Source of the DNA: Vulcanimicrobiota bacterium
Lineage (GTDB): Bacteria > Vulcanimicrobiota > Vulcanimicrobiia > Vulcanimicrobiales > Vulcanimicrobiaceae
DNA: 64,000 nucleotides
Direction: 5' to 3'
NCBI GenBank assembly: GCA_003161435.1
Contig: PMOS01000002.1
Coordinates: 1-64,000 of the forward strand
Under the pieces are notes generated by a model. That model did no database searches and was not told the origin of the DNA. It saw nothing but the letters and a program-made list of their open reading frames with translations. Of the stretch, positions 1 through 64,000 are shown piece after piece. The position numbers and the translations under genes were made by a program. The stretch's first letter is position 1, and each line of letters begins with the position of its first letter.

Positions 1-2
1 CC

Positions 3-1013
3 GCGACTCCCCGCCCTTCCGCGACTCCGAGCCCGAGTGCCACCCCGAGCCCAACGCCCACGCCGGTTGCGTCTCCGACGCTTGCGCCATCGGTCGCGAG
101 AGGGCCGAGCGCCATCACCGCCGGCCCGGACGGAGCGCTTTGGTTCACCGAATATACGGTGAATCAAATCGGCCGCATCAGCACGACCGGCAAGGTTACC
201 GAATATAAAATTCCGACGGCGAATAGTCAGCCGCAGTTCATTGCAGCCGGAGCGGACGGCGCGTTATGGTTCACCGAAGGGGGCCTCGACAAGATCGGGC
301 GCATCACAGTGACAGGTACCTTCAGCGAGTACTCGCTCACACAACCCGGGAATTTGAAGGGCATTGCTGCCGGCCCAGACGGCGCCGTGTGGTTCGCGCA
401 AGCCTGCCCTCCCGGAGTCTGTTCCGCCGGAATCGGCAACAACATCGGACGAATCACTTCAAGCGGGAGCGTCACGCTTTATCCGACCCCGACCGCCGGT
501 GCCCAGCCATTCGGCATCGCGACCGGGCCCGACGGCGCGTTGTGGTTCACCGAAATCGGAACGAACGACGTCGGTCGCATGACGACCACGGGCAGTGCTA
601 AGGAATATCCCGGAGCAAGTTCGTACGGCGACCCCTGGTCCATCACGGCGGGCCCGGACGGCGCCATGTGGCTGACAGAGGTGTGCATTCCGAATTGCGG
701 CGGCGCTATCGCCCGCATCACGACCACCGAAGCAATCACGGAGTATCGGATTGGATCTCCGGGTTCGACGGCAGCGCCGCTCGGCATCGCCGCAGGCTCC
801 GACGGCGCGTTGTGGTTCACGGATGCAAGCGGGAATGATGTCGGTCGCATCACGACCGCCGGACAGATGTCGACCTTTCCGATACCCACGGCGAGCAGCG
901 GGCCTCAATACATTACCGCGGGTCCCGACGGCGCACTGTGGTTCGCGGAGTTTAGCGGGAATAAAATCGGACGCCTGACGACGGGGGGAACCTTTACGGA
1001 GTACCCGTTGTAG
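3..1013 (+). CDS. Vgb-like (streptogramin-lyase family) beta-propeller protein, 5' end missing
   Basis: The reading frame is open to the window edge, so the start lies outside; a GTG at 159 is internal to the repeat region. The visible part opens with a Pro/Ser/Thr-rich linker (positions 3-100) and continues with about seven propeller repeats of the form ITAGPDGALWFTE...IGRIT..G..TEY, the signature of the virginiamycin B lyase/SMP-30-like fold. The linker suggests export or surface tethering. The true lyase uses catalytic histidines, and this stretch contains no histidine at all, so lyase activity is unlikely; a binding or structural role is inferred. Fold assignment is strong, function is not. 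Confidence 0.8.
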   Translation, partial: ATPRPSATPSPSATPSPTPTPVASPTLAPSVARGPSAITAGPDGALWFTEYTVNQIGRISTTGKVTEYKIPTANSQPQFIAAGADGALWFTEGGLDKIGRITVTGTFSEYSLTQPGNLKGIAAGPDGAVWFAQACPPGVCSAGIGNNIGRITSSGSVTLYPTPTAGAQPFGIATGPDGALWFTEIGTNDVGRMTTTGSAKEYPGASSYGDPWSITAGPDGAMWLTEVCIPNCGGAIARITTTEAITEYRIGSPGSTAAPLGIAAGSDGALWFTDASGNDVGRITTAGQMSTFPIPTASSGPQYITAGPDGALWFAEFSGNKIGRLTTGGTFTEYPL

Positions 1014-1041
1014 AGCCTCCGCACCTCGTGCGCGGGCGCGG

Positions 1042-1431
1042 TTAACCGATGTGGCAGATCTCGAGCTTGTTGCCGTCGGGGTCCTCGAAGAAGCAGGCGT
1101 AGTATCTCGGTCTGTACTCGCCGTCGTCCATCTCGATGTTGCGCGCGCCGATCGCAGGGAGGTAGACGACGATTGCGTCGACCGTGCCGCGTGACGGCGC
1201 GTCGAACGCGATGCGCGCCGCGCCGGGCACCATGCCGGGGTCCTCGGTGATCCCGAACCACTCGTTGCCTTCCCAGTCGTCGCCGGCATCGGGCGGCGGG
1301 ATCTCCCAGGTGGTGAACGACTTCCCTTCGCTCTTCACCGCGCCGAGCAGGTTCAAGAACGCGTCGTAGAACTCGGTCGCCTTCACCCGGTCGCGGACGC
1401 GCAGGTCGACGTGCGACAGGATCATGGGCAT
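1042..1431 (-). CDS. VOC-family (glyoxalase/bleomycin-resistance fold) protein
   Basis: This 129-residue protein has the length and pattern of a single vicinal-oxygen-chelate domain: an opening beta strand with a metal-type histidine (ILSHVDLRVRD), a central strand AARIAFDAP, and the typical C-terminal FFEDPDGNKLEICH with Glu/His near the end. Such proteins bind a metal and act as lyases, dioxygenases or binding proteins; the substrate cannot be read from sequence. It starts at ATG 1431 and ends 28 bp from the converging upstream gene. No operon partner is evident. Confidence 0.85.
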   Translation of the reverse strand: MPMILSHVDLRVRDRVKATEFYDAFLNLLGAVKSEGKSFTTWEIPPPDAGDDWEGNEWFGITEDPGMVPGAARIAFDAPSRGTVDAIVVYLPAIGARNIEMDDGEYRPRYYACFFEDPDGNKLEICHIG

Positions 1432-1452
1432 GCGACGACAACCCCTTTCGGT

Positions 1453-2580
1453 TCAACAGGAGACGGAGCGATGAGCGAGCGTGCAGCGGGCGCGCTCGAC
1501 GCCGTCGGGATCGCGCAGCGAGATCGTCCAACCCGAGCTCGTCCGGGTGTAGACCCCGAAGCCGTTTTGGGAAACTCCGAAGATCCGGCCCACGACGCGC
1601 AGATCGCCGACCGCAAAGCCGAGGAACGCCGCGTAGTTCGGATCGAGCTGCGTGCCACCCTCGCCGTTGATGATCAGCGGCGGCAGCGTCGCGACGTTCA
1701 TCGCCGCAAAGAAGTGGATGTGGCCAGAAAGCACCGCATCGAACGGCGCGAGCGCGTCGTCCATCGCGCTGCGCTCGTCGTCGTTGGTGTACGGCGGCCG
1801 GTGCGTCACGAACCAGCTCGTGCCGTGCGCCAAGTCGCGCGCGGCGGCGAACTGGCGGCGATAGATCGGCTCAAAGGACGGATCGGTCTTCGCGTCCTCG
1901 GCGACGGCGGAGTCGAAGGCGACCAGCCGCAGGTCGCCGAGGTCGACGGCGTACGGCTCCATCGCCGCCGCGCACGCGGTCGCGGGGTGCGGCTCGAGGT
2001 AGCGGAACCATCCCGTGCCGTTGCGCGCGCACTCCTCGTGATTGCCGCGCATCAGCACGACCGGCGCGGCGGCGAAGATCGGCGCCGCCGGGGTGAGAAA
2101 ATCAGCGTACCAGGCGGGCGCGTCGTCGCCGTGAGGGCTGTCGGCGCAGCGCGCCAGCGGCGGGCAAGGGTTCTCGCGGTACAGGTAGTCGCCGACGTGC
2201 ACCACGAGGTCGGGATGCACCGCCGCGATGGCGCGCGCGATTCGCGGGAACGGCCACGCGGCCGGATCGTCGCACGACTGCGCGCGCAGGGCGCTGATGC
2301 GGCAGCCCGTGTCGCCGAGCACGACGATCGTATGCGGGTCGTGCACCGGCGCCGGCAACGCGCGCTCGCCGATCCGCACTTGTTTCGCGTCGGGCGGAAT
2401 CGCCACGTCGCAGACGAGGTCGCCGAACTGCGGCGCTCGGCGCGCGCGCTCGGCCATCGGCAGCGCGCGCCCGTCGACGGTGACGGTCGGACACGCCGCA
2501 TCGCCGACGACGGCGCGAACGTGCGGCTCCCCGTCAGCGGCATATTGCAGCCAAGCAGCGAGGACTGCGGCGACCAGCAT
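1453..2580 (-). CDS. secreted calcineurin-like metallophosphoesterase
   Basis: The 375-residue product carries the ordered metallophosphoesterase motifs: VVLGDTG in place of GDxH, HVGDY, RGNHEE, THRPPY and SGHIHFF. These residues bind two metal ions and hydrolyse phosphate esters. A short hydrophobic N-terminus (MLVAAVLAAWLQYAADGEP) suggests export. The first motif has Gly where the metal-binding His usually sits, as in purple-acid-phosphatase-like or other divergent members, so the substrate is unknown. It lies downstream of the transhydrogenase genes on the same strand but is separated from them by about 100 bp that include a dispersed repeat, so it may be a separate unit. Confidence 0.85.
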   Translation of the reverse strand: MLVAAVLAAWLQYAADGEPHVRAVVGDAACPTVTVDGRALPMAERARRAPQFGDLVCDVAIPPDAKQVRIGERALPAPVHDPHTIVVLGDTGCRISALRAQSCDDPAAWPFPRIARAIAAVHPDLVVHVGDYLYRENPCPPLARCADSPHGDDAPAWYADFLTPAAPIFAAAPVVLMRGNHEECARNGTGWFRYLEPHPATACAAAMEPYAVDLGDLRLVAFDSAVAEDAKTDPSFEPIYRRQFAAARDLAHGTSWFVTHRPPYTNDDERSAMDDALAPFDAVLSGHIHFFAAMNVATLPPLIINGEGGTQLDPNYAAFLGFAVGDLRVVGRIFGVSQNGFGVYTRTSSGWTISLRDPDGVERARCTLAHRSVSC

Positions 2581-2641
2581 TTTCGTTGTTTCTCGACGTA
2601 CGCCAAGTCTCAGCCTTCCAACACTGCAATCTTAGCAGAGG

Positions 2642-2658
2642 GACAAGCTCAGGATGAC
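2642..2658 (-). repeat. partial copy of the GTCAYCCTGAGC dispersed repeat
   Basis: On the minus strand this reads GTCATCCTGAGCTTGTC. The same core recurs at 13468-13490, 13558-13579, 27376-27398, 27430-27456 and 27493-27513. This copy is intergenic, between pntB and the phosphoesterase gene, and lacks the GAAGG tail of the other copies. Confidence 0.7.
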
Positions 2659-2682
2659 TTTGGCGCGTTGGGATGCTCGGCG

Positions 2683-4089
2683 TTACAACGCCTTGACCCC
2701 GGCGACGACGCCGTCGATCGACTTCTTCGCGTCGCCGAAGAGCATCACGGTCTTGGGGTCGTCGAAGAGCGGGTTGTCGATTCCGGCGAAGCCGGAGTTC
2801 ATCGAGCGTTTGAGGACGACGACATTGTTCGCCTTGTCGACGTTGAGGATCGGCATCCCGTAGATCGGGCTGTTCTTGTCCTCGCGCGCCGCCGGATTCG
2901 TCACGTCGTTCGCGCCGACCACCAGCGCGACGTCGGTGCGCTCGAACTCCGGGTTGATGTCGTCCATGTCGTACAGCGACGTGTACGGAACGTTCGCTTC
3001 GGCCAGCAGCACGTTCATGTGACCGGGCATCCGGCCGGCGACGGGGTGGATCGCGTACTTGACCTCGACGCCCTTCTTTTCGAGCTGGTCGGCCAGCTCG
3101 CGGATCGAGTGCTGCGCTTGCGCAACGGCCATCCCGTAGCCCGGGACGACGATCACCTGATTGGCGTAGGCGAGCATCGCCGCGACGTCGTCGGCGCTGA
3201 CGGAACGCACGTTTTGCTGTTTGGCTGCGGCGCCGGCAGCGACAGGCTTGACCGCGCCGAACGCGCCGAACAGGACGTTGGTGACGGAGCGGTTCATCGC
3301 TTTACCCATCAGCACGGTGAGCAGCGTCCCCGACGCGCCGACCAGCGCGCCCGCGACGATCAACACGTTGTTCCCGAGCACGAAGCCCGTCGACGCGGCG
3401 GCCACGCCGGTGAACGAGTTGAGCAGCGAGATGACGACCGGCATGTCGGCACCGCCGATCGGCAGCACGAACAGGATCCCCAGTGCGAACGAAGCGACCA
3501 GCGCGATCCAGAAGAACTCCAACGAGTTCGGCACGTTGGCGACGACCAGACCCCAGCACACGACGATCACCAGCGCGATGAGCGCGTTGACGAACTGCTG
3601 GCCGGGATAGGTGATCGGTCGTCCGGTCATCACCTCTTGCAGCTTGAGGAACGCGATGATCGAGCCGGCGAACGAGATCGCCCCGATCACCGCGGACAGC
3701 ACCGAGGTGAACGAGACGTCGTACGTCGGTATCGCGTTCGCGTGAAAAACCTTGAGCAGCTCGCCGGCGGCGACCAGCGCCGCGGCGCCGCCGCCCGCGC
3801 CGTTGAAGAGCGCGACCATCTGCGGCATCGCGGTCATCTTGACGCGCTGCGCCGAGACGATCCCGATCGCCGCGCCGACCACTAGCGCCGAGCCGATCAC
3901 CCACCAGTTCACGATCCCTTGGGCCAGCGTCGCGAGGACCGCGATCAGCATGCCGACGGCGCTGATGCGGTTGCCGAGCCGCGCCGTTTTGGGCGAGCTC
4001 AGGTAGCGCAGCCCGAAGATGAAGCAGATCGCGGTGATCAGGTAGGCGACGTCGACCCAGCTGGCGGGCGTCGTATCGGTCGCGCTCAT
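2683..4089 (-). CDS. pntB: NAD(P) transhydrogenase beta subunit
   Basis: The 468-residue protein has the length and organisation of PntB: about eight to nine membrane helices in the first ~180 residues, then a soluble NADP(H)-binding domain with the diagnostic VVPGYGMAVAQAQ stretch, HPVAGRMPGHMNVLLAEA, and a C-terminal MLFGDAKKS motif. It completes the proton-translocating transhydrogenase that makes NADPH from NADH. The ATG at 4089 was chosen because it overlaps the stop of the preceding gene by 4 nt and begins the first helix; a longer open frame upstream is just the shadow of that gene. Confidence 0.95.
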   Translation of the reverse strand: MSATDTTPASWVDVAYLITAICFIFGLRYLSSPKTARLGNRISAVGMLIAVLATLAQGIVNWWVIGSALVVGAAIGIVSAQRVKMTAMPQMVALFNGAGGGAAALVAAGELLKVFHANAIPTYDVSFTSVLSAVIGAISFAGSIIAFLKLQEVMTGRPITYPGQQFVNALIALVIVVCWGLVVANVPNSLEFFWIALVASFALGILFVLPIGGADMPVVISLLNSFTGVAAASTGFVLGNNVLIVAGALVGASGTLLTVLMGKAMNRSVTNVLFGAFGAVKPVAAGAAAKQQNVRSVSADDVAAMLAYANQVIVVPGYGMAVAQAQHSIRELADQLEKKGVEVKYAIHPVAGRMPGHMNVLLAEANVPYTSLYDMDDINPEFERTDVALVVGANDVTNPAAREDKNSPIYGMPILNVDKANNVVVLKRSMNSGFAGIDNPLFDDPKTVMLFGDAKKSIDGVVAGVKAL

Positions 4090-4403
4090 GGCGTACCGTC
4101 CGTCGGGCCTTTGGGCGCCTGCACGCGAGGCCGGAACATCTGGAGCATCCGTTCGGTGACGGTGTAGCCGCCGAACACGTTGAGCGACGCCAACAACACC
4201 AGCACGAAGCCGACGATCGCGTTGAACGGCGCGCCGGCCGCGCCGGCGACGAGGATCGCGCCGACCAGCACGATGCCGTGGATCGCGTTCGTCGCCGACA
4301 TCAGCGGCGTGTGCAGCGTGGTCGGTACTTTCGAGATCACCTCCATCCCGACGAACACCGCCAGGATGAAGATCGTGAGCTCGGTGAGCAGATGGGCGGT
4401 CAC
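4086..4403 (-). CDS. pntAB: NAD(P) transhydrogenase subunit alpha, membrane part (PntAB/alpha-2)
   Basis: This 105-residue protein has three hydrophobic segments and the conserved VPTTLHTPLMSATNAIHGI stretch, which in E. coli forms the C-terminal membrane part of PntA. Here it is a separate polypeptide, as in the three-subunit transhydrogenases of Rhodospirillum. Its start overlaps the end of the alpha-1 gene (4400-4403) and its stop overlaps the pntB start (4086-4089), so the three genes are translationally coupled. Confidence 0.93.
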   Translation of the reverse strand: MTAHLLTELTIFILAVFVGMEVISKVPTTLHTPLMSATNAIHGIVLVGAILVAGAAGAPFNAIVGFVLVLLASLNVFGGYTVTERMLQMFRPRVQAPKGPTDGTP

Positions 4404-5542
4404 GCGGCTCCTCCGGTGAGCGCGGCGCGCGTCGCTCCGTGTACGATCTCACCGTCGCGCGTGATCGTCGTGCCTGCGACGATCTCGTCTTCGGGGTCGA
4501 GCGCGAGCGCGCCGTCTTTGGTGATGTAGTCCAGCAGCGCTTGGACGTTGCGCGCGTACAGGCGGCTCGCGTCGAAGGCGAGCGACGACGGCAGGTTGAG
4601 CAGGCCGACGATCGTCACGCCGTTGGCGCTGGTGACGATCTCGCCCGGCTCGGTCCCTTCGACGTTGCCGCCGGTCTCCGCGGCGAGATCGACGATCACG
4701 CTGCCGGGCGCCATTGCCGCAACGGCCTCGGTGGTGACGAGGATCGGCGCGCGTTTACCCGGGATCGCCGCGGTCGTGATCACGACGTCGCTCGCGCCGA
4801 TCGCCTTGACCATCGCGGCACGCTGCTTGGCGATCGCTTCGGGCGAAAGCTCCTTGGCGTAACCGCCTTGGCCCTCGCCGCTTTCGCCCACGTCGATCTC
4901 GAGGAACTTCGCGCCCAGCGACTTCACTTGTTCGGCAACGACCGTGCGCGTGTCGTACGCGGTGACGACCGCGCCCAGACGGCGCGCGGTCGCGATCGCT
5001 TGCAGCCCCGCGACGCCGGCTCCGATGACGAGCACCTTGGCCGGCGCGATCGTTCCGGCGGCCGTCGTCAGCATCGGAAAGAACTTGGGCAGGTGGCTCG
5101 CGGCGAGCAGCACGGATTTGTAGCCGCCGATGTTCGCCTGCGAGCTCAGGGCGTCCATCGCCTGCGCCTTGGTCGTGCGCGGAACGACATCCATCGACAA
5201 TGCGGTGATCCCGCGCTCGGCGTAGCGCTCGACCGACCGCGGATCGCCCAGCGGCGCGAGCAATCCGATCAGCGCAGCGCCACGCGGTATCCCGTCGAGC
5301 TCGTCGTCGGCCGGTTTCGCGACGCGCACGACGGCGTCGGCGTCACCATATGCGACGCGCGTGTCCGGCGCGATTACCGCGCCGGCCGCTTCGTACGCTG
5401 CGTCGGGGTAGCCGGCGGCCGTGCCCGCGCCGCGCTCGACGGTAACGGTGTGCCCGTTCTTGACGAGCTTTGCGACGATCTCCGGAACGAGCGCGACACG
5501 TCGTTCCCCGGGCGCGCGTTCCTTGGGGACCGCAATCTTCAT
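4400..5542 (-). CDS. pntAA: NAD(P) transhydrogenase subunit alpha, NAD-binding part (PntAA/alpha-1)
   Basis: The 380-residue protein begins MKIAVPKERAPGERRVALVP, typical of the alanine dehydrogenase/transhydrogenase alpha family, and has the dinucleotide fold VLVIGAGVAGLQAIATARRLG followed by the RQD-loop-type region (SSQANIGGYKSVL lies before it). It binds NAD(H) and ends before the membrane part, which is encoded by the next gene. It is the first gene of the pntAA-pntAB-pntB run and starts 130 bp from a divergent lipoprotein gene, so the operon promoter should lie in that gap. Confidence 0.94.
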   Translation of the reverse strand: MKIAVPKERAPGERRVALVPEIVAKLVKNGHTVTVERGAGTAAGYPDAAYEAAGAVIAPDTRVAYGDADAVVRVAKPADDELDGIPRGAALIGLLAPLGDPRSVERYAERGITALSMDVVPRTTKAQAMDALSSQANIGGYKSVLLAASHLPKFFPMLTTAAGTIAPAKVLVIGAGVAGLQAIATARRLGAVVTAYDTRTVVAEQVKSLGAKFLEIDVGESGEGQGGYAKELSPEAIAKQRAAMVKAIGASDVVITTAAIPGKRAPILVTTEAVAAMAPGSVIVDLAAETGGNVEGTEPGEIVTSANGVTIVGLLNLPSSLAFDASRLYARNVQALLDYITKDGALALDPEDEIVAGTTITRDGEIVHGATRAALTGGAA

Positions 5543-5672
5543 GCCGCCAATATCCCGACCGAAGCTCGCAGTCCCTTCGTCACAGCGGCTCGTTGCCCGG
5601 TTTGACAGCCAAGAGGAGCCCTACGCCGGACCTCCAAGCATAACGTTCGACTTCCAAGGGGTGGAGGGCGTG

Positions 5673-6377
5673 ATGGGTTCGAGAACATTGCGTACAATGG
5701 TTGCGAGAGTCGTCGCGATGCTGCTGCTTGGGATCTGTCCGGCCTGCGGCGGGTCGTCCGGTTCGCCCGCCGTGCCGGTGACGGCTTTCGTGCAGCCGCT
5801 TTCGGTTTCACCCAGCAGCGTCGTGATCGGTGTTCCGGCGGCGCCGGCGACGGTCAACGTTTCGAATGCGACGGGGACGGTGACGGCGAAGGCGGACAAC
5901 CCGTTGATCGCCTCGCTGAGCGTGAGCGGCGCGAACGTCACCATCGTGCCGATCGCCTCCGGTCAGGCGACGATTACGATCTCCTCCGGCGGGGCGACCG
6001 CGGCCGTACCGCTGACGATCAATCCCTGCACGCCGCCAAATCCGGCCTTCTCCTTGGCCAGCCCAGCGAACGGCGCAACGGGCGTGAGCGTCTCGCAAAA
6101 CACGATCGTGTTGGACGTCCAAAACCTCAACGGCTACAGAACCTCCACGGTGGTTTCGACAATCATCGCGCGCGTGGTGAGCAGCACAGGGACGGACGTC
6201 GTAACGGCCGCTCCGCTACAAGCGGCTGCCGCACCGGGCGGTGCGCCGCCCGGCCAGTACTTCAGCTTCTCGGTGCCCGCTCTGCCGGCGCAGACGACCT
6301 TTACGGTGCAGGCCTACGTCTTGGGCGAACCGTGTTTACCTGCGAGCGTCATCGGCGAGGGTTCGTTCAGCACCTAG
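5673..6377 (+). CDS. secreted lipoprotein with bacterial Ig-like repeats, function unknown
   Basis: ATG 5673 was chosen because GGAGG lies 5 nt upstream and a hydrophobic signal follows (VVAMLLLGICPACGG), with a cysteine in an imperfect lipobox. The mature part of this 234-residue product looks like two beta-sandwich domains: one resembling BIG2 (the VSPSSVVIGVPAAPATVNV and ATITISSGGATAAVPLTI strands) and one opening with FSLASPANGATGVSVSQNT, a common opening of Ig-like/fibronectin-like domains. Likely an envelope-attached protein on the outer face. The frame is open further upstream but that part overlaps the start of pntAA. Confidence 0.7.
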   Translation: MGSRTLRTMVARVVAMLLLGICPACGGSSGSPAVPVTAFVQPLSVSPSSVVIGVPAAPATVNVSNATGTVTAKADNPLIASLSVSGANVTIVPIASGQATITISSGGATAAVPLTINPCTPPNPAFSLASPANGATGVSVSQNTIVLDVQNLNGYRTSTVVSTIIARVVSSTGTDVVTAAPLQAAAAPGGAPPGQYFSFSVPALPAQTTFTVQAYVLGEPCLPASVIGEGSFST

Positions 6378-7606
6378 GGAGCCTCGGCGAGGGTTTCGGG
6401 TGCGATCGGCATGACGGTCGGCAGCAGCTCGGGACGGCGCTTGCCCAGCCGCAGGACCGGCTGCTCGAACGCGTAGGTGATCAGCGCCGAGACACCCAGC
6501 GCGATCGGCAACACGACGAGCGGATAGAGGAGCATCAGACGCGCGTCGTTGTGCTGCTCGAGGGTGGCGAACGGCAGAAACGGGACCTTCAACAGCCCGC
6601 GCGCGATCGGCTGGTGCCACAAGTACAGGTTGTAGGAGATGGCGGCCATGAACAGCAGCACGCGGTTGGCCAGCACGAGCTGGAAGCCGCGCGCGGCGAA
6701 CAGCGACCCGAGGCCCGCGGCCAGGCACGCGAGCGCAACGGCCGATCGCCACTGCACGACCCACTGCTGCGGCCACTCGTGGTCGGTGCGGTGCGCGTAG
6801 CAATCGTTCGCAAGCAGCACGAGCCCGACGAAGCCGGCCAGCGAGAGCGCCGTGAAGAGCCAGCGCCGCGCTGCCAGTTCGGGCCGCTGCAGCGCGATCG
6901 CGACGTACGCGAACGCGCCGAGCATCCCGGCGGCGAAGAAGTCGATGTACCCGGGCAGTTGCGCGAGCCGTTGTTCGTAGTAGTAGTGGTTGGGAGAGAA
7001 CGTGCACCAGATGCGCCAAGCGTTGGCGATCGCGAACAGCACGAACGTCGACGTCAGCGGCCGGCGCACGAAGGCCAGCACCAAGAGCGGGAAGATGACG
7101 TAGAACTGGATCTCGACCCCGAGCGACCACAACACGCCGTCGATCGACGCGTTCGTCACGCCGAACCAGTTGTGGATGAACAGCAGGTGGAAGACGATGT
7201 CTCGCGCGCCGTCGGCAAACCCCGTATAGGTCCCGGCGCCCAAGGCGAGTAACACGACGATGACGAGCACGTAGGACGGCACGATCTTGAGGAACCGGCG
7301 GCCGAAGAAGTGCTGCAGCGACGGCGGCGCGGTTCCCGCGAGGTGCGCCTGCGCGTAGGGCAGCATCAGCACGAAGCCCGAGATGAAGAAGAACAGCGCG
7401 ACGCCCAGGAAGCCCGTCTCGGCGAGCGGCTGAAACGAGATCTCCGTGACGTTGACGAACGGCAGGTGGAACGGGATCACCGCTCCTTGCCACGAGATCT
7501 GCCAGACGTGGAACCACACCACCAGGATGATCGCGATCCCGCGCAGGCCGTCGATCGTGGCGATGCGGCCGCCGCGTACGAGTTCCACCGATCGAACGGA
7601 CGCCAC
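6374..7606 (-). CDS. acyltransferase 3 family membrane protein (OafA/YrhL type)
   Basis: The 410-residue product opens with IATIDGLRGIAIILVVWFH, the family hallmark with the conserved Arg and His, followed by FFFISGFVLMLPYAQ and around ten membrane helices. These integral membrane enzymes transfer acyl groups to sugars or lipids of the cell envelope. The GTG start at 7606 shares one base with the stop of the upstream solute-binding-protein gene, so the two are probably translationally coupled, an unusual pairing. The acceptor is unknown. Its 3' end overlaps the converging lipoprotein gene by a few bases. Confidence 0.9.
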   Translation of the reverse strand: MASVRSVELVRGGRIATIDGLRGIAIILVVWFHVWQISWQGAVIPFHLPFVNVTEISFQPLAETGFLGVALFFFISGFVLMLPYAQAHLAGTAPPSLQHFFGRRFLKIVPSYVLVIVVLLALGAGTYTGFADGARDIVFHLLFIHNWFGVTNASIDGVLWSLGVEIQFYVIFPLLVLAFVRRPLTSTFVLFAIANAWRIWCTFSPNHYYYEQRLAQLPGYIDFFAAGMLGAFAYVAIALQRPELAARRWLFTALSLAGFVGLVLLANDCYAHRTDHEWPQQWVVQWRSAVALACLAAGLGSLFAARGFQLVLANRVLLFMAAISYNLYLWHQPIARGLLKVPFLPFATLEQHNDARLMLLYPLVVLPIALGVSALITYAFEQPVLRLGKRRPELLPTVMPIAPETLAEAP

Positions 7607-8571
7607 TAGAACCGCGCGACCAGGCGAACTTCGTTGAGCAGCGGTTTGTACGTGAGGATGCCGTCGGCGACGAACTCGCGCTGCATGTCCTCGAGCGTCC
7701 CCTCATCGATGCGCAGGTCGGGTTTGAAATCGTAGCGCGGCGCCGCCTTGATCGTGTCGGCCGCCTGTTTGGTGTACTTCACGTACGCATCGACGTTCGC
7801 GGGCGCGAAGAAGCCCGGGCCGGCGATCTCGGCGGCGGCTTTGCGCAGCGCGCTCATCGCGGCGCGCGCGTTCTCAGCGTCGTGAAGGAGACTCGGTCCG
7901 AAGAAGATGCCCGAAGCCGCGATCCCCGGCGGCGGCGATGCGACGATCTTGGCCAAGTGCTGCTGGTCGAACGCCTCGCTGAACGGCGCCGAGGTGAACA
8001 GCGCGTCGATCGCCTTGTGCTCGAGCGCGGTCTGCTGCTCGGGGTTGGGGATGTTGAGCGCTTCGATGTCGGTGAGGTGCAAGCCGACCGTCCGCAAGAT
8101 GCGCGCGACGTAATACGCCGACGCCGCGCCGCCGTTCCCGATCCAACCGAACTTGCGGCCCCGCAGTCCGTTCAGCCGCAGGCCGCCGTCGTAGAGATCT
8201 TGCCGGATCAGCAGCGCGGACGGCCGTCCTTGGCGCGGCTGATAGCCCGTCGATGCGACGTACTTGACCTCGAGCCCGCGGTTGACGGCGTTGTAGAAAG
8301 CGGCCGACAGCGCCGCCGCCGCGACGTCGATCTGCCCTTGCGCGACCAGGCTCATCGAGTCGGCACCGGCGACGATCGGGCTGAGGTTCACGTCGAACCC
8401 CGCGTCGCGCAGATACCCCCTCTCGGCCGCGACGAAGACCGGCGCGAACAGCGTCGAGGGGACGTACCCGATCGAGAGCGGCTTACGGCCTTGGGCGCGG
8501 ATGGCGGTCGGAAACGCGTTTGCGGCCGCGCCGGCTGCGACGGCTCCGAGGAAACGCGCGCGTGACGTCAT
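7606..8571 (-). CDS. ABC-type solute-binding protein, NMT1/SsuA-like
   Basis: This 321-residue protein has an N-terminal export signal ending near AIRAQG; its SRARFLG start is Tat-like but lacks adjacent arginines. It then shows the periplasmic-binding fold of the NitT/TauT/NMT1 family: IGYVPSTLFAPVFVAAERGY, an acidic/polar ligand loop and IGNGGAASAYYVARILRTVG. These proteins bind sulfonates, nitrate, pyrimidine-like or other small ligands for an ABC importer. No ATPase or permease gene lies beside it, so it is an orphan whose transporter must be elsewhere or which acts as a receptor. It is the first gene before the coupled acyltransferase gene. Confidence 0.85.
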   Translation of the reverse strand: MTSRARFLGAVAAGAAANAFPTAIRAQGRKPLSIGYVPSTLFAPVFVAAERGYLRDAGFDVNLSPIVAGADSMSLVAQGQIDVAAAALSAAFYNAVNRGLEVKYVASTGYQPRQGRPSALLIRQDLYDGGLRLNGLRGRKFGWIGNGGAASAYYVARILRTVGLHLTDIEALNIPNPEQQTALEHKAIDALFTSAPFSEAFDQQHLAKIVASPPPGIAASGIFFGPSLLHDAENARAAMSALRKAAAEIAGPGFFAPANVDAYVKYTKQAADTIKAAPRYDFKPDLRIDEGTLEDMQREFVADGILTYKPLLNEVRLVARF

Positions 8572-8590
8572 GAAGATGCGCGCTTTCCTT

Positions 8591-11365
8591 TCAGCGCTCG
8601 AGGTTCTCGCGTCCTTCCCGAGCGACGATCGCGGCGACCTGAGCGCGGCTCTTGACGCCGAGTTTCTCGAAGATCGACGCGACGTGCTTCTCGACCGTCT
8701 TCACGCTGATCGACAGTTGTTCGGCGATCGCCGGATTGCCCGAACCCTCGGCGATGAGCCGTGCGATCGCGACCTCGCGTCCCGACAGCCGGTGGGTGAC
8801 CGCCACGGCGGCCGGAGCGGGGGCGAGCCGTCGCGTCTGCGCAACGGCGCCACAGGCCGCATACAGCGCGAACGCGGCCGCGAGATCCCCGGCCGCTTCC
8901 ATCGCGCGCGCCTCGTACAGCGGCCAGCCGAGTTCACGATAACCGGCTGCGGCCTGCAACGCAGTCGCCGTCGCACGCGCGCCGTCGCCGAAGCGCTGCT
9001 CCAAGATCGCACCGGCGAGCTGCGCATGCGAACGGCCGACCAGATCGTCCGGTAAGAAGGCAGCCAGATCGGTTAAACGCCGCAGCGGCTCGAGCTCGGA
9101 TTCGTCGAGCAGCCGCGCGCTCAACGAGAGCACGTCGCCGCACGAAGGCATCGCGCGCGGCAGACAAGCGAGTGCGCGCCGGAGGTCGGCACGCGCTTCG
9201 TCGGTGCGGGCGTGCGCCGCGCTCCAGGCTGCGCCCGCCGCCAGGATCACCGCGTCGTCGGGATTGTCTGCGCGCCGGCGTGCGCCGGAGATCTCGGTCA
9301 GCGTCGCCGGCGCGACGAGCGTCTCGTCGTCGAGCTCGATCGCGATCAACGGCGCGACGAGCGCGAGCGCCATCTGCGAGACGGTCCCCTCGGCACCGCG
9401 GGCCGCTTCCCGAACGTACGCACGAGCGTCTTCCAGCCGGCCGGCGATGTAAGCATGCATCGCGCGGACCGCCGACCCGTGGACCTGCAGCGCGGTGAAA
9501 TCCCGCCACTCGGGGATGCGATCGATTCGGGCGAGCGCGCGCTCCGCCGCATCGCTGCGCCCCAGCCACGACGCGCTCTGCGCAAGGGACAACAGCGTCA
9601 CCAGCGCCGTGTACGGTGTCAGCGATCCGATCGACTCGAACTGCCGATCGGCGAGATCGCCCCAGCCGGCGACGTCGCCGGCGCACCACAGCACGTCCAT
9701 CTGCGCGCTCAGGTAGTTTTGCCGGGCCGACGGCGGCAACTGGGCCGGGGCAGCGATCTGCGCCAGCAACTCGGCGGCGCGTTCGTTGTCGTACTGAATC
9801 GTCGCGAGCCGCGCCAGGGTGGCAAGCAGGTAGTCACGCGCGCCCGGGCTCACGCGCGCGCCGTATTCGGCCAGGAATGCCACGCCGAAGGCGACCACCG
9901 AGCGGTCACCGAGATTGTTGCGGCACACGGTGAGCTTGCGCACCATCACGCTCGCCAACTCGAAGTTGCCCAGCTCGCGGTATGCGTACATCGCCGCTTC
10001 ATATCGGTCGGCCGCCTCGTCGAGCACGCCCTGCGTCTCGGCGACGAAGCCGACGCGTTCGAGCAGACGTGCTGCGCTGGCCCGATCGGGAACCGCGGAA
10101 AGCGCCTGTTCGAACAGCGCGCGAGCCTCCGGCAACGCGCGCATGTCGAGCGCGATTCCGGCCGCGCGCTCGCTGTACCGCAGCGTCTTCTCGGCGTCCT
10201 GCGCTTGCGCGGCATGGTAGGCCATCATGTCGACGTAGCGATCGCGGTCGGGCAGCGCCTCGAGCGTGCGCAGGATGCGCTCGTGCGCGCGGCGCGCTTC
10301 GACGTGCAACAGATCGCCGCGCGCGACGCGATGGATGAGCGCATGCCGAAAACGGAACCGCGCGCCTTCTTCTTCGACGAAGATGTTGAGGTCGCGGCCG
10401 CGGCGCAACGCGGGCAACACCTCTTCGAGCTCGCAGCCCAGGGTGAGGGCCAAGATCTCGGGCTCGAAGCGATAGCCCAACATGCCGGCGTGCGTTACGA
10501 TCTGCCGATGCTCTTCAGAGAGCAGCGCGAGCCGGCCGGCGATCATCCCGCGGATCGAGATCGGCAAGCGCGCGCTGCCGGCCGGCCGCGGCGCTTCGAG
10601 CGCTTCCTTCAACAACTCCTCGGCGAAGAACGGATTGCCCTCGCTGCGGCGGACGACGTCGTTGCGCATCTCGCTCGCCAGCGCGGTGCGCCCGCGCAGC
10701 GCAGCGATGACGAGTTCGCTCGTTTGTGCCGCGTCGAGGGCCTCGAGCGCGATGCTCGAGACGGTCGCTTCGCGCGATAGGCGAGAGAGCGAGGCGAACA
10801 GGTCCGGGCGGGCGTCGACCTCGTCCGAGCGGTATGTCGCGATCAGCAGGAGGCGCGTCCCCGCGAGGCGTGGCGCGAGGTAGCCGAGGAGTTCGAGCGA
10901 CGAACGATCGGCCCAGTGAATGTCCTCGATGGTGAGAATCGTCGCGCGCTTGCTCGCGACCGATCGCAAGAACGCGGCGACGCCTTCGAAGAGCTCGTTC
11001 TTCTCGAGTTGGCTGCCGGCGCTCGCGGACTGCGGCGCCGTCAGTTGCTCGAGCGCCCGCAATGCCGCCGGCGGGTGGCCGGCCGGCGTGCCGCGAGCGA
11101 GCGCCGCGAGCAGCGTGCGAAACGGCCCGAACGGCTGCTCCGCCTGTTCGATGCACTCCGCGCTGGCCAGCTGCGGCGGTCGCCGGTTGCGAGCGATGAA
11201 ACTGACGAATTGCGCGAGCAGGCGCGACTTTCCGATCCCGGCCTCGCCGCCGACGAGCACGAACGAGCCGCGACTCATCGACAGAGCGCGCCGCGCGTCG
11301 TGCAAGATCGCGAGCTCTTCGCTGCGCCCGACGAAGATCGGGCAGACGACCGGCTGCGCGATCAA
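8591..11365 (-). CDS. large ATP-binding LuxR-family (LAL/MalT-like) transcriptional regulator
   Basis: The 924-residue protein starts with an AAA/STAND-type ATPase (FVGRSEEL, Walker A GGEAGIGKS near residue 45, Walker B LTIEDIHWAD), continues with a long helical tetratricopeptide-like region, and ends with a LuxR helix-turn-helix (LSGREVAIARLIAEG ... SISVKTVEKHVASIFEKLGV). Such LAL regulators bind an inducer with the middle domain and hydrolyse ATP. TTG 11365 is used because the FVGRSEEL motif begins 10 residues later. It follows the fumarylacetoacetase-family gene by only 7 nt on the same strand, which suggests it is cotranscribed with, and may regulate, the gentisate-type genes. Confidence 0.9.
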   Translation of the reverse strand: MIAQPVVCPIFVGRSEELAILHDARRALSMSRGSFVLVGGEAGIGKSRLLAQFVSFIARNRRPPQLASAECIEQAEQPFGPFRTLLAALARGTPAGHPPAALRALEQLTAPQSASAGSQLEKNELFEGVAAFLRSVASKRATILTIEDIHWADRSSLELLGYLAPRLAGTRLLLIATYRSDEVDARPDLFASLSRLSREATVSSIALEALDAAQTSELVIAALRGRTALASEMRNDVVRRSEGNPFFAEELLKEALEAPRPAGSARLPISIRGMIAGRLALLSEEHRQIVTHAGMLGYRFEPEILALTLGCELEEVLPALRRGRDLNIFVEEEGARFRFRHALIHRVARGDLLHVEARRAHERILRTLEALPDRDRYVDMMAYHAAQAQDAEKTLRYSERAAGIALDMRALPEARALFEQALSAVPDRASAARLLERVGFVAETQGVLDEAADRYEAAMYAYRELGNFELASVMVRKLTVCRNNLGDRSVVAFGVAFLAEYGARVSPGARDYLLATLARLATIQYDNERAAELLAQIAAPAQLPPSARQNYLSAQMDVLWCAGDVAGWGDLADRQFESIGSLTPYTALVTLLSLAQSASWLGRSDAAERALARIDRIPEWRDFTALQVHGSAVRAMHAYIAGRLEDARAYVREAARGAEGTVSQMALALVAPLIAIELDDETLVAPATLTEISGARRRADNPDDAVILAAGAAWSAAHARTDEARADLRRALACLPRAMPSCGDVLSLSARLLDESELEPLRRLTDLAAFLPDDLVGRSHAQLAGAILEQRFGDGARATATALQAAAGYRELGWPLYEARAMEAAGDLAAAFALYAACGAVAQTRRLAPAPAAVAVTHRLSGREVAIARLIAEGSGNPAIAEQLSISVKTVEKHVASIFEKLGVKSRAQVAAIVAREGRENLER

Positions 11366-11372
11366 GGTTGCG

Positions 11373-12248
11373 CTACGTCGTGGCCGCTACCGGGGCTTCG
11401 ATCGCGATGCGGTTGCGCAGCACGCCGATCTTCGACACCTCGACTTCGACGACGTCGCCGTCCTGCATGAACTCCGGCGGCGTGCGCGCGAAACCGACAC
11501 CTTCGGGGGTTCCGGTCGCGATGACGTCGCCTGGTTCGAGCGTCGTGCCCTGCGAGACGTACGCGATGATGCGCGCGATCCGAAAGATCATCGACGACGT
11601 GCTCGCGTGCTGCTTCACCGTGCCGTTGAGACGCAGCGTCACCTCGAGCTGCTGCGGATCGCCGATCTCGTCGGGCGTCACCAGCCATGGCCCGAGCGGG
11701 CAGGTGTCGTCGAGCGTCTTGCCCATGAACCACTGCGTCGTCGCGTTCTGCAGGTCGCGCGCGCTGATGTCGTTGAGACACGTGTAAGCGAACACGACGT
11801 CGAGCGCGTCCGCTTCGTGCACATTCTTGCAGCGCGTTGCGATGACGATCGCGAGCTCGGCCTCCCAGTCGTAGCGCTGCGACACCCGGCCGTCGAGGTG
11901 CAGCGTCGCCTCCGGATCGGCGATCGCCGTCGGCGCCTTGGTGAAGATCGTCGGCACCGCCGGAAGCTTGAGCTCCTCGCCGCGCGCGCGCGCACCCTCT
12001 TCGGCGTGCGCGATGTAGTTGCGCCCCACGCAGAACACGTTCTTGTTCGGTCGCAGCGGCGCGTGCAGGGTTACCGAGGCGAGCGGCACGGGGTCACCGA
12101 GCTGCTGGGTCGCCGCCGTGCGCGCGCTCTCGTCGAGCGCGATGAAGGCGCCCAGCGACGCGAGGCCGTTGAGAGGCCGCACGCTGTCGCCGGCCACGAT
12201 GCCGGGCCGCGGCCCGGACGAGGGAGTGGTGAATTGAACGAAGCGCAA
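11373..12248 (-). CDS. fumarylacetoacetate hydrolase family protein, probable fumarylpyruvate hydrolase
   Basis: The 291-residue product has the FAH C-terminal domain: KNVFCVGRNYIAHAEE, the acidic metal-binding strand YDWEAELAIVIA, CLNDISARDLQ, and GDVIATGTPEGVGF. The family cleaves C-C bonds in 2,4-dioxo acids or hydrates related compounds. TTG 12248 is chosen because GGAGG (12254-12258 on the minus strand) sits 5 nt upstream; longer frames have no family support. Divergent to it, 192 bp away, is a gentisate 1,2-dioxygenase gene, so hydrolysis of fumarylpyruvate to fumarate and pyruvate is the best guess. Confidence 0.88.
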   Translation of the reverse strand: MRFVQFTTPSSGPRPGIVAGDSVRPLNGLASLGAFIALDESARTAATQQLGDPVPLASVTLHAPLRPNKNVFCVGRNYIAHAEEGARARGEELKLPAVPTIFTKAPTAIADPEATLHLDGRVSQRYDWEAELAIVIATRCKNVHEADALDVVFAYTCLNDISARDLQNATTQWFMGKTLDDTCPLGPWLVTPDEIGDPQQLEVTLRLNGTVKQHASTSSMIFRIARIIAYVSQGTTLEPGDVIATGTPEGVGFARTPPEFMQDGDVVEVEVSKIGVLRNRIAIEAPVAATT

Positions 12249-12440
12249 GGGGACCTCCGGCGACGTCTTTCCGAACGCGCCTCTTGTCGTGCCGAGGCCC
12301 ATTTCTCCCGCCGACGAGCGGTAGCATTTGCTCGAGATCGGGTAGGTGTTCCGAGCCGGCCTCGGTCCGCGCCTCGCGTTCCCACGCGGGTTCCCTTCCC
12401 TTCCGCTTCGAATCACTCCGACGATGAGGATGCCGAGACG

Positions 12441-13385
12441 ATGATCGCGACGGATTCCCTGGACCGCTTGTTCGCCGAGGCCGCCGACCAGGACGCGCAG
12501 CCGCTGTGGACGATGATGGAGGCGGTCGTGCCGCCCCATCCGCAGCCCAAGGCCGTACCCCACGTCTGGCGGTACGCGGCGCTGCGGCCGCTGCTCGAAC
12601 GCGCCGGAAATCTCGTCACGGCGAAGGACGCCGAGCGGCGGGTCCTGCAACTGATCAATCCGGCACTGGCGTCGCCGCATACGACCGACACGCTCTTCGC
12701 CGGCTTGCAGCTGATCTTACCGGGCGAGGTCGCGCGTGCGCACCGGCATGTCGCGTTCGCGCTGCGCTTCATCGTCGAAGGCGAGGCCGCGTACACCGCC
12801 GTCGGCGGCGAGAAGGTGACGATGCACCGCGGCGACGTGATCCTCACGCCGTCGTGGCAGTTCCACGATCACGGTCACGAGGGTGAGCGGCCGATGGTGT
12901 GGCTGGACGGGCTCGACCTTCCCGTCTATCAGTTCTTCCCGGCCAACTTCGCGCAGCAGTACGGCGACGAGCGCTTTCCGTCCGAGCCCGGACCGGCCGA
13001 ATCGCACCTGCGCTATCCGTGGGCCGACATGCAGGCGCGGCTCGAAGCCGACGACGGGCCGTATGCCTTCGCCGAGTACGTCCACCGGCAGACCGGCGGG
13101 CCGCTCTCGCGCACGATCGGCGCGGCGGCCGAGCGTCTCGCCGGCGGCGCGTCGTCGCCGACGCGGCGCGAAACGGCCGGCGTCGTCTATCACGTCTACA
13201 AGGGACGCGGCGCGACGACGGTCGGCAACACGCTGCTGGAGTGGGAGAAGGGCGACACGTTCTGCGTTCCGTCCTGGATGCCGTATCGCCACGAAGCGGC
13301 CAAGAACACGTATCTGTTTCGTTACGACGACCGTCCGGTGCTCGAAGCGATCGGCGCATATCGCGCGGAAGCGTCGGCATCGTAA
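12441..13385 (+). CDS. gentisate 1,2-dioxygenase (bicupin)
   Basis: This 314-residue protein has two cupin domains. The first carries the iron ligands: HRH at residues 101-103, Glu in EGEAAYT, and FHDHGHEG near 142. The surrounding sequence (FALRFIVEG, MHRGDVILTPSWQFHDHGH) matches the gentisate dioxygenase family, which opens the ring of 2,5-dihydroxybenzoate to maleylpyruvate. The second cupin (residues 230-310) ends in FCVPSWMPYRHEA. It is divergent from the FAH-family gene. No maleylpyruvate isomerase gene is in the window, so isomerisation would be glutathione-free or encoded elsewhere. Confidence 0.9.
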   Translation: MIATDSLDRLFAEAADQDAQPLWTMMEAVVPPHPQPKAVPHVWRYAALRPLLERAGNLVTAKDAERRVLQLINPALASPHTTDTLFAGLQLILPGEVARAHRHVAFALRFIVEGEAAYTAVGGEKVTMHRGDVILTPSWQFHDHGHEGERPMVWLDGLDLPVYQFFPANFAQQYGDERFPSEPGPAESHLRYPWADMQARLEADDGPYAFAEYVHRQTGGPLSRTIGAAAERLAGGASSPTRRETAGVVYHVYKGRGATTVGNTLLEWEKGDTFCVPSWMPYRHEAAKNTYLFRYDDRPVLEAIGAYRAEASAS

Positions 13386-13467
13386 CGACGGTGCCGCCGT
13401 TCGACCCCGCCAACGCCGACAAAGTAAAAACCACCGCGACGATATAGCGCGTTCGGAAGGTTTCCGT

Positions 13468-13579
13468 GTCATCCTGAGCTTGTCGAAGGACGAAGAACGG
13501 TTACCTCGAGATCGCCCAAGGTCGAGCTACGATAATCGTGCCGTCGCTGCAGTCGCGCTTCGACGTCGCTCAGGATGAC
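13468..13579. repeat. inverted pair of the GTCAYCCTGAGC dispersed repeat between converging genes
   Basis: Positions 13468-13490 read GTCATCCTGAGCTTGTCGAA plus GGA; positions 13558-13579 hold the reverse complement with a slightly different middle (CTTCGACGTCGCTCAGGATG plus AC). The two could fold into a long stem with a ~67-nt loop. The pair lies between the convergent genes ending at 13385 and 13619, where no conventional U-tract terminator was seen, so a termination or mRNA-stability role is possible. Confidence 0.75.
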
Positions 13580-13618
13580 AGTTTCGCTGCGGCGAGGCGG
13601 CGCTCGGACGCGACGGCG

Positions 13619-13876
13619 TCAGTTCGGGCGGCGGGTGAGGTGCCAGAAGCCGCAGTAGCGGCATTCGTACGAGTAGAGCACGTCGCCCATCCCGTTCATC
13701 AGCGCGTGCGCGTGCGCGTCGGCTTCGTCGGCGTACTGCTGCTTGGACGTGCACGAACGCTCGACGTCGGCGTCGATGCGTGGATCGGGTTCGCGGCGCT
13801 GTTGGACGTACCACTCCATGAGCGCGTCGGCGCCGGCTTTGGGGTCCGGTTTCGGCGGCCGGATCCGGCGGGGCAT
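13619..13876 (-). CDS. small CxxC/WHLT zinc-ribbon-like protein
   Basis: The 85-residue product ends with CTSKQQYADEADAHAHALM, then YSYECRYCGFWHLTRR. A first Cys, a helical spacer rich in Ala, and a Cys-x2-Cys followed by Trp-His-Leu-Thr form a recurrent pattern of small uncharacterised bacterial and phage proteins that probably bind zinc. The N-terminal third is basic and proline-rich. The ATG at 13876 is 10 nt from the end of the upstream gene on the same strand, so it probably belongs to that operon. Function is unknown. Confidence 0.65.
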   Translation of the reverse strand: MPRRIRPPKPDPKAGADALMEWYVQQRREPDPRIDADVERSCTSKQQYADEADAHAHALMNGMGDVLYSYECRYCGFWHLTRRPN

Positions 13877-13886
13877 GGAGCGGGGT

Positions 13887-14423
13887 TCAGTGGGACGGGG
13901 TCTTCATCACCTGCGGCAGGTCGGGCATCCGATGGATGTTGACGCTGGGGATGGGTCCCGGCGTGACGGTGAGCGACGGCGGCGGCGTGTGACCGTGGTT
14001 GTGGCGTGCGATCTCCATCATGTCGTCCGCAGCGCCTTTGGCGTCGGGGTTGACGCCGCCGGCCTTGATCAGCGCGACGTCGCGTTTCACCATCTTCGTC
14101 TTGGGATCGTAGTCGTAGACCAGCCGGTAGGTGCCGACCAGGACGTGGCCGTCGGGCGTCCGGATGAAGGCCTGCAAAGCGTTTCCGTAGGTGTGCGTAT
14201 CGAAGGGGACGTCGTGCGAGGCCTTGATCGACCGCACCCGAGCGACCTGGCCGAACCGGTTGACCTCGACCACGAACTCGACATGCAAGGGCTTGGTCGG
14301 TGCGAGCCCCTTCGGTTGGACGTCGAGGACGTTGATCCGTGGGGGCGCGGTGGGTGCCTGCGTCGCCGCGGTCGCCGCCGTGCCGGCGCTCAGAACCAGC
14401 GCGCTCGCGACGAGCGCGCGCAT
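13887..14423 (-). CDS. secreted protein of unknown function
   Basis: ATG 14423 was chosen because it overlaps the stop of the upstream zinc-ribbon gene as TGATG and because a clean signal peptide follows (MRALVASALVLSAGTAATAA). The mature part of this 178-residue protein has a beta-rich region (LHVEFVVEVNRFGQVARVRS ... HVLVGTYRLVYDYDP) whose spacing resembles TonB C-terminal-like or energy-transducer folds, and an acidic/His-containing tail (MMEIARHNHGH). No catalytic motif is visible. Expected location is the periplasm. Confidence 0.65.
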   Translation of the reverse strand: MRALVASALVLSAGTAATAATQAPTAPPRINVLDVQPKGLAPTKPLHVEFVVEVNRFGQVARVRSIKASHDVPFDTHTYGNALQAFIRTPDGHVLVGTYRLVYDYDPKTKMVKRDVALIKAGGVNPDAKGAADDMMEIARHNHGHTPPPSLTVTPGPIPSVNIHRMPDLPQVMKTPSH

Positions 14424-14599
14424 CAGTTCCGGGAGAGCGCTGCGAACGCCGCTCCGCACGACGCGCAGGCGACGACTACTTGAAATGTCGCACCCCGGTC
14501 GCGGAAATCGTCCGAACGCTTGTCCTTCTCATCGCTCCCGCAGTAACGGCAGTGGGTCTCCGTCGAGTTCCCCCGCGCGGGCTCATCGTCCACATTCAC
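14423..14599 (-). CDS. 58-residue double-CxxC zinc-ribbon protein
   Basis: A GTG at 14599 opens a 58-codon frame containing two knuckles, HCRYCGSDE and VACASCGAAF, separated by about 24 residues: a zinc ribbon. Upstream in the same frame there is only low-complexity arginine-rich translation of the opposite-strand lipoprotein gene, so the short version is taken. Its TGA overlaps the ATG of the secreted-protein gene (TGATG), and that coupling is the best support that both are real. It may be a small regulatory or RNA-binding protein; nothing more can be said. Confidence 0.6.
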   Translation of the reverse strand: MNVDDEPARGNSTETHCRYCGSDEKDKRSDDFRDRGATFQVVVACASCGAAFAALSRN

Positions 14600-14671
14600 C
14601 CATTTCCCGGGGGGCCGCACGACACCTCGGCGCGGGACGCCCCGAAGAACCTGCCGAACGGACGGCCCGTT

Positions 14672-15106
14672 ATGATCCAACGGTTCGCCGTCGCGCTTCT
14701 CCTGTGCGTCGGGCTCGTCGCGTGCAAAGAGAACGACACGCCCGGCGGTGGTTCCCCGGTCGGCGCCCAGCTGTTCCAAGGCGTCGGCAACGTCAAGGTG
14801 CTCGATGCGCACATCGTGCTCAGCGGCGACTCGGCCGCCGGGGCGTCGAGCGGCCAGTTGGAGTACGTCGTCGCGCGCGTCGAGTTGACCAACGACACCA
14901 GGGCCGACATCACGCCGGAGATCACCAACTTCTACTTGCTCGACCGCAACCAGAACCGCTATCAAGGGAAGGACAGCGGCTCATCGATCTTCACCGGGAT
15001 CAGCAACTCGGTGCAGGTCCTCAAGATCGGCGAAAAGCGCGAGTACACGGTGGGTTTCCGGACGTCGGATTCCAACATCACCGGGACGATCATCTACGAA
15101 CCGTAA
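14672..15106 (+). CDS. lipoprotein with DUF4352-like beta-sandwich domain
   Basis: ATG 14672 gives a textbook lipoprotein signal (FAVALLLCVGLVACKEND, lipobox LVAC). The 120-residue mature part has VKVLDAHIVLSG, a strand YVVARVELTNDTRADITPE with the NxT turn typical of DUF4352/telokin-like extracellular domains, FYLLDRNQNRYQ, and a final strand KREYTVGFRTSD. Such domains are usually anchored outside the inner membrane and mediate binding. The following alpha-2-macroglobulin-like gene begins immediately after its stop, so the pair is probably one operon. Confidence 0.75.
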   Translation: MIQRFAVALLLCVGLVACKENDTPGGGSPVGAQLFQGVGNVKVLDAHIVLSGDSAAGASSGQLEYVVARVELTNDTRADITPEITNFYLLDRNQNRYQGKDSGSSIFTGISNSVQVLKIGEKREYTVGFRTSDSNITGTIIYEP

Positions 15107-15107
15107 C

Positions 15108-17485
15108 ATCAACCTACTGCGCAGCCTGCTCGCGGGATCAGCCGCCGTCGCCGTGCTCGCGAGCGCGCTGCCGGCCGGCGCGGCGCGTCCGTTGCCGGAT
15201 TCCGGAAAGTGGGATCGCACGTTTGCGCTCTACGCTCGCGACGTCGCGTTGCCGTGGAAGCGGATCGCGGTGCGCTTGGACACCTACAGCGGTGCGCCGG
15301 TGGACTTTGCGGCGTACGAAGTCGATCCGGCCGACGTGCTGGTCGCCGGAACCGCGCGAGCGCGCGCGATCGACACGACGCATCGCACGCCGGTTGCCCG
15401 GTGGCGCTTTTCGCCGTCGGCGGGAGAGCGCTACACGCCCAACGACGTCGACGTGCCGTTGCAGAACCGCGAAGGGTTCTTCGTCATCGAGGCGCGCCGC
15501 GGCGACGCGGTGCAGCAGGCTTGGCTCGACCTCACCCGCGTCGGCTTGCTCACCAAAGAGTCGCCGGGCGGAATTCTGCTCTACGGCGCCGATCTCGGCA
15601 CCGGCCGGGCGCTGGCGAAGATGCGCATCACCTACTTGGTCGGGACGGCGTTCGAGTACGGCGAAACCGACGTGCACGGCATCGCGCGCTGGTCGGGTTT
15701 CGTCCGGCCGCGCTTCGCGATCGCCGAGTGGGGGAAGAGCCGGACCTTCGTCTCGTTTCTGGCGCAGCCGCCGGTGCCGTCGACGCTGGTCGGCGTGCGC
15801 GCCGACCGCGCCAACGTGCGCGGCGGCGATCGTCTTCATCTGGTCGGATTCGCGCGGCGGCGTTCCGGCGCTGCGTACCGGCCGGCGAGCGGCGAAGTGC
15901 ACCTGTCGGTCATCGCGCGCGGTCGCACGCTCGCTTCGACCGATGCCAAGCTCGACGGTGCGGGCGCGTTCGGCGCGGAGCTCGCGCTGCCGGCGGATTC
16001 GCCGGCCGGCGACGCGGCGGTCCTCGCCGCGCTCAGCGGCGCGAGCGGCGGAGCTTCGATCCACGTCGACGGCGTCGGCGACATCGCGCTCTCGGTCGTG
16101 ACGGACTGCGCCCCGACGTGCGCACCCGACACCGCCGTTCCGGTCACCATCACCGCCAAGCTGTCCGGCGGTGAGGTCGCCGCCGGCCGCGACGTGCGGG
16201 TTCGTGTCGTGCGCGTCCCGCACGTGCTCGCACCCGACGCGAACGACGGCGCCTCCGCTTGGGGAACGACGCAGCTCGCCGACCTGCGCGTCAAGACCGA
16301 CGCCGCCGGCCAGGCGCGCGTCACCATTCCGGCGCCGACCGACGGACTTCCGTCGACCTACGGGATCGACGCGACGAGCGGCGCCTCGACCGCATCGGCG
16401 CGGGCCGTCGCGGCGCCCGGCCCGATCGCGCTGGCGATCGTCCCCGAACGCACCGATCTCGATATCGGCGAGCCGGCCGCGTTCGACGTGCGCGGCTTCG
16501 ACATGAGCGATGGTCATCCGGCGGCCGGGCTGGTGGTGCGCCTGCAACTGGTTCACGGTCCGACCGAACAGACGCAGCAGGTGACGCTCGATTCCGACGG
16601 CCGTGCGCACGCCGTGTTCCACGACGTCGTGCCGGGGACGAGCCTGGCGTTCGCGCAAGCCGACGCGGGGGGCGCCAAGGTCGTCGACGTGAACGCGGTC
16701 ACCGTCGCACCGCAAGCGCTGCTCGGCGACCGCTCGCGGCGCAGCGTCGAAGCGCAGATCGCGACCGACAAGCCGCGCTATCGCGCCGGGGAACGGCTCC
16801 ACGTCGACGCGTCGCTCAGCGGCGCGACGGGCGACGCGTTCTTCGATCTGGAAGGCGCACGCGCGATGGGCGAGCAGACCGCCGGCGCCGGGAACGGACG
16901 CGCCTCCGCCGGCTTCGCGGTACCCGAAACCGTCGGCGATGCGGCCATCGGCGTCGCGTTCGTGCGCGACGGTGCGATGGAGTACGCGACCCGGCGCATC
17001 GCGATCGACGGACCCGGTCACGCGCGGGCGACCACGCTGTCGGCCGACAAACCGGCGTACGCACCGGGCAGCGTCGCGCACATGACGATCGCCGACGGCA
17101 ACGAGCGCGCGGGCGCCACGCTCGCGATCCGGTTGGGCGACTCGGTCCCGGCGAACGGCGCGTCGTTCGAAGACGCGGCGGCCGTGCTCGCCGGAACGGG
17201 TACGACGACGCAGAATCCGACCTCGTCGGATCCGGCCTGGCACGCCTCGGTCGCACCGACGCGTTCGACCGTCGTCGATCTCGCCGGGACCGAACGGAGC
17301 GCCCCGCAAAGCGAGTCGCTCGGCGCTTCGTCGGAGCATGCGCTCGTGTGGCGCATCGACCGCGCCGACAAGGAAGGCTTCGACTTGGCGTTGCCCGAGA
17401 AGCCCGGACGCTACGTCGTCTCGGTGCTGAAAGTTTCGGACGACGGCGACGTCGGCGCGGCGACGCTCGCGATCGAGGTGCGCTG

Positions 17486-17486
<1 letters not shown>
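15108..17486 (+). CDS. alpha-2-macroglobulin-like (MG-domain) exported protein without thioester region
   Basis: The ~790-residue product consists of repeated macroglobulin-type beta-sandwich domains; two begin with the hallmark DKPRYRAGERLHV and DKPAYAPGSVAHM. The C-terminal thioester (CGEQ), alpha-helical and receptor domains of bacterial alpha-2-macroglobulins are absent, so it cannot trap proteases by the usual chemistry. The first ATG/GTG/TTG in frame is GTG 15153, but the signal-peptide-like stretch LLRSLLAGSAAVAVLASALP begins upstream of it, so a start at ATC 15108 or CTG 15117 is proposed. It ends TGATG, coupled to polA. Exact start is uncertain. Confidence 0.7.
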
Positions 17487-20117
<2,631 letters not shown>

Positions 20118-20146
<29 letters not shown>

Positions 20147-20702
20147 CGTGCTCGCCCTGGCGGCGTTTCTCGCCTGCAGCGCGCAAGCGCCGGTGCCCGT
20201 GCCGCAGGCGACGCCGCTGCCGTGGTGCGCCGGCATCCCGCTGCCGCAGGCCGATCTGCCGCGGCTGAGCCTCGACGACGGCGCGCAGATCCATCAGCCG
20301 CGCGTGGCTGGCTGCCGTCCGCTCGAGGTGCAGGCGGGCTCGCACACGTTGCACCTCGCCGTCGCGGAAAGCGAAGCGCAACGACAGCACGGGTTGATGA
20401 ACGTGCCGTTCGTCCCGGCCGGGCAAGGGATGCTGTTCGCCTTCTCGGGCGGCGACGCGCAGCGCTTTTTCTGGATGAAGGACACGATCACGCCGCTCGA
20501 CATGGTGTTCGTCAAGAGCGACGGGACCGTCTCGCAAATAGCCGCCAACGTCCCCGCGACCAAACCCGGCACGCCGGACGACAAGCTCGCGCGGCGCGAC
20601 GGGATCGCGCGTTACGTGATCGAGCTCGGCGCCGGGGATGCGGCGCGGCTCGGTCTGGTGTCGGGGATGCGACTCGTCATCCCGCCCGTCCAAGGGGAAT
20701 GA
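20118..20702 (+). CDS. DUF192 family exported protein
   Basis: The C-terminal ~110 residues carry the DUF192 pattern: HTLHLAVAESEAQRQHGLM (family: ...E...GLMfR), GMLFAFSGGDAQRFFWMKD (family: m.F.f......fwMkdt) and ITPLDMVFVKSDGTV. An N-terminal hydrophobic stretch (LALAAFLACSAQAP) suggests a signal, possibly a lipoprotein. ATG 20118 is chosen because GGAGAG lies just upstream; it overlaps the end of polA by 29 nt. ATGs at 20127 and 20139 are alternatives. DUF192 proteins are small exported proteins of unsettled function. The next gene overlaps by ATGA. Confidence 0.85.
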
Positions 20703-21529
20703 ACGCGGCGCGCGCGTTCGCGACGGTCGCCGTCGCGCTCGCGTGCGCAATGCCGTTGCCGGCCCGCGGCGACGCCGATCACTCGACCGGCGAACAGATC
20801 CTCGCTCGCGCGAAAGCGGTCTTCCGGGCGCACGTTCGACCGCCGTTCGTCGCCTACACGCTGTCGCGGCGCGACACGCACGACGGCGCGCCGGACTTCG
20901 AGAACAGCTACACGCTCAAAGTCTGGTGCCGCTCGTCCGATCGTTCGGCACTGACGCGCCGCGCGTGGCGCGGCATCGCGTACGGTTCGATCGAGAACAT
21001 CACGGTCGCGTTCGACGGCGAGGTCGATCCCGGCCCGCCGACTGCGGACATCTTCGAGCGCGCCCTGTTCGCACCGCGGCCTTCGGCGGCGCCCGCGGTG
21101 CCGGGGCCGACCGACTCGCCCTTGCCGGTGATCGGCGGCGTCGTCGTCTCGACCGACTACGACTATCGCGTGACGGCGTCGCAGCGCGAAGGGGCAACGT
21201 GGCATCTGACCCTGGAACCCAAACGCGATCCCGACCGCAACCGGCTCGACGATCTCTGGATCGACCAGGCGACGTACGAGGTGACGCGCGTCCGCCTGCG
21301 CGATCATCTCTACCTCGGATTCGGGGGCCGGTCGCTCGAGGACGAGTTCGAAGTGCGGTACACGCTGCGCGACGGCCTGCCGCTGATCGCATCGATCCAC
21401 GGCCAGACCCGCGACGATGAGTTCGAAACCGACTACACGTTCGCCGACGTCGGCTTCCCCGCGTCGCTCCCCGGCTGGTACTTCGAGCCGCAGCTCTACG
21501 GCCTGCACCGCGACGACGGGCCATCATGA
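20699..21529 (+). CDS. secreted protein of unknown function
   Basis: ATG 20699 overlaps the preceding TGA (ATGA) and is followed by a signal peptide (AFATVAVALACAMPLPARGD). The ~250-residue mature protein has alternating beta strands rich in acidic residues (HLTLEPKRDPDRNRLDDLW, EDEFEVRYTLRDG, DDEFETDYTFADVGFP) and resembles outer-membrane-lipoprotein-sorting or LolA/DUF-type half-barrels, for which the WIDQATYEVTRVRLRD stretch is suggestive. I cannot name a family with confidence. It is the last gene of the coupled polA-DUF192 run. Confidence 0.6.
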   Translation: MNAARAFATVAVALACAMPLPARGDADHSTGEQILARAKAVFRAHVRPPFVAYTLSRRDTHDGAPDFENSYTLKVWCRSSDRSALTRRAWRGIAYGSIENITVAFDGEVDPGPPTADIFERALFAPRPSAAPAVPGPTDSPLPVIGGVVVSTDYDYRVTASQREGATWHLTLEPKRDPDRNRLDDLWIDQATYEVTRVRLRDHLYLGFGGRSLEDEFEVRYTLRDGLPLIASIHGQTRDDEFETDYTFADVGFPASLPGWYFEPQLYGLHRDDGPS

Positions 21530-21876
21530 CGACGGCGGCGCATCGCGACGCGTTCGCTCGCCGGTCCAGCCCTTAGCGAGCGTACGAGACGCGCGCGTAC
21601 GCCGCGAGGCGCACCATTGCGGACGACGCGCGGGCACCCCGCCATTGCGCGAACGACGTGGCGGTCGCAGCGGCCGCTGACGGCCATCCGAACCATCGAT
21701 CGTGTCTTAGACAGACGTGCCCGAGCTCCCCGAAGGGGACCCAAGCGGGCCGCCGACCAAGAGCCCGAGATCGCTGTTCCTCACGGCCCCGTGACCGAGC
21801 GCTCGACGCGGGAGGGGAAGATTTCCGGAAGTTTCTCAGAAGGTTCGGGTCTCCCTGCGCGGAACTACGAGGGACT
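21530..21876. other. 347-bp gap upstream of the toxin-antitoxin pair
   Basis: No gene, tRNA or terminator was recognised here. On the minus strand a frame open from 22130 to 21573 contains the phrase HVCLRHDRWFGWP, reminiscent of short C..RH.RW stretches of uncharacterised proteins, so it might be a decayed gene end. The antitoxin promoter should be in the right half, where sequence is less GC-rich (around 21815-21850). Confidence 0.3.
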
Positions 21877-22251
21877 ATGCCGGTTACCGGAAGCGCGATA
21901 AGACGTGTGGCCGCCGAAGAGGTGTTCGATCCTCGGGGGCGAGTGCTGGGACCGGTCTTGGCGCGAGTCCTGGATATCTCGCTTGCGCGATTGGCAAAGA
22001 CGGCACATCTCACCGAACGAGCCCTCCGAAACAATCCGACGTCGGAACGTCTGCAAAAGCCCGGGCGGAAGATCGCCGTTCTTTTAGCGCGGCTGGACGG
22101 ACTCTTGGGATCGCGTAAGTCGTCACTCATCTGGCTGAAGAGTCCGCGACCTCAACTCGGTCATGCCTCTCCTCTCGATCTGCTGATCGACGGCGATTTC
22201 GATTCCGTGGAAACGCTGGTCTACGCGCTCGAGAGCGGTCAGCCAATCTGA
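21877..22251 (+). CDS. Xre/MbcA/ParS-family antitoxin (DUF2384)
   Basis: ATG 21877 (GAGGG just upstream) opens a 124-residue protein. Its C-terminus PLDLLIDGDFDSVETLVYAL is the DUF2384 antitoxin signature that contacts the toxin, and the middle (SLARLAKTAHLTERALRNNP) is the Xre-type helix-turn-helix that autoregulates the operon. Directly downstream is a RES-domain toxin gene, completing a type II Xre-RES module. The region is less GC-rich than its neighbours and both flanking units are unrelated, as expected for a mobile defence/stability cassette. Longer upstream frames are unsupported. Confidence 0.88.
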   Translation: MPVTGSAIRRVAAEEVFDPRGRVLGPVLARVLDISLARLAKTAHLTERALRNNPTSERLQKPGRKIAVLLARLDGLLGSRKSSLIWLKSPRPQLGHASPLDLLIDGDFDSVETLVYALESGQPI

Positions 22252-22301
22252 AGAATGTTCGCGGCCTTCGGACGCGCCTCTCGGGCGTATCCGGTGTCGC
22301 C

Positions 22302-22838
22302 GTGTCCGCGAAGTGCTATCGCTCCATCGACATCACTTGGGCCGGATCTCCGCTTTCCGGGTTCGGCTCGACGCAACGCGGTGGACGTTACAACCGAAAG
22401 AACACCTTCGAAGCGTACTACGTCTCAGGGTTGCGGCGAACGGCGCTCCTTGAAGTCGGAGCAATAGCCGGCGTTCACGGTGTCGTGCATGCGGTTTCGG
22501 GTCGCGCTCTCTTGACTGTCGACATTCGCCTGCGAAAAGTTCTCGATCTGCGTGATGCGAGCGTTCGGGCTTACCTCGGGGTGTCGCTGGCTGATTTATA
22601 CGCTCCATGGCTAACGGAGCAAAATAATCGCCGCTTTCCGCTGACACAGCGAATCGGGGAAGCCGCCCGGAGCGAACGTTTCGAGGCCATTCTAGCGCCC
22701 TCGGATGCGGACAAACCGGATGGTTGGAATCTCGCCATCATCCCCGAAACAATGGTGCGGGGAAGCTCCGTGTCGTCGACGACGTTATCTCCGGGGAGTC
22801 TGCCGTTCGCCCCGGAAACACTACGAGGAAGAATGTAG
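22302..22838 (+). CDS. RES-domain toxin (NAD+-degrading family)
   Basis: The 178-residue product has the RES core: a leading CYRSIDITWAGSPLSG, the invariant GGRYN with the active-site Arg, the EAYYVSGLRRTALLEVG segment with the conserved Glu, and a late Ser/Asn-rich strand (PDGWNLAI). Characterised RES toxins degrade NAD+. GTG 22302 is the first usable start and leaves the core intact; it is 50 nt after the antitoxin stop, while most such pairs overlap or are closer. No frameshift is visible. The gene is less GC-rich than its surroundings, including AT-rich codons such as in EQNNRRF. Confidence 0.85.
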   Translation: MSAKCYRSIDITWAGSPLSGFGSTQRGGRYNRKNTFEAYYVSGLRRTALLEVGAIAGVHGVVHAVSGRALLTVDIRLRKVLDLRDASVRAYLGVSLADLYAPWLTEQNNRRFPLTQRIGEAARSERFEAILAPSDADKPDGWNLAIIPETMVRGSSVSSTTLSPGSLPFAPETLRGRM

Positions 22839-22842
22839 CGCT

Positions 22843-23526
22843 TCAACCGCAGCGGCCGTCGGCGACTTCGACGATGCGGTCGACGAACGGGACGATGCGG
22901 TCGTCGTGCGAGGCGATCACGACGGCGGCGCGGTCCTCGCGTGCCAGCCGGCAGAGCAGTCGCGCCGCCTCCATCCCGCTGGTGCTATCGAGCGAGGAGG
23001 TCGGCTCGTCGGCAAAGACGATCGAGGGTCGTTTCGCCAGCGCCCGAGCGATTGCGACGCGTTGCTGCTCGCCGCCTGAGAGCTCACGCGGAAAGCGTTC
23101 CGCCTTCCCGGCCAGCCCCAGCGCTTCGAGCGTCGCGAGCGTGCGCGTACGGGCCTCGCGCGCCGATGCGCCGCCGGCGCGCAGCACCAGCTCGACGTTC
23201 TCGCGCGCCTGGAGTGCCGCGATCAGCCCGAAGCGTTGGAACACGAAACCGAACCGGTCCAGGCGCAGCCGCGTGCGCGCCCCGGCGTCGAGCGACGCGA
23301 GATCAACGCCGCTGACCCGCACGCTGCCGCGCTGCGCGGTCAGCAGTCCGGCCAGCACGCACAGCAGCGTCGTCTTTCCCGAGCCGGAATGGCCGCGCAG
23401 CAGCACGATCTCGCCGGCATCGACCGCGAGGCTCGCGCCGTGCAAGGCTTCTTCGCTGGCCGCGCGCGGGTAGCGGTAGTACAGATCGTGCGCCGCGACG
23501 ACCGCCGCATCGCGCGCGTCAACCAT
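22843..23526 (-). CDS. ABC transporter ATPase (MacB/LolD/DevA-like)
   Basis: The 227-residue product has Walker A LRGHSGSGKTTLLCVLAG, the Q-loop FVFQRFGLI, the signature LSGGEQQRVAIARAL, Walker B IVFADEP and the switch His (VIASHDD). It belongs to the group partnered with FtsX/MacB-type permeases that export lipids, lipoproteins, peptides or glycolipids. ATG 23526 overlaps the end of the permease gene by 8 nt, so the two form one exporter. The substrate is unknown. Its 3' end lies 4 bp from the converging RES toxin gene. Confidence 0.93.
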   Translation of the reverse strand: MVDARDAAVVAAHDLYYRYPRAASEEALHGASLAVDAGEIVLLRGHSGSGKTTLLCVLAGLLTAQRGSVRVSGVDLASLDAGARTRLRLDRFGFVFQRFGLIAALQARENVELVLRAGGASAREARTRTLATLEALGLAGKAERFPRELSGGEQQRVAIARALAKRPSIVFADEPTSSLDSTSGMEAARLLCRLAREDRAAVVIASHDDRIVPFVDRIVEVADGRCG

Positions 23527-24673
23527 CGAACACCAGCGCGGGATCGATGCGCACCGCGCGCCACATGGCGAGCAGCGAGGCGCCGACGCAGATGAACAGG
23601 GCGACGCCGAACGCGAGCACGCCGTCGAGCGGCGTGATCGTGATGTACAAGCCGCGCTTCGCCCCCGCGACGAAGACGACGGCGGCGCTGATCGCGAGGC
23701 CCGGCAGATAGCCCAGCACGGCGAGCGCGACGGCTTGCCACGCGATCGCAGCGTAGAGCGCACGGTCTGCGATCCCGACCGCCTTGAGCATCGCGTACTC
23801 ACGGACGTGCTCGTTCACCGACACGTACAGGATCTGTCCGACGACGATTGCGCCGACCAGCGCTCCGATCGCCGCCCCCAGCGCGAGGATGAAGCCGATG
23901 TTGGTGCGCCTGATCCAGAACGCCCGGGTGATCGCCGCCATCTCGTCGCGCGAGAACGCGCGCGCACCGGGGAGCGCGCGCTCGATCGACGCGCGCACGG
24001 CCGCCGCGTCGTCCGCCGAGCGCAGGCGCACCAGGACGTAGCTGACCGGGGAGTCCGCGGCCACTCTGCCGCCCATGATCTCGCCCAGAGAGAGCGGGCT
24101 CCACGCGACGGCGCTGTCGAGCGACGCGTAGAGGAACGTCGGCGAGACGATCGGCTGCGTCCCGTGCGTCAGGGCCGCGACTCGCGCCGGAAGGCCGCGG
24201 ATGTTCCCCGTCGCACCGACGCCCGCGGCGTCGAGCAACGGGAGCTGGGTCGCGTCGGTCGCGAAATCGCCGAGCCGCATCGCCGCGAACGTCTCGGCGG
24301 GGACGCCGAGGTGCAAGGACGAGCCGGCGGGCTCGAAGCCGATCACCCGCACGTAGTCGAGCACGCCGGACGCGCTCTGCCGGACCGCGGAGCGCACCGC
24401 GAGCGGTTCCGCGTGCTCGACCCCGGCGATCGAGCGGATCCGCGCGACCGAGTCGTAGCGGACCGGAAGCGTGATCTCCAGGTAGGACATCTCGCGCGAG
24501 CCGACCCAGATCTGCGCGTCGGACTGGTCGATCAGCAGCGTCGTCGAGGTGACGAAGCTGGAGTAGATCCCGGCCTGCACCAGGACGAGCGCGACGACGA
24601 ACGCGATCCCGGCGAGCGACGCGACCAGCCGCGGAACGTCCTCGAGGACGTAGCGAATCGCAAGCGTCCGCAC
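23519..24673 (-). CDS. ABC transporter permease, FtsX/MacB/DevC type
   Basis: This 384-residue permease has one N-terminal helix (LVASLAGIAFVVALVLVQAG), a periplasmic domain of about 210 residues, and three C-terminal helices ending in RIDPALVF, a typical FtsX-like/DevC-like ending. The periplasmic part contains QIWVGSREMSYLEITLP, similar to DevC. No adaptor (membrane-fusion) gene accompanies the pair. GTG 24673 is the only start that keeps the first helix. It is the first gene of the operon and lies 76 bp from the divergent mutM gene. Confidence 0.88.
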   Translation of the reverse strand: MRTLAIRYVLEDVPRLVASLAGIAFVVALVLVQAGIYSSFVTSTTLLIDQSDAQIWVGSREMSYLEITLPVRYDSVARIRSIAGVEHAEPLAVRSAVRQSASGVLDYVRVIGFEPAGSSLHLGVPAETFAAMRLGDFATDATQLPLLDAAGVGATGNIRGLPARVAALTHGTQPIVSPTFLYASLDSAVAWSPLSLGEIMGGRVAADSPVSYVLVRLRSADDAAAVRASIERALPGARAFSRDEMAAITRAFWIRRTNIGFILALGAAIGALVGAIVVGQILYVSVNEHVREYAMLKAVGIADRALYAAIAWQAVALAVLGYLPGLAISAAVVFVAGAKRGLYITITPLDGVLAFGVALFICVGASLLAMWRAVRIDPALVFDG

Positions 24674-24749
24674 CGTTGGCCTATTCGGTTCGGCGGGCGA
24701 CCTGCCCCGCGGCGCAACGGCTCCAGCCCGCGGCGTGTTCTAGGTGGAG

Positions 24750-25565
24750 GTGCCCGAGCTCCCCGAAGTCGAGACCATCGCGCGTGGTCTCGCCAATGCC
24801 GTCACCGGCAAAACGGTGGCATCGGTTGCCGTCACGATGGCGAAGATCGCGATCGCGCCGGCGGGTGAGTCCTTCCAGGAGGCCCTCACCGGCGAAACGA
24901 TCGCGGCCGTCGGGCGGCGCGGGAAGTACGTGGTGCTGGAGCTGGCGTCGGGGCGGCGGCTCGCCGTTCATCTCCGGATGACCGGACGGCTCATCGTCCA
25001 AGCGCCCGGCTACTCCGAACCGTATCCGTACACGCACGTTCGCGTGTCGTTCACGGACGGTTCGGCCCTCAGCTTCGCCGACGTCCGGCAGTTTGGCCGG
25101 ATGCGCCTGCTCCCGGCCGGCGACCCCTGGGACGCCGACGGCGGCGTCGAGCCCCTCTCTAAGGGGTTTACCAGCGAGGCGTTTGTGAGTATGCTGGACG
25201 GGCGTCGCACGCCGATCAAGACCTTCCTGCTCGACCAGAGCAGGATCGCCGGAGTCGGAAACATCTACGCGTGCGAAGCCTTGTGGGAAGCGGGGATCCG
25301 GCCGAGCCGCCCGGCTCACAAGATCACCAAGCCGGCTCGACGCCGGTTGCACGGCGCGGTCCGAGACGTCCTCCAACGTGCCATCGCGGCTCGTGGGACG
25401 AGCGTGGACGACTACGTCGACGCTGAGGGGCTACGGGGCGGGTACCAAAACCAACTCGCCGTCTATGGCCGCCTCGGTGAACCGTGTCCTCGGTGTGGGA
25501 AACCCATCGTCCGCACGGTCCTCGGTCAGCGCGGGACCTGGTGGTGCCGCGGCTGCCAAAAATAA
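24750..25565 (+). CDS. mutM: formamidopyrimidine-DNA glycosylase (MutM/Fpg)
   Basis: The start is fixed by chemistry: Fpg needs Pro as the residue after Met, and GTG 24750 gives MPELPEVET, so the earlier GTG at 24744 is rejected. The 271-residue protein has catalytic Pro2 and Glu3, Lys59 in RRGKYVVLEL, the LRMTGRL loop, the helix-two-turn-helix region (LLDQSRIAGVGNIYACE) and the C-terminal zinc finger CPRCGKP...WWCRGCQ with the DNA-contacting Arg. It excises 8-oxoguanine and nicks the abasic site. The S1-like gene follows 28 nt downstream. Confidence 0.97.
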   Translation: MPELPEVETIARGLANAVTGKTVASVAVTMAKIAIAPAGESFQEALTGETIAAVGRRGKYVVLELASGRRLAVHLRMTGRLIVQAPGYSEPYPYTHVRVSFTDGSALSFADVRQFGRMRLLPAGDPWDADGGVEPLSKGFTSEAFVSMLDGRRTPIKTFLLDQSRIAGVGNIYACEALWEAGIRPSRPAHKITKPARRRLHGAVRDVLQRAIAARGTSVDDYVDAEGLRGGYQNQLAVYGRLGEPCPRCGKPIVRTVLGQRGTWWCRGCQK

Positions 25566-25593
25566 AAATTAAAGCGAAGGAAGTTACTCCACC

Positions 25594-26793
25594 ATTTCCA
25601 CCACACTCGATCTCGAACCGCAGGATCCGCAGGCTCAAGCAGCCGCAGCGGCCCCCACGGCTCCTGAAGCCCACCACGAAGAAGAAGACCAGCTCGCGCT
25701 CGAGCAGCGCCTCTACGAAGAATCCCTGAAGGTCCTCGACGAGGGCCAGGTGCTCACCGGCGTCATCGTCGCCAAGTACCAGGACGAATTGCTCGTCGAC
25801 ATCGGCGGCAAGTCCGAAGGCATCCTTCCGTTCCGCGAGCTCTCGCTCGCGATCGAACCGAAGGAGCTCAAGGTCGGCGATACCCTGGAAGTCATGATCC
25901 ACCGGATCGACGACCAGGACGGACAGCTCTATCTGAGCGAGCGCCGCGCCCGCGCGTTGAAGACGTGGGAAAAGGTCATCGAGGCTCACGACAACGACGA
26001 AGTCATCGAAGCGACCGTCACGCAGGTCGTCAAAGGCGGCGTCTTGGTCGACCTCGGCATGCGCGGCTTCGTACCGGCGTCGCAGATCCGCCGCCAGCCC
26101 GTCGGCAATTTGGATGAGCTGGTCGGCAAGAAACTGCGGCTCAAGGTCATCGATCTCGACCACAAGCGTCATCGCGTCGTGCTCTCGCAGCGCCAGGTGC
26201 TCGAAGAAGAGCTCAACGCCAAGAAGCAGGAGCTGCTGGGCACGCTACAGGTCGGTCAGATCCGCGAAGGCTTCGTCGTGCGGCTCGCCGAGTTCGGCGC
26301 GTTCGTCGACCTGGGCGGCATCGACGGTTTGATCCACAACTCCGAGCTGTCGTACGCGCGGATCAAGCACCCGTCCGAGGTCGTCAAGATCGGCGACACC
26401 GTCTCGGTTGAAGTGATGAAGTTCGATCCCGAGGCGAAGAAGGTTTCGCTCTCGCTCAAGCACGCGCTGCCCGATCCATGGGTCGAGCACGCCGACAAGC
26501 TGTGGGAGGGCAACAAGCTCGTCGCGCAAGTCGTCAAAGTGACGCCGAACTATCTCTTGGTCGAGATCGTTCCGGGCGTGCTGGCGATGGTCCCGAAGGG
26601 CGAGTTCGACGCGAGTGTCCAGTACTCGCCGGGCCAGGAGGTCGAGGTCACGCTGTTGACCATCAACCACGGCACGCGGCGCATCACGGGCTCGATCCAG
26701 CACGTCGCCGACGTCGCACCGGAAGAGCTCGAACAGTTCCCCGTCGAGGACGGCTTCGGCCCGCTCGGCGCGGAGCTCTCACAAACCGTCTAG
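25594..26793 (+). CDS. rpsA: ribosomal protein S1-like protein with four S1 domains; proposed ATT start
   Basis: The product has four S1 RNA-binding domains, beginning near residues 51 ([20 protein letters not shown]), 137 ([20 protein letters not shown]), 222 ([20 protein letters not shown]) and 308 ([19 protein letters not shown]). It would bind mRNA on the 30S subunit. The first ATG/GTG/TTG in frame is GTG 25750, inside the first domain, so it cannot be the true start. Upstream the frame stays coding-like back to a TAA at 25570. The only start-like codon there is ATT 25594, with AAGGAAG (25577-25583) 10 nt before it, giving 399 residues and an acidic N-terminus. Function firm; start inferred. 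Confidence 0.85.
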
Positions 26794-26832
26794 AACGCCT
26801 TCGCGACTACGGTCGCGAGCGATCATGATGCA

Positions 26833-26867
26833 CGAGGGAAGCGGCAACGCTTCCCTCGCGTTTTTTT
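26833..26867 (+). terminator. rho-independent terminator after the S1-like gene
   Basis: A 10-bp perfect stem, CGAGGGAAGC (26833-26842) with GCTTCCCTCG (26849-26858), a 6-nt loop and a run of seven T at 26861-26867. It lies 40 nt after the rpsA-like stop and just before the end of the convergent DUF1003 gene. Confidence 0.92.
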
Positions 26868-26869
26868 GC

Positions 26870-27346
26870 TCAAGGCGTGCTGTCTTCCGCGGCGAGGTTT
26901 GCGACCATGGCCTTGATGTCTTCGACGTCGCATTCGATCTTGCCGGCGATCTCGATCAAAATGCGCTCTTGCAGCTCCTGATGGTAGAGCAGCCGCGAGA
27001 TCGAGTCGTGGTCGTGCTCGGCGCGCAGCTCGGCGTGTGCCGCCGACTGACGCTGCCCGACGGCCAGGATGAAGATCAAGATCAGCTGCAACACGTTCGA
27101 AACCGTCAGCAGGAACGCGAACGGAAACGGATCCCACTTGGTCGCGATTCCGACGATGATCCACACCGCCTGAATCAGGACGGCGAGCCCGAGCGCGACC
27201 GGCGCACCGGTCGAGTCGGCGATGCGTTTGCACAGCTTCTCCGTCGCCGATAGGCTGTCGCGATGCTCCTGATTGACGTCGTGGACGAACGGGTGTTCCG
27301 TGGCGTCGAGTCCGGGCGTTACGGGCATGGCAGGCGTCGCATTCAT
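26870..27346 (-). CDS. DUF1003 family membrane protein
   Basis: The 158-residue product has a soluble N-terminus, KLCKRIADSTGAPVALG, two membrane helices (LAVLIQAVWIIVGIATKWD and FAFLLTVSNVLQLILIFILAV) separated by a short loop, and the characteristic acidic/His stretch RAEHDHDSISRLLYHQELQE, all typical of DUF1003. Members are small inner-membrane proteins of unknown function, sometimes linked to stress or cation transport. It starts at ATG 27346 and has no same-strand partner nearby. Confidence 0.88.
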   Translation of the reverse strand: MNATPAMPVTPGLDATEHPFVHDVNQEHRDSLSATEKLCKRIADSTGAPVALGLAVLIQAVWIIVGIATKWDPFPFAFLLTVSNVLQLILIFILAVGQRQSAAHAELRAEHDHDSISRLLYHQELQERILIEIAGKIECDVEDIKAMVANLAAEDSTP

Positions 27347-27375
27347 GCCGCGCTCTATACGCCGGTCGCCACCGC

Positions 27376-27513
27376 GTCACCCTGAGCCTGTCGAAGGGCC
27401 GCGTCCTATCGAAACGCTCGCGCTGAACGGTCACCCTGAGCGTGTCGAAGGGTGACCCTCTCGGGGCACGCCGTCCGGGCGGGATCGTCGTTCTTCGACA
27501 GGCTCAGGATGAC
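27376..27513. repeat. cluster of three GTCAYCCTGAGC dispersed repeats
   Basis: Two direct copies (27376-27398 and 27430-27456) are followed by one inverted copy (27493-27513). The second copy is itself extended to GTCACCCTGAGCGTGTCGAA followed by GGGTGAC, giving self-complementary ends (GTCACCC/GGGTGAC). The cluster fills the divergent gap between the DUF1003 gene and coaE and could fold into alternative hairpins. Confidence 0.8.
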
Positions 27514-27538
27514 GTGATGTGCGAAGCTGCGGTCATTG

Positions 27539-28153
27539 ATGGCGAAGCTCAGGGTCGGGCTGACCGGCGGGATCGGTTCGGGGAAGAGCGCGGTGGCGAA
27601 CGTGCTCGGGGAACGCGGTGCGACCGTGATCGACGCCGACGTGCTTGCCCGCGAGGTCGTCGCGGCCGGCTCCGCCGGGTTGCGCGAGATCGCCGCCCGC
27701 TGGCCGGAGGCGATCGGCACCGGCGGCGCACTCGACCGAGCTGCGATGGCGGGCATTGTGTTCGCCGACGCCGACGCGCGCGCACAGCTCAACGCGATCA
27801 CCCATCCGCGGGTACGCGCGCGGGCCGCGGAACTCGAGCTGGAGGCACCTGACGGGCTGGTCGTCCACGCCATCCCGCTGCTGTTCGAAGGCGATTTCTG
27901 GCGCAGCTGCGACCGCACCGTGTTGGTCGCCGCCCCGCCCGAGGTACGAATCGCCCGGGTCGTCGCCCGCGATGCAGCCGAACGAGCCGCGGTCGAGCGG
28001 CGGATGGCGGCGCAGATCGATCCGGCGCTCGCACGGGCCCGCGCCGACTACGTGATCGAGAACGACGGTGATCTCGACGCCCTGCGAGAACGGAGTTTGC
28101 AGGTGTACGACGCGCTCTTGCGCGACCTCGCGGCAAAGGAGAACTTCGGATGA
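27539..28153 (+). CDS. coaE: dephospho-CoA kinase
   Basis: This 204-residue enzyme has the P-loop VGLTGGIGSGKSAV, the substrate-binding DADVLAREVV, the THPRVR segment and the LFEGDFWRSCD lid region of CoaE. It phosphorylates dephospho-CoA in the last step of coenzyme A synthesis. ATG 27539 is preferred to the TTG three bases upstream because the family has only a few residues before the P-loop strand. Its stop overlaps the next start by ATGA. The dispersed-repeat cluster lies immediately upstream. Confidence 0.95.
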   Translation: MAKLRVGLTGGIGSGKSAVANVLGERGATVIDADVLAREVVAAGSAGLREIAARWPEAIGTGGALDRAAMAGIVFADADARAQLNAITHPRVRARAAELELEAPDGLVVHAIPLLFEGDFWRSCDRTVLVAAPPEVRIARVVARDAAERAAVERRMAAQIDPALARARADYVIENDGDLDALRERSLQVYDALLRDLAAKENFG

Positions 28154-29010
28154 TCGCACCGCCCGTCCGTGACCCGCTGGCCTTCGACGCTCTGCTGTCC
28201 TCGTCGTGGGCGCTGTTCCGCCGCAACTGGATCGTCGCGCTACCGCCCGTCATCGCCGCACTCCTCATCATCATCGGGATCGTGATCCTCGCCGTGCTGG
28301 CGTTTGCGGTCACCGTCTCGACCGGCTCGATGCAGCAGCAGCCGAGCACGCCGGTCATCCTCGTGCTCGCCCTGCTGTACGTCCTGCTCTGCGTCGGCAT
28401 CGCCGCGCTGAGCCTGTGGGCGTACGCCGCGATGTTCGGCATGGCCGATGCGGCCTGGGAGCGCGGGACGGCGACCATCGCCGACGGGAACGCCGCATTC
28501 CGCGCGCGCGGCGGCGCATTGTTGGTGGCGGTGATCGGGCTGATCGGCGTCGGTATCGTCGCGTTGATCCTTGCGCTGCCGACGCTGTTCATCGCGCTGC
28601 TCGCGTTTCCGCTGTTCACGATGTACGTGATTCCGGCCGTGGTCAGCGGTCGCCGCGGCGGCTTCGAAGCGATCGGCGATTCGTTCCGTTTGGTGCGCGC
28701 GTTCTTCTTGCCGTCGCTGATTGCGTTCGTGGTGCTGTTCGGGATTTCGTACGGGATCAGCTTTATCGGCGCTATTCCGATCGTGCCGTTGGAACTCGCG
28801 ACGATGCCGGGCGCCGGAGAGACGGCGATGCGTATCCCGTCGATCCCGCTCATTATCTTCGGGGGGATCGGCTATCTCGTTGCAATCGCCTTGCAGCTCG
28901 CGTACGCCGGCTTCTACGCGATCGCGCTCGTCGGTCTGTATCGTTCCCTCGTCGTGCCGCGGCCGGTCCCGCCGCCCGCCCCGGCGGCCGGCGAGATCGT
29001 CGCGACCTAA
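28150..29010 (+). CDS. multi-pass membrane protein of unknown function
   Basis: The 286-residue protein has about six membrane helices: near residues 36-60 (VIAALLIIIGIVILAVLAFA), 70-100, 120-150, 150-170, 195-215 and 230-260. The layout, with a soluble start DPLAFDALLSSSWALFRRNWI, resembles the DUF7847/GlpQ-membrane-domain-like family of helical proteins, but there is no catalytic motif. It overlaps the end of coaE by 4 nt, so the two are probably coexpressed, although no functional link is known. Confidence 0.75.
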   Translation: MIAPPVRDPLAFDALLSSSWALFRRNWIVALPPVIAALLIIIGIVILAVLAFAVTVSTGSMQQQPSTPVILVLALLYVLLCVGIAALSLWAYAAMFGMADAAWERGTATIADGNAAFRARGGALLVAVIGLIGVGIVALILALPTLFIALLAFPLFTMYVIPAVVSGRRGGFEAIGDSFRLVRAFFLPSLIAFVVLFGISYGISFIGAIPIVPLELATMPGAGETAMRIPSIPLIIFGGIGYLVAIALQLAYAGFYAIALVGLYRSLVVPRPVPPPAPAAGEIVAT

Positions 29011-29702
29011 CTCGGCGCTGCGGCGTTCTCGAACGCCGCGGCACTGCGTCCGACGTCGAACACGCGCTCGTCGCCCTGCGCGTCGAGAAAGCCGCGCACG
29101 ATCACGGTCCCGGCGCTGCGGATCCCGAGCGCGCGCGAGAGCCGAATCGTGCCCGTTGCGTCGCGCAGCCGCGGCGTGCCGCCGTCGACGTAGGGGTCGC
29201 CGGCGATCGTGATGACCGCGCCGGGCTTGGTCTGCAGCGCCTGGGCGATCGTCTCCGGCGGATCGAACGCGATCGTCTTGTCGACCACCACTCCGAAGTT
29301 CGTCCCCAGCATCGCGACGCGCACCGTATAGGTGCCGGGGGCGAGCGCGCGCCGGTCGTCGGTGGTCGAGTCGACGATCACTTGCGCGAGGCGCAGCAAC
29401 CCCGGCGGGACGTCGAGTTGGCGCGTGATCGGGATCGGTTTGTGACCGGTCACCGACGACCACACCGGCGCGTCATCGTGCAGGACGTCGACCCGAAAGA
29501 GGTCCGCGGTCGGGAAGCGCAGCCGCACCATGTGACCTGTTGCATTGTGGAGCGCGATCGCGACGGTGAACGGCGCGAGCAGGGCGGTCCCCTCGCGATC
29601 GAGCGTGACATCGGCCCAGACGCTGCGCGGCGAGGCCGACGGCGCCGGATGCCGCGTCGCGGTCGCGGCCAGTACTGCCGCGATCAGCTCAGCGCGAGTC
29701 AC
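29007..29702 (-). CDS. secreted protein with a BsuPI-like domain
   Basis: A 231-residue product. The first half (LLAPFTVAIALHNATGHMV, VRLRFPTADLFRVDVLHDD, APVWSSV, then ALAPGTYTVRVAML) follows the pattern of the BsuPI intracellular-proteinase-inhibitor fold, an Ig-like domain often found in envelope proteins. The second half (GDPYVDGGTPRLRDATGTIRL ... GTVIVRGFLDAQGDERVFDV) looks like a small OB- or beta-barrel domain. An N-terminal hydrophobic stretch (MTRAELIAAVLAATATRHPA) suggests export but is weak. Inhibitor activity is not implied. Its stop overlaps the converging gene end by 4 nt. Confidence 0.6.
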   Translation of the reverse strand: MTRAELIAAVLAATATRHPAPSASPRSVWADVTLDREGTALLAPFTVAIALHNATGHMVRLRFPTADLFRVDVLHDDAPVWSSVTGHKPIPITRQLDVPPGLLRLAQVIVDSTTDDRRALAPGTYTVRVAMLGTNFGVVVDKTIAFDPPETIAQALQTKPGAVITIAGDPYVDGGTPRLRDATGTIRLSRALGIRSAGTVIVRGFLDAQGDERVFDVGRSAAAFENAAAPS

Positions 29703-29739
29703 AGCCTACCAGTTGCGCGCCGCGCGGACGAAGTCCGCC

Positions 29740-31320
29740 TTACCGGCCGTTGCGCAGCACGCGGCCCGGCCGAGCGCCGGTCATCTGCCCGTCGCGCAAA
29801 ACGGCGCTCCCGTTGACGAACACGTCGCGAATCCCGTCGGGCGGCGCGAACGGCTGCTCGTAGGTCGCACGATCGACGATGCGCTCGGCATCGAACACGA
29901 CCAGATCGGCGTGCTTGCCGATCGCAATGATCCCGCGGTCGCGCAGGCCGAACTGCGCCGCCGGCAGCGACGTCATCCGGCGCACGGCCTCAGCGGCGTC
30001 GAACACATGGCGCTGGCGAACGTAGCGCCCGAAGACGCGCGGAAAAGTCCCGTACGTGCGTGGGTGCGGCACGCCCCGCGCGGTGATCCCGCTGAACGCG
30101 CGCGCCGACGCATCGCTGCCCACGCAGCAGAATTCCGCGCTGTAAACCGTTGCCACGTCGTCTTCGCTCATCGAGAAGAAGACGGACTCGACCCGCATCT
30201 CCTCTTCGATCAGGAGGCGAATCGCCGCGCGCGCCGGCGTCGTTCGCCAGCGCGCCGCCAGCGCGTCGATCCGCATCCCGGCGAGGTCCTCGTTGCGCGA
30301 GCTGCCGACGCCGGTGATCAGCACCGTGTCCCACCCGTCGCCGCCGAACTGCGGATCCCGCGCGAGCTCCATCACGAGCGCGGCCGCCGTCGCTTGATCC
30401 GGATCGCGCAACCGCGCGAGCGCCGCGTCGTCGCCACCTTCGCGAACGCGCGGCGGCAGCACGGTGGCGAGTTCGGTCCACGAGGCGACGTACGGATAGG
30501 CGTCGCACGCGACGCCTATCCCGCGCGTGCGCGCATGGTCGATCGCGGCGAGCGTGCGGTGAACCTTGCCCCAGTTGCGCCGGCCGGCGGCCTTGTGATG
30601 CGAGCACTGCACCGCGACCTCGGCGCCCTCGCCCACCGCGATCGCTTCGGCGATCGCCGCCTCGACGTCGTCGCCTTCGTCGCGAACGTGCGACGCGTAG
30701 AGCGCTGCTCCGGCGTCGCGTGCGGCACCGGCGCAAGCGATGAGCTCATCGAGATCGGCATAGCGGCCAGGTTCGTAGATCAAGCCGCTCGATACGCCGA
30801 GTGCCCCCTCTTCGACCGCCGCGCGAATCAAACGATTCTGCGCCTCGATCTCTTCGCGCACGAGCCGCCGCGCGTCGGGACCGGCCACGCACAATCGTGT
30901 CGTTCCAAGTCCCACCAGCGACGCTACGTTGAGGGCGACGCGCTCCTGCTCGACCAGCGTGAAGAACGCGTCGAACGACGTCCACTGCACGTCGAGCCGG
31001 TACTCGGCGGCGTCGCGCCGTTTCTTCATAAGCGCGGAACCGCTCAATGGTGCGATCGACGTGCCGCAGTTGCCGCCGACCTCGGTCGTCACACCTTGGC
31101 GAATCTTTCCTTCACAACGCGGATCGACGAGCCAAAGCTCGTCGGAATGGGAATGAACGTCGATGAATCCCGGTGCGAGCGCGAGCCCGGCGCAGGGTAT
31201 GCGCTCGTGCGCATCGCGCTCGGAGAGATCCCCGATAGCGACGATTCTGCCGTCGGCTACGGCAACGTCGGTGATGTACGGCGCGGCGCCGAGTCCGTCG
31301 TAGACCCGGGGGCGCTCCAA
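29740..31320 (-). CDS. N-acyl-D-amino-acid deacylase-like amidohydrolase
   Basis: The 526-residue enzyme has the amidohydrolase-family metal site: HSHSD (first metal His pair), TTEVGGNCGTS with the bridging Cys typical of D-aminoacylases, YASHVRDEGDD, QCSHHKAAGR and GSDASARAF. The C-terminal beta sandwich contains GIIAIGKHADLVVFD. It should hydrolyse N-acyl-D-amino acids or related amides. TTG 31320 is the first standard start, but it cuts off the first strand of the family (usually LLIRGGRVYDG); the frame continues LLRTI upstream, with CTG 31335 as the only way to include it. The KGG genes diverge from it. Confidence 0.9.
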   Translation of the reverse strand: MERPRVYDGLGAAPYITDVAVADGRIVAIGDLSERDAHERIPCAGLALAPGFIDVHSHSDELWLVDPRCEGKIRQGVTTEVGGNCGTSIAPLSGSALMKKRRDAAEYRLDVQWTSFDAFFTLVEQERVALNVASLVGLGTTRLCVAGPDARRLVREEIEAQNRLIRAAVEEGALGVSSGLIYEPGRYADLDELIACAGAARDAGAALYASHVRDEGDDVEAAIAEAIAVGEGAEVAVQCSHHKAAGRRNWGKVHRTLAAIDHARTRGIGVACDAYPYVASWTELATVLPPRVREGGDDAALARLRDPDQATAAALVMELARDPQFGGDGWDTVLITGVGSSRNEDLAGMRIDALAARWRTTPARAAIRLLIEEEMRVESVFFSMSEDDVATVYSAEFCCVGSDASARAFSGITARGVPHPRTYGTFPRVFGRYVRQRHVFDAAEAVRRMTSLPAAQFGLRDRGIIAIGKHADLVVFDAERIVDRATYEQPFAPPDGIRDVFVNGSAVLRDGQMTGARPGRVLRNGR

Positions 31321-31404
31321 GATCGTCCGGAGCAGCGTTTAACCTAGCTTCCGCTGGGTACAGAGCAGTCGGTGGGCCGACAGCTCAGGGGGATGATTCC
31401 AACA

Positions 31405-31635
31405 ATGGCGAGCAACGAAAATCTGACGACGACGACGGGCGGCGGCATGAGTGTCCGCGAGGCGGGCAAACGCGGCGGCGATCGCGTCAAAGCGAAGTAC
31501 GGCTCCGAGTTCTACGAAGCCATCGGACGCAAAGGCGGCGAGGCGACGAAGAGCAAGTACGGACCGACGTTCTACGAAGAGATCGGCGCCAAGGGCGGCC
31601 AGAAGCTGAAACGCACGACGAAAACGGCCGGCTGA
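31405..31635 (+). CDS. KGG-repeat stress-type small protein
   Basis: The 76-residue product contains three KGG-type motifs at a regular 22-residue spacing (AGKRGGDRVKAKYGSEFYEA, IGRKGGEATKSKYGPTFYEE, IGAKGGQKLK). This is the stress-induced YciG/GsiB-like KGG repeat, a hydrophilic, probably disordered desiccation or general-stress protein. ATG 31405 (MASNENL) is preferred to 31372 and 31393 because of family-like spacing; AGGGG lies 13 nt upstream. The second KGG gene starts 3 nt after its stop. Confidence 0.85.
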   Translation: MASNENLTTTTGGGMSVREAGKRGGDRVKAKYGSEFYEAIGRKGGEATKSKYGPTFYEEIGAKGGQKLKRTTKTAG

Positions 31636-31638
31636 CGC

Positions 31639-31965
31639 ATGGCCGACCCCAAGCAGGCCGAGGTCAAGGAGCGGACGGAAAAGGTCGACGGGGAGATGTC
31701 GGTTCGAGAAGCCGGCAAAAAGGGTGGCGATACGGTTCGTGACCGATACGGTTCGGGATTCTACGAAGAGATCGGACGCAAAGGCGGACAAGCAACGCGC
31801 GAGCGCCACGGTGCGGAGTTCTACGAGGCGATCGGTCAAAAAGGCGGCAAGGTCGTCAAAGAAAAGTACGGCCCGAACTTCTACGAGCAGATCGGTCACA
31901 AGGGTGGTCAAAAGGTCAAGAAGCTGATCGCCGACGCGAAAAAGGCCTTGCAGGGCGAAACGTAG
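31639..31965 (+). CDS. KGG-repeat stress-type small protein, second copy
   Basis: The 108-residue product has four KGG motifs (AGKKGGDTVRDRYG, IGRKGGQATRERHG, IGQKGGKVVKEKYG, IGHKGGQKVKK), one more than its upstream neighbour, with the same period of 22 residues. It is very hydrophilic, with many Lys, Arg, Glu and Gly residues. The two genes look like a tandem duplication in one transcript that ends at the terminator at 31990-32027. A role under drying or heat is inferred from the family. Confidence 0.87.
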   Translation: MADPKQAEVKERTEKVDGEMSVREAGKKGGDTVRDRYGSGFYEEIGRKGGQATRERHGAEFYEAIGQKGGKVVKEKYGPNFYEQIGHKGGQKVKKLIADAKKALQGET

Positions 31966-31989
31966 CGCCCGACCGACCTGATTCCGAAA

Positions 31990-32027
31990 CCGCGTGGCGT
32001 CGCCGCAACGACGCCGCGCGGTTTTTT
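31990..32027 (+). terminator. rho-independent terminator after the KGG genes
   Basis: A 13-bp stem with one wobble pair, CCGCGTGGCGTCG (31990-32002) with CGACGCCGCGCGG (32009-32021), a 6-nt loop and six T at 32022-32027. It lies 25 nt after the second KGG stop. Confidence 0.92.
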
Positions 32028-32048
32028 GTTCGGCGCACCCGATGCGCA

Positions 32049-32585
32049 TCACGGCTTGACGCCCTCGATGCGTCCGAAAGACGAGTCACCGGTGCGGAAG
32101 TTGATCGTCATCTTCGCGACCGTTACGGTCGCGCCGCTGTCGGTGACCGTCGACGGGTGGTCCAAGTTGAGAACGTGCGACGAGCCGTTGTACAACGCGC
32201 CGGTGCTCTGAAACGTGCGCTTGCGCGCACCACCCTCGTCCTCGATGAACGTCACCGGCCCGGCGACGGTCAGATCGTTGGTCGCCGTATTGACGGTGAC
32301 GCCGTCACCTCTCATCAAGATATCGGGTTTGCCGGCGCGGTGGATGCGGCCGTCGCGGACGTGCGCGATCGTGACCAACGTGCCGTCGGGGCTCATGGTG
32401 AGCTTGTCGTAGTCGAGGGACCACGCGCGCCGGTCGATGCGTTTGCCCTGTACGCTGCCGTTGATCAGCGTGTCGGGGCCGGCCGAGCGCGCGTATTGCA
32501 CGTCGCTACCGGCGCGCCCGATCTCGAAGCCGACCCAGCCTAAAAACGCGAGCGCAATGACCGACAGCACGATGCGCCAACTCAT
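32049..32585 (-). CDS. lptC: LptC/LptA-type LPS export protein
   Basis: The 178-residue product has one N-terminal membrane helix (IVLSVIALAFLGWVGFEIG) followed by the beta-jellyroll of LptC/OstA-like proteins (RRAWSLDYDKLTMSPDGTL, GDGVTVNTATNDLTVAGPV, STGALYNGSSHVLNL). LptC anchors the LPS transport bridge in the inner membrane. ATG 32585 overlaps the end of lnt by ATGA, and the longer open frame is a shadow of lnt. The family call is good; LptC rather than another OstA-like protein is inferred from the membrane anchor. Confidence 0.78.
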   Translation of the reverse strand: MSWRIVLSVIALAFLGWVGFEIGRAGSDVQYARSAGPDTLINGSVQGKRIDRRAWSLDYDKLTMSPDGTLVTIAHVRDGRIHRAGKPDILMRGDGVTVNTATNDLTVAGPVTFIEDEGGARKRTFQSTGALYNGSSHVLNLDHPSTVTDSGATVTVAKMTINFRTGDSSFGRIEGVKP

Positions 32586-34156
32586 CGCGCGCGCCGCCCG
32601 CGCACTCGCGCCACGATGAACGGCAGCACGACGATCGCCGTCATCGCGAGGCCGATCGGCGCCGGGCCGAGCGTCGCGTACGGGCCTGGAGCTGCCACGC
32701 CGACATCGCCGACGATCGTCGCCACGCTCCCCAACGTGCTGCGCTGCGTCCACGTTCCGTCGGGCGCGACGATCCCGCTGATTCCGGTCGCCCCGGCGCG
32801 CAGCACCCAGCGACCGGTCTCGACGGCGCGTAGGGTCGCCGCCTGCGCATGCTCGTAGGGCCCTTCGGTCGTGCCGAACCACGCGTCATCGGTCGCGATC
32901 AGGATCAAGCTCGGATCGTCTTTGAGGCGCGCGTGCGCGATGTCGCCGAACAGCGATTCCCAACAGATCAGCGCGGTCGCACCCGCGTACGTCTCGACCG
33001 GGTTCGTGCCGGGTTGAAAGGCCCCGATCTGGTTCGCGTACGGGAGCGAGCGCAGCCATCCCGGTCCGGGGATGTACTCGGCGAACGGCACCAGCTGCTC
33101 CTTGACGTACAGCACGGCGACGTCATGCTGGTTGACGCGCGGGTCGAAGATCAGCAGCGCGTTCTCGTACTTCTTTCCGTTGTCCCAGAAACCACCGGCA
33201 TAGAGCGTTGCGCCGAGTGAGACCGCGAGCCGCGCGAAGCGCGTCCGCAGCGGCGGCGAGGCCAGTAGATCGGTCGTGATCACCGTCTCGGGCCACAGCA
33301 CGAGCGTCGGGTGCTGCGCGCGCAGCGCGACGGTCATCGTGGTGTAACGGTCGAGCGCGAGCGCGAGCCCGGCGTCGCTGCGCTTGATAGTCTGCGTGAT
33401 CCCGCCTTGCACGGCGGCGACACGCCGCGCAGGCGGCGCGTAGTGACGCGCCGGCCAGACCGCGTACGCGAGGGCGGCGCACACCGCGACGCCGGCCCAC
33501 ACCACGATCGCCGTGCGCGCCCGTCGGGCATCATCGCGGTCGACCAGCCACCAGCCGAGCGCTGCACCGAGCAGCGTGGTGGCGAACGTCAGACCGTATC
33601 CGCCGGCGAAGGCGGCGAGCGGACGCAGCGGCGAGTCGACCATGGTCGTGCCGAGTTGTTCGAGCGGCACCCCGAACGCCGACGTCGAGCGGACTTGCTC
33701 GCCCAGCGTGAATGCCGCGGCCGCCACGAACGGGACCACGCGCGCGTCGCAGCGCCGAGCTGCGAACGACGTAACGGCTGCCGCGAACGCAAACGCCAGG
33801 GCTTCGAAGATCGCCGGCCCCAGATCGAGGACCGGCGCGGCCGGCCCGATCAAGGCGCCCGCGGTTTCGCCGAACCACGCGAAACCGAGCGTGAAAAACA
33901 GGAGCCCGCTCGCATATCCGACGAGCGCGGCCGCACGCGGCGGCAAGCTGCTCCAGGCCCATACCAGGCCTGCGATGGAGAATGGAGCGAGCCACCACCA
34001 CGTTGTCAGTGGGAAGGCGAGATGCAGCGCGAACGCGCACAACAGCGCGACGGCCGTGCTGCGTGCGGTCGCGGAGGAGACGATGGTGCGTCGGCTGGTT
34101 ACGGCAGTGGTTGTCGCGGCGATGATGGTGCTACCCGGATGTGGACGCCAGGTCAC
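32582..34156 (-). CDS. lnt: apolipoprotein N-acyltransferase
   Basis: The enzyme has membrane helices in the first ~220 residues and a nitrilase-fold periplasmic domain with catalytic Glu in LVLWPETVI, Lys in YVKEQLVPFAEY and Cys in LICWESLFGD. It adds the third acyl chain to lipoproteins, consistent with the many lipoprotein genes nearby. The listed GTG start (34156) gives 524 residues but overlaps, on the other strand, the first 74 nt of a lipoprotein gene with a strong ribosome site. TTG 34042 avoids this but clips the first helix. The start is therefore unresolved; the C-terminus is firm. Confidence 0.92.
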   Translation of the reverse strand: MTWRPHPGSTIIAATTTAVTSRRTIVSSATARSTAVALLCAFALHLAFPLTTWWWLAPFSIAGLVWAWSSLPPRAAALVGYASGLLFFTLGFAWFGETAGALIGPAAPVLDLGPAIFEALAFAFAAAVTSFAARRCDARVVPFVAAAAFTLGEQVRSTSAFGVPLEQLGTTMVDSPLRPLAAFAGGYGLTFATTLLGAALGWWLVDRDDARRARTAIVVWAGVAVCAALAYAVWPARHYAPPARRVAAVQGGITQTIKRSDAGLALALDRYTTMTVALRAQHPTLVLWPETVITTDLLASPPLRTRFARLAVSLGATLYAGGFWDNGKKYENALLIFDPRVNQHDVAVLYVKEQLVPFAEYIPGPGWLRSLPYANQIGAFQPGTNPVETYAGATALICWESLFGDIAHARLKDDPSLILIATDDAWFGTTEGPYEHAQAATLRAVETGRWVLRAGATGISGIVAPDGTWTQRSTLGSVATIVGDVGVAAPGPYATLGPAPIGLAMTAIVVLPFIVARVRGRRAR

Positions 34157-34835
34157 CGGATTGAACGTGACCGGGAACGGGATCGTTCAGTCCGGACAGA
34201 CCCTGATCCGCTTCGAGACGGCCGGGCAGCTCGACTTTCAGAACGTCAGCTACCTGATGGTCTTCAACACCAGCGGGAACCAGAATCAGCCCTACGCTCA
34301 GGGCTTCAACACGAACTACGCGAACTGGTCGGTCTACTTCATCGTCGGCGGCGGTTCGACGTACGCCAACGCCCCGGGGCTCGAGCAAGTCTACCTGAAC
34401 CCCGCGAACAACGCCGCCTCGGCATTCAACGTCACCTACCCGACCTCGATCGTGAACTTCCAGCCGTCGATTCCCAGCGGCAACGCGCAGTACGGCTTCC
34501 AGATCACCTTCAACCGCTGCGTGTTCGACTTGTCGCCGCCGACGAGCAACCCGTCCGTGCCGGCCACCGCGAACGGTATCTGCCCTCCATTTGCCAACGC
34601 CGGCATCGGAAACATCTGGAACGTCAGCCTGTTCACGCTCGACCGAACGCTGACGCCGATCGACTCGCTCAGCGTGAACGGCCCGTCGGCGACCGATTAC
34701 ACCGTGTCGTTCGACGTCACGCAGGTGATTCCGGGGAACGGCAACAGCGGTCAGCGCTTCAAGCCCGCGAACAACGCTAGCGTTTCGAATCCCGCCGCTC
34801 AGATTACCGGGATCGAGATCTTCAACACGCCGTAG
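34083..34835 (+). CDS. lipoprotein of unknown function
   Basis: GGAGGAGA (34072-34079) precedes ATG 34083, and a lipoprotein signal follows (LVTAVVVAAMMVLPGCG, lipobox LPGC). The 230-residue mature part is rich in Asn, Ser, Thr and aromatic residues (FQNVSYLMVFNTSGNQNQPYA, NWSVYFIVGGGSTYA, GFQITFNRCVFDLS) with mostly beta-strand character, and reads like an outer-surface carbohydrate- or surface-binding domain. No family is recognised. It diverges from, and overlaps the long form of, lnt. Confidence 0.72.
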   Translation: MVRRLVTAVVVAAMMVLPGCGRQVTGLNVTGNGIVQSGQTLIRFETAGQLDFQNVSYLMVFNTSGNQNQPYAQGFNTNYANWSVYFIVGGGSTYANAPGLEQVYLNPANNAASAFNVTYPTSIVNFQPSIPSGNAQYGFQITFNRCVFDLSPPTSNPSVPATANGICPPFANAGIGNIWNVSLFTLDRTLTPIDSLSVNGPSATDYTVSFDVTQVIPGNGNSGQRFKPANNASVSNPAAQITGIEIFNTP

Positions 34836-34869
34836 AGCATCGCGCAGAATCCCGCATATCCCACCCTAG

Positions 34870-35068
34870 CATTCCCGCGCGCGAAATCTTGCCGGAGGCG
34901 GGGGAGCAGTAGTGCTGCGCAGGGGCGTTTCGCAGCGAGCGGCGCCCGGAGGGCGAGGAGCGAGCGGAGAACCGAGCTGCGTTTGCGCCACGACGGCGCA
35001 AACACAGCGTCCCCGGCGCAGCACTACTGCTCCCCCGCCTCCACGCCATTAGCCCCGGCGCGGGAATG
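34870..35068. repeat. ~200-bp nested palindromic element (MITE/REPIN-like or structured RNA)
   Basis: A perfect 27-bp inverted repeat (34894-34920 with 35016-35042) encloses 95 nt, flanked by an outer 10-bp inverted repeat (CATTCCCGCG at 34870-34879 and CGCGGGAATG at 35059-35068). Inside is a 9-bp hairpin, GTTTGCGCC (34981-34989) with GGCGCAAAC (34995-35003), and a smaller CGCCC-GGA-GGGCG hairpin. The element sits between the lipoprotein gene and the metallothionein gene, which converge on it. It encodes nothing. It could also act as a bidirectional transcription terminator. Confidence 0.85.
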
Positions 35069-35073
35069 CGCCC

Positions 35074-35241
35074 CTATTCCGTGTCGCAGGGTGGGTGGCC
35101 GCAGGCGCACGTTGTTTCGTTCTCTTCGTCGGTCGAATCGCGGCTTTCGCAGATTTCGCTGCAGTACGCTGCGCCTTCGAGGCCGCCGGTGACGGTGCAG
35201 TTGCACTCTTGGTATTCGCAGGGCTGGGTGTAGGTACTCAC
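35074..35241 (-). CDS. bacterial metallothionein (SmtA/BmtA type), 55 residues
   Basis: GTG 35241 is preceded by AAGGAG at the ideal 5-nt spacing and opens a 55-codon frame with eight cysteines (residues 8, 13, 15, 27, 31, 45, 47, 52). The spacing C..CNC near the start, AAYCSEICE in the middle and TCACGHPPC at the end reproduces cyanobacterial SmtA (YCSEAC, CGHxxC), whose Cys and His ligands bind zinc and cadmium. Eight Cys and His49 are consistent with a small zinc cluster. It starts 38 nt after the lptD stop on the same strand, so it may be read from that operon. No metal-responsive regulator is adjacent. Confidence 0.85.
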   Translation of the reverse strand: MSTYTQPCEYQECNCTVTGGLEGAAYCSEICESRDSTDEENETTCACGHPPCDTE

Positions 35242-35279
35242 GCGTTCTCCTTACCCCGAAACGAAGCGGCGGTCGGCGC

Positions 35280-37808
35280 TCAGGGGATCCCGCTGCCGCT
35301 GGTGAACGCCGACGAGGCGAAGCTTTGCGGGATGATCGAGCTGAGCGACGTCTGACCCAGACCGAAGTTCAGCGCGTGTGACGGGAAGGCGAGGATGTCG
35401 ACGGTTCCCGTGAACTGCTTGAGATCTTCGTTGTAGGCCAGCCGGACCTCGTAGCACTCGCCGATGACGTGACGGTAGTAGATGTTCTTGCTCACGAGGC
35501 GGCCGCGAGCTTTCCAGTTGATGAAGGTCGCGAACTGCAGGTCGCTCTCGTAGCCGAACGGCGTCGAGAATTGCACGTTGGTTTGGTCGAAGCCGTTGCC
35601 GGGCCCGGGCGTGAAGTTGCCGCCGACGGTGACCGTCGAGCGCGGCGACGGGCGCGAGGTGAGCTGGTAGCCGACGGCCTGCGCCTGGCGGTTGAAGAAC
35701 GTCGTCGCGGTCAGTGCCAGCGAGTAGATGTCGCGGTTGAAGATGGTCAGCACGTCGTTGGCTTGTTTCGTTCCGTCGCCGAGCACGTCGATCGACTTGA
35801 ACGGTTCGGCGAGCGGGCCGTTCACGTGCGATGCGTTGTACGAGATCACGTTGATGACGTGTCCGAAGAGCGGCGTGGTGAACGTCGCCTCCTGTCCGAT
35901 CTGCGCTTTGAGATCGCCCGTACCATAAGCGTCCTGCTGCACGGTGATCTGGCCCGAGAAGTCGCTGCCGAAGAAGTGCGCCAGGCCCGGGCCGATCTGA
36001 ATGCGCGCTTCTGCGCGCGACGTGCGCAGTCCGGTCGGAGGCCCGTTGGGCGCCGCTTGCGGATCGTCGTAGATGCCCAACGTGTACTGCGCGGTGATCG
36101 GAATCGCTTTGAAGCCCGGGATCAATGCGTCGTGCGGCCGGATCGCGAGCTCGGGTTCTTTCTGCACGTTGGTCGGCGTGCTGGTATCGTAGCGGTCGAA
36201 GGTCAGGTCATAGTCGTACGACCTTCCCGAGTAGTGCGTCAGCGTCTCGTAGTGCAGCGTCGTCGTACCCGGAAAGCCGACGTTCTGGCTGGTCGTGTAC
36301 GAGACGGTCGTGTCGTTGGTGAAGGTGTTCGAGAACTGGCGGTGATCGCTCGCGCCGTAGTCGTCGGTCGACGCCTGCGATCCGGTCGACGAACGGTGGA
36401 AGCTGTAATTCTGCCGGTCGCCCTTTGCATCGCCGTGGTCGACGGCGGCGGTGAGGTCGTACTGCGCCGGGAGCGAGACGAGCGGACCGTAATTGTCCGT
36501 GTAGTTCAACCCGAACTGCCCGTGCAGCGAGCGCGAGAACGCCTCTTGATCTTGAATCGAAAGGTTGCTGTTGCTGCCGCCGCCGGTCTTGCTGTTCAGA
36601 TGGTAGAAGTTGATGTCGGTCTGCCGTCGCCCGTCCTTTCGGCGGATCGTGCCGACGTATCCCAGGCCGAGGCCGATGCGCGTGTACTCTTCGACGCGGT
36701 AGTAGCCGTAATAATAGTCGCTCGGCGAGAACCCGATCCGCGCCTTGATGTAGAACCCCTCGGCGGAATCGTATCCGATCAGCGGCAGGAAACCCGGGTT
36801 TCGGCGCGACCCGGGCTCGTCCTGACGCAGTGAGATGATGGCGATCGGCAAGTAGAAGACCGCCAGCGCGCCGAGGAACAGGACCGCCGAGTGCGCGACG
36901 GCCTTGTCGCCCGGATAAACGTCGAGCGTCTTGGACTCGAGGTGATAGCCGCCGCGAGGGTTTTCGCAGGTCGTAATGTTGGCGCGCTCGACGTGCGTCA
37001 CGCCGTTGCGGTCTGTCACCATCGACGTGCCGGCGAAGTGGAGCCGCCCTTGCTCGACGCCTTGCGTCGACTCGCCGTGGCCGCGCAGGAGCGTCGCCTT
37101 CTGGGTCGTCGCGTCGAAGCGGATCGCGTCGGCGAACAGTCGCGTGTCGCCCGCGCGATTGATGACGAACGTGTGTCCGGTGACGTCGATGTAGCGCTGG
37201 CCGTCGTAGTGAGCGTGGTCGCCGCCGAGCACGCCGTCCTGATAGAAGACGTTGACGTTGCCGTCGAGGTCGAACGGTTGCCCCGGCTTGTCGACGCCGG
37301 TCAGCTTGTCACCCAGGATCGCGTAGGTGTTCGGGTCGAGGATCTCGCCGGCGGCGGGCGACGGTGACGGTGACGGCGAGGTCAAGCCGATCGGTCCGGC
37401 GCTCGCGCTCGAGGCCGGGATCGGCGAGACGGCGGGCGGCGCGGTCTGCTGGTTGATCATCATCGGCCCGGGCGATCCGCTCGGACCGACCGAAGGCGAG
37501 GGGGCCGGCGGCGGCGTCACACCGGGCGACTGCGAGGCGGGCGGCGGGATGAGGATTTGCGGACCGGTCGGGGCACGCGGCGGCCCGACGTACGGCGCGA
37601 GCGTCGGCGAGGCGCTCGTCACCGGCGACGCGACCGGCTCGGGCGACTCCGTGACCTGGGCGATCGGCGTGCCGCAGCTTTGCTGCATCAGGGCGAGCGC
37701 GTGCGCGGTGTCGGCGTCGTCGTCGGCCCAGGCGAGCGAAGGAAGCGCAGATAGCGCAAACGAGAGCGCGACGGCGGTCACGCTCGCGCGCTGGACCAGG
37801 CGGCTCAT
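35280..37808 (-). CDS. lptD: LPS-assembly outer-membrane protein (LptD/OstA-like)
   Basis: The 842-residue protein has a signal peptide (VTAVALSFALSALPSLAWAD), a long Pro/Ser/Thr-rich stretch (residues ~45-160), an OstA-like jellyroll (GNVNVFYQDGVLGGDHAHYD, ATLLRGHGESTQGV) and a ~500-residue beta-barrel region rich in alternating aromatic residues, ending in an aromatic-poor terminus. LptD inserts LPS into the outer membrane. The Pro-rich insert is unusual and may space the jellyroll from the membrane. It overlaps the lptF stop by ATGA; the metallothionein gene follows. Confidence 0.85.
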   Translation of the reverse strand: MSRLVQRASVTAVALSFALSALPSLAWADDDADTAHALALMQQSCGTPIAQVTESPEPVASPVTSASPTLAPYVGPPRAPTGPQILIPPPASQSPGVTPPPAPSPSVGPSGSPGPMMINQQTAPPAVSPIPASSASAGPIGLTSPSPSPSPAAGEILDPNTYAILGDKLTGVDKPGQPFDLDGNVNVFYQDGVLGGDHAHYDGQRYIDVTGHTFVINRAGDTRLFADAIRFDATTQKATLLRGHGESTQGVEQGRLHFAGTSMVTDRNGVTHVERANITTCENPRGGYHLESKTLDVYPGDKAVAHSAVLFLGALAVFYLPIAIISLRQDEPGSRRNPGFLPLIGYDSAEGFYIKARIGFSPSDYYYGYYRVEEYTRIGLGLGYVGTIRRKDGRRQTDINFYHLNSKTGGGSNSNLSIQDQEAFSRSLHGQFGLNYTDNYGPLVSLPAQYDLTAAVDHGDAKGDRQNYSFHRSSTGSQASTDDYGASDHRQFSNTFTNDTTVSYTTSQNVGFPGTTTLHYETLTHYSGRSYDYDLTFDRYDTSTPTNVQKEPELAIRPHDALIPGFKAIPITAQYTLGIYDDPQAAPNGPPTGLRTSRAEARIQIGPGLAHFFGSDFSGQITVQQDAYGTGDLKAQIGQEATFTTPLFGHVINVISYNASHVNGPLAEPFKSIDVLGDGTKQANDVLTIFNRDIYSLALTATTFFNRQAQAVGYQLTSRPSPRSTVTVGGNFTPGPGNGFDQTNVQFSTPFGYESDLQFATFINWKARGRLVSKNIYYRHVIGECYEVRLAYNEDLKQFTGTVDILAFPSHALNFGLGQTSLSSIIPQSFASSAFTSGSGIP

Positions 37809-38971
37809 CGGTCCTCTTGCCAGATCAGAAAGCCGCCGGCGGCCGCCGTGATGATGTTCGGCAACCAGGCGGCCAGGTATGGATCGAGCGCGCCGTTCTT
37901 TCCGAACGCGCCGGCGATCGCGACCATCGCGTAGTACACGAACAGGCCGACGATCGAAAGCACGATCCCGAGCGTGCGGCCTTTCTTGCCGAAGCGCACC
38001 GCCAGCGGCACCGCCAGGATCACGGCGATGAAGGCTGCGAACGGGTACGCGTACTTCGTCCCGAGCGTCAGCTCGCGCACGGCGAGATCGGTGCCGCCCT
38101 GGCCGGTCTGCTTGCGAAACTTGATGTCGCGCGCCAATTGCGTGGTGTTCATCGTGTACGTGTCATTGAACGAGCTGCTCAGAAAGTTCTGACCGTTGTC
38201 GCCCATCGGCAGCGAGATTCGCACCTCGCTCGCCATGATCGAGACGGCGCTGACTTGACCCTCGGCGTTGATGCGCGTTTGGACCGCGTGCTCGAGCACG
38301 ATTTGCGTCCCATCGATGCGCGCTGTCTTCGCCGCAAGGATCTGCGGGAACGGCGACGTGCGACCGGGCTGGTAGATCTCGACGTTCTGCATCGTCTTGC
38401 CGTCGGCGGAGACGGAGCCGATGTAGAACTCGTCACCGGTCGACGGATCGGCGCGGAAGATGTTCGGCTCGATCGGCAGCGTCTGCGAGCGATACAGGAT
38501 CTGATAGAAGCTGCGCGTGGACAGATCGGTCGCGACCGGCGCAACGTGCTCGTTGATCAGAAACGAACCGATCGCGACCGCGGCGCCCGCGAACAGCGGT
38601 AGCCGGATGATGCGGAAGAACGACACGCCCGACGTGCGCATCGCGTTGATCTCGTTGTCCGCCGCGAGCCGGCCGAAGCCCAGCAGCGTACCGAACAGGC
38701 AAGCGAACGGGAACGCGAGCGGTGTCGCCTGTGGGACACGGAACACCAAAAAGCGCAGCACGAGGAACACCGGCGCGCCCTTGTTGACCAGATAGTCCGC
38801 CGCGAGCACGAAGATGTTCGCGAACCAGAACAGGAAGAACGCGGCTAAGGCAAAGGCGAACGGCCCGGTGACTTCCTTGAGCACGTACGAATCGAGGATG
38901 CGCAGCCCCGGAACGCGAGGCGGCGCGGCGCGGGCGAACGTCGGTCTGCCCACGCCTGAATAGGCCGCCAC
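37805..38971 (-). CDS. lptF: LptF/LptG-family permease (YjgP/YjgQ)
   Basis: The 388-residue product has the family layout: two helices near the N-terminus (FAFALAAFFLFWFANIFVLA), an inner loop, a ~190-residue periplasmic jellyroll, and three C-terminal helices (FAAFIAVILAVPLAVRFGKKG, TLGIVLSIVGLFVYYAMVAIAG, then LPNIITAAAGGFLIW). It opens with LRILDSYVLKEVTGPF, typical of YjgP/YjgQ. It extracts LPS from the inner membrane. Only one such permease is in the window, so the second (LptG/F) and LptB are elsewhere or this one is a homodimer. The GTG start is 4 nt from the preceding gene's stop. Confidence 0.88.
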   Translation of the reverse strand: MAAYSGVGRPTFARAAPPRVPGLRILDSYVLKEVTGPFAFALAAFFLFWFANIFVLAADYLVNKGAPVFLVLRFLVFRVPQATPLAFPFACLFGTLLGFGRLAADNEINAMRTSGVSFFRIIRLPLFAGAAVAIGSFLINEHVAPVATDLSTRSFYQILYRSQTLPIEPNIFRADPSTGDEFYIGSVSADGKTMQNVEIYQPGRTSPFPQILAAKTARIDGTQIVLEHAVQTRINAEGQVSAVSIMASEVRISLPMGDNGQNFLSSSFNDTYTMNTTQLARDIKFRKQTGQGGTDLAVRELTLGTKYAYPFAAFIAVILAVPLAVRFGKKGRTLGIVLSIVGLFVYYAMVAIAGAFGKNGALDPYLAAWLPNIITAAAGGFLIWQEDR

Positions 38972-38975
38972 TTAC

Positions 38976-39503
38976 CTACCGCAGGCCGGCGACGACGCGA
39001 TCGACGTACGCGCGCGTCTCGGCATACGGCGGGATGCCGTGCGCCGCATCGACGGCGCCGGGTCCGGCGTTGTACGCAGCGACCGCGAGCCGAACGTTTC
39101 CTTTATAGCGCCGTAGCAAATCGCGCAGATAGCGCGTCCCTCCGTCGACGTTCTGATAGGGATCGAACGGGTTGCCGACACCGTACATTGAGGCGGTTCC
39201 GGGCATGAGCTGCATCAGTCCCTGGGCTCCGACGCGCGAGACGGCGCTCGGGTCGCCGTGCGACTCCGCGTCGATGACCGAAGCAACGAGCCGGCGGTCC
39301 ACCGAGTTCGCCTGCGAGTACTGGCGCACGATCGAATCGAGTTGGGCCGGGGCGAGGGCGTGCGGACCGCCGGGCATGAAGCCGCCGCCGCTGCAGCCAT
39401 TCAGACCGGCGAACACGAGGGCAAACATAAACCAGAGGCCGCGCGACGACACGTCATGTTGCGATTCGCCGCGGCGCGCACCCCGCCTTGTCATTGCCAG
39501 CAC
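38976..39503 (-). CDS. lytic transglycosylase lipoprotein (SLT domain)
   Basis: The 175-residue protein has a lipobox (FALVFAGLNGCSGGG) and an SLT domain: DRRLVASVIDAESHGDPSA with the catalytic Glu, SRVGAQGLMQLMPGTA, NPFDPYQNVDGGTRYLRDLL, and VAAYNAGPGAV. It cleaves peptidoglycan glycan strands with anhydro-ring formation. ATG 39494 and GTG 39503 are both possible starts; the lipobox suits either. It lies in the minus-strand envelope operon just before lptF. Confidence 0.92.
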   Translation of the reverse strand: MLAMTRRGARRGESQHDVSSRGLWFMFALVFAGLNGCSGGGFMPGGPHALAPAQLDSIVRQYSQANSVDRRLVASVIDAESHGDPSAVSRVGAQGLMQLMPGTASMYGVGNPFDPYQNVDGGTRYLRDLLRRYKGNVRLAVAAYNAGPGAVDAAHGIPPYAETRAYVDRVVAGLR

Positions 39504-39535
39504 TCTATAAGAGTGATCGGCGGGGCTGCGCTGAG

Positions 39536-40369
39536 TCAGGGAGTGAGGCTAATTCCCGGCAGCGCCGCCGCGCAGAGTTTGAGGGAACCGTGGCCCGCCG
39601 CGATCACCGACCGCCAGAACGTGCACAGCTCGGCGAGTTGGGCATCGCTCGTTTGCATGCGCGCCGTACCGGTCGTCAAGCCGGCGATAACGACGTCAGC
39701 GCCGTTGAGTTGCGGCAGGGCCCCGCTGGCGCGCAGCGCCCGCAGCGCGGGCTCGGTCGAGGCGGCCGGATCCTGGCCGTAGCGGAACAAGTTGAGCGCA
39801 CGGCTCTGTTGCCAGCCGTTGAAGATCGCGACGACGACGTGCTGCGAGGTGCCCCCCTCCAATCGCATGTCCCCGGCGGCGGCCTGCAGCGCGCCCATGG
39901 GGTCTGAGCCGGTCACGCCGCGTTCGAGCTGCGGCAGCCGGTCGAACGCGGCGCCCGTCTTGACCACGAAGGTGCGCAGGTCAGAGCGGTATCGCAGCGG
40001 GTTCACCGCGTTTTGGCCGGTCGGTGCGGGAACCTCGCCGGCGAAGAGCGGGAGCTCCGTCAACGAATCGGCGGTGATCGGGCGCAGGGTCATCGTCGCG
40101 CCGACGCCGGCGCAGCCGGCGACTTCGGCCGCCATCGCGCGGTAGGCCGGCCACCGGCTGGCCGGGATCGTGTCGCCGGCGGCCACGAGCAACTCGACCG
40201 ACGATGCGGCGTGCAACTCCCCGCTCAGCCAGGGACTCGGGCAACTGCGCGCCGCAGCCGACGGTTCGGCGGCCGAGGCGTCGGCCAAGCCCGCGCAGCC
40301 GGCCAGCGGGGCCACGCCCGCCAAGGCGACCGCGAGTCCGAGCGGGGCGGCGAGACGAGCGACGCGCAC
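39536..40369 (-). CDS. lipoprotein with a VWA-like fold, function unknown
   Basis: GTG 40369 lies 7 nt after the upstream stop and gives a strong lipoprotein signal (LAVALAGVAPLAGCAGL, lipobox LAGC). The 250-residue mature part has strand-helix repeats suggesting a von Willebrand A-like alpha/beta fold: SVELLVAAGDTIPASRW, VVVAIFNGWQQSRALNLF, NGADVVIAGLTTGTARM. The canonical DxSxS metal motif is not present, so metal-dependent adhesion is unlikely. It belongs to the minus-strand envelope run that continues to lptD. Confidence 0.65.
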   Translation of the reverse strand: MRVARLAAPLGLAVALAGVAPLAGCAGLADASAAEPSAAARSCPSPWLSGELHAASSVELLVAAGDTIPASRWPAYRAMAAEVAGCAGVGATMTLRPITADSLTELPLFAGEVPAPTGQNAVNPLRYRSDLRTFVVKTGAAFDRLPQLERGVTGSDPMGALQAAAGDMRLEGGTSQHVVVAIFNGWQQSRALNLFRYGQDPAASTEPALRALRASGALPQLNGADVVIAGLTTGTARMQTSDAQLAELCTFWRSVIAAGHGSLKLCAAALPGISLTP

Positions 40370-40376
40370 GAAGCGT

Positions 40377-41204
40377 CTATCCGCTGTGGATGACGCCGTT
40401 GCCGGAGGCGGGTGCCGCCGGTTGCGGCGCGGCGGTCTGCGACGTGTCACTCGAGACGGTCGGCACCCGGACGGAGCCGAAATCCTGGCCGGCGACGCTC
40501 GCTGCGCGTTCGACGGCGGCCAGCTCGTGCTCCGTCGACGCCAAGTGCAGCTCGTTCGTGCGCAGCGCCGCGCGCAGGCGCGAGAGCCGGTGGCGCAGCG
40601 CCAGCGAGTCGAACGACTCGCGGTGGTAGCCCGCAGTGAAGGCGATCACGATCCCGATGAACGCGAGGGTCGTCAGCGCCGCGGCTTGCACCACCGGGCC
40701 GATCGCCGAGGTCACGCCGTCGCTCGACGCCTGCGCGTAGCCCATCCGCAGCTCGAAGCCGACGGCGAGGAACGCGGTGACCGCGAGCGCGGCGAGCCCG
40801 AAACAGACCCCGTCCAGGAATGTGTGCTGCTGCGGTATGCGGTATCGCCGCGCCAGCTCACCGAGCAAGAGGCCCAGCAAGAAGCCGCCGGCGGCGAACG
40901 CGCAGGTCAAGGCGACGAGCTCGACCGCCGTGGCAAAGAAGAAGACCAGGCTCATCATCCGTGCCGGATACCATTCCAGCACGATCGCGAGGAGCGCGAG
41001 GACCCCGATCAACTCGAGCATCCAGCCGCGGTCGTAGGCCGGGAGCGCGTCGAACCGCGTCTGCGCGGCGCGAATCTGCGCCTCGCCCGCGGCGCACCGT
41101 TGTTCGAGCTCGGCGACCCGCAACTGCGCGCGGTGCACCTTATCGAGGATGGCGGCGTGATCGTCGTTACGATACGCGCGCTGCTGATACGTGGGAGAGG
41201 CCAT
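40377..41204 (-). CDS. membrane protein with coiled-coil ends
   Basis: ATG 41204 is used because GGAGG lies 11 nt upstream and the alternative GTG codons overlap that site. The 275-residue protein starts with a coiled-coil-like stretch (ILDKVHRAQLRVAELEQRCA), then has five or so helices (IGVLALLAIVLEWY; SLVFFFATAVELVALTCAFA; FLLGLLLGELARRY; GVCFGLAALAVTAFLAVGFE; AALTTLAFIGIVIAF), and a Ser/Ala/Pro-rich soluble tail. No family is recognised. It is the first gene of the minus-strand envelope run. Confidence 0.65.
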   Translation of the reverse strand: MASPTYQQRAYRNDDHAAILDKVHRAQLRVAELEQRCAAGEAQIRAAQTRFDALPAYDRGWMLELIGVLALLAIVLEWYPARMMSLVFFFATAVELVALTCAFAAGGFLLGLLLGELARRYRIPQQHTFLDGVCFGLAALAVTAFLAVGFELRMGYAQASSDGVTSAIGPVVQAAALTTLAFIGIVIAFTAGYHRESFDSLALRHRLSRLRAALRTNELHLASTEHELAAVERAASVAGQDFGSVRVPTVSSDTSQTAAPQPAAPASGNGVIHSG

Positions 41205-41446
41205 GTCGGTCACCACCTCCGGTGAGACGTATCACGATGTGGAAGACGATGTTTCGGCCTCGGCGCGTTCGGATTTCGACCGGGGTCAAGCAAGGGGGTC
41301 CACGTTCGATCAAGCCAGGTCCGGGACCCCGCGGCTAACGTCCTAACGCAAACAGGTTCGCGAGTACCACTGCGATCATCGCGCTACTCTTCGAACGTGT
41401 GTTCGGTTTCGTCGTTAGCGCGACGTGAATTCCTCACCCGCTTCTG
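41205..41446. other. divergent gap upstream of mraZ
   Basis: No gene was recognised in the left part of this gap. It contains a 7-bp hairpin, GGGGTCC (41295-41301) with GGACCCC (41324-41330), and must hold the promoter of the minus-strand membrane-protein gene. The mraZ promoter and operator lie immediately to the right, starting at 41447. Confidence 0.4.
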
Positions 41447-41475
41447 TTGCCGTGTGGTGGTGGGTGGGATATAGT
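41447..41475 (+). promoter_or_regulatory. sigma-70-type promoter of the dcw cluster
   Basis: TTGCCG (41447-41452) and TATAGT (41470-41475) are separated by exactly 17 nt, giving a predicted start near 41482, about 37 nt before the mraZ ATG. The spacer and downstream region are covered by TGG boxes, so MraZ would compete with RNA polymerase. Confidence 0.75.
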
Positions 41476-41508
41476 GGTTGGAGATGGAGCGTTGGGGAGC
41501 ACGGTGGT
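41454..41508 (+). promoter_or_regulatory. MraZ operator: six TGG boxes at 10-bp spacing
   Basis: GTGGT (41454), GTGGG (41464), GTGGT (41474), ATGGA (41484), GGGGA (41494) and GTGGT (41504) recur every 10 bp. Characterised MraZ binds direct repeats of TGGGN-type boxes spaced by one helical turn, so this array is a good candidate for autoregulation of the cluster. Four of the six are exact GTGG; two are degenerate. Confidence 0.8.
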
Positions 41509-41518
41509 GATCCCTGTG

Positions 41519-41956
41519 ATGGATCGTCCGCTGTTCACAGGATTGGTCGAGCACAGCCTTGACGACAAGGGGCGCCTTGTCGTGCCCTCCCGTTTTCGGG
41601 CTCAACTCGGTAGCAGCTTCTTTTTGACCATCCTTCAGCCCGACGGGTGTCTGGAACTCTGCCCCGCGGTGGAGATGCTGGACGTGCGCGGCCGGATCGA
41701 AGCTGCGACGAAGCGGGACGAAAACTTTCGCACCGTTCGACGGCATCTATTCTCGAACACCGACGAGGTCAGCTGCGACGAGCAAGGCCGCATCATGATC
41801 CCGCCGGCGTTGCGCGTGTGGGCCGACCTGCAAAAGCAGGTCGTGTCGATCGGCGCGATGTCGCGCGTCGAGGTGTGGGCGAAGGAGCGCTACGAGCGCC
41901 ATCTGCTCGATCGCGGCGATCTCGGCGACTACACCTCGGAATTGGGACTCTCTTGA
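41519..41956 (+). CDS. mraZ: transcriptional regulator MraZ
   Basis: The 145-residue protein has two SpoVT/AbrB-like repeats, each with the DxKGR/DxxGR turn: HSLDDKGRLVVPSRFR and VSCDEQGRIMIPPALR. ATG 41519 is chosen for family length; the longer frame to 41447 would run through the operator. MraZ forms ring-shaped oligomers that bind the direct-repeat operator upstream and repress the dcw cluster. It is the first gene of the cluster and is followed immediately by rsmH. Confidence 0.95.
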   Translation: MDRPLFTGLVEHSLDDKGRLVVPSRFRAQLGSSFFLTILQPDGCLELCPAVEMLDVRGRIEAATKRDENFRTVRRHLFSNTDEVSCDEQGRIMIPPALRVWADLQKQVVSIGAMSRVEVWAKERYERHLLDRGDLGDYTSELGLS

Positions 41957-42829
41957 GTGGCGCACGTCGCGGTTCTCGCCCGAGAGTCGCTCGACGCGCT
42001 CGATGTGCGCGCCGGCGGGACCTACGTCGATGCGACGTTCGGGGCGGGCGGACATGCCGCGCTCATCTTGGACGCGCTCGGCACGGCGGGCCGGCTGATC
42101 GCGTTCGACGCGGACCCCACCGCGAGCGCGCGCGCGATCGACGATCCTCGCTTCACGCTGCTGCACGCGAACTTCCGCGACTTGGCGTCGCACCTCGACG
42201 CGATCGGAGTCGCGAGCGTGGACGGCGTGCTGTTCGACTTGGGGGTCAGCTCGATGCAGCTCGATGAAGGCGAACGCGGCTTCTCGTTCCGCGCCGCCGC
42301 GCCGCTGGACATGCGGCTCGATCCGAGTTCCGGCGAGAGTGTGGCCGAGTTCCTGGCCACCCGCGACGAGCACGAGATCGCCGATGTCATCTACCGTTAC
42401 GGCGAGGAGCGAGCGTCGCGTCGGATCGCGCGCGCCATCGTCGCCCTGCGCGACGCCGGCACGCCGGTTCGCGACACGCTCGACCTGGCCGGCGTCATCG
42501 CGCGCGCGGCGCGCGCGCCCGCCCATCAGCGCATCCATCCCGCGACGCGGACGTTTCAGGCGCTCCGCATCGCCGTCAACGACGAGCTCGGCGCGTTGCG
42601 CGACGGGCTCGACGCTGCGCTCGCCCGCACCGCACCCGGCGGCCGCGTCGCCGTCATCAGCTTCCACTCGCTCGAGGATCGCATCGTGAAGAACACGTTT
42701 CGTGAGGACTCCCGCGTGCGCGTCCTCACGCGCAAACCGCTCGTCGCCGGCGACGACGAGGTCGCGGCGAACCCGCGCGCGCGCAGCGCGAAGCTGCGCG
42801 TCGCCGAGCGTGTCGAGGTCGCGGCGTGA
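41957..42829 (+). CDS. rsmH: 16S rRNA (cytosine-1402-N4)-methyltransferase RsmH
   Basis: The 290-residue enzyme shows the SAM-binding TYVDATFGAGGHAALIL, the acidic IAFDADPTA, the VLFDLGVSSMQLDEGERGF signature with FDLG, PLDMRLDP, and the C-terminal VISFHSLEDRIVKNTFR. It methylates C1402 of 16S rRNA. The GTG start follows the mraZ stop without a gap, and its own stop overlaps the ftsL start. Confidence 0.96.
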   Translation: MAHVAVLARESLDALDVRAGGTYVDATFGAGGHAALILDALGTAGRLIAFDADPTASARAIDDPRFTLLHANFRDLASHLDAIGVASVDGVLFDLGVSSMQLDEGERGFSFRAAAPLDMRLDPSSGESVAEFLATRDEHEIADVIYRYGEERASRRIARAIVALRDAGTPVRDTLDLAGVIARAARAPAHQRIHPATRTFQALRIAVNDELGALRDGLDAALARTAPGGRVAVISFHSLEDRIVKNTFREDSRVRVLTRKPLVAGDDEVAANPRARSAKLRVAERVEVAA

Positions 42830-43239
42830 TCGCGGCGCAACGCGTGGTCGCCGAGCCTCGCATCGAGCGCGCTCGCACCGCTACCCGGCAGCGCACGCGG
42901 CGCACGCGGCGCCGGCTGCACGCACCGGTGCACGCCGTCGTCACGCTGGCGATCGTGTTGCTCGTGCCGCTGCTCGGCTATGTCACGCTGACCGCCAACC
43001 TCACCTCGCTCAACTACTCGCTTGCACGCGCCGAACGCGATCGCACCGCGCTGCTCGGCGACGCGCAGCGGCGCGACGAACAGATCGCGCGGCTCGAGTC
43101 GCCCGACCGTCTGGCGGCGGTCGCCGGAGCGTTGCAAATGCACGATCCGCATGTCTACGCCGTCGTGCGGATTCTCGAACCGAAACCGCAACCCAAACCG
43201 GCCGGGCTCGCCGTCTTCGCGTGGTTTAACGCGCGATAA
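42826..43239 (+). CDS. ftsL: cell division protein FtsL-like
   Basis: The 137-residue protein has the FtsL layout: a short basic cytoplasmic end (RQRTRRTRRRLHAPVH), one membrane helix (VVTLAIVLLVPLLGYVTLTA), and a periplasmic leucine-zipper-like coiled coil (LNYSLARAERDRTALLGDAQ...EQIARLESPDRLAAVAG). FtsL recruits and activates FtsI/FtsW at the septum. The identity rests on position and topology because FtsL is poorly conserved. The start overlaps rsmH by 4 nt and the stop overlaps ftsI by TAATG. Confidence 0.85.
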   Translation: MIAAQRVVAEPRIERARTATRQRTRRTRRRLHAPVHAVVTLAIVLLVPLLGYVTLTANLTSLNYSLARAERDRTALLGDAQRRDEQIARLESPDRLAAVAGALQMHDPHVYAVVRILEPKPQPKPAGLAVFAWFNAR

Positions 43240-45005
43240 TGGCGGCGCGTGCCTTCGCGCGCGTCGCACCGGTACGGGCGAAGTTCTCGCTCGTCGCGGT
43301 CGTCGCGCTGGCCCTGGTCCTGGCCTGGCGGCTCGGCGACGTGCAGGTGCGCCAAGGACCGTGGCTGGCGCGCACCGCGCTGGCGCAGCACGACGAAGCG
43401 GTCGAATCGTTCGCCAAACGCGGCGCGATCCTCGATCGCGACGGCGGCGTGCTGGTTCGGTCGCTGCCGTCGGAGTCGATCTATGCGGTGCCGGCCGAAG
43501 TGACCGACCCCCACGGCGAAGCGCTCAAGCTCGCGCCGGTGCTCAATGCACCGGCCGCCGGCATCGAAGCGACGCTGCGCGCGAAGGCCGGGTTCCGCTG
43601 GCTCGCGCGCAAGGTGCGGCACGCGGTCGCCGAGCGCGTCCACGCGCTGGCTTTGGCGGGGATCGACACGAAGGGCGAGGACACCGGCCTGCGTTACGTC
43701 GCTTCGGGGCGGCTAGCCTCGACCGTCGTCGGCTTCACCGGCACCGACGAGAACGGCCTCGACGGCTTGGAGTACTCGCTCGACACGCTGCTGCGCGGCA
43801 AACCGGGGCGGATGCTGATCGAAGCCGACCTGTACGGCCACGCCATGCCGTTCGGTCAGGTCCAGGTTGTCGATCGCGCCGTCGCAGGCCGCACGATCGT
43901 GACGACGATCGATCCGTATCTGCAGTTCGAGGCCGAGCGGCTGTTGCGCGCGAGCCTCAAGAAGTGGAACGCCCGCAGCGCGACCGCGATCGTGATGGAT
44001 CCGTGGACCGGCGAGTTGCTGGCGGTTGCGAACCTGCCCGACTTCGATCCCGGCCGCTTCGCAGCGTTCTCGCCGGATAGCTGGCGCGACCGGGCGATCA
44101 GCGACGCATACGAACCCGGCTCGACGTTCAAGCTGATCACGGCGGCCGCCGCGTTGGAGAGTGGGCGCTTTTCGACCGCGTCGCGGCTTCCGGCGCGCGA
44201 TTCGATCCAAGCCGGCGGGCGCACGATCTACAACGCCGAGGACGGGATGATGGCTGCGAACCTCGGCAGCGAGACGATCGAGGATATCATCGCCTACTCG
44301 CACAACGTCGGCGCGGCCGAGGTGGGCATGGCGACCGGACCGTCCGCGATGTACCGGATGATTCGGAAATTCGGCTTCGGCGACCCGACCTACATCGAGC
44401 TGCCGGGTGAGAATTCTGGGATCGTCAACGCGCCGTCGGAATGGAGCGGCTCGTCGCTGGCGACGATCTCGTTCGGGCACAGCATCTCGATCACGCCGCT
44501 CGCGCTCGTGCGCGCATACGCCGCGATCGCCAACGGCGGGCTGCTGTTGCGGCCGCGGATCGTCGATGCGATCGAGGACGGCGACGGCCGGCTCGTCTAC
44601 CGGTACGGCCGCGAGGTGGAGCGGCGCGTGATCGCGCCGGCGACCGCCGCGACGTTGCAGCACTTTTTGCGCGCCGTCGTCCTGCGCGGCACGGGCAACC
44701 CGACCGCGCGCGTCGCGGGCTACACGACGGCCGGCAAGACCGGCACCGCGCAGGTCGTCGAGAACGGCCGCTACCTGCCGGGTGCATACATCGCCTCGTT
44801 CGTCGGGATGATACCGGCCGAGCACCCGCGCTACGTCATCCTGGTGAAGGTCGACCGGCCGCGCGGTTCGATCTACGGCTCGCAGGTCGCCGCACCGGTC
44901 TTCGCCGAGCTCGCGCGCGACGCGATGCTGCACGCCGGCGTGATGCCGGCCAGCCCGCCGGCGCGCTTGGTCCGGGCGGGCCGAGCCCCGAAGGCGAGAC
45001 GTTGA
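43239..45005 (+). CDS. ftsI: septal peptidoglycan transpeptidase FtsI (PBP3)
   Basis: The 588-residue class B penicillin-binding protein has one N-terminal helix, a pedestal domain, and the transpeptidase motifs EPGSTFKLITAAA (Ser295 and Lys298), SHN in IAYSHNVG, and KTG in AGKTGTAQV. It cross-links septal peptidoglycan with FtsW. The start shares a base with the ftsL stop, and its stop overlaps the murE start (TGATG). Confidence 0.96.
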   Translation: MAARAFARVAPVRAKFSLVAVVALALVLAWRLGDVQVRQGPWLARTALAQHDEAVESFAKRGAILDRDGGVLVRSLPSESIYAVPAEVTDPHGEALKLAPVLNAPAAGIEATLRAKAGFRWLARKVRHAVAERVHALALAGIDTKGEDTGLRYVASGRLASTVVGFTGTDENGLDGLEYSLDTLLRGKPGRMLIEADLYGHAMPFGQVQVVDRAVAGRTIVTTIDPYLQFEAERLLRASLKKWNARSATAIVMDPWTGELLAVANLPDFDPGRFAAFSPDSWRDRAISDAYEPGSTFKLITAAAALESGRFSTASRLPARDSIQAGGRTIYNAEDGMMAANLGSETIEDIIAYSHNVGAAEVGMATGPSAMYRMIRKFGFGDPTYIELPGENSGIVNAPSEWSGSSLATISFGHSISITPLALVRAYAAIANGGLLLRPRIVDAIEDGDGRLVYRYGREVERRVIAPATAATLQHFLRAVVLRGTGNPTARVAGYTTAGKTGTAQVVENGRYLPGAYIASFVGMIPAEHPRYVILVKVDRPRGSIYGSQVAAPVFAELARDAMLHAGVMPASPPARLVRAGRAPKARR

Positions 45006-46462
45006 TGCGAGAGACTGCCGGCCTCGTCGCGATCCTCGAGGGCGCCCGGGTCGCCGGCTCGCTGCCCGCCTCGGTCGACGCCGTGGCGAGCGACTCGCGC
45101 TCGGTGCGGCCCGGGACGCTGTTCGTCGCGTTGCGCGGCGAGCGCGCCGACGGGCACGACTTCGTGCGCGACGCGGTCGCCCGCGGCGCGTCCGTCGTCG
45201 TCGTCGACGCGCTGGCGAACGTCGCGCCGGCCGGCGTTCCGCTGGTGATCGTCCCCGACACGCGGGTGGCCGCGTCGGCGCTCGCCGACGCGTTCTACGA
45301 TCGCCCGTCGCAGGCGCTGATCGTGGTCGGCATCACCGGCACCAATGGCAAGACGACCACGACGCACTTGGTGCGCGACGTCCTCGAGGCCGCCGGGATC
45401 CCGTGCGGGATCATCGGCACGCTGGGCGGTCAGTTTCGCGAGCAGCGCTGGGCACTCTCGAACACGACGCCGCTGGCCGTCGAGCTGCACGGGCTGCTCG
45501 CCGCGCAGCGCGACGCGGGGGCGCGCGCGGTGGCGATGGAGGTTTCGTCCCACGCGCTCGCGCTGCGCCGCGTCGATCACGTCCGGTTCCGCGTCGGCGC
45601 GCTGACCAACCTGACCCGCGATCACCTCGACTTTCACGGTACGTTCGAACGCTACGCCGCAGCGAAGCGGCGTCTGTTCGAGCTGGCGCGCGACGCGGTG
45701 ATCAACGTCGACGATCAGTGGGGTGCCGAGCTCGCGCGCAGCCGCTTCGCCGCCGCCTTGCCGACGGTACCGTATTCGATCGACGTCGACGCACCCGGCG
45801 GCTTGCGCGCGACCGATCTGGAGCTCGCCGGCGACGGCTCGATGTTTCGCGCCGGCGGTGCCGTGTTCACCATCAACCTGCCTGGGCGCTTCAACGTGCG
45901 CAACGCGCTGGCCGCGCTCGGCATCGCGACGATGCTGGGGATCGGCGTCGACGACATTCGGCGCGGGCTTGCCGCCACGCGCGCGGTGCCCGGCCGGATG
46001 GAACGGATCGGCGCGTTCGGGATCAACGCGATCGTCGACTACGCGCACACGCCCGACGCCCTCGAGAACGTGCTGCACGCCGCGCGCGAGACGACCAAAC
46101 GCGATCTGATCGTCGTGTTCGGCTGCGGCGGTGACCGCGATCCCGGCAAGCGCATGCAGATGGGCGAGATCGCCGCGCGGCTCGCCGACCGCGTGATCGT
46201 GACGTCGGACAACCCGCGCGGCGAGGATCCGATGGAGATCGCGCTGGCAGTGGCCAACGGCTTCGAGCGCACCGAGATCGAGCTCGACCGGCGACGCGCG
46301 ATCCGCCGCGCGATCGACGGCGCCGAGGCCGGCGATACGATCGTCGTCGCCGGCAAAGGTCACGAGACGTATCAGATCGTCGGGCACGAGCGGCGCTCGT
46401 TCGACGACCGCGATGAGGTGCGCATCGCCTTCGGCAAGCGCGCGGAGTCGGTCCGGCGATGA
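45005..46462 (+). CDS. murE: UDP-MurNAc-tripeptide ligase MurE
   Basis: The 485-residue Mur ligase has the ATP loop GITGTNGKTTTT (residues ~109-120), the central EVSSHALALRRVDHVRF, LTRDHLDFHGT, and the C-terminal specificity motif SDNPRGEDP. DNPR is the signature for meso-diaminopimelate, so the organism makes DAP-type peptidoglycan. The ATG at 45005 overlaps the ftsI stop; the much longer open frame upstream is a shadow of ftsI. Confidence 0.97.
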   Translation: MRETAGLVAILEGARVAGSLPASVDAVASDSRSVRPGTLFVALRGERADGHDFVRDAVARGASVVVVDALANVAPAGVPLVIVPDTRVAASALADAFYDRPSQALIVVGITGTNGKTTTTHLVRDVLEAAGIPCGIIGTLGGQFREQRWALSNTTPLAVELHGLLAAQRDAGARAVAMEVSSHALALRRVDHVRFRVGALTNLTRDHLDFHGTFERYAAAKRRLFELARDAVINVDDQWGAELARSRFAAALPTVPYSIDVDAPGGLRATDLELAGDGSMFRAGGAVFTINLPGRFNVRNALAALGIATMLGIGVDDIRRGLAATRAVPGRMERIGAFGINAIVDYAHTPDALENVLHAARETTKRDLIVVFGCGGDRDPGKRMQMGEIAARLADRVIVTSDNPRGEDPMEIALAVANGFERTEIELDRRRAIRRAIDGAEAGDTIVVAGKGHETYQIVGHERRSFDDRDEVRIAFGKRAESVRR

Positions 46463-47844
46463 AGTTTCCGGTGCACGACGCGATCGAAGCGACACACGCT
46501 TGCGCGATCGATCACGCCGCGTTGCCCGACGAGCTTGCGGTTCGCACCGATACGCGTGCGCTCGAGCGCGGAGTGACCTTCCTTGCGCTGCGCGGCGAAC
46601 GGTTCGACGGACACGCGTACGTCGCCGAGGCGTTCGCGCGCGGCGCGGCGTGCGCGATCGTCGAGGATCCCGGCGTCGTGCCCGCCGGCCGCCCCGCGCT
46701 CATCGTATCGAGCACCCTGCAGGCGTATCTCGATCTCGCCGGCTTGGCGCGCGCGCGCATTCGCGGCACGGTGGTCGGCATCACCGGCAGCACCGGCAAA
46801 ACGACGACCAAGCAGTTCTTGCTCGGACTGCTGCGCGGCGCGGGGATCGCAGCCGTCGCCACGCCGGAGAATGAGAACAACGAGGTCGGCGTCGCCAAGT
46901 TCCTGTGCGGTCTCGACGACGGTGACGAGCGCGTCGCGATCGCCGAGATGGGCGCGCGCAAGCACCGCGATCTCGACGTCCTCGTCGGCGCGGCGCGGCC
47001 CGATGTCGGGCTCCTGACCAACGTCGGCGAAGCGCACCTGGAGATCATGGGGACGCGCGAGCGCATCGCCGACACGAAGTGGGCGCTGCCGGCCGGCTCG
47101 CGCCGCGCGGTGCTGAGCATCGGCGACGAAGTCTCGCGTTCGCGCGCGGCATCGCTGATCGCGCCGGCAATCTGGTACGGCATCGACGGCGAACGGCCGC
47201 CGGCCGGCGAACGCGCGGTGGTGATCGAGCCCGACGCCGTCTGGACGATCGCCGCCGATGGCAGCACGCAAACGCACCGCATCGCGATCGGCTTCCCCGG
47301 CGATCACAACCGGCGCAACCTCGCCGGCGCTTTCGCCGCCGCTCTGTTGTGCGCCGACGGTGCATGGGGGAGCGCCGATCCGGCACGGTTCGCCGGCGCG
47401 GTCGCGTCGCTCGTGCTGCCGCACGGCCGGTACGAGATCGTCGAGCTGGCCGACGGCGTGCGGGTCGTGTTCGACGCCTACAACGCGTCGCTGTCGGGGA
47501 CGCTGGCGACGCTGGGCACGTTCGCGCGCGAGAGCGCGTCGCGCAAGATCGCGGTGCTGGGCAGCATGGCGGAGCTCGGCGGCGACGCGCCCGCCATGCA
47601 TCAGAAGATCGGCGAGCTGGCCGGCCGGCTCGACGTGGTGCTCGCCGGAGGCACCTTTGCGGCCGACACCGCGCGCGGTGTCGAGAGCGTCGGTGGCGCG
47701 GTCGTGCGGTACGCGTCGAACGTCGACGCGGTCGCCTGGCTGCGCGCGAACGTCCGCTCGGGTGATGCGATACTGCTCAAGGGTTCGCGCGTGTACAAGA
47801 TGGAGCAGATCGCCGAAGCGCTCGGCGCGGAGGTCTTCGCGTGA
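46459..47844 (+). CDS. murF: UDP-MurNAc-tripeptide:D-Ala-D-Ala ligase MurF
   Basis: The 461-residue ligase has ATP loop GITGSTGKTTTKQ (~108-120), ENENNEVGVAKFL, EMGARKHRDLDVL, TNVGEAHLEIMGT and a C-terminal domain with FDAYNASLSGTLATL, as in MurF. It adds D-Ala-D-Ala to give the pentapeptide precursor. Starts with ATGA overlap to murE. Unusually, its stop overlaps the start of a CofE-like gene rather than that of mraY. Confidence 0.96.
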   Translation: MKFPVHDAIEATHACAIDHAALPDELAVRTDTRALERGVTFLALRGERFDGHAYVAEAFARGAACAIVEDPGVVPAGRPALIVSSTLQAYLDLAGLARARIRGTVVGITGSTGKTTTKQFLLGLLRGAGIAAVATPENENNEVGVAKFLCGLDDGDERVAIAEMGARKHRDLDVLVGAARPDVGLLTNVGEAHLEIMGTRERIADTKWALPAGSRRAVLSIGDEVSRSRAASLIAPAIWYGIDGERPPAGERAVVIEPDAVWTIAADGSTQTHRIAIGFPGDHNRRNLAGAFAAALLCADGAWGSADPARFAGAVASLVLPHGRYEIVELADGVRVVFDAYNASLSGTLATLGTFARESASRKIAVLGSMAELGGDAPAMHQKIGELAGRLDVVLAGGTFAADTARGVESVGGAVVRYASNVDAVAWLRANVRSGDAILLKGSRVYKMEQIAEALGAEVFA

Positions 47845-48536
47845 TCCCGGTCGCCGTTCGCGAAGCCGGATTGCCCGAAGGGTTGGTCGCGATCCCGGTG
47901 CGCACGCGGCTCGTCATTCCGGGCGACGATCTCGCCGCGCTCGTCGGCGGGGCCGTGCGCGGGATCGCGCGTCCGGGCGATGTCGTCGCGATCGCGGAGA
48001 CCGCCGTCGCGATCGCGCAGTCGCGCTTCATCGCCGCCGAGGCGATTCGTCCGTCGCGGCTGGCGCTGATGCTCTCGCGGCACGCCGGCGCGCTGGCGAC
48101 GATGAGCCAGCCCGAGTCGCTGCAACTGGTGATCGATCAGGCCGGCGTGCCCAAGGTGCTCTGGGCAACGGTCGCCCACGTCGCCGGACGACTGCGCGGC
48201 AAACGCGGTGTGTTCTACGAAGTTCTCGGCGAAGCGATCGCGGCGATCGACGGTTACACCGGGACGCTGCCGCCATACGAGCGGGCGATCGTGTTGGGAC
48301 CGGCCGAGCCGGATCGCGTCGCGACCGAGCTGGCCGCGGCGCTCGGCGTGCACGTCGCGATCGTCGACGCCAACGACCTGCGCCGCACCAAGGCGCTCGG
48401 CGCTTCGCCGCAGCTCGACCGCGCCGGCGTCGAGCGCGCGCTCCTCGGTAACCCGCACGGAAACGGCGACGAGCAGACGCCGCTGGTCGTGCTCGCATGG
48501 CGCGGCACCGGCCCGCATCCGCTGGTGACGCCGTGA
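47841..48536 (+). CDS. CofE-like (F420-0:gamma-glutamyl ligase family) protein inserted in the dcw cluster
   Basis: The 231-residue protein resembles the PF01996 family: IPVRTRLVIPGDDLAALV near the start (compare GDDLAELI of archaeal CofE), a GDVVAIAETAVAIAQSR strand-helix unit, and VAIVDANDLRR near residue 175, where CofE has a TDTNGR loop. CofE proteins join gamma-glutamyl groups using GTP. The RR of the archaeal catalytic loop region and other motifs are only partly preserved, so it may have a different substrate. GTG starts overlap murF on one side and its stop overlaps mraY on the other. F420 synthesis neighbours are absent. Confidence 0.75.
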   Translation: MIPVAVREAGLPEGLVAIPVRTRLVIPGDDLAALVGGAVRGIARPGDVVAIAETAVAIAQSRFIAAEAIRPSRLALMLSRHAGALATMSQPESLQLVIDQAGVPKVLWATVAHVAGRLRGKRGVFYEVLGEAIAAIDGYTGTLPPYERAIVLGPAEPDRVATELAAALGVHVAIVDANDLRRTKALGASPQLDRAGVERALLGNPHGNGDEQTPLVVLAWRGTGPHPLVTP

Positions 48537-49555
48537 GCGACATCGACTTTCGCATGCCGTGGTACGCCATACCGGTCTTCGTCGTGCTGTCGTGGCCGTA
48601 CGGCCTGGGCCTGATGGCGATCGCGCTCGTCGTCGCCGGGCTGCCGGCGTTTGCGGTGACCGCGCTGCTCGGCCGCCCGCTGATCGACGCGTTGCGCCGC
48701 CGAGCGGCGCGCCAAACCGCCTACGAAGACGCGCCGCGAAGCCACCAGGCCAAGACGGGGACACCGACGATGGGCGGGCTCCTGTTCGCGGTCGCGCCGC
48801 TCATCGCGCTGCTGTTGCATCCACGGCGCGACACGTTCGCGCTCGCGCTGCTCGTCTTCGGTTGCATGGCGATCGGCGCATGGGACGATCTGATGGGGAT
48901 CCGGCAGCAGAAGAATCGCGGGTTGCGCGCGCTACCGAAATTCGCGCTGACCGCGGTCGTCGCGCTGGCGTTCTTCGTCGTCGCCGGCCCGCAGCCGATG
49001 GTGCTGTTCCCGTTCGGCCTCGTCCCGGCGTGGTTATGGTACGGTCTCTCGCTGTGCGTGGTGCTCGCGACGACCCACGCGGTCAACCTGACCGACGGCC
49101 TCGACGGCCTGGCCGGCGGCACGATACTGCCGCCGCTTCTGGTGCTGATCTGCGCCTGCCATTTCACCAGCGCATCGATCGGCGTCCCGTTCTTCGGCGC
49201 GGCGACGGTTGGAACCGTGCTCGGCTTTCTGCTCTACAACCGCCATCCCGCGCGCGTGTTCATGGGCGACACCGGATCGCTCGCGCTCGGTGCTGCGCTC
49301 GCCGGCATCGCCATCCTGACCGGGATGCAACTGCTGTTGTTGATCGTCGGCGGCGTGTTCGCAGCCGAGACGCTCAGCGTGATCATCCAGGTCGCGTCGT
49401 ACAAGACGACGCGGCGGCGCGTCTTTCGCATGGCGCCGCTGCACCACCACTTCGAGCTCGCAGGCTGGCCGGAATCGGTCGTCACGACGCGCTTCTGGAT
49501 CGCCTCCCTCGTTCTCTCCGCCTTGGGTTTCGTCGCCCTGATACGGGTCGTATGA
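48533..49555 (+). CDS. mraY: phospho-MurNAc-pentapeptide-transferase MraY
   Basis: The 340-residue integral membrane enzyme has ten or so helices and the MraY motifs: SHQAKTGTPTMGGLLF, WDDLMGI, NLTDGLDGLAGG, FMGDTGSLALGAALA and PLHHHFELAGWPE. It transfers phospho-MurNAc-pentapeptide to undecaprenyl phosphate, making lipid I. GTG 48533 (in VSDIDFRMPWY) overlaps the CofE-like stop. Its own stop overlaps murD by ATGA. Confidence 0.97.
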   Translation: MSDIDFRMPWYAIPVFVVLSWPYGLGLMAIALVVAGLPAFAVTALLGRPLIDALRRRAARQTAYEDAPRSHQAKTGTPTMGGLLFAVAPLIALLLHPRRDTFALALLVFGCMAIGAWDDLMGIRQQKNRGLRALPKFALTAVVALAFFVVAGPQPMVLFPFGLVPAWLWYGLSLCVVLATTHAVNLTDGLDGLAGGTILPPLLVLICACHFTSASIGVPFFGAATVGTVLGFLLYNRHPARVFMGDTGSLALGAALAGIAILTGMQLLLLIVGGVFAAETLSVIIQVASYKTTRRRVFRMAPLHHHFELAGWPESVVTTRFWIASLVLSALGFVALIRVV

Positions 49556-50964
49556 TCGAATCAACCAGCGGTCGCTTCGACCGCACCGACCACGCCCTCG
49601 TCATCGGCCTCGGCCTTAGCGGACGCGCCAGCGTCGAGGTGTTGCGCTCGCGGCTAGGCTCGGTCGTCGCGACCGACGAGGCGCCACCCGACAAGATCGC
49701 CGAAGCGCTCGACGAGCTGCGTACCGCCGGCGTCGCGTTCGTGCCGCCCGACGTGCTCGACGCGGCGCTCGAGCACGTCACGGTCGCGGTGCTCTCGCCG
49801 GGGATCGCGCTCAACAACCCGTTGGTGCGCCGCGTCCAGGCCAAGGGGATTCCGGTGTTCAGCGAGGTCGAGGTCGCCTATCGGCTGTGCCGCGCGCCGA
49901 TCGTCGCGGTGACCGGGACGAAAGGCAAGACGACGACCACGGCACTGGTCGGCGCGTTGTTCACCGCCGCCGGGCGCAAGGTGCGCGTCGGCGGAAACAT
50001 CGGCAACGCGCTGATTCGCGAAACCGCGCAGGCCGACGCCGACGATTGGGTGATCGCCGAGGTTTCCTCGTTTCAACTCGAGTCGATCCGCTCGTTCAAG
50101 CCGCGCATCAGCTTGATCCTCAACATCACCCCGGACCACCTCGACCGCTACCACTCGATGGAAGAGTACGCCGAAGCGAAGTTCCGCATCTTCGCCAACC
50201 AGGGTCCGGGCGACGCGTTCGTGGGGAACCTCGACGACCCGATCGTCGCCGCGGCACCCGGCGAAGACGGTAACCGCATCAAGACGCGCACGTATTGGTT
50301 CGCCGGCGAACCCCATCGCAACACGACCCTGTATCTGCGCAACGGCACGACGATCGTGTACGCGCCGCCGACCGGCGATCCGCGACCGATCGACATCCTC
50401 GGGGTGGACGAAGTTCCGCTGCTCGGTCGCCACAACGTCGAGAACGTGATGGGCGCGGTGCTCGTCGCGCTCGCAGCGGGGCTGCCGATCGAGGCGATCC
50501 GCGAAGGCGTGCGCGGGTTCCGCCCGCTCGGACATCGGCTCGAGCCCGTCGCCGAGATCGAGGGTGCGCGGTACGTCGACGATTCCAAGGCGACCAATCC
50601 CGGATCCGTGATCGCCGCGATGCGCGCGTTCGACCGGCCGATCGTGCTGATCGCAGGCGGCAAGGCGAAAGGGACCGACTTCGCCGAGATGGGCAAGGTG
50701 GTGTCGTCGCGCGCCAAAGCCGTCGTGCTGATCGGCGAGGCCGCCGGCGACATCGCGGCGGTCGTGAAGCGGGCAAAGGTCGAGCACGCGTCCTCGATGG
50801 AGGACGCGGTCGCGCGCGCGCGCGATCTCGCCGAGCCCGGCGACGTCGTGCTGCTCTCGCCCGGTTGCGCGTCGTTCGACATGTTCCAGTCGGCCGAGCA
50901 TCGCGGCGAGGTCTTTGCGAATGCCGTGCGCGCGCTGCAGAACCCGGTCGTGCATGTTCGCTGA
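49552..50964 (+). CDS. murD: UDP-MurNAc-L-alanine:D-glutamate ligase MurD
   Basis: The 470-residue Mur ligase starts with a Rossmann-like domain (HALVIGLGLSGRASVEVLR), then has ATP loop VTGTKGKTTTT (~120-130), EVSSFQLESIRSFKPRIS, LNITPDHLDRYHSMEEY, and C-terminal YVDDSKATNPGSVIAA and LLSPGCASFDMF. It adds D-glutamate to UDP-MurNAc-L-Ala. The ATG at 49552 overlaps the mraY stop; the ftsW start lies inside its last 11 nt. Confidence 0.97.
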   Translation: MIESTSGRFDRTDHALVIGLGLSGRASVEVLRSRLGSVVATDEAPPDKIAEALDELRTAGVAFVPPDVLDAALEHVTVAVLSPGIALNNPLVRRVQAKGIPVFSEVEVAYRLCRAPIVAVTGTKGKTTTTALVGALFTAAGRKVRVGGNIGNALIRETAQADADDWVIAEVSSFQLESIRSFKPRISLILNITPDHLDRYHSMEEYAEAKFRIFANQGPGDAFVGNLDDPIVAAAPGEDGNRIKTRTYWFAGEPHRNTTLYLRNGTTIVYAPPTGDPRPIDILGVDEVPLLGRHNVENVMGAVLVALAAGLPIEAIREGVRGFRPLGHRLEPVAEIEGARYVDDSKATNPGSVIAAMRAFDRPIVLIAGGKAKGTDFAEMGKVVSSRAKAVVLIGEAAGDIAAVVKRAKVEHASSMEDAVARARDLAEPGDVVLLSPGCASFDMFQSAEHRGEVFANAVRALQNPVVHVR

Positions 50965-52111
50965 CGGCCTGCGCGGCAACGCACCACGCCCCTCCGCGCA
51001 GCCGCACGTCCGCCGCGCGACGCTCAAGCCGCCCGACGCGCTGCTACTCGGCTCGGTAGCCTTTTTGCTCGCGCTCGGACTGGTGATGGTGTTCAGCGCG
51101 TCGAGCGCGACGGCGTACTCGGCGTATCACGACACGGCGTATTTTCTCAAGCGCCAGGTCGCGTTTCTGCTGGTCGGTCTGGTCCTGGCCTACGCCGCGT
51201 ACCGCGTCGACTACCGCAAGCTCCCGGCGGTCGCGCCGGCCGTCGTCATCCTGACGGTGGTCCTGTTAGTCCTCACGCTGATCCCGCACATCGGTTTCGC
51301 CAGCGGCGGCGCGCGCCGCTGGATCGGCTTGCGCGCGCTCTCGTTTCAGCCGTCCGAGTTCGGTAAGCTCACGCTCGTGCTGTTCTTGGCCGCAAAGCTC
51401 GCGTCGCTGGGCGAGCGCGTGCAATCGCTCTCGAAGGGCGTTTGGCCGGTCTTGTTCATCACCCTCCTGCTGTCGATCCCGGTCTTCCTCGAGCCCGACA
51501 TGGGTACCGCGTCGCTCTACGTCTTCACCGCGTTCGCGCTGCTGTTCACCGCCGGAGCGCGCATCGAGCACCTGATCATGTGCGGGTTGGCCATGCTTCC
51601 GGCGATCGCGATCGCGGTCGGCTCGTCGGCGTACAAGCGGGCCCGCGTGTTCGCCTTCCTCCATCCGTGGAAGGATCCGCAGAACACGGGCTTCCACATC
51701 GTGCAGTCGCTGCTCGCGCTGGGCAGCGGCGGGGTCTTCGGGTTGGGGTTGGGCGCCTCACGCCAGAAATATTTCTATCTCCCCGAGGCGCACACCGACT
51801 TCATCTTCGCGGTGCTCGGCGAGGAGTTGGGGCTGCTGGGCTGCCTGACGGTGATCGCGCTGTTCGTGCTGTTCGCGATCCGCGCCGTGACCCTCGCCCT
51901 CAAAGCGCCCGATCGCTTCGGGATGCTGCTCGCGATGGGCTGCACGTTCCTGATCGTCATCCAAGCGTTCATCAACGTCGGCGTCGTCACGTCGTCGTGG
52001 CCGGTCACCGGCGTTCCGCTGCCCTTCATCTCGTTCGGCGGCAGCTCGCTGATCGTCTCGTTGATCGCGGTCGCGTTGATCGCGAACGTCGGCCGTCACC
52101 GAACGGTCTAG
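50954..52111 (+). CDS. ftsW: septal peptidoglycan polymerase FtsW
   Basis: The 385-residue SEDS-family protein has about ten helices, starting at DALLLGSVAFLLALGLVMVF, with the family motifs GARRWIGLRALSFQPSEFGK (near the conserved catalytic region), VFLEPDMGTASLYVFTA, FLPEAHTDFIF-like YLPEAHTDFIFAVLGEELG, and GVPLPFISFGGSSL. ATG 50954 leaves a 40-residue cytoplasmic N-terminus. It polymerises lipid II together with FtsI. Confidence 0.96.
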   Translation: MFADGLRGNAPRPSAQPHVRRATLKPPDALLLGSVAFLLALGLVMVFSASSATAYSAYHDTAYFLKRQVAFLLVGLVLAYAAYRVDYRKLPAVAPAVVILTVVLLVLTLIPHIGFASGGARRWIGLRALSFQPSEFGKLTLVLFLAAKLASLGERVQSLSKGVWPVLFITLLLSIPVFLEPDMGTASLYVFTAFALLFTAGARIEHLIMCGLAMLPAIAIAVGSSAYKRARVFAFLHPWKDPQNTGFHIVQSLLALGSGGVFGLGLGASRQKYFYLPEAHTDFIFAVLGEELGLLGCLTVIALFVLFAIRAVTLALKAPDRFGMLLAMGCTFLIVIQAFINVGVVTSSWPVTGVPLPFISFGGSSLIVSLIAVALIANVGRHRTV

Positions 52112-52116
52112 CACCG

Positions 52117-52722
52117 ATGTTCGCCGAACCTCACCGGCCACCGATGAACGACGTCGTCCTTGCCGGGGCCGTGTGCCGGCTGCGTCCGTACCGTCTGTCC
52201 GACGTCGAAGGGCTGCGCGCGACCGCCGACGATCCGCTGGTGTCGCGCTGGCTGACGGCGACGTTTCCAAGCCCGTACACGCGCACCGATGCGCGCGAAT
52301 GGGTGGCGCGGGTCATCGCCGATCCGGTCCCGCAACATTTCGTGGTCGAAGTCGGTGGGTCGTTCGCCGGTGCCGCCGGCGTGATGGCGCTCCACGGCGA
52401 GCACCGTGGTGTCGCCACGTTCGGCTACTGGCTCGGCCGCGCGTTTTGGGGTCGCGGGATCGCGACCGACGCCGCTCGCACGCTGGCGCGTCACGCTTTG
52501 GGAGCGGGCGGATTTCGCCGGCTCGAGGCCGCGGTGTTCGGCCCCAACGTCGCGTCGGTGCGCGTGCTCGAGAAGTGCGGCTTCACGCTCGAAGCGCGGA
52601 TGCGCGACAGCTACGTGCAGCGCGACGGCTCGATCTGTGACGGCCTGTTCTATGCGCGCCTCTCGTGGGACCCCGAACCGCCGCCCAACTCGCCGCAACT
52701 CGTCGCGCCGCGCGCTCCGTGA
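52117..52722 (+). CDS. GNAT acetyltransferase (RimJ/RimL-type) within the dcw cluster
   Basis: The 201-residue product has the RimJ/RimL-type GNAT layout: CRLRPYRLSDVEGL at the start, FGYWLGRAFWGRGIATDAAR with the CoA-binding loop (Gly-x-Gly-x-Ala), and a final ASVRVLEKCGFTLEARMRD. Members acetylate protein N-termini or small amines. The ATG is 5 nt after the ftsW stop, and its stop overlaps the murG start, so it is embedded in the cluster. A second ATG at 52144 is possible. A cell-wall substrate is conceivable but unsupported. Confidence 0.88.
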   Translation: MFAEPHRPPMNDVVLAGAVCRLRPYRLSDVEGLRATADDPLVSRWLTATFPSPYTRTDAREWVARVIADPVPQHFVVEVGGSFAGAAGVMALHGEHRGVATFGYWLGRAFWGRGIATDAARTLARHALGAGGFRRLEAAVFGPNVASVRVLEKCGFTLEARMRDSYVQRDGSICDGLFYARLSWDPEPPPNSPQLVAPRAP

Positions 52723-53906
52723 AGCTCCGGATCGCGTTCACCGGTGGCGGGACCGGCGGTCACGTCTATCCGGCGCTCGCGATCGACGACGCGGTTCGCG
52801 AGCGACACCCCGGCGACGACTACGAACCGCGGTTCTTCGGCAACGCGCACGGGCTCGAAGCAACGCTGGTCACGACGATCCCGTTGACGTTCGTGCCCAG
52901 CGCGCCGCTTCAGCGCTCGTTCTCGCTCGGCACGCTGCAAACGGTCGTCGCGAACGGCGCCGGGATCATCGCCGCGTTCGCCGCGCTGGCGCGCTTCAAG
53001 CCGCAGATGGTCGTGGCGACCGGCGGTTACGTCTGCTTTCCCGTCGTCGTCGCCGCGCGGATCCTGCGCACGCTGCGGATCGTGCGCTGCCGGATCGCGC
53101 TGCTCGAGATCAACGTCACGCCCGGGTTGACGAACCGGTTGCTGGCGCCGCTGGTCGACGAGGTGTGGACGACCTACGCTGCCTCGGAACGCTCGTTCGG
53201 ATCGAAGACGGCCGTCACCGGCGCGCCCGTGCGCGCGACGCTGCGGATCGTCAAGGATGCTGCCAGTGCCCGCGAGCGCCTCGGGCTCGACGCCGAAGGC
53301 ACCACGATCGTCGCGATGGGCGGAAGCCAGGGCGCGCGTTCGATCAACGAAGCGGTCGCGGCGCTGGTGACGCGACGCACGCTGGGCGAGGGCTGGCAAG
53401 TGTTGCACGTCAGCGGTGAACGCGACTTCGCATACATGCAGGCCGAAGAGCGGACGCTCGCGGTGGGGAACCGCGTCCTCCTCGTACCGTATCTCGCCGA
53501 TCCCGCCGACGCGTACGCGGCGGCGGACGTCGTCATCGCACGCGCCGGCGCTTCGACGCTCGCCGAGCTGGCGGTGACCGGTACACCATCGATCCTGATC
53601 CCGTATCCGCACGCCGCCGACCAGCACCAAGCGCACAACGCGGCCTTGTTCGAGACGGCCGGAGCGGCGGTGGTGCTCCCCGATGCTGCGGTCGACGGCG
53701 ACCGGCTCTGGTGGACGTTGCGCGAGGTGCTCGAACCGGACCGCAACGCCGCGCTCCGGAGAGCCGCCCGCTCACTCGCGCCGCGCAACGCTGCGGCGAC
53801 GATCGCGGACCGGATCGACGCCGCGGTGTTCGGTGCGGCCGGCCGAGCGCCGACGGAAGTCGCACGGGTGACCCGCGGCGCGGACGCGAACGACGAACGA
53901 CCGTGA
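52719..53906 (+). CDS. murG: lipid II-forming GlcNAc transferase MurG
   Basis: The 395-residue GT-B glycosyltransferase opens with RIAFTGGGTGGHVYPALAI, has ALLEINVTPGLTNRLL, VTGAPVRATL, MGGSQGARSINEAV and the UDP-GlcNAc site AGASTLAELAVTGTPSILIPYPHAADQHQAHN. In place of the usual HEQN it reads LEINVTPG. It converts lipid I to lipid II at the inner membrane. GTG 52719 overlaps the GNAT stop. About 25 C-terminal residues extend past the family's usual end. Confidence 0.95.
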   Translation: MKLRIAFTGGGTGGHVYPALAIDDAVRERHPGDDYEPRFFGNAHGLEATLVTTIPLTFVPSAPLQRSFSLGTLQTVVANGAGIIAAFAALARFKPQMVVATGGYVCFPVVVAARILRTLRIVRCRIALLEINVTPGLTNRLLAPLVDEVWTTYAASERSFGSKTAVTGAPVRATLRIVKDAASARERLGLDAEGTTIVAMGGSQGARSINEAVAALVTRRTLGEGWQVLHVSGERDFAYMQAEERTLAVGNRVLLVPYLADPADAYAAADVVIARAGASTLAELAVTGTPSILIPYPHAADQHQAHNAALFETAGAAVVLPDAAVDGDRLWWTLREVLEPDRNAALRRAARSLAPRNAAATIADRIDAAVFGAAGRAPTEVARVTRGADANDERP

Positions 53907-55276
53907 CGGACATCGCGTACCATCTCGTCGGCGTCGGCGGGATCGGCATGAGCGCGATCGCGCGGCTGCTCCTCGCCCGCGGCGCGCGAGTCAGCGGTTC
54001 GGACGTTCGCCGCAGCCCGCTCGTCGAGCAGCTCGAGGCCGAGGGCGTTCGCGTGGCGATCGGACACCGTGCCGAGCACCTCGGCGATGCAACGGTCGTC
54101 GTCGTTTCGTCGGCGATCGCACAGGACAACGCGGAGTTCGTCGCCGCGGTCGAACGCAAGCTCGACGTGGTCACGCGTGGTGCGATGCTCGCCGAGCTCG
54201 CCCGCGGCCACAAGCTCGTCGCCGTCGCCGGGACGCACGGCAAGACGACGACGACCGCGATGCTGGCGACGATCTTCGAAGCGGCCGGGTTGGATCCGAC
54301 GGTCGCGGTCGGCGGCGTGCGCGTCGATACCGGTTCCAACGCGCGCGCCGGCGCCGGGGGCTGGTTCATCACCGAAAGCGACGAGTCCGACGGTTCGTTT
54401 CTGTGCCTGAGCCCGACGATCGCGGTGGTGAACAACATCGAGAACGATCACGTCGCGTCCGACGACGACCTGCCGCGGCTGCTCGAGCAATTCACCCAGT
54501 TCGTCAACCGGGTCCCGGCCAGCGGCTGCGTGATCGTCGGCAACGACAACCGCGGCAGCCGGGTCGTCGCCGGTCAGGCGTTCGCGCCGGTGACGACGTT
54601 CGCGACGCGCACCGACGCCGATCTCGTCGTCACCGACCTGCGCTACGCCGACCTGGGCTCGCGTTTCGTCGTGTGCGATCGCGGTGTCGAGCTCGGCGAG
54701 GTCTCGCTGCACGTCCCGGGTGAGATCAACGTGATGAACGCGCTCGGTGCGATCGGCGCGGCACGCGCCGCTGGGATTCGCTTCGACGGCGCTGCCGCCG
54801 GGCTCGCGCAGTTCCACGGGGTGCAGCGGCGATTCGAGATCGTCGGCCGCGGCGCGCTGACCGTCGTCGACGATTACGCGCACCATCCCACGGCGATCGC
54901 GCAGACGATTGCGGCGGCGCGCGAATACGCGCAGGACCGTCCGGTCGTCGTCGCGTTCCAGCCGCATCGCTACAGCCGGACCAACTACCTCAAGGAACTC
55001 TTCGCTCGCGCGCTGCACGGCGCGGACCGCGTGATCCTCACCCCCGTCTACGCGGCCGCCGAGAAGCCGATCGACGGCGTGACCGAACGCAGCATCGGCG
55101 AACCGCTCGCCGCGCTGGGCACGCCCGTCAGCTACGTCGCCGACGTCGAAGATCTGCTCGACGCGGTACCGCGCGAAGCTCCCGACGGCGCGCTCGTTCT
55201 CATGCTCGGCGCAGGGTCGATCACCTCGATCGCCCACCGCCTCGGCGAACGCGTCGCCGCCGCCATGGCTCGCTGA
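53903..55276 (+). CDS. murC: UDP-MurNAc:L-alanine ligase MurC
   Basis: The 457-residue ligase has the N-terminal HLVGVGGIGMSAIARLLL, ATP loop VAGTHGKTTTTAM (~109-120), ESDESDGSFLCLSPTIAVV and NIENDHVASDD with the metal-binding motif, and the C-terminal VDDYAHHPTAIAQTI and FQPHRYSRTNYL. It adds the first residue of the stem peptide. The GTG at 53903 overlaps the murG stop. Confidence 0.97.
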   Translation: MTDIAYHLVGVGGIGMSAIARLLLARGARVSGSDVRRSPLVEQLEAEGVRVAIGHRAEHLGDATVVVVSSAIAQDNAEFVAAVERKLDVVTRGAMLAELARGHKLVAVAGTHGKTTTTAMLATIFEAAGLDPTVAVGGVRVDTGSNARAGAGGWFITESDESDGSFLCLSPTIAVVNNIENDHVASDDDLPRLLEQFTQFVNRVPASGCVIVGNDNRGSRVVAGQAFAPVTTFATRTDADLVVTDLRYADLGSRFVVCDRGVELGEVSLHVPGEINVMNALGAIGAARAAGIRFDGAAAGLAQFHGVQRRFEIVGRGALTVVDDYAHHPTAIAQTIAAAREYAQDRPVVVAFQPHRYSRTNYLKELFARALHGADRVILTPVYAAAEKPIDGVTERSIGEPLAALGTPVSYVADVEDLLDAVPREAPDGALVLMLGAGSITSIAHRLGERVAAAMAR

Positions 55277-55279
55277 CCC

Positions 55280-56224
55280 GTGAAGTCGGTTCCGCTGCTC
55301 GACGAAACCGATCGCGTTGCGCTGCGCGAGCGCTTCGGCGAGCGTGCGCGCTTCGGCGAGGCGCTCGCACCGTTCACCTGGTGGAAGATCGGCGGCCCGG
55401 CCGACGCGCTGATCGACGCGCGCAGCACCGACGAGCTCGCGTTCGTGCTGCAGCGCGTCTTCAAACGCCGGTTGCCGATGTTCGTGCTCGGCTCGGGCTC
55501 GAATCTGCTCGTCGGCGACGGCGGGATCCGCGGGATCGTCCTGCGCCTGGAAGGCGACTTTACCGCGCTCGACGTGCGCACGGAGGACGCCGTAATCGTC
55601 GATGCCGGCGGCAGCGCCTCGCTGCCCGCGCTGTGCACGAAGGTCGCTACGCTCGGCGGGATCGGGATCGACGGGCTGGCCGGGATTCCGGCGACCGTCG
55701 GCGGGTCGATCCGGATGAACGCCGGGACCGACCGTGAGATCGGCGAGTTCGCGCGCGAGGTGTTGGTGCAGACGCCGGCGCGGCCCGAGCCGCATGCCAT
55801 CGACGTGGCCTGGCACTACCGCCGGACGACGATTCCGCGCGACGCGATCGTGGCGCGCGCGACGCTGCGCTTCGAGCGCGGCGATCCGGCCGCGATCCGC
55901 GAGCGCCTGCAGTCGCGGCTGGTGCGCCGCAAGGCGACCCAGCCCGTTGCGGTCCCGAACTCCGGCTCGTGCTTTCGCAACCCGGAGGGCGATCACGCTG
56001 GACGGCTGATCGAGGCCGTCGGGGCCAAGGGCTGGCGCGAAGGCGGGGCCGAAGTGTCCCCCTTGCACGCGAACTTCATCGTCAACACCGGCGGTGCGTC
56101 GGCCCAAAACGTCGCAACCCTCCTGGCCCGGGTTCGGCGAGCGGTCGAAGAGCGCTTCGGCGTCGAACTGCAGCTCGAAGTCCACCTGGTCGGAGAATTT
56201 ACGGACACCGAATGCCCAGTTTGA
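55280..56224 (+). CDS. murB: UDP-N-acetylenolpyruvylglucosamine reductase MurB
   Basis: The 314-residue flavoenzyme has FTWWKIGGPADALID, FVLGSGSNLLVGDGGIRG, LAGIPATVGGSIRMNAG for FAD binding, PNSGSCFRNPEGDHAG with the catalytic Ser, and a C-terminal LQLEVHLVGEF with the catalytic Glu. It reduces UDP-GlcNAc-enolpyruvate to UDP-MurNAc. The GTG start is 3 nt after murC, and its last 13 nt contain the ddl start. Confidence 0.96.
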   Translation: MKSVPLLDETDRVALRERFGERARFGEALAPFTWWKIGGPADALIDARSTDELAFVLQRVFKRRLPMFVLGSGSNLLVGDGGIRGIVLRLEGDFTALDVRTEDAVIVDAGGSASLPALCTKVATLGGIGIDGLAGIPATVGGSIRMNAGTDREIGEFAREVLVQTPARPEPHAIDVAWHYRRTTIPRDAIVARATLRFERGDPAAIRERLQSRLVRRKATQPVAVPNSGSCFRNPEGDHAGRLIEAVGAKGWREGGAEVSPLHANFIVNTGGASAQNVATLLARVRRAVEERFGVELQLEVHLVGEFTDTECPV

Positions 56225-57144
56225 AAGTCGCCGTGGTCATGGGCGGTCCGAGCGCGGAACGCGAGGTCTCGATCGAGAGCGGTACGTGCGTGATGCGCGC
56301 GCTCACGGCGCTGGGCCACGACGCGCAGTCGCTGGACTTCGACGCGCGCTTCGTCGACGCGATTCGCGAGATCGCGCCGGACGCGGTGTTCAACGCGCTG
56401 CACGGACGCGGCGGCGAGGACGGAACGATTCAAGGCGTGCTCGAGTGGCTCGGGATCCCGTACACCGGCAGCGGCGTCGCGGCGTGCGCGCTCGCGATGG
56501 ACAAGCACCTGACCAAGAAACTGCTCGCTGCCGAAGGCCTGCCGACGCCGGCTTGGGATACGTTCGACTTGATGGGCGGAACGTTGCCGCTGCTACCCGG
56601 GAGTTTGAATTTGCCGCTGGTAGCGAAACCGCGCGGCAGCGGATCGAGCGCCGGCGTCGTGATCGTCAAGACGCACGAGGAGTGGACCAAAGCGATGATC
56701 GGTGCGTCGTCGCGCACGCCGGAGATCCTCGCCGAGGAGTACGTTCCCGGACGCGAGTTCTCGTGCGGCGTGCTGGGCGAAGAGGCGCTCCCGGTGGTGG
56801 AGATCGTCTCGACCGACGAGTTCTACAGCTACGATGCGAAATACAAACCGGGTGGCTCGCGACACCTGATCCCCGCGCCGATCGACCACGACCTGACGTC
56901 GCGGCTGCAGACGCTCGCGCTGTCGGTGCACCGCCTGGTCGGCTTGCGCGACTACTCGCGCACCGACTTCATCGTGACCGACCACGGCCGCCCGACGATC
57001 CTCGAGGTCAACGCGCTGCCCGGGATGACCCCGCAGAGCCTGCTACCCGACGAAGCCGCACACGCGGGGATTTCCTACGAAGCGCTGGTCGATCGGCTCG
57101 TCCACTACGCCCTCGCTCGAGGCGCCCAGGTTTCCGTAGGCTAG
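56212..57144 (+). CDS. ddl: D-alanine:D-alanine ligase
   Basis: The 310-residue ATP-grasp enzyme has KVAVVMGGPSAEREVSIESG, FNALHGRGGEDGTIQGVLE, the ATP-grasp lysine in LVAKPRGSGSSAGVVIVKT, AEEYVPGREFSCGVLG, RTDFIVTDHGRPTILEVNAL and PGMTPQSLLPDEA. It supplies D-Ala-D-Ala to MurF. The long frame upstream is a shadow of murB; ATG 56212 begins 3 residues before the first strand. It is the last gene of the dcw run; ftsQ, ftsA and ftsZ, which often follow, are not present. Confidence 0.96.
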   Translation: MPSLKVAVVMGGPSAEREVSIESGTCVMRALTALGHDAQSLDFDARFVDAIREIAPDAVFNALHGRGGEDGTIQGVLEWLGIPYTGSGVAACALAMDKHLTKKLLAAEGLPTPAWDTFDLMGGTLPLLPGSLNLPLVAKPRGSGSSAGVVIVKTHEEWTKAMIGASSRTPEILAEEYVPGREFSCGVLGEEALPVVEIVSTDEFYSYDAKYKPGGSRHLIPAPIDHDLTSRLQTLALSVHRLVGLRDYSRTDFIVTDHGRPTILEVNALPGMTPQSLLPDEAAHAGISYEALVDRLVHYALARGAQVSVG

Positions 57145-57173
57145 CTTCGCCACGTACCGCGCCGGACGTTCGG

Positions 57174-57383
57174 TCAAACGTTGGGGTGGCAATCGGGGCA
57201 GCGCGAGCCTTGCAGGTACGTGCCGGTGTTCGAGTATTTCAGGCCGCAGGCGCGACACACGAGCGTCGGCAGGGGGCGGTCGACCTCGCTGTCGGCGAGG
57301 GCGCGCATCGCCACGTCGAGCGCATCGCGCTGACTGGCGGGAGCCGCTTTCGGGCTCTTCGGGCTACCGAACAGCTTCCACAT
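57174..57383 (-). CDS. small zinc-ribbon protein
   Basis: This 69-residue product contains LVCRACGLKYSNTGTYLQG and SRCPDCHPN: two CxxC knuckles about 20 residues apart, a rubredoxin-like or zinc-ribbon pattern. The N-terminus (MWKLFGSPKSPKAAPASQRD) is basic and flexible. It converges on ddl, 29 bp away, and may be cotranscribed with nothing. Function is unknown. The CxxC spacing and the short length support it as real rather than a shadow. Confidence 0.65.
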   Translation of the reverse strand: MWKLFGSPKSPKAAPASQRDALDVAMRALADSEVDRPLPTLVCRACGLKYSNTGTYLQGSRCPDCHPNV

Positions 57384-57585
57384 CGTCCGATCTCTCCGTG
57401 CTCGAGTCGTTCGCGGACCCGAGTCTAGACATGTCGCCCATCCTCCACTAGATCGGCGAAATGAGCCGATCTCGTAAGCAGCCTGCCCTCGGCTGCCCGC
57501 TTTCAGGTGCCCTTTCGGCCCGAAAATCGCCCCACTCCGGCTTCGCCGAGGGCGATCCGCCCCTTCCCGGTCGATAAGTTCGACG

Positions 57586-57613
57586 ATGACCTAGGTCATT
57601 AAACCCAGGTCAT
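57586..57613. promoter_or_regulatory. putative operator with TGACCT/AGGTCA half-sites
   Basis: A perfect 14-bp palindrome, ATGACCTAGGTCAT (57586-57599), is followed 7 bp later by a third half-site AGGTCAT (57607-57613). It lies in the gap between a divergently transcribed zinc-ribbon gene and the TPR-LuxR regulator gene, about 60 bp before the latter's start. The binding protein is unknown. The rest of the 57384-57671 gap contains no recognised gene. Confidence 0.6.
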
Positions 57614-57671
57614 CTCGGCGCCGCAAGACGTCGTCGGGCCGATCGGCGAGTAACGCTAGCGGATCGCCGGC

Positions 57672-59330
57672 TTGGGCGGCGAAGCGCTCGACTACGGTGG
57701 CCGGCGTGCAACCTCGCACATCCCGACCCACCGAGCCCGCCGTCTGGGAGCGAAGGCCGTTCCGAATCAGCGTACTCTCGGGGGCCAGCGAGCCACGTTC
57801 TCGTCAGCGCGGCAGGCCTTTCTCGACGGAGACTTCGAGCAGTGCCTGGCAGCGTGCGACGCCATCGCCCTGCACGACGATACCATCCGGTACGACGTGG
57901 CGCTGCTCCGCGCTCGCGTGCTGCTGCGCTTGGGCCGCGCTGACAAGGCCATCGACGCTTTGCGGGCATGCGCGTACACGCCGACGTCATTGGATCCGTA
58001 CGTGACGGCGCAGATGCTCCTGGGGGCCTCGTACGTTCGTCTCGGACAAGTCGAGCGCGGCGAAGCCCTGCTGGCCGAAGCCTCCACGATGGCGCACAGT
58101 GCCCATCCGACCATCCGGGCCGAGCTCGCGGTGAATCTCGGGATCGCGCGCTTTCAGCTGCACCGCTACGAAGAAGCCGAGGCGCAGCTGTCGGCGGTCG
58201 ATCCCGCTTCGGACATCATCCATGCACGCGCCGTGCAGTACCTGGCGTGGGTGTCGTTCGCCCGCGGCGACTTCGCCGTCGCGGCCGAGCGTTTTCGCAG
58301 CTCGCTCCGCGCGCTGGCCGCCTGCAAGCACCACGACCGTTACGTCGAGGCCAACGTGCTGCAGGGCCTCACGGCGCTCTCGGCCGAGTTGCTTCAGGCC
58401 GAAGGATGGCCGTCGCTGCAGAGGAGCATCCGCGCGTTTGACTGGACGCGCGACGGGCTCGCGCGCCCGCGGTTCTGGGTCGCCATTTTCGCGTCGATCA
58501 TGTGCGAGATCAGCGGCGACGCCGCCGGTGCTCGCACGTGGGCGCGCGACGCCGAGTCGGCTGCCGCAACGACGGCCTATCGCATCCTCGCGCAGTGCCG
58601 CATGGCCGGGGTGTTCCGCGGGTTGCAGGAGTGGGGAGCGCACCGCGAGTTCGTCGATCGCGCGAAAGAGCTGCACGCGACGCTGAGCGTCGTGGACCTC
58701 GGCGACGATCAGAAGCAGCTCCCGCTGTTCCTCGCCGAAGAGATGGCGCATGCCGGGATGGATGAGGGCGCGGCGCTTCTCATGTCCCAATATCGAGACG
58801 TGATCGCGCCGACGCTCCGCGCCTCGCCCGGCGACGAGCGCTACGCCGCCGTCGAGAGCGGCGTCGAAGGATTCGTGCGCGAAGCCGCGGGCGACTACAA
58901 GGCGGCGATCCGGCTCTTCTCGTCGGCGTTGCGCTTGCTCAAGAAGGCGCGGTACCGCCGGCGCGCAAGCGAGATCGCGCTGCGTCTTGCTCGCCTCACC
59001 GGCGCGAAGCGCTATGTCGACTACGCGACCAAGACGCTCGAAGGCGTCAACGCGTCGTATTGGATGGTCGTGCAACTCCGCGAGCTCGAGTCGTCGCGCG
59101 GTCCGAGCTTGACCGAAACCGAGAAGGCGATCCTCACGCTGTTGGTGCGTGGCCGAGCGTACAAAGAGATCGCCGCCGCGCGACGCAGCTCGTGGAAGAC
59201 CGTCGCCAACCACGTCCAGATGCTGTTCCGCAAGTTCGACGTCAACAGCCGCGGTCAGTTGGCGGCCGAAGCGCTGCGCCTCGGTCTGGTCGCCTTGCAC
59301 GATGGGACGGAATCGAACCGTGGTACTTAG
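57672..59330 (+). CDS. TPR-containing LuxR-family regulator
   Basis: The ~550-residue product has a long helical tetratricopeptide-like region (LDGDFEQCLAACDAIALHD, LLRARVLLRLGRADKAIDAL, LNLGIARFQLHRYEEAEAQL-like repeats) and a C-terminal LuxR helix-turn-helix (LTETEKAILTLLVRGRAYKE, then WKTVANHVQMLFRKFDVNSRG). Unlike the large LuxR regulator at 8591-11365 there is no ATPase. TTG 57672 is the longest start; the first certain helix begins near residue 45, so the true start could be later. Its input signal is not evident. Confidence 0.8.
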   Translation: MGGEALDYGGRRATSHIPTHRARRLGAKAVPNQRTLGGQRATFSSARQAFLDGDFEQCLAACDAIALHDDTIRYDVALLRARVLLRLGRADKAIDALRACAYTPTSLDPYVTAQMLLGASYVRLGQVERGEALLAEASTMAHSAHPTIRAELAVNLGIARFQLHRYEEAEAQLSAVDPASDIIHARAVQYLAWVSFARGDFAVAAERFRSSLRALAACKHHDRYVEANVLQGLTALSAELLQAEGWPSLQRSIRAFDWTRDGLARPRFWVAIFASIMCEISGDAAGARTWARDAESAAATTAYRILAQCRMAGVFRGLQEWGAHREFVDRAKELHATLSVVDLGDDQKQLPLFLAEEMAHAGMDEGAALLMSQYRDVIAPTLRASPGDERYAAVESGVEGFVREAAGDYKAAIRLFSSALRLLKKARYRRRASEIALRLARLTGAKRYVDYATKTLEGVNASYWMVVQLRELESSRGPSLTETEKAILTLLVRGRAYKEIAAARRSSWKTVANHVQMLFRKFDVNSRGQLAAEALRLGLVALHDGTESNRGT

Positions 59331-59486
59331 GGCATTTCGCAGGCTGTACGTAGACTGAGGCAGGTCGCATCATCGGACGGGGCCGCCGTCGTCGTTCCTG
59401 CGCGCTGAGATGTCCCGCCACACCGGGACCGTCTCGCGCGCCCACACCCCAGGAACGGCGGCGGTGCGCTCACCTCGTGCCAGCCG

Positions 59487-60260
59487 CTAGATGCAGCGGC
59501 CGCCGTCGACTTCGAGTGCGACGCCGGTGATGAACGACGCTTCGTCGGATGCCAGAAATGCCACCGCGTTCGCGATGTCGCGCGGTTGCGAGAGGCGTCC
59601 GAGCGGAACGCTGGCGGCGAACTTCGCGCGCAGTTCCGGGGTGTCGCCACCCATGAACTCGGCGAGCAGCGGCGTCTCGCCCGCGACCGGGCAGACCGCG
59701 TTCACGCGGATGTTGTCCGGCGCGAACTCGACCGCCATCGACTTGGAGAACAGGATCGCCGCCCCCTTGGACGCGTTGTACACCGTCAAGCCGGGGCGCG
59801 GCCGGATCCCCGCCGTCGACGCGATGTTGACGATCGCCCCGCCGCCCTGCGCGCGGAAAACGGGTACCAGCTCGAGCGCCGAGAGGTACAGCGCCTTGAC
59901 GTTGACGGCGAAGATACGGTCGAACCAGTCCTCGCTCACCTCGAGCATCGGCGCGTTGCGGTGCGTGACCCCCGCGTTGTTGACGTAGACGTCGATCCGC
60001 TCGTCGGCTTCGACGATACGTCGCACCGCGCCGGCGACGTCGTCGCGAAGGCTGACGTCGCAGTGGAGAAAGCGCGCGCTCCGCGGCCGGTGCGCGTTGA
60101 TCTCCTCGACCACGCGACCGCCGCCCGCGTCGTCGACGTCGAGCACGGTCAGTGACGCGCCTTCCTGCGCGAGCTTCTTCCCGATCTCCGCGCCGAAGCC
60201 CGAGCCGCCGCCGGTGACGACGGCGATCTTCCCCTGCAGGGACCCGTAGCGCAGGCTCAC
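59487..60260 (-). CDS. short-chain dehydrogenase/reductase
   Basis: The 257-residue classical SDR has the NAD(P) loop VVTGGGSGFGAEIGKKL, acidic VLDVDDAG (favouring NAD), CDVSLRDDV, YVNNAGVTHRN, catalytic Ser in IVNIASTAG with Tyr/Lys in VYNASKGAAI, and C-terminal FITGVALEVDGGRCI. GTG 60260 overlaps the aldehyde dehydrogenase stop (GTGA), so both are made together. It probably oxidises or reduces a secondary alcohol next to the partner enzyme. Confidence 0.92.
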   Translation of the reverse strand: MSLRYGSLQGKIAVVTGGGSGFGAEIGKKLAQEGASLTVLDVDDAGGGRVVEEINAHRPRSARFLHCDVSLRDDVAGAVRRIVEADERIDVYVNNAGVTHRNAPMLEVSEDWFDRIFAVNVKALYLSALELVPVFRAQGGGAIVNIASTAGIRPRPGLTVYNASKGAAILFSKSMAVEFAPDNIRVNAVCPVAGETPLLAEFMGGDTPELRAKFAASVPLGRLSQPRDIANAVAFLASDEASFITGVALEVDGGRCI

Positions 60261-61708
60261 GCGAATTTCTGGGTGATCGTCTGCAAAGTGCTGAACTCGT
60301 GCATCGCCGCGAAACCTTTGCCGCGGCCGTGGCCGCTCTTGCGGAAACCGCCGAACGGCAACTCGATTCCGCCGCCCGCACCGTAGCAGTTGATGAAAAC
60401 CTGACCGACCCGCAGCGCGCGCGACACGCGCGTCTGCCGGCTGCCGTTCTCCGTCCACACGCCCGCGACCAAACCGTACTGCGTCGCGTTCGCCAACCGA
60501 ATGGCGTCACGCTCGTCGGCGAAGCCCAGCGCCGAGAGCACCGGCCCGAACACTTCTTCGCACGCCAGCTCGTGGCGCTCGTGCACCGGTCCGAAGAGCA
60601 TCGGCTCGACGTAGAAGCCGCCGGCCGGCAGATCGTCGGGCCGCGCGCTGCGCGCCAGAACGGCAACCGCATCGCGCTTGGCGCGATCGACGTACCCGCG
60701 CACGCGCGCGAACTGCGCGCCGTTGATCAGCGGTCCGACGTCGGGATCGGTCGACGGCAGCCCGACTCGCAGTAGCGCGAATGCTGCGGCGAGCCGTTCC
60801 GTGACCCGTTCGAACGCCGAAGCTTCGATGAGCACGCGGCTGCCGGCCGAGCATGTCTGGCCGCCGTTCTGTACGATCGCGCGCACGATCGCCGGAACCG
60901 CAGCGTCGAGATCCGCGTCGGCGAAGACGATCTGCGCCGACTTGCCGCCCAACTCGAGGATGCAGCGCGCGTGGTGCTGCGCGGCCGCGGCCTGCACGAG
61001 CGTCCCGACTTCCGGCGAGCCGGTGAACCCGAGCACGTCGACGCCGGGATGCCGCGCCAGCGCGTCGCCGGCCGTCTCGCCGAGCCCGGTGACGACGTTG
61101 ATCGCGCCGGCGGGAAAGCCGGCCTCGCTCGCGAGCTTCGCCAGCTCGACGATCGATTGCGACGCGTCCTCGGAGGGTTTGATCACCGTCGCGTTACCGA
61201 CCGCGAGCGACGGCGCGAGCGACCGCGCGAACATCTGCGTCGGGTAGTTCCACGGAATGATATGGCCGGTGACGCCGACCGGGACGCGCAACACTTGCAC
61301 CGCGAAGCCGGGAAGGTACGGGATCGTGTCGCCGTGCAGCTTGTCCGCTCCGCCGGCGTAATACTCGAAATAGCGCACCGTCGCCGCGAGGTCGGCGCGG
61401 GCTTGCGAGATCGGCTTGCCCGTGTCCAGCGATTCGATCTGCGCGAGCCGCTCTGCGTGCTGCGCGATCGTGGCGCTGAAGCGCGCCAACAGCCGCCCGC
61501 GATCCGCCGCGCCGAGCCGTCCCCATTCGCCTTCGAAGGCGGCGGTCGCGCCGCGCACCGCGCGGTCGACGTCGTGCGCGCCGCCCGCGGAGATCGCGCC
61601 GATCGTGCTCCCGGTCGCCGGATCGATGACCGGCAGCGTGTCGCCGGAAGCAGCCGGCTCGAACTCCCCGTTCACGAACAGCGTCCTGGCTAGCGTCGAA
61701 ACCGTCAT
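60257..61708 (-). CDS. NAD(P)-dependent aldehyde dehydrogenase
   Basis: The 483-residue enzyme has IPWNYPTQMFARSLAPSLAV, KPSEDASQS, GFTGSPEVGTLV, catalytic Glu in CILELGGKSAQIVF, catalytic Cys in NGGQTCSAGSRVLI, and the C-terminal LPFGGFRKSGHGRGKGF. It is close to the betaine-/hydroxy-aldehyde branch of the ALDH family. The substrate is unknown; the coupled SDR suggests a two-step alcohol-to-acid oxidation. It diverges from the CreD-like gene, 131 bp away. Confidence 0.93.
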   Translation of the reverse strand: MTVSTLARTLFVNGEFEPAASGDTLPVIDPATGSTIGAISAGGAHDVDRAVRGATAAFEGEWGRLGAADRGRLLARFSATIAQHAERLAQIESLDTGKPISQARADLAATVRYFEYYAGGADKLHGDTIPYLPGFAVQVLRVPVGVTGHIIPWNYPTQMFARSLAPSLAVGNATVIKPSEDASQSIVELAKLASEAGFPAGAINVVTGLGETAGDALARHPGVDVLGFTGSPEVGTLVQAAAAQHHARCILELGGKSAQIVFADADLDAAVPAIVRAIVQNGGQTCSAGSRVLIEASAFERVTERLAAAFALLRVGLPSTDPDVGPLINGAQFARVRGYVDRAKRDAVAVLARSARPDDLPAGGFYVEPMLFGPVHERHELACEEVFGPVLSALGFADERDAIRLANATQYGLVAGVWTENGSRQTRVSRALRVGQVFINCYGAGGGIELPFGGFRKSGHGRGKGFAAMHEFSTLQTITQKFA

Positions 61709-61793
61709 CGGCCGTCTTTTCGCGCCTCTGCGTCGCAGCCCGCTCTCGGCCGGGAGCGCGACTGACCGGCGGTCGACCTTTCATCCACAATGT

Positions 61794-61837
61794 CTTTGTG
61801 TTACAAAGTCTCCAACTAAGAACTTTGCGATGCAAAG
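61794..61837. promoter_or_regulatory. two CTTTG-N5-CAAAG palindromes upstream of the CreD-like gene
   Basis: CTTTG-TGTTA-CAAAG (61794-61808) and CTTTG-CGATG-CAAAG (61823-61837) are two perfect inverted repeats with different spacers and centres 29 bp apart, about three DNA turns. The second ends 2 nt before ATG 61840. The arrangement suits a dimeric or winged-helix repressor bound at the start of the gene. No such regulator gene is in the window. Confidence 0.75.
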
Positions 61838-61839
61838 AT

Positions 61840-63045
61840 ATGCTACTGCGCTTGGCCGGGGTCGTCCTCGTTCTGGCCGCCGCCACGGTCGGCTGGCTCA
61901 TTCTGGGTGCGACGATCGGGGTCCGAACCGGCTCCTCCGATCTCTCCCAGCGCGAGCAGCTGGCCGCGATTTGGGGCGCGGAGCAGGCCCAACCGGCTCC
62001 CAGTTTCACCTACGAAACCAGTCACATCGATAAAAAAGGGCGCACGACCATCGACCGCAGCTCGGTGGTCCCCGCGTCGTCGCGCGTCAACGTCGACCTG
62101 GCGTTGGACCCGCGCCAAAAGGGGCTGCTGTGGTACAACACCTACGCGGTGCGCTTCGCGGCGACGTACCGCGTCGTGAATCCCGGGGCGTCCACGCGGC
62201 TGCAGGTCGCGTTTCCCTTTCCGTCCGACAGCGCGACGTATGACGACTTCACGCTCGACGTCGACGGCGTCCGAATCCCGGTGACCAGCGCGAGCGGCAC
62301 CATCGCCGCTTCGGTGCCGGAATCGCGCGGCCGGACATCCACGCTAACGGTCGCGTACCGCTCGCACGGGATCGGCATCTGGAGCTATCGCTTCGGCGAC
62401 GGTGTGGTCGCGGTGCGCGACTTCACGCTCGTCGTGCGCACGAACTTTCGGGCAATCGATTTCCCGCCGCGCACCCTCGCCCCGACGACGGAGCAACAGA
62501 TCCCGGGCGGCTGGCAGCTGACCTGGCGTTACCGGAACCTGGTCGGCGGATTCGGCGTCGGCATGACGTTTCCGCCTCGGCTCCAGCCCGGCCCGCTCGC
62601 CGAACGGATCACGCTGTGGGCGCCGCTCTCGCTCGCGTTCTACGTCTTCGTGATGCTGGTGATCACGACGCTGCGCCGCATCGACTTGCATCCGATCAAC
62701 TACTTCTTCCTGGCAGCGGCGTTCTTCGCGTTTCACCTCCTGTTCGCGTACACGGTCGATCGCATGCCGATCGGCTGGGCGTTCATCCTCTGCTCGGTCG
62801 TTTCGATGTTCCTGACGGTCTCATACCTGCGTCTGGTCGTCGGCTTGCGCTTCGCCGCCGTCGAAGCCGCGCTCGCGCAGTTCTTCTACCTGATCCTGTT
62901 TTCGTACGCGCTTTTCGACGAAGGCTATAGCGGGTTGTCGATCACCATCGGTGCGATCGTGACGTTGTTCATCACGATGCAGGTTACCGGCCGAATCGAC
63001 TGGTCCGAGCGCTTTGCCGCCAAGCCGAAAGCGGCAGCGGCCTAG
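61840..63045 (+). CDS. CreD-like inner-membrane protein
   Basis: ATG 61840 (MLLRLAGVVLVLAAATVGWL) starts the first helix; an in-frame GTG at 61798 lies in an operator and is rejected. The 401-residue product has a ~200-residue outside domain and five or so C-terminal helices (LAFYVFVMLVITTLR; FFLAAAFFAFHLLFAYTV; WAFILCSVVSMFLTVSYL; LAQFFYLILFSYALFDEGYS; LSITIGAIVTLFITMQVTGR), ending in DWSERF, close to the DW-type end of CreD. CreD-family proteins are linked to envelope stress. A pair of palindromes lies directly upstream. Confidence 0.8.
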   Translation: MLLRLAGVVLVLAAATVGWLILGATIGVRTGSSDLSQREQLAAIWGAEQAQPAPSFTYETSHIDKKGRTTIDRSSVVPASSRVNVDLALDPRQKGLLWYNTYAVRFAATYRVVNPGASTRLQVAFPFPSDSATYDDFTLDVDGVRIPVTSASGTIAASVPESRGRTSTLTVAYRSHGIGIWSYRFGDGVVAVRDFTLVVRTNFRAIDFPPRTLAPTTEQQIPGGWQLTWRYRNLVGGFGVGMTFPPRLQPGPLAERITLWAPLSLAFYVFVMLVITTLRRIDLHPINYFFLAAAFFAFHLLFAYTVDRMPIGWAFILCSVVSMFLTVSYLRLVVGLRFAAVEAALAQFFYLILFSYALFDEGYSGLSITIGAIVTLFITMQVTGRIDWSERFAAKPKAAAA

Positions 63046-63217
63046 CAGGGTGCTAAGGCACCAGGAGGCGCCGGCTCCGGTTCCCCCTAAATCACGCTGC
63101 CTCGATATGTTCCATCCCGTGCTTTCGCACGACGCGATCGCGCTCGGCGAACCGCCGCCGTTGCGCGGCTAGGGCCGGCGTCCGCGACCGGTGCGCATAC
63201 CCGCGCGACGCCCTGCG

Positions 63218-64000
63218 ATGCCGCTCGTGTTCGAGCGGCGGTCCTCCGAGATCGAGCAGAGCTATCGTCGCTGTCGTGAGATCACCAAGACGTGCTCGAA
63301 GACGTTTTACTTCGCCTCGCTGTTCTTGCCGCCCGACAAGCGCAAGGCGATTTGGGCGATCTACGCGTTGTGCCGGACCGCCGACGACATCGCCGACACA
63401 TCCGATTCCCCCGAGATGCGCCTTGCCAAGCTGAACGCGTGGCAGCATGAGCTCGTCGCGGCCTTCTCAGGCCGGCCCAAACAGCCGGCGATGGTGGCGG
63501 TCGCCGATACGGCGCGCCGCTACGACGTCTCGATCCGGCCGGCTTTGCAACTGCTCGAAGGTGCGCGCAAAGACATCACGGTGCAGCGCTACGACACGTA
63601 CGAAGAGTTGCTCGAGTACTGCTATTTGGTGGCGTCGACCGTCGGGTTGCTGGTCAGCCCGATCCTCGGTTACGAGCCGGGCGCGCTCGAGTACGGGGTC
63701 GCGCTCGGGCGGGCGATGCAGATGACCAACATCCTGCGGGACGTCGGCGAGGACGCGCGCATGGGCCGGATCTATCTCCCCGCCGAGGATATGCGCCGGT
63801 TCGGGTACACCGAGCACAAGTTGCTGCGGGGCGTGGTCGACGCGGAATTCATCGCTTTGATGTCATTTCAGATCGCACGCGTGCGCGAGCTGTACCGGTC
63901 GGCGGCGCCGGGGATCGCCCTGCTCTCGCCGGAGAGCCGCTACACGGTCCGTCTCGCGCTCGCGCTCTACGGCCGCATTCTCGACCGGATCGAAGCAAAC
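63218..64000 (+). CDS. phytoene/squalene synthase family protein, 3' end missing
   Basis: An open frame of 261 codons runs off the window. It has the family hallmarks: SKTFYFASLFLPPDKRKAIW, the first aspartate-rich motif in RTADDIADT, and the second in TNILRDVGEDARMGRIYLP. These residues bind the metal for head-to-head condensation of prenyl diphosphates, giving phytoene (from GGPP) or presqualene/squalene (from FPP). The TNILRD...RIYLP pattern leans to the CrtB type. ATG 63218 is used; an in-frame GTG at 63191 is an alternative. Neighbouring pathway genes would lie beyond the window. Confidence 0.9.
   Translation, partial: MPLVFERRSSEIEQSYRRCREITKTCSKTFYFASLFLPPDKRKAIWAIYALCRTADDIADTSDSPEMRLAKLNAWQHELVAAFSGRPKQPAMVAVADTARRYDVSIRPALQLLEGARKDITVQRYDTYEELLEYCYLVASTVGLLVSPILGYEPGALEYGVALGRAMQMTNILRDVGEDARMGRIYLPAEDMRRFGYTEHKLLRGVVDAEFIALMSFQIARVRELYRSAAPGIALLSPESRYTVRLALALYGRILDRIEAN

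Follow-up and report, generated by a model that had tools for sequence, protein, structure and literature searches.

Peptidoglycan precursors are modified at the alpha-carboxyl of D-Glu by the MurT/GatD amidotransferase. A lipid intermediate:cadaverine transferase activity of Selenomonas ruminantium was reportedly defined biochemically by Kamio; we know of no sequence for it. In the Negativicutes that have been studied, polyamines are carried on the D-Glu alpha-carboxyl of peptidoglycan and anchor the outer membrane via OmpM (PMC10628300). In our searches of the open-access literature, and in passages of that paper and of PMC12826042, we found no gene named for attaching wall polyamines. The origin of CofE is called unclear in a review (PMC8498797), and in Chlamydia the COG1478 member CT611 replaces FolC (PMC1971073). 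Here we describe a gene for a CofE-like predicted amide ligase, which we refer to as X, that sits among peptidoglycan genes.

X lies in a 64,000-nt stretch of a Vulcanimicrobiota contig (hereafter the window), assigned to that phylum by taxonomy and by how its close protein relatives are named, on the + strand at 47841..48536; it encodes 231 aa from a GTG start to a TGA stop (48534-48536), and a Shine-Dalgarno-like GGAGGT box (47829..47834, +) stands 6 nt 5' of the GTG. The cluster context is provided by murE (45005..46462, +) and murD (49552..50964, +), both named by reading the sequence, and the immediate neighbours are murF (46459..47844, +) and mraY (48533..49555, +). MurF has three Mur ligase domains above cut-off (Pfam PF08245, PF02875 and PF01225) and scores 281.4 bits against TIGR01143, just below the cut-off of 288.6; MraY scores 274.5 bits against TIGR00445 (cut-off 192.05) and matches PF00953. 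The original prediction described a 231-residue CofE/PF01996-like frame overlapping both neighbours, and indeed both overlaps are present as GTGA: the start of X overlaps the murF stop (TGA 47842-47844) at 47841..47844 (+), and the stop of X overlaps the mraY GTG start (48533) at 48533..48536 (+), with an alternative in-frame mraY ATG at 48497 extending the X/mraY overlap to 40 nt. Recurrence between murF and mraY had been proposed as a check, and it was found: in the window's class (families f1-f3), where 104 genomes gave a match, 73 of the 75 loci that we fetched keep the order murF-X-mraY, and the other two lack one neighbour where the contig ends. Since 73 of 75 loci keep this order, the placement is not due to chance. 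Two other genes of the window are a GNAT acetyltransferase gene (52108-52722; PF13302, 95 bits) between genes read as ftsW and murG, and a gene for a TPR protein with a C-terminal LuxR-type (GerE) helix-turn-helix (57672-59330), 3' of a gene read as ddl.

The assignment to PF01996 holds, with X above the gathering score (46.5 versus 25 bits; E 4.2e-12); this is the sole Pfam match of X at E <= 1, and no MurT domain was matched. The PF01996 match is limited to residues 20-101 (model positions 2-81 of 218), and X is predicted by modelling to adopt the CofE fold along its full length. Against the CofE equivalogs, X reaches 28.3 bits for TIGR01916 (cut-off 180.65) and 29.1 bits for NF009809 (cut-off 274). 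Seventeen positions, among them E53, D137 and D176, are invariant in all 74 aligned X sequences, which come from several phyla. X has signatures of its own, which end in GT.PP, D.NDL and NP.GN....TP, and the ANAGxD motif is absent; alignments and profile comparison show that the motifs of the phylum's own CofE (THK..SKAEGR, ANAGxD.SN and DSFGR.WR.G) are not kept. CofE residues K33, K37 and E39 (A2 numbering) are replaced by other residues in X, with X/CofE profile alignments giving conflicting answers on the paired residue. The earlier suggestion that a new substrate is plausible fits these observations: the active-site signature of X is unlike that of CofE, yet its 17 positions do not vary.

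The X family is widespread. A public-genome scan returned 274 stretches encoding a relative, of which the best 80 were kept; relatives occur in the Negativicutes (Veillonella, Selenomonas, Megasphaera, Dialister, Sporomusa and others) and in Syntrophomonadaceae, Pelotomaculum, Symbiobacterium, Sericytochromatia and some Actinomycetota. In profile searches, X was detected in 195 of the 200 genomes from the class that contains Veillonella montpellierensis, with no match in the other five; we infer from the named record of locus L148 that these 200 genomes are Negativicutes. X is therefore nearly universal in a class in which polyaminated peptidoglycan is known from the members studied. It was also detected in 46 of 113 genomes of the Pelotomaculum class (5 matches weaker than 1e-20) and in 73 of 101 genomes from the class to which the Symbiobacterium record belongs (12 of these matches weaker than 1e-20, with several subfamilies). 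For the two later class searches, fetching was limited to the 30 best loci apiece. PF01996 gave no match in E. coli or B. subtilis. In a phylogeny with 74 rows for X and 16 for CofE, the two clades are split with SH-aLRT support of 100. Rows with the partner domain described below form one group with support of 98, the domain being undetected in one member (L161), and the dcw form and several clostridial forms, in which no partner domain was detected, fall outside it. The position of the root within X is uncertain: 36 of the 87 inner branches are weak, the dcw group appears as a branch side with support of 23, and the branch at the root is very long.

We counted the neighbours of X at 235 loci by frame-independent searches on the X strand within 2.5 kb; loci from one lineage, being related, do not count independently, some genomes were fetched twice (L146/L205, L149/L197, L143/L235 and L151/L227), and L032-L051 are partly repeated in L112-L135. 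Across the family as a whole there are five kinds of peptidoglycan neighbour: murF/mraY, murI, ddl, Amidase_3 and Amj. Among the 235 loci, Amidase_3 is near X in 40, murI in 20 (named above a cut-off in L165 and L148) and ddl in 2. Thirty-six of the best 80 of the 274 scanned loci are Negativicutes-type, 33 of them Negativicutes-named and 3 named just Bacillota. In all 36, a partner domain is encoded directly 5' of X, usually as a separate gene (fused to X in L162); it is predicted to be membrane-anchored in many lineages. The glutamate racemase gene murI is found at most 1.3 kb 5' of X in 20 of these 36 loci, two of which hold less than 1.1 kb 5' of X. Locus L219 has the order L,D-transpeptidase, Amj (lipid II flippase family), X and PvlArgDC; L160 encodes an Amidase_3-X fusion (Pfam) followed by a polysaccharide/MurJ-type flippase; and in L231-L233 Amidase_3 (N-acetylmuramoyl-L-alanine amidase) is in frame with X (phmmer). 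If X is cytosolic, the fused amidase domain would be cytosolic too.

Other neighbours recur in particular lineages. A beta-N-acetylglucosaminidase gene, identified by PF07555 in L188, is directly 3' of X in eight Selenomonadales-type loci (L162, L167, L170, L172, L176, L178, L183 and L188). Hydantoinase/oxoprolinase-type and histone-deacetylase-family genes lie 3' of X in L165 (11134-14101) and other Negativicutes loci; the histone-deacetylase family takes in acetylpolyamine hydrolases. In deep Vulcanimicrobiota, a protein of ~570-640 aa (cluster of L047:7113-9035) is encoded divergently beside X, at position -1 in 21 of 83 loci, and proteins of this type had no Pfam family above cut-off.

Genes for amine-forming decarboxylases also recur beside X. 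OKR_DC is near X in 28 of the 235 loci and PvlArgDC in 12 (same strand, 2.5 kb), and PvlArgDC is on the opposite strand beside the partner-X pair in L136, L145, L147 and L151. The decarboxylase queries were taken from loci of the same set and covered these two folds, and Pfam confirmed PF01276/PF03711 or PF01862 in the examples checked; in L229-L244, where the OKR_DC gene 5' of X is clipped by the fetched flank, two were checked via the C-terminal domain. As a control, we searched the best 80 of the 274 loci in full (1.23 Mb): all 10 decarboxylase matches of at least 50 bits lay within 900 nt of X, and none lay beyond. The decarboxylases belong to two unrelated folds and occur in at least five arrangements beside X, which we read as a sign of repeated recruitment of an amine supplier. 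By contrast, neither OKR_DC nor PvlArgDC was found in the 75 dcw loci (326 kb) or near X in the 36 Negativicutes-type loci, and the amine link therefore rests on other lineages. Elsewhere in its genome (83% complete), the window's organism has an OKR_DC match below cut-off; OKR_DC was found in 9 of 10 same-genus genomes, and above cut-off in 137 of 149 genomes of the phylum. In L144, L159 and L190, genes for a MerR-type regulator and glutamine synthetase lie 5' of X with OKR_DC 3', the first two confirmed by Pfam in one locus each and by cluster in the others.

We propose, with a probability of about 0.57, that X is an amide ligase that joins a small amine, likeliest a polyamine, to a carboxylate of a peptidoglycan precursor, likeliest the alpha-carboxyl of D-Glu. 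From gene context and residues, action on a peptidoglycan precursor and a new substrate for this CofE-like protein are supported: the five kinds of peptidoglycan neighbour and the distinct invariant residues agree with the original prediction of a CofE-like ligase that modifies such a precursor. As for the kind of modification, an amidation or a gamma-glutamyl addition had been envisaged; amidation may still apply, but the recurring genes for amine-forming decarboxylases beside X point first to a (poly)amine as the co-substrate. By analogy with CofE (PMC10861534), the carboxylate would be phosphorylated with GTP or ATP and two divalent metals, and the amine would attack the acyl phosphate to form the amide. 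Candidate amines are cadaverine, putrescine and agmatine. The acceptor could be UDP-MurNAc-pentapeptide, which stands between MurF and MraY, or lipid I/II; a lipid-linked acceptor would be favoured in many lineages because the partner domain has a predicted membrane anchor. In the Negativicutes, X would place polyamines on D-Glu and so make the ligand of the outer-membrane tether OmpM. In the phylum of the window, SLH domains were found in just 92 of 149 genomes, which means that X has no fixed tie to an SLH tether in this group. The window's organism (genome G000) encodes an SLH-domain protein on contig C34 (L193:5-2506) that scores 72.7 of the 100 bits required by the iron uptake porin model and is possibly its OmpM-like tether.

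The main rival concerns the nucleophile: X may act on the peptidoglycan precursor with ammonia or an amino acid such as glycine, yielding D-isoglutamine or an amino-acid branch. We consider this unlikely, though it leads the rivals because the dcw and Negativicutes loci have no neighbouring decarboxylase of either fold covered and because of the caveats that attach to MurT, SLH, OKR_DC and the genomes missing X. MurT_C, which belongs to the known enzyme of D-Glu amidation, matched in just one of the 149 genomes of the phylum (a same-genus genome, G125, contig C17), and a search of 20 Negativicutes-type genomes found it in none, which leaves room for a replacement. Glycine is attached to the D-Glu alpha-carboxyl in Intrasporangium (PMC3035309). 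In addition, two proteins that we scanned from a sister subfamily of X (L253 and L256) have a C-terminal asparagine synthetase domain, which would fit ammonia and suggests an ammonia- or amino-acid-using variant of X. Other frames of ~900 aa from the Symbiobacterium-class search go with these two. On the other hand, 10 of the 37 X-bearing genomes outside the phylum, all of them Bacillota other than Negativicutes, already have MurT, and their D-Glu may therefore already be amidated. Moreover, the decarboxylase families that recur beside X are those that make cadaverine, putrescine or agmatine, and it is polyamines that occupy the D-Glu alpha-carboxyl in the studied Negativicutes. We therefore prefer a polyamine as the nucleophile.

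A different possibility is that X has no catalytic role and instead serves as a scaffold or regulator linking MurF with MraY. The overlap of its gene with both murF and mraY, and the fading of PF01996 similarity beyond residue 101, would be consistent with such a role, but a scaffold is improbable given the 17 invariant positions and the occurrence of the family outside the dcw cluster, beside decarboxylases. We give still less credence to X as a second folylpolyglutamate synthase, as FolC2 is in Chlamydia. CT611 offers a precedent for a COG1478 member standing in for FolC, and some deep X-bearing families gave no FolC match at E 1e-20; however, FolC is already present in the window genome (E 4e-95) and in 123 of the phylum's 149 genomes, and X has no match to TIGR04132 (folate ligase) at E <= 1, although canonical CofE matches this model weakly.

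The distribution of F420 genes bears on the remaining reading. X is the single PF01996 match in the window genome as assembled (83% complete), whose CofD-family (PF01933) match is YvcK (TIGR01826, 383 bits; F420_cofD, 24 of 257 bits) and whose best CofH match reaches 309.2 bits, below the cut-off of 374.1; among the other F420 genes, this search covered CofD and CofH. Across the phylum, 132 of 149 genomes have a PF01996 match. Canonical CofE is present in 16 genomes of families f13-f16 (E 6e-62 to 6e-69), 15 of which carry X too, as a weaker second match; in one (G133), canonical CofE adjoins a true CofD, both above equivalog cut-offs. X itself was seen in at least 131 of 149 genomes; its weak fit to the Pfam model makes this count a minimum. 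Despite the PF01996 match of X, its predicted CofE fold and the database name of several close relatives (coenzyme F420-0:L-glutamate ligase), we find it barely credible that X serves as the usual F420-0:L-glutamate ligase or as a cofactor link joining F420 to wall synthesis: its equivalog scores are far below cut-off, CofH is above cut-off in just 13 of 149 genomes (all in f13-f16), the CofD-family match of the window genome is YvcK, and X coexists with canonical CofE in 15 genomes. Accordingly, the original suggestion that X couples an F420-like cofactor to wall synthesis falls away, and the window genome, with no CofD or CofH above cut-off, did not reveal a full F420 pathway in which X would be the ordinary CofE.

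X is a concrete candidate for wall polyamination, with a partner protein and amine-supply genes. A bolder form of our proposal, which we rate slightly short of even odds, is that X represents the missing ligase of peptidoglycan polyamination, from an ancient branch of CofE-fold amide ligases that adds cadaverine, putrescine or agmatine to the D-Glu of precursors. If so, polyaminated walls would be a trait of whole lineages, including Vulcanimicrobiota, clostridial spore formers and early cyanobacterial relatives, rather than a curiosity of the Negativicutes, and in one lineage wall polyamination would be hard-wired into the dcw operon. F420 tail synthesis would then be the cofactor-making cousin of a wall enzyme, which would bear on the origin of CofE, and many database names reading coenzyme F420-0:L-glutamate ligase would need correcting.

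Among described systems, FolC2 (Chlamydia CT611, TIGR04132) resembles X as a CofE relative recruited to another pathway, but its context is folate, whereas X does not match its model and coexists with FolC. MurT/GatD takes glutamine-derived ammonia, and X has no MurT domain match. CofE and the FbiB N-domain (PF01996; TIGR01916; PDB 2phn and 7uld) share the family of X; X differs from them in scoring below the equivalog cut-offs, in forming a separate clade, in its own signatures in place of ANAGxD and in its peptidoglycan and amine-gene neighbours. The S. ruminantium transferase is defined by its activity, whereas X is known here from its genes, and no membrane domain is present in the dcw form. 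Nonetheless, the product of that transferase would be a D-Glu alpha-amide with a polyamine, as in the studied Negativicutes, and it is in this same class that X is near-universal and accompanied by a partner domain with a predicted anchor.
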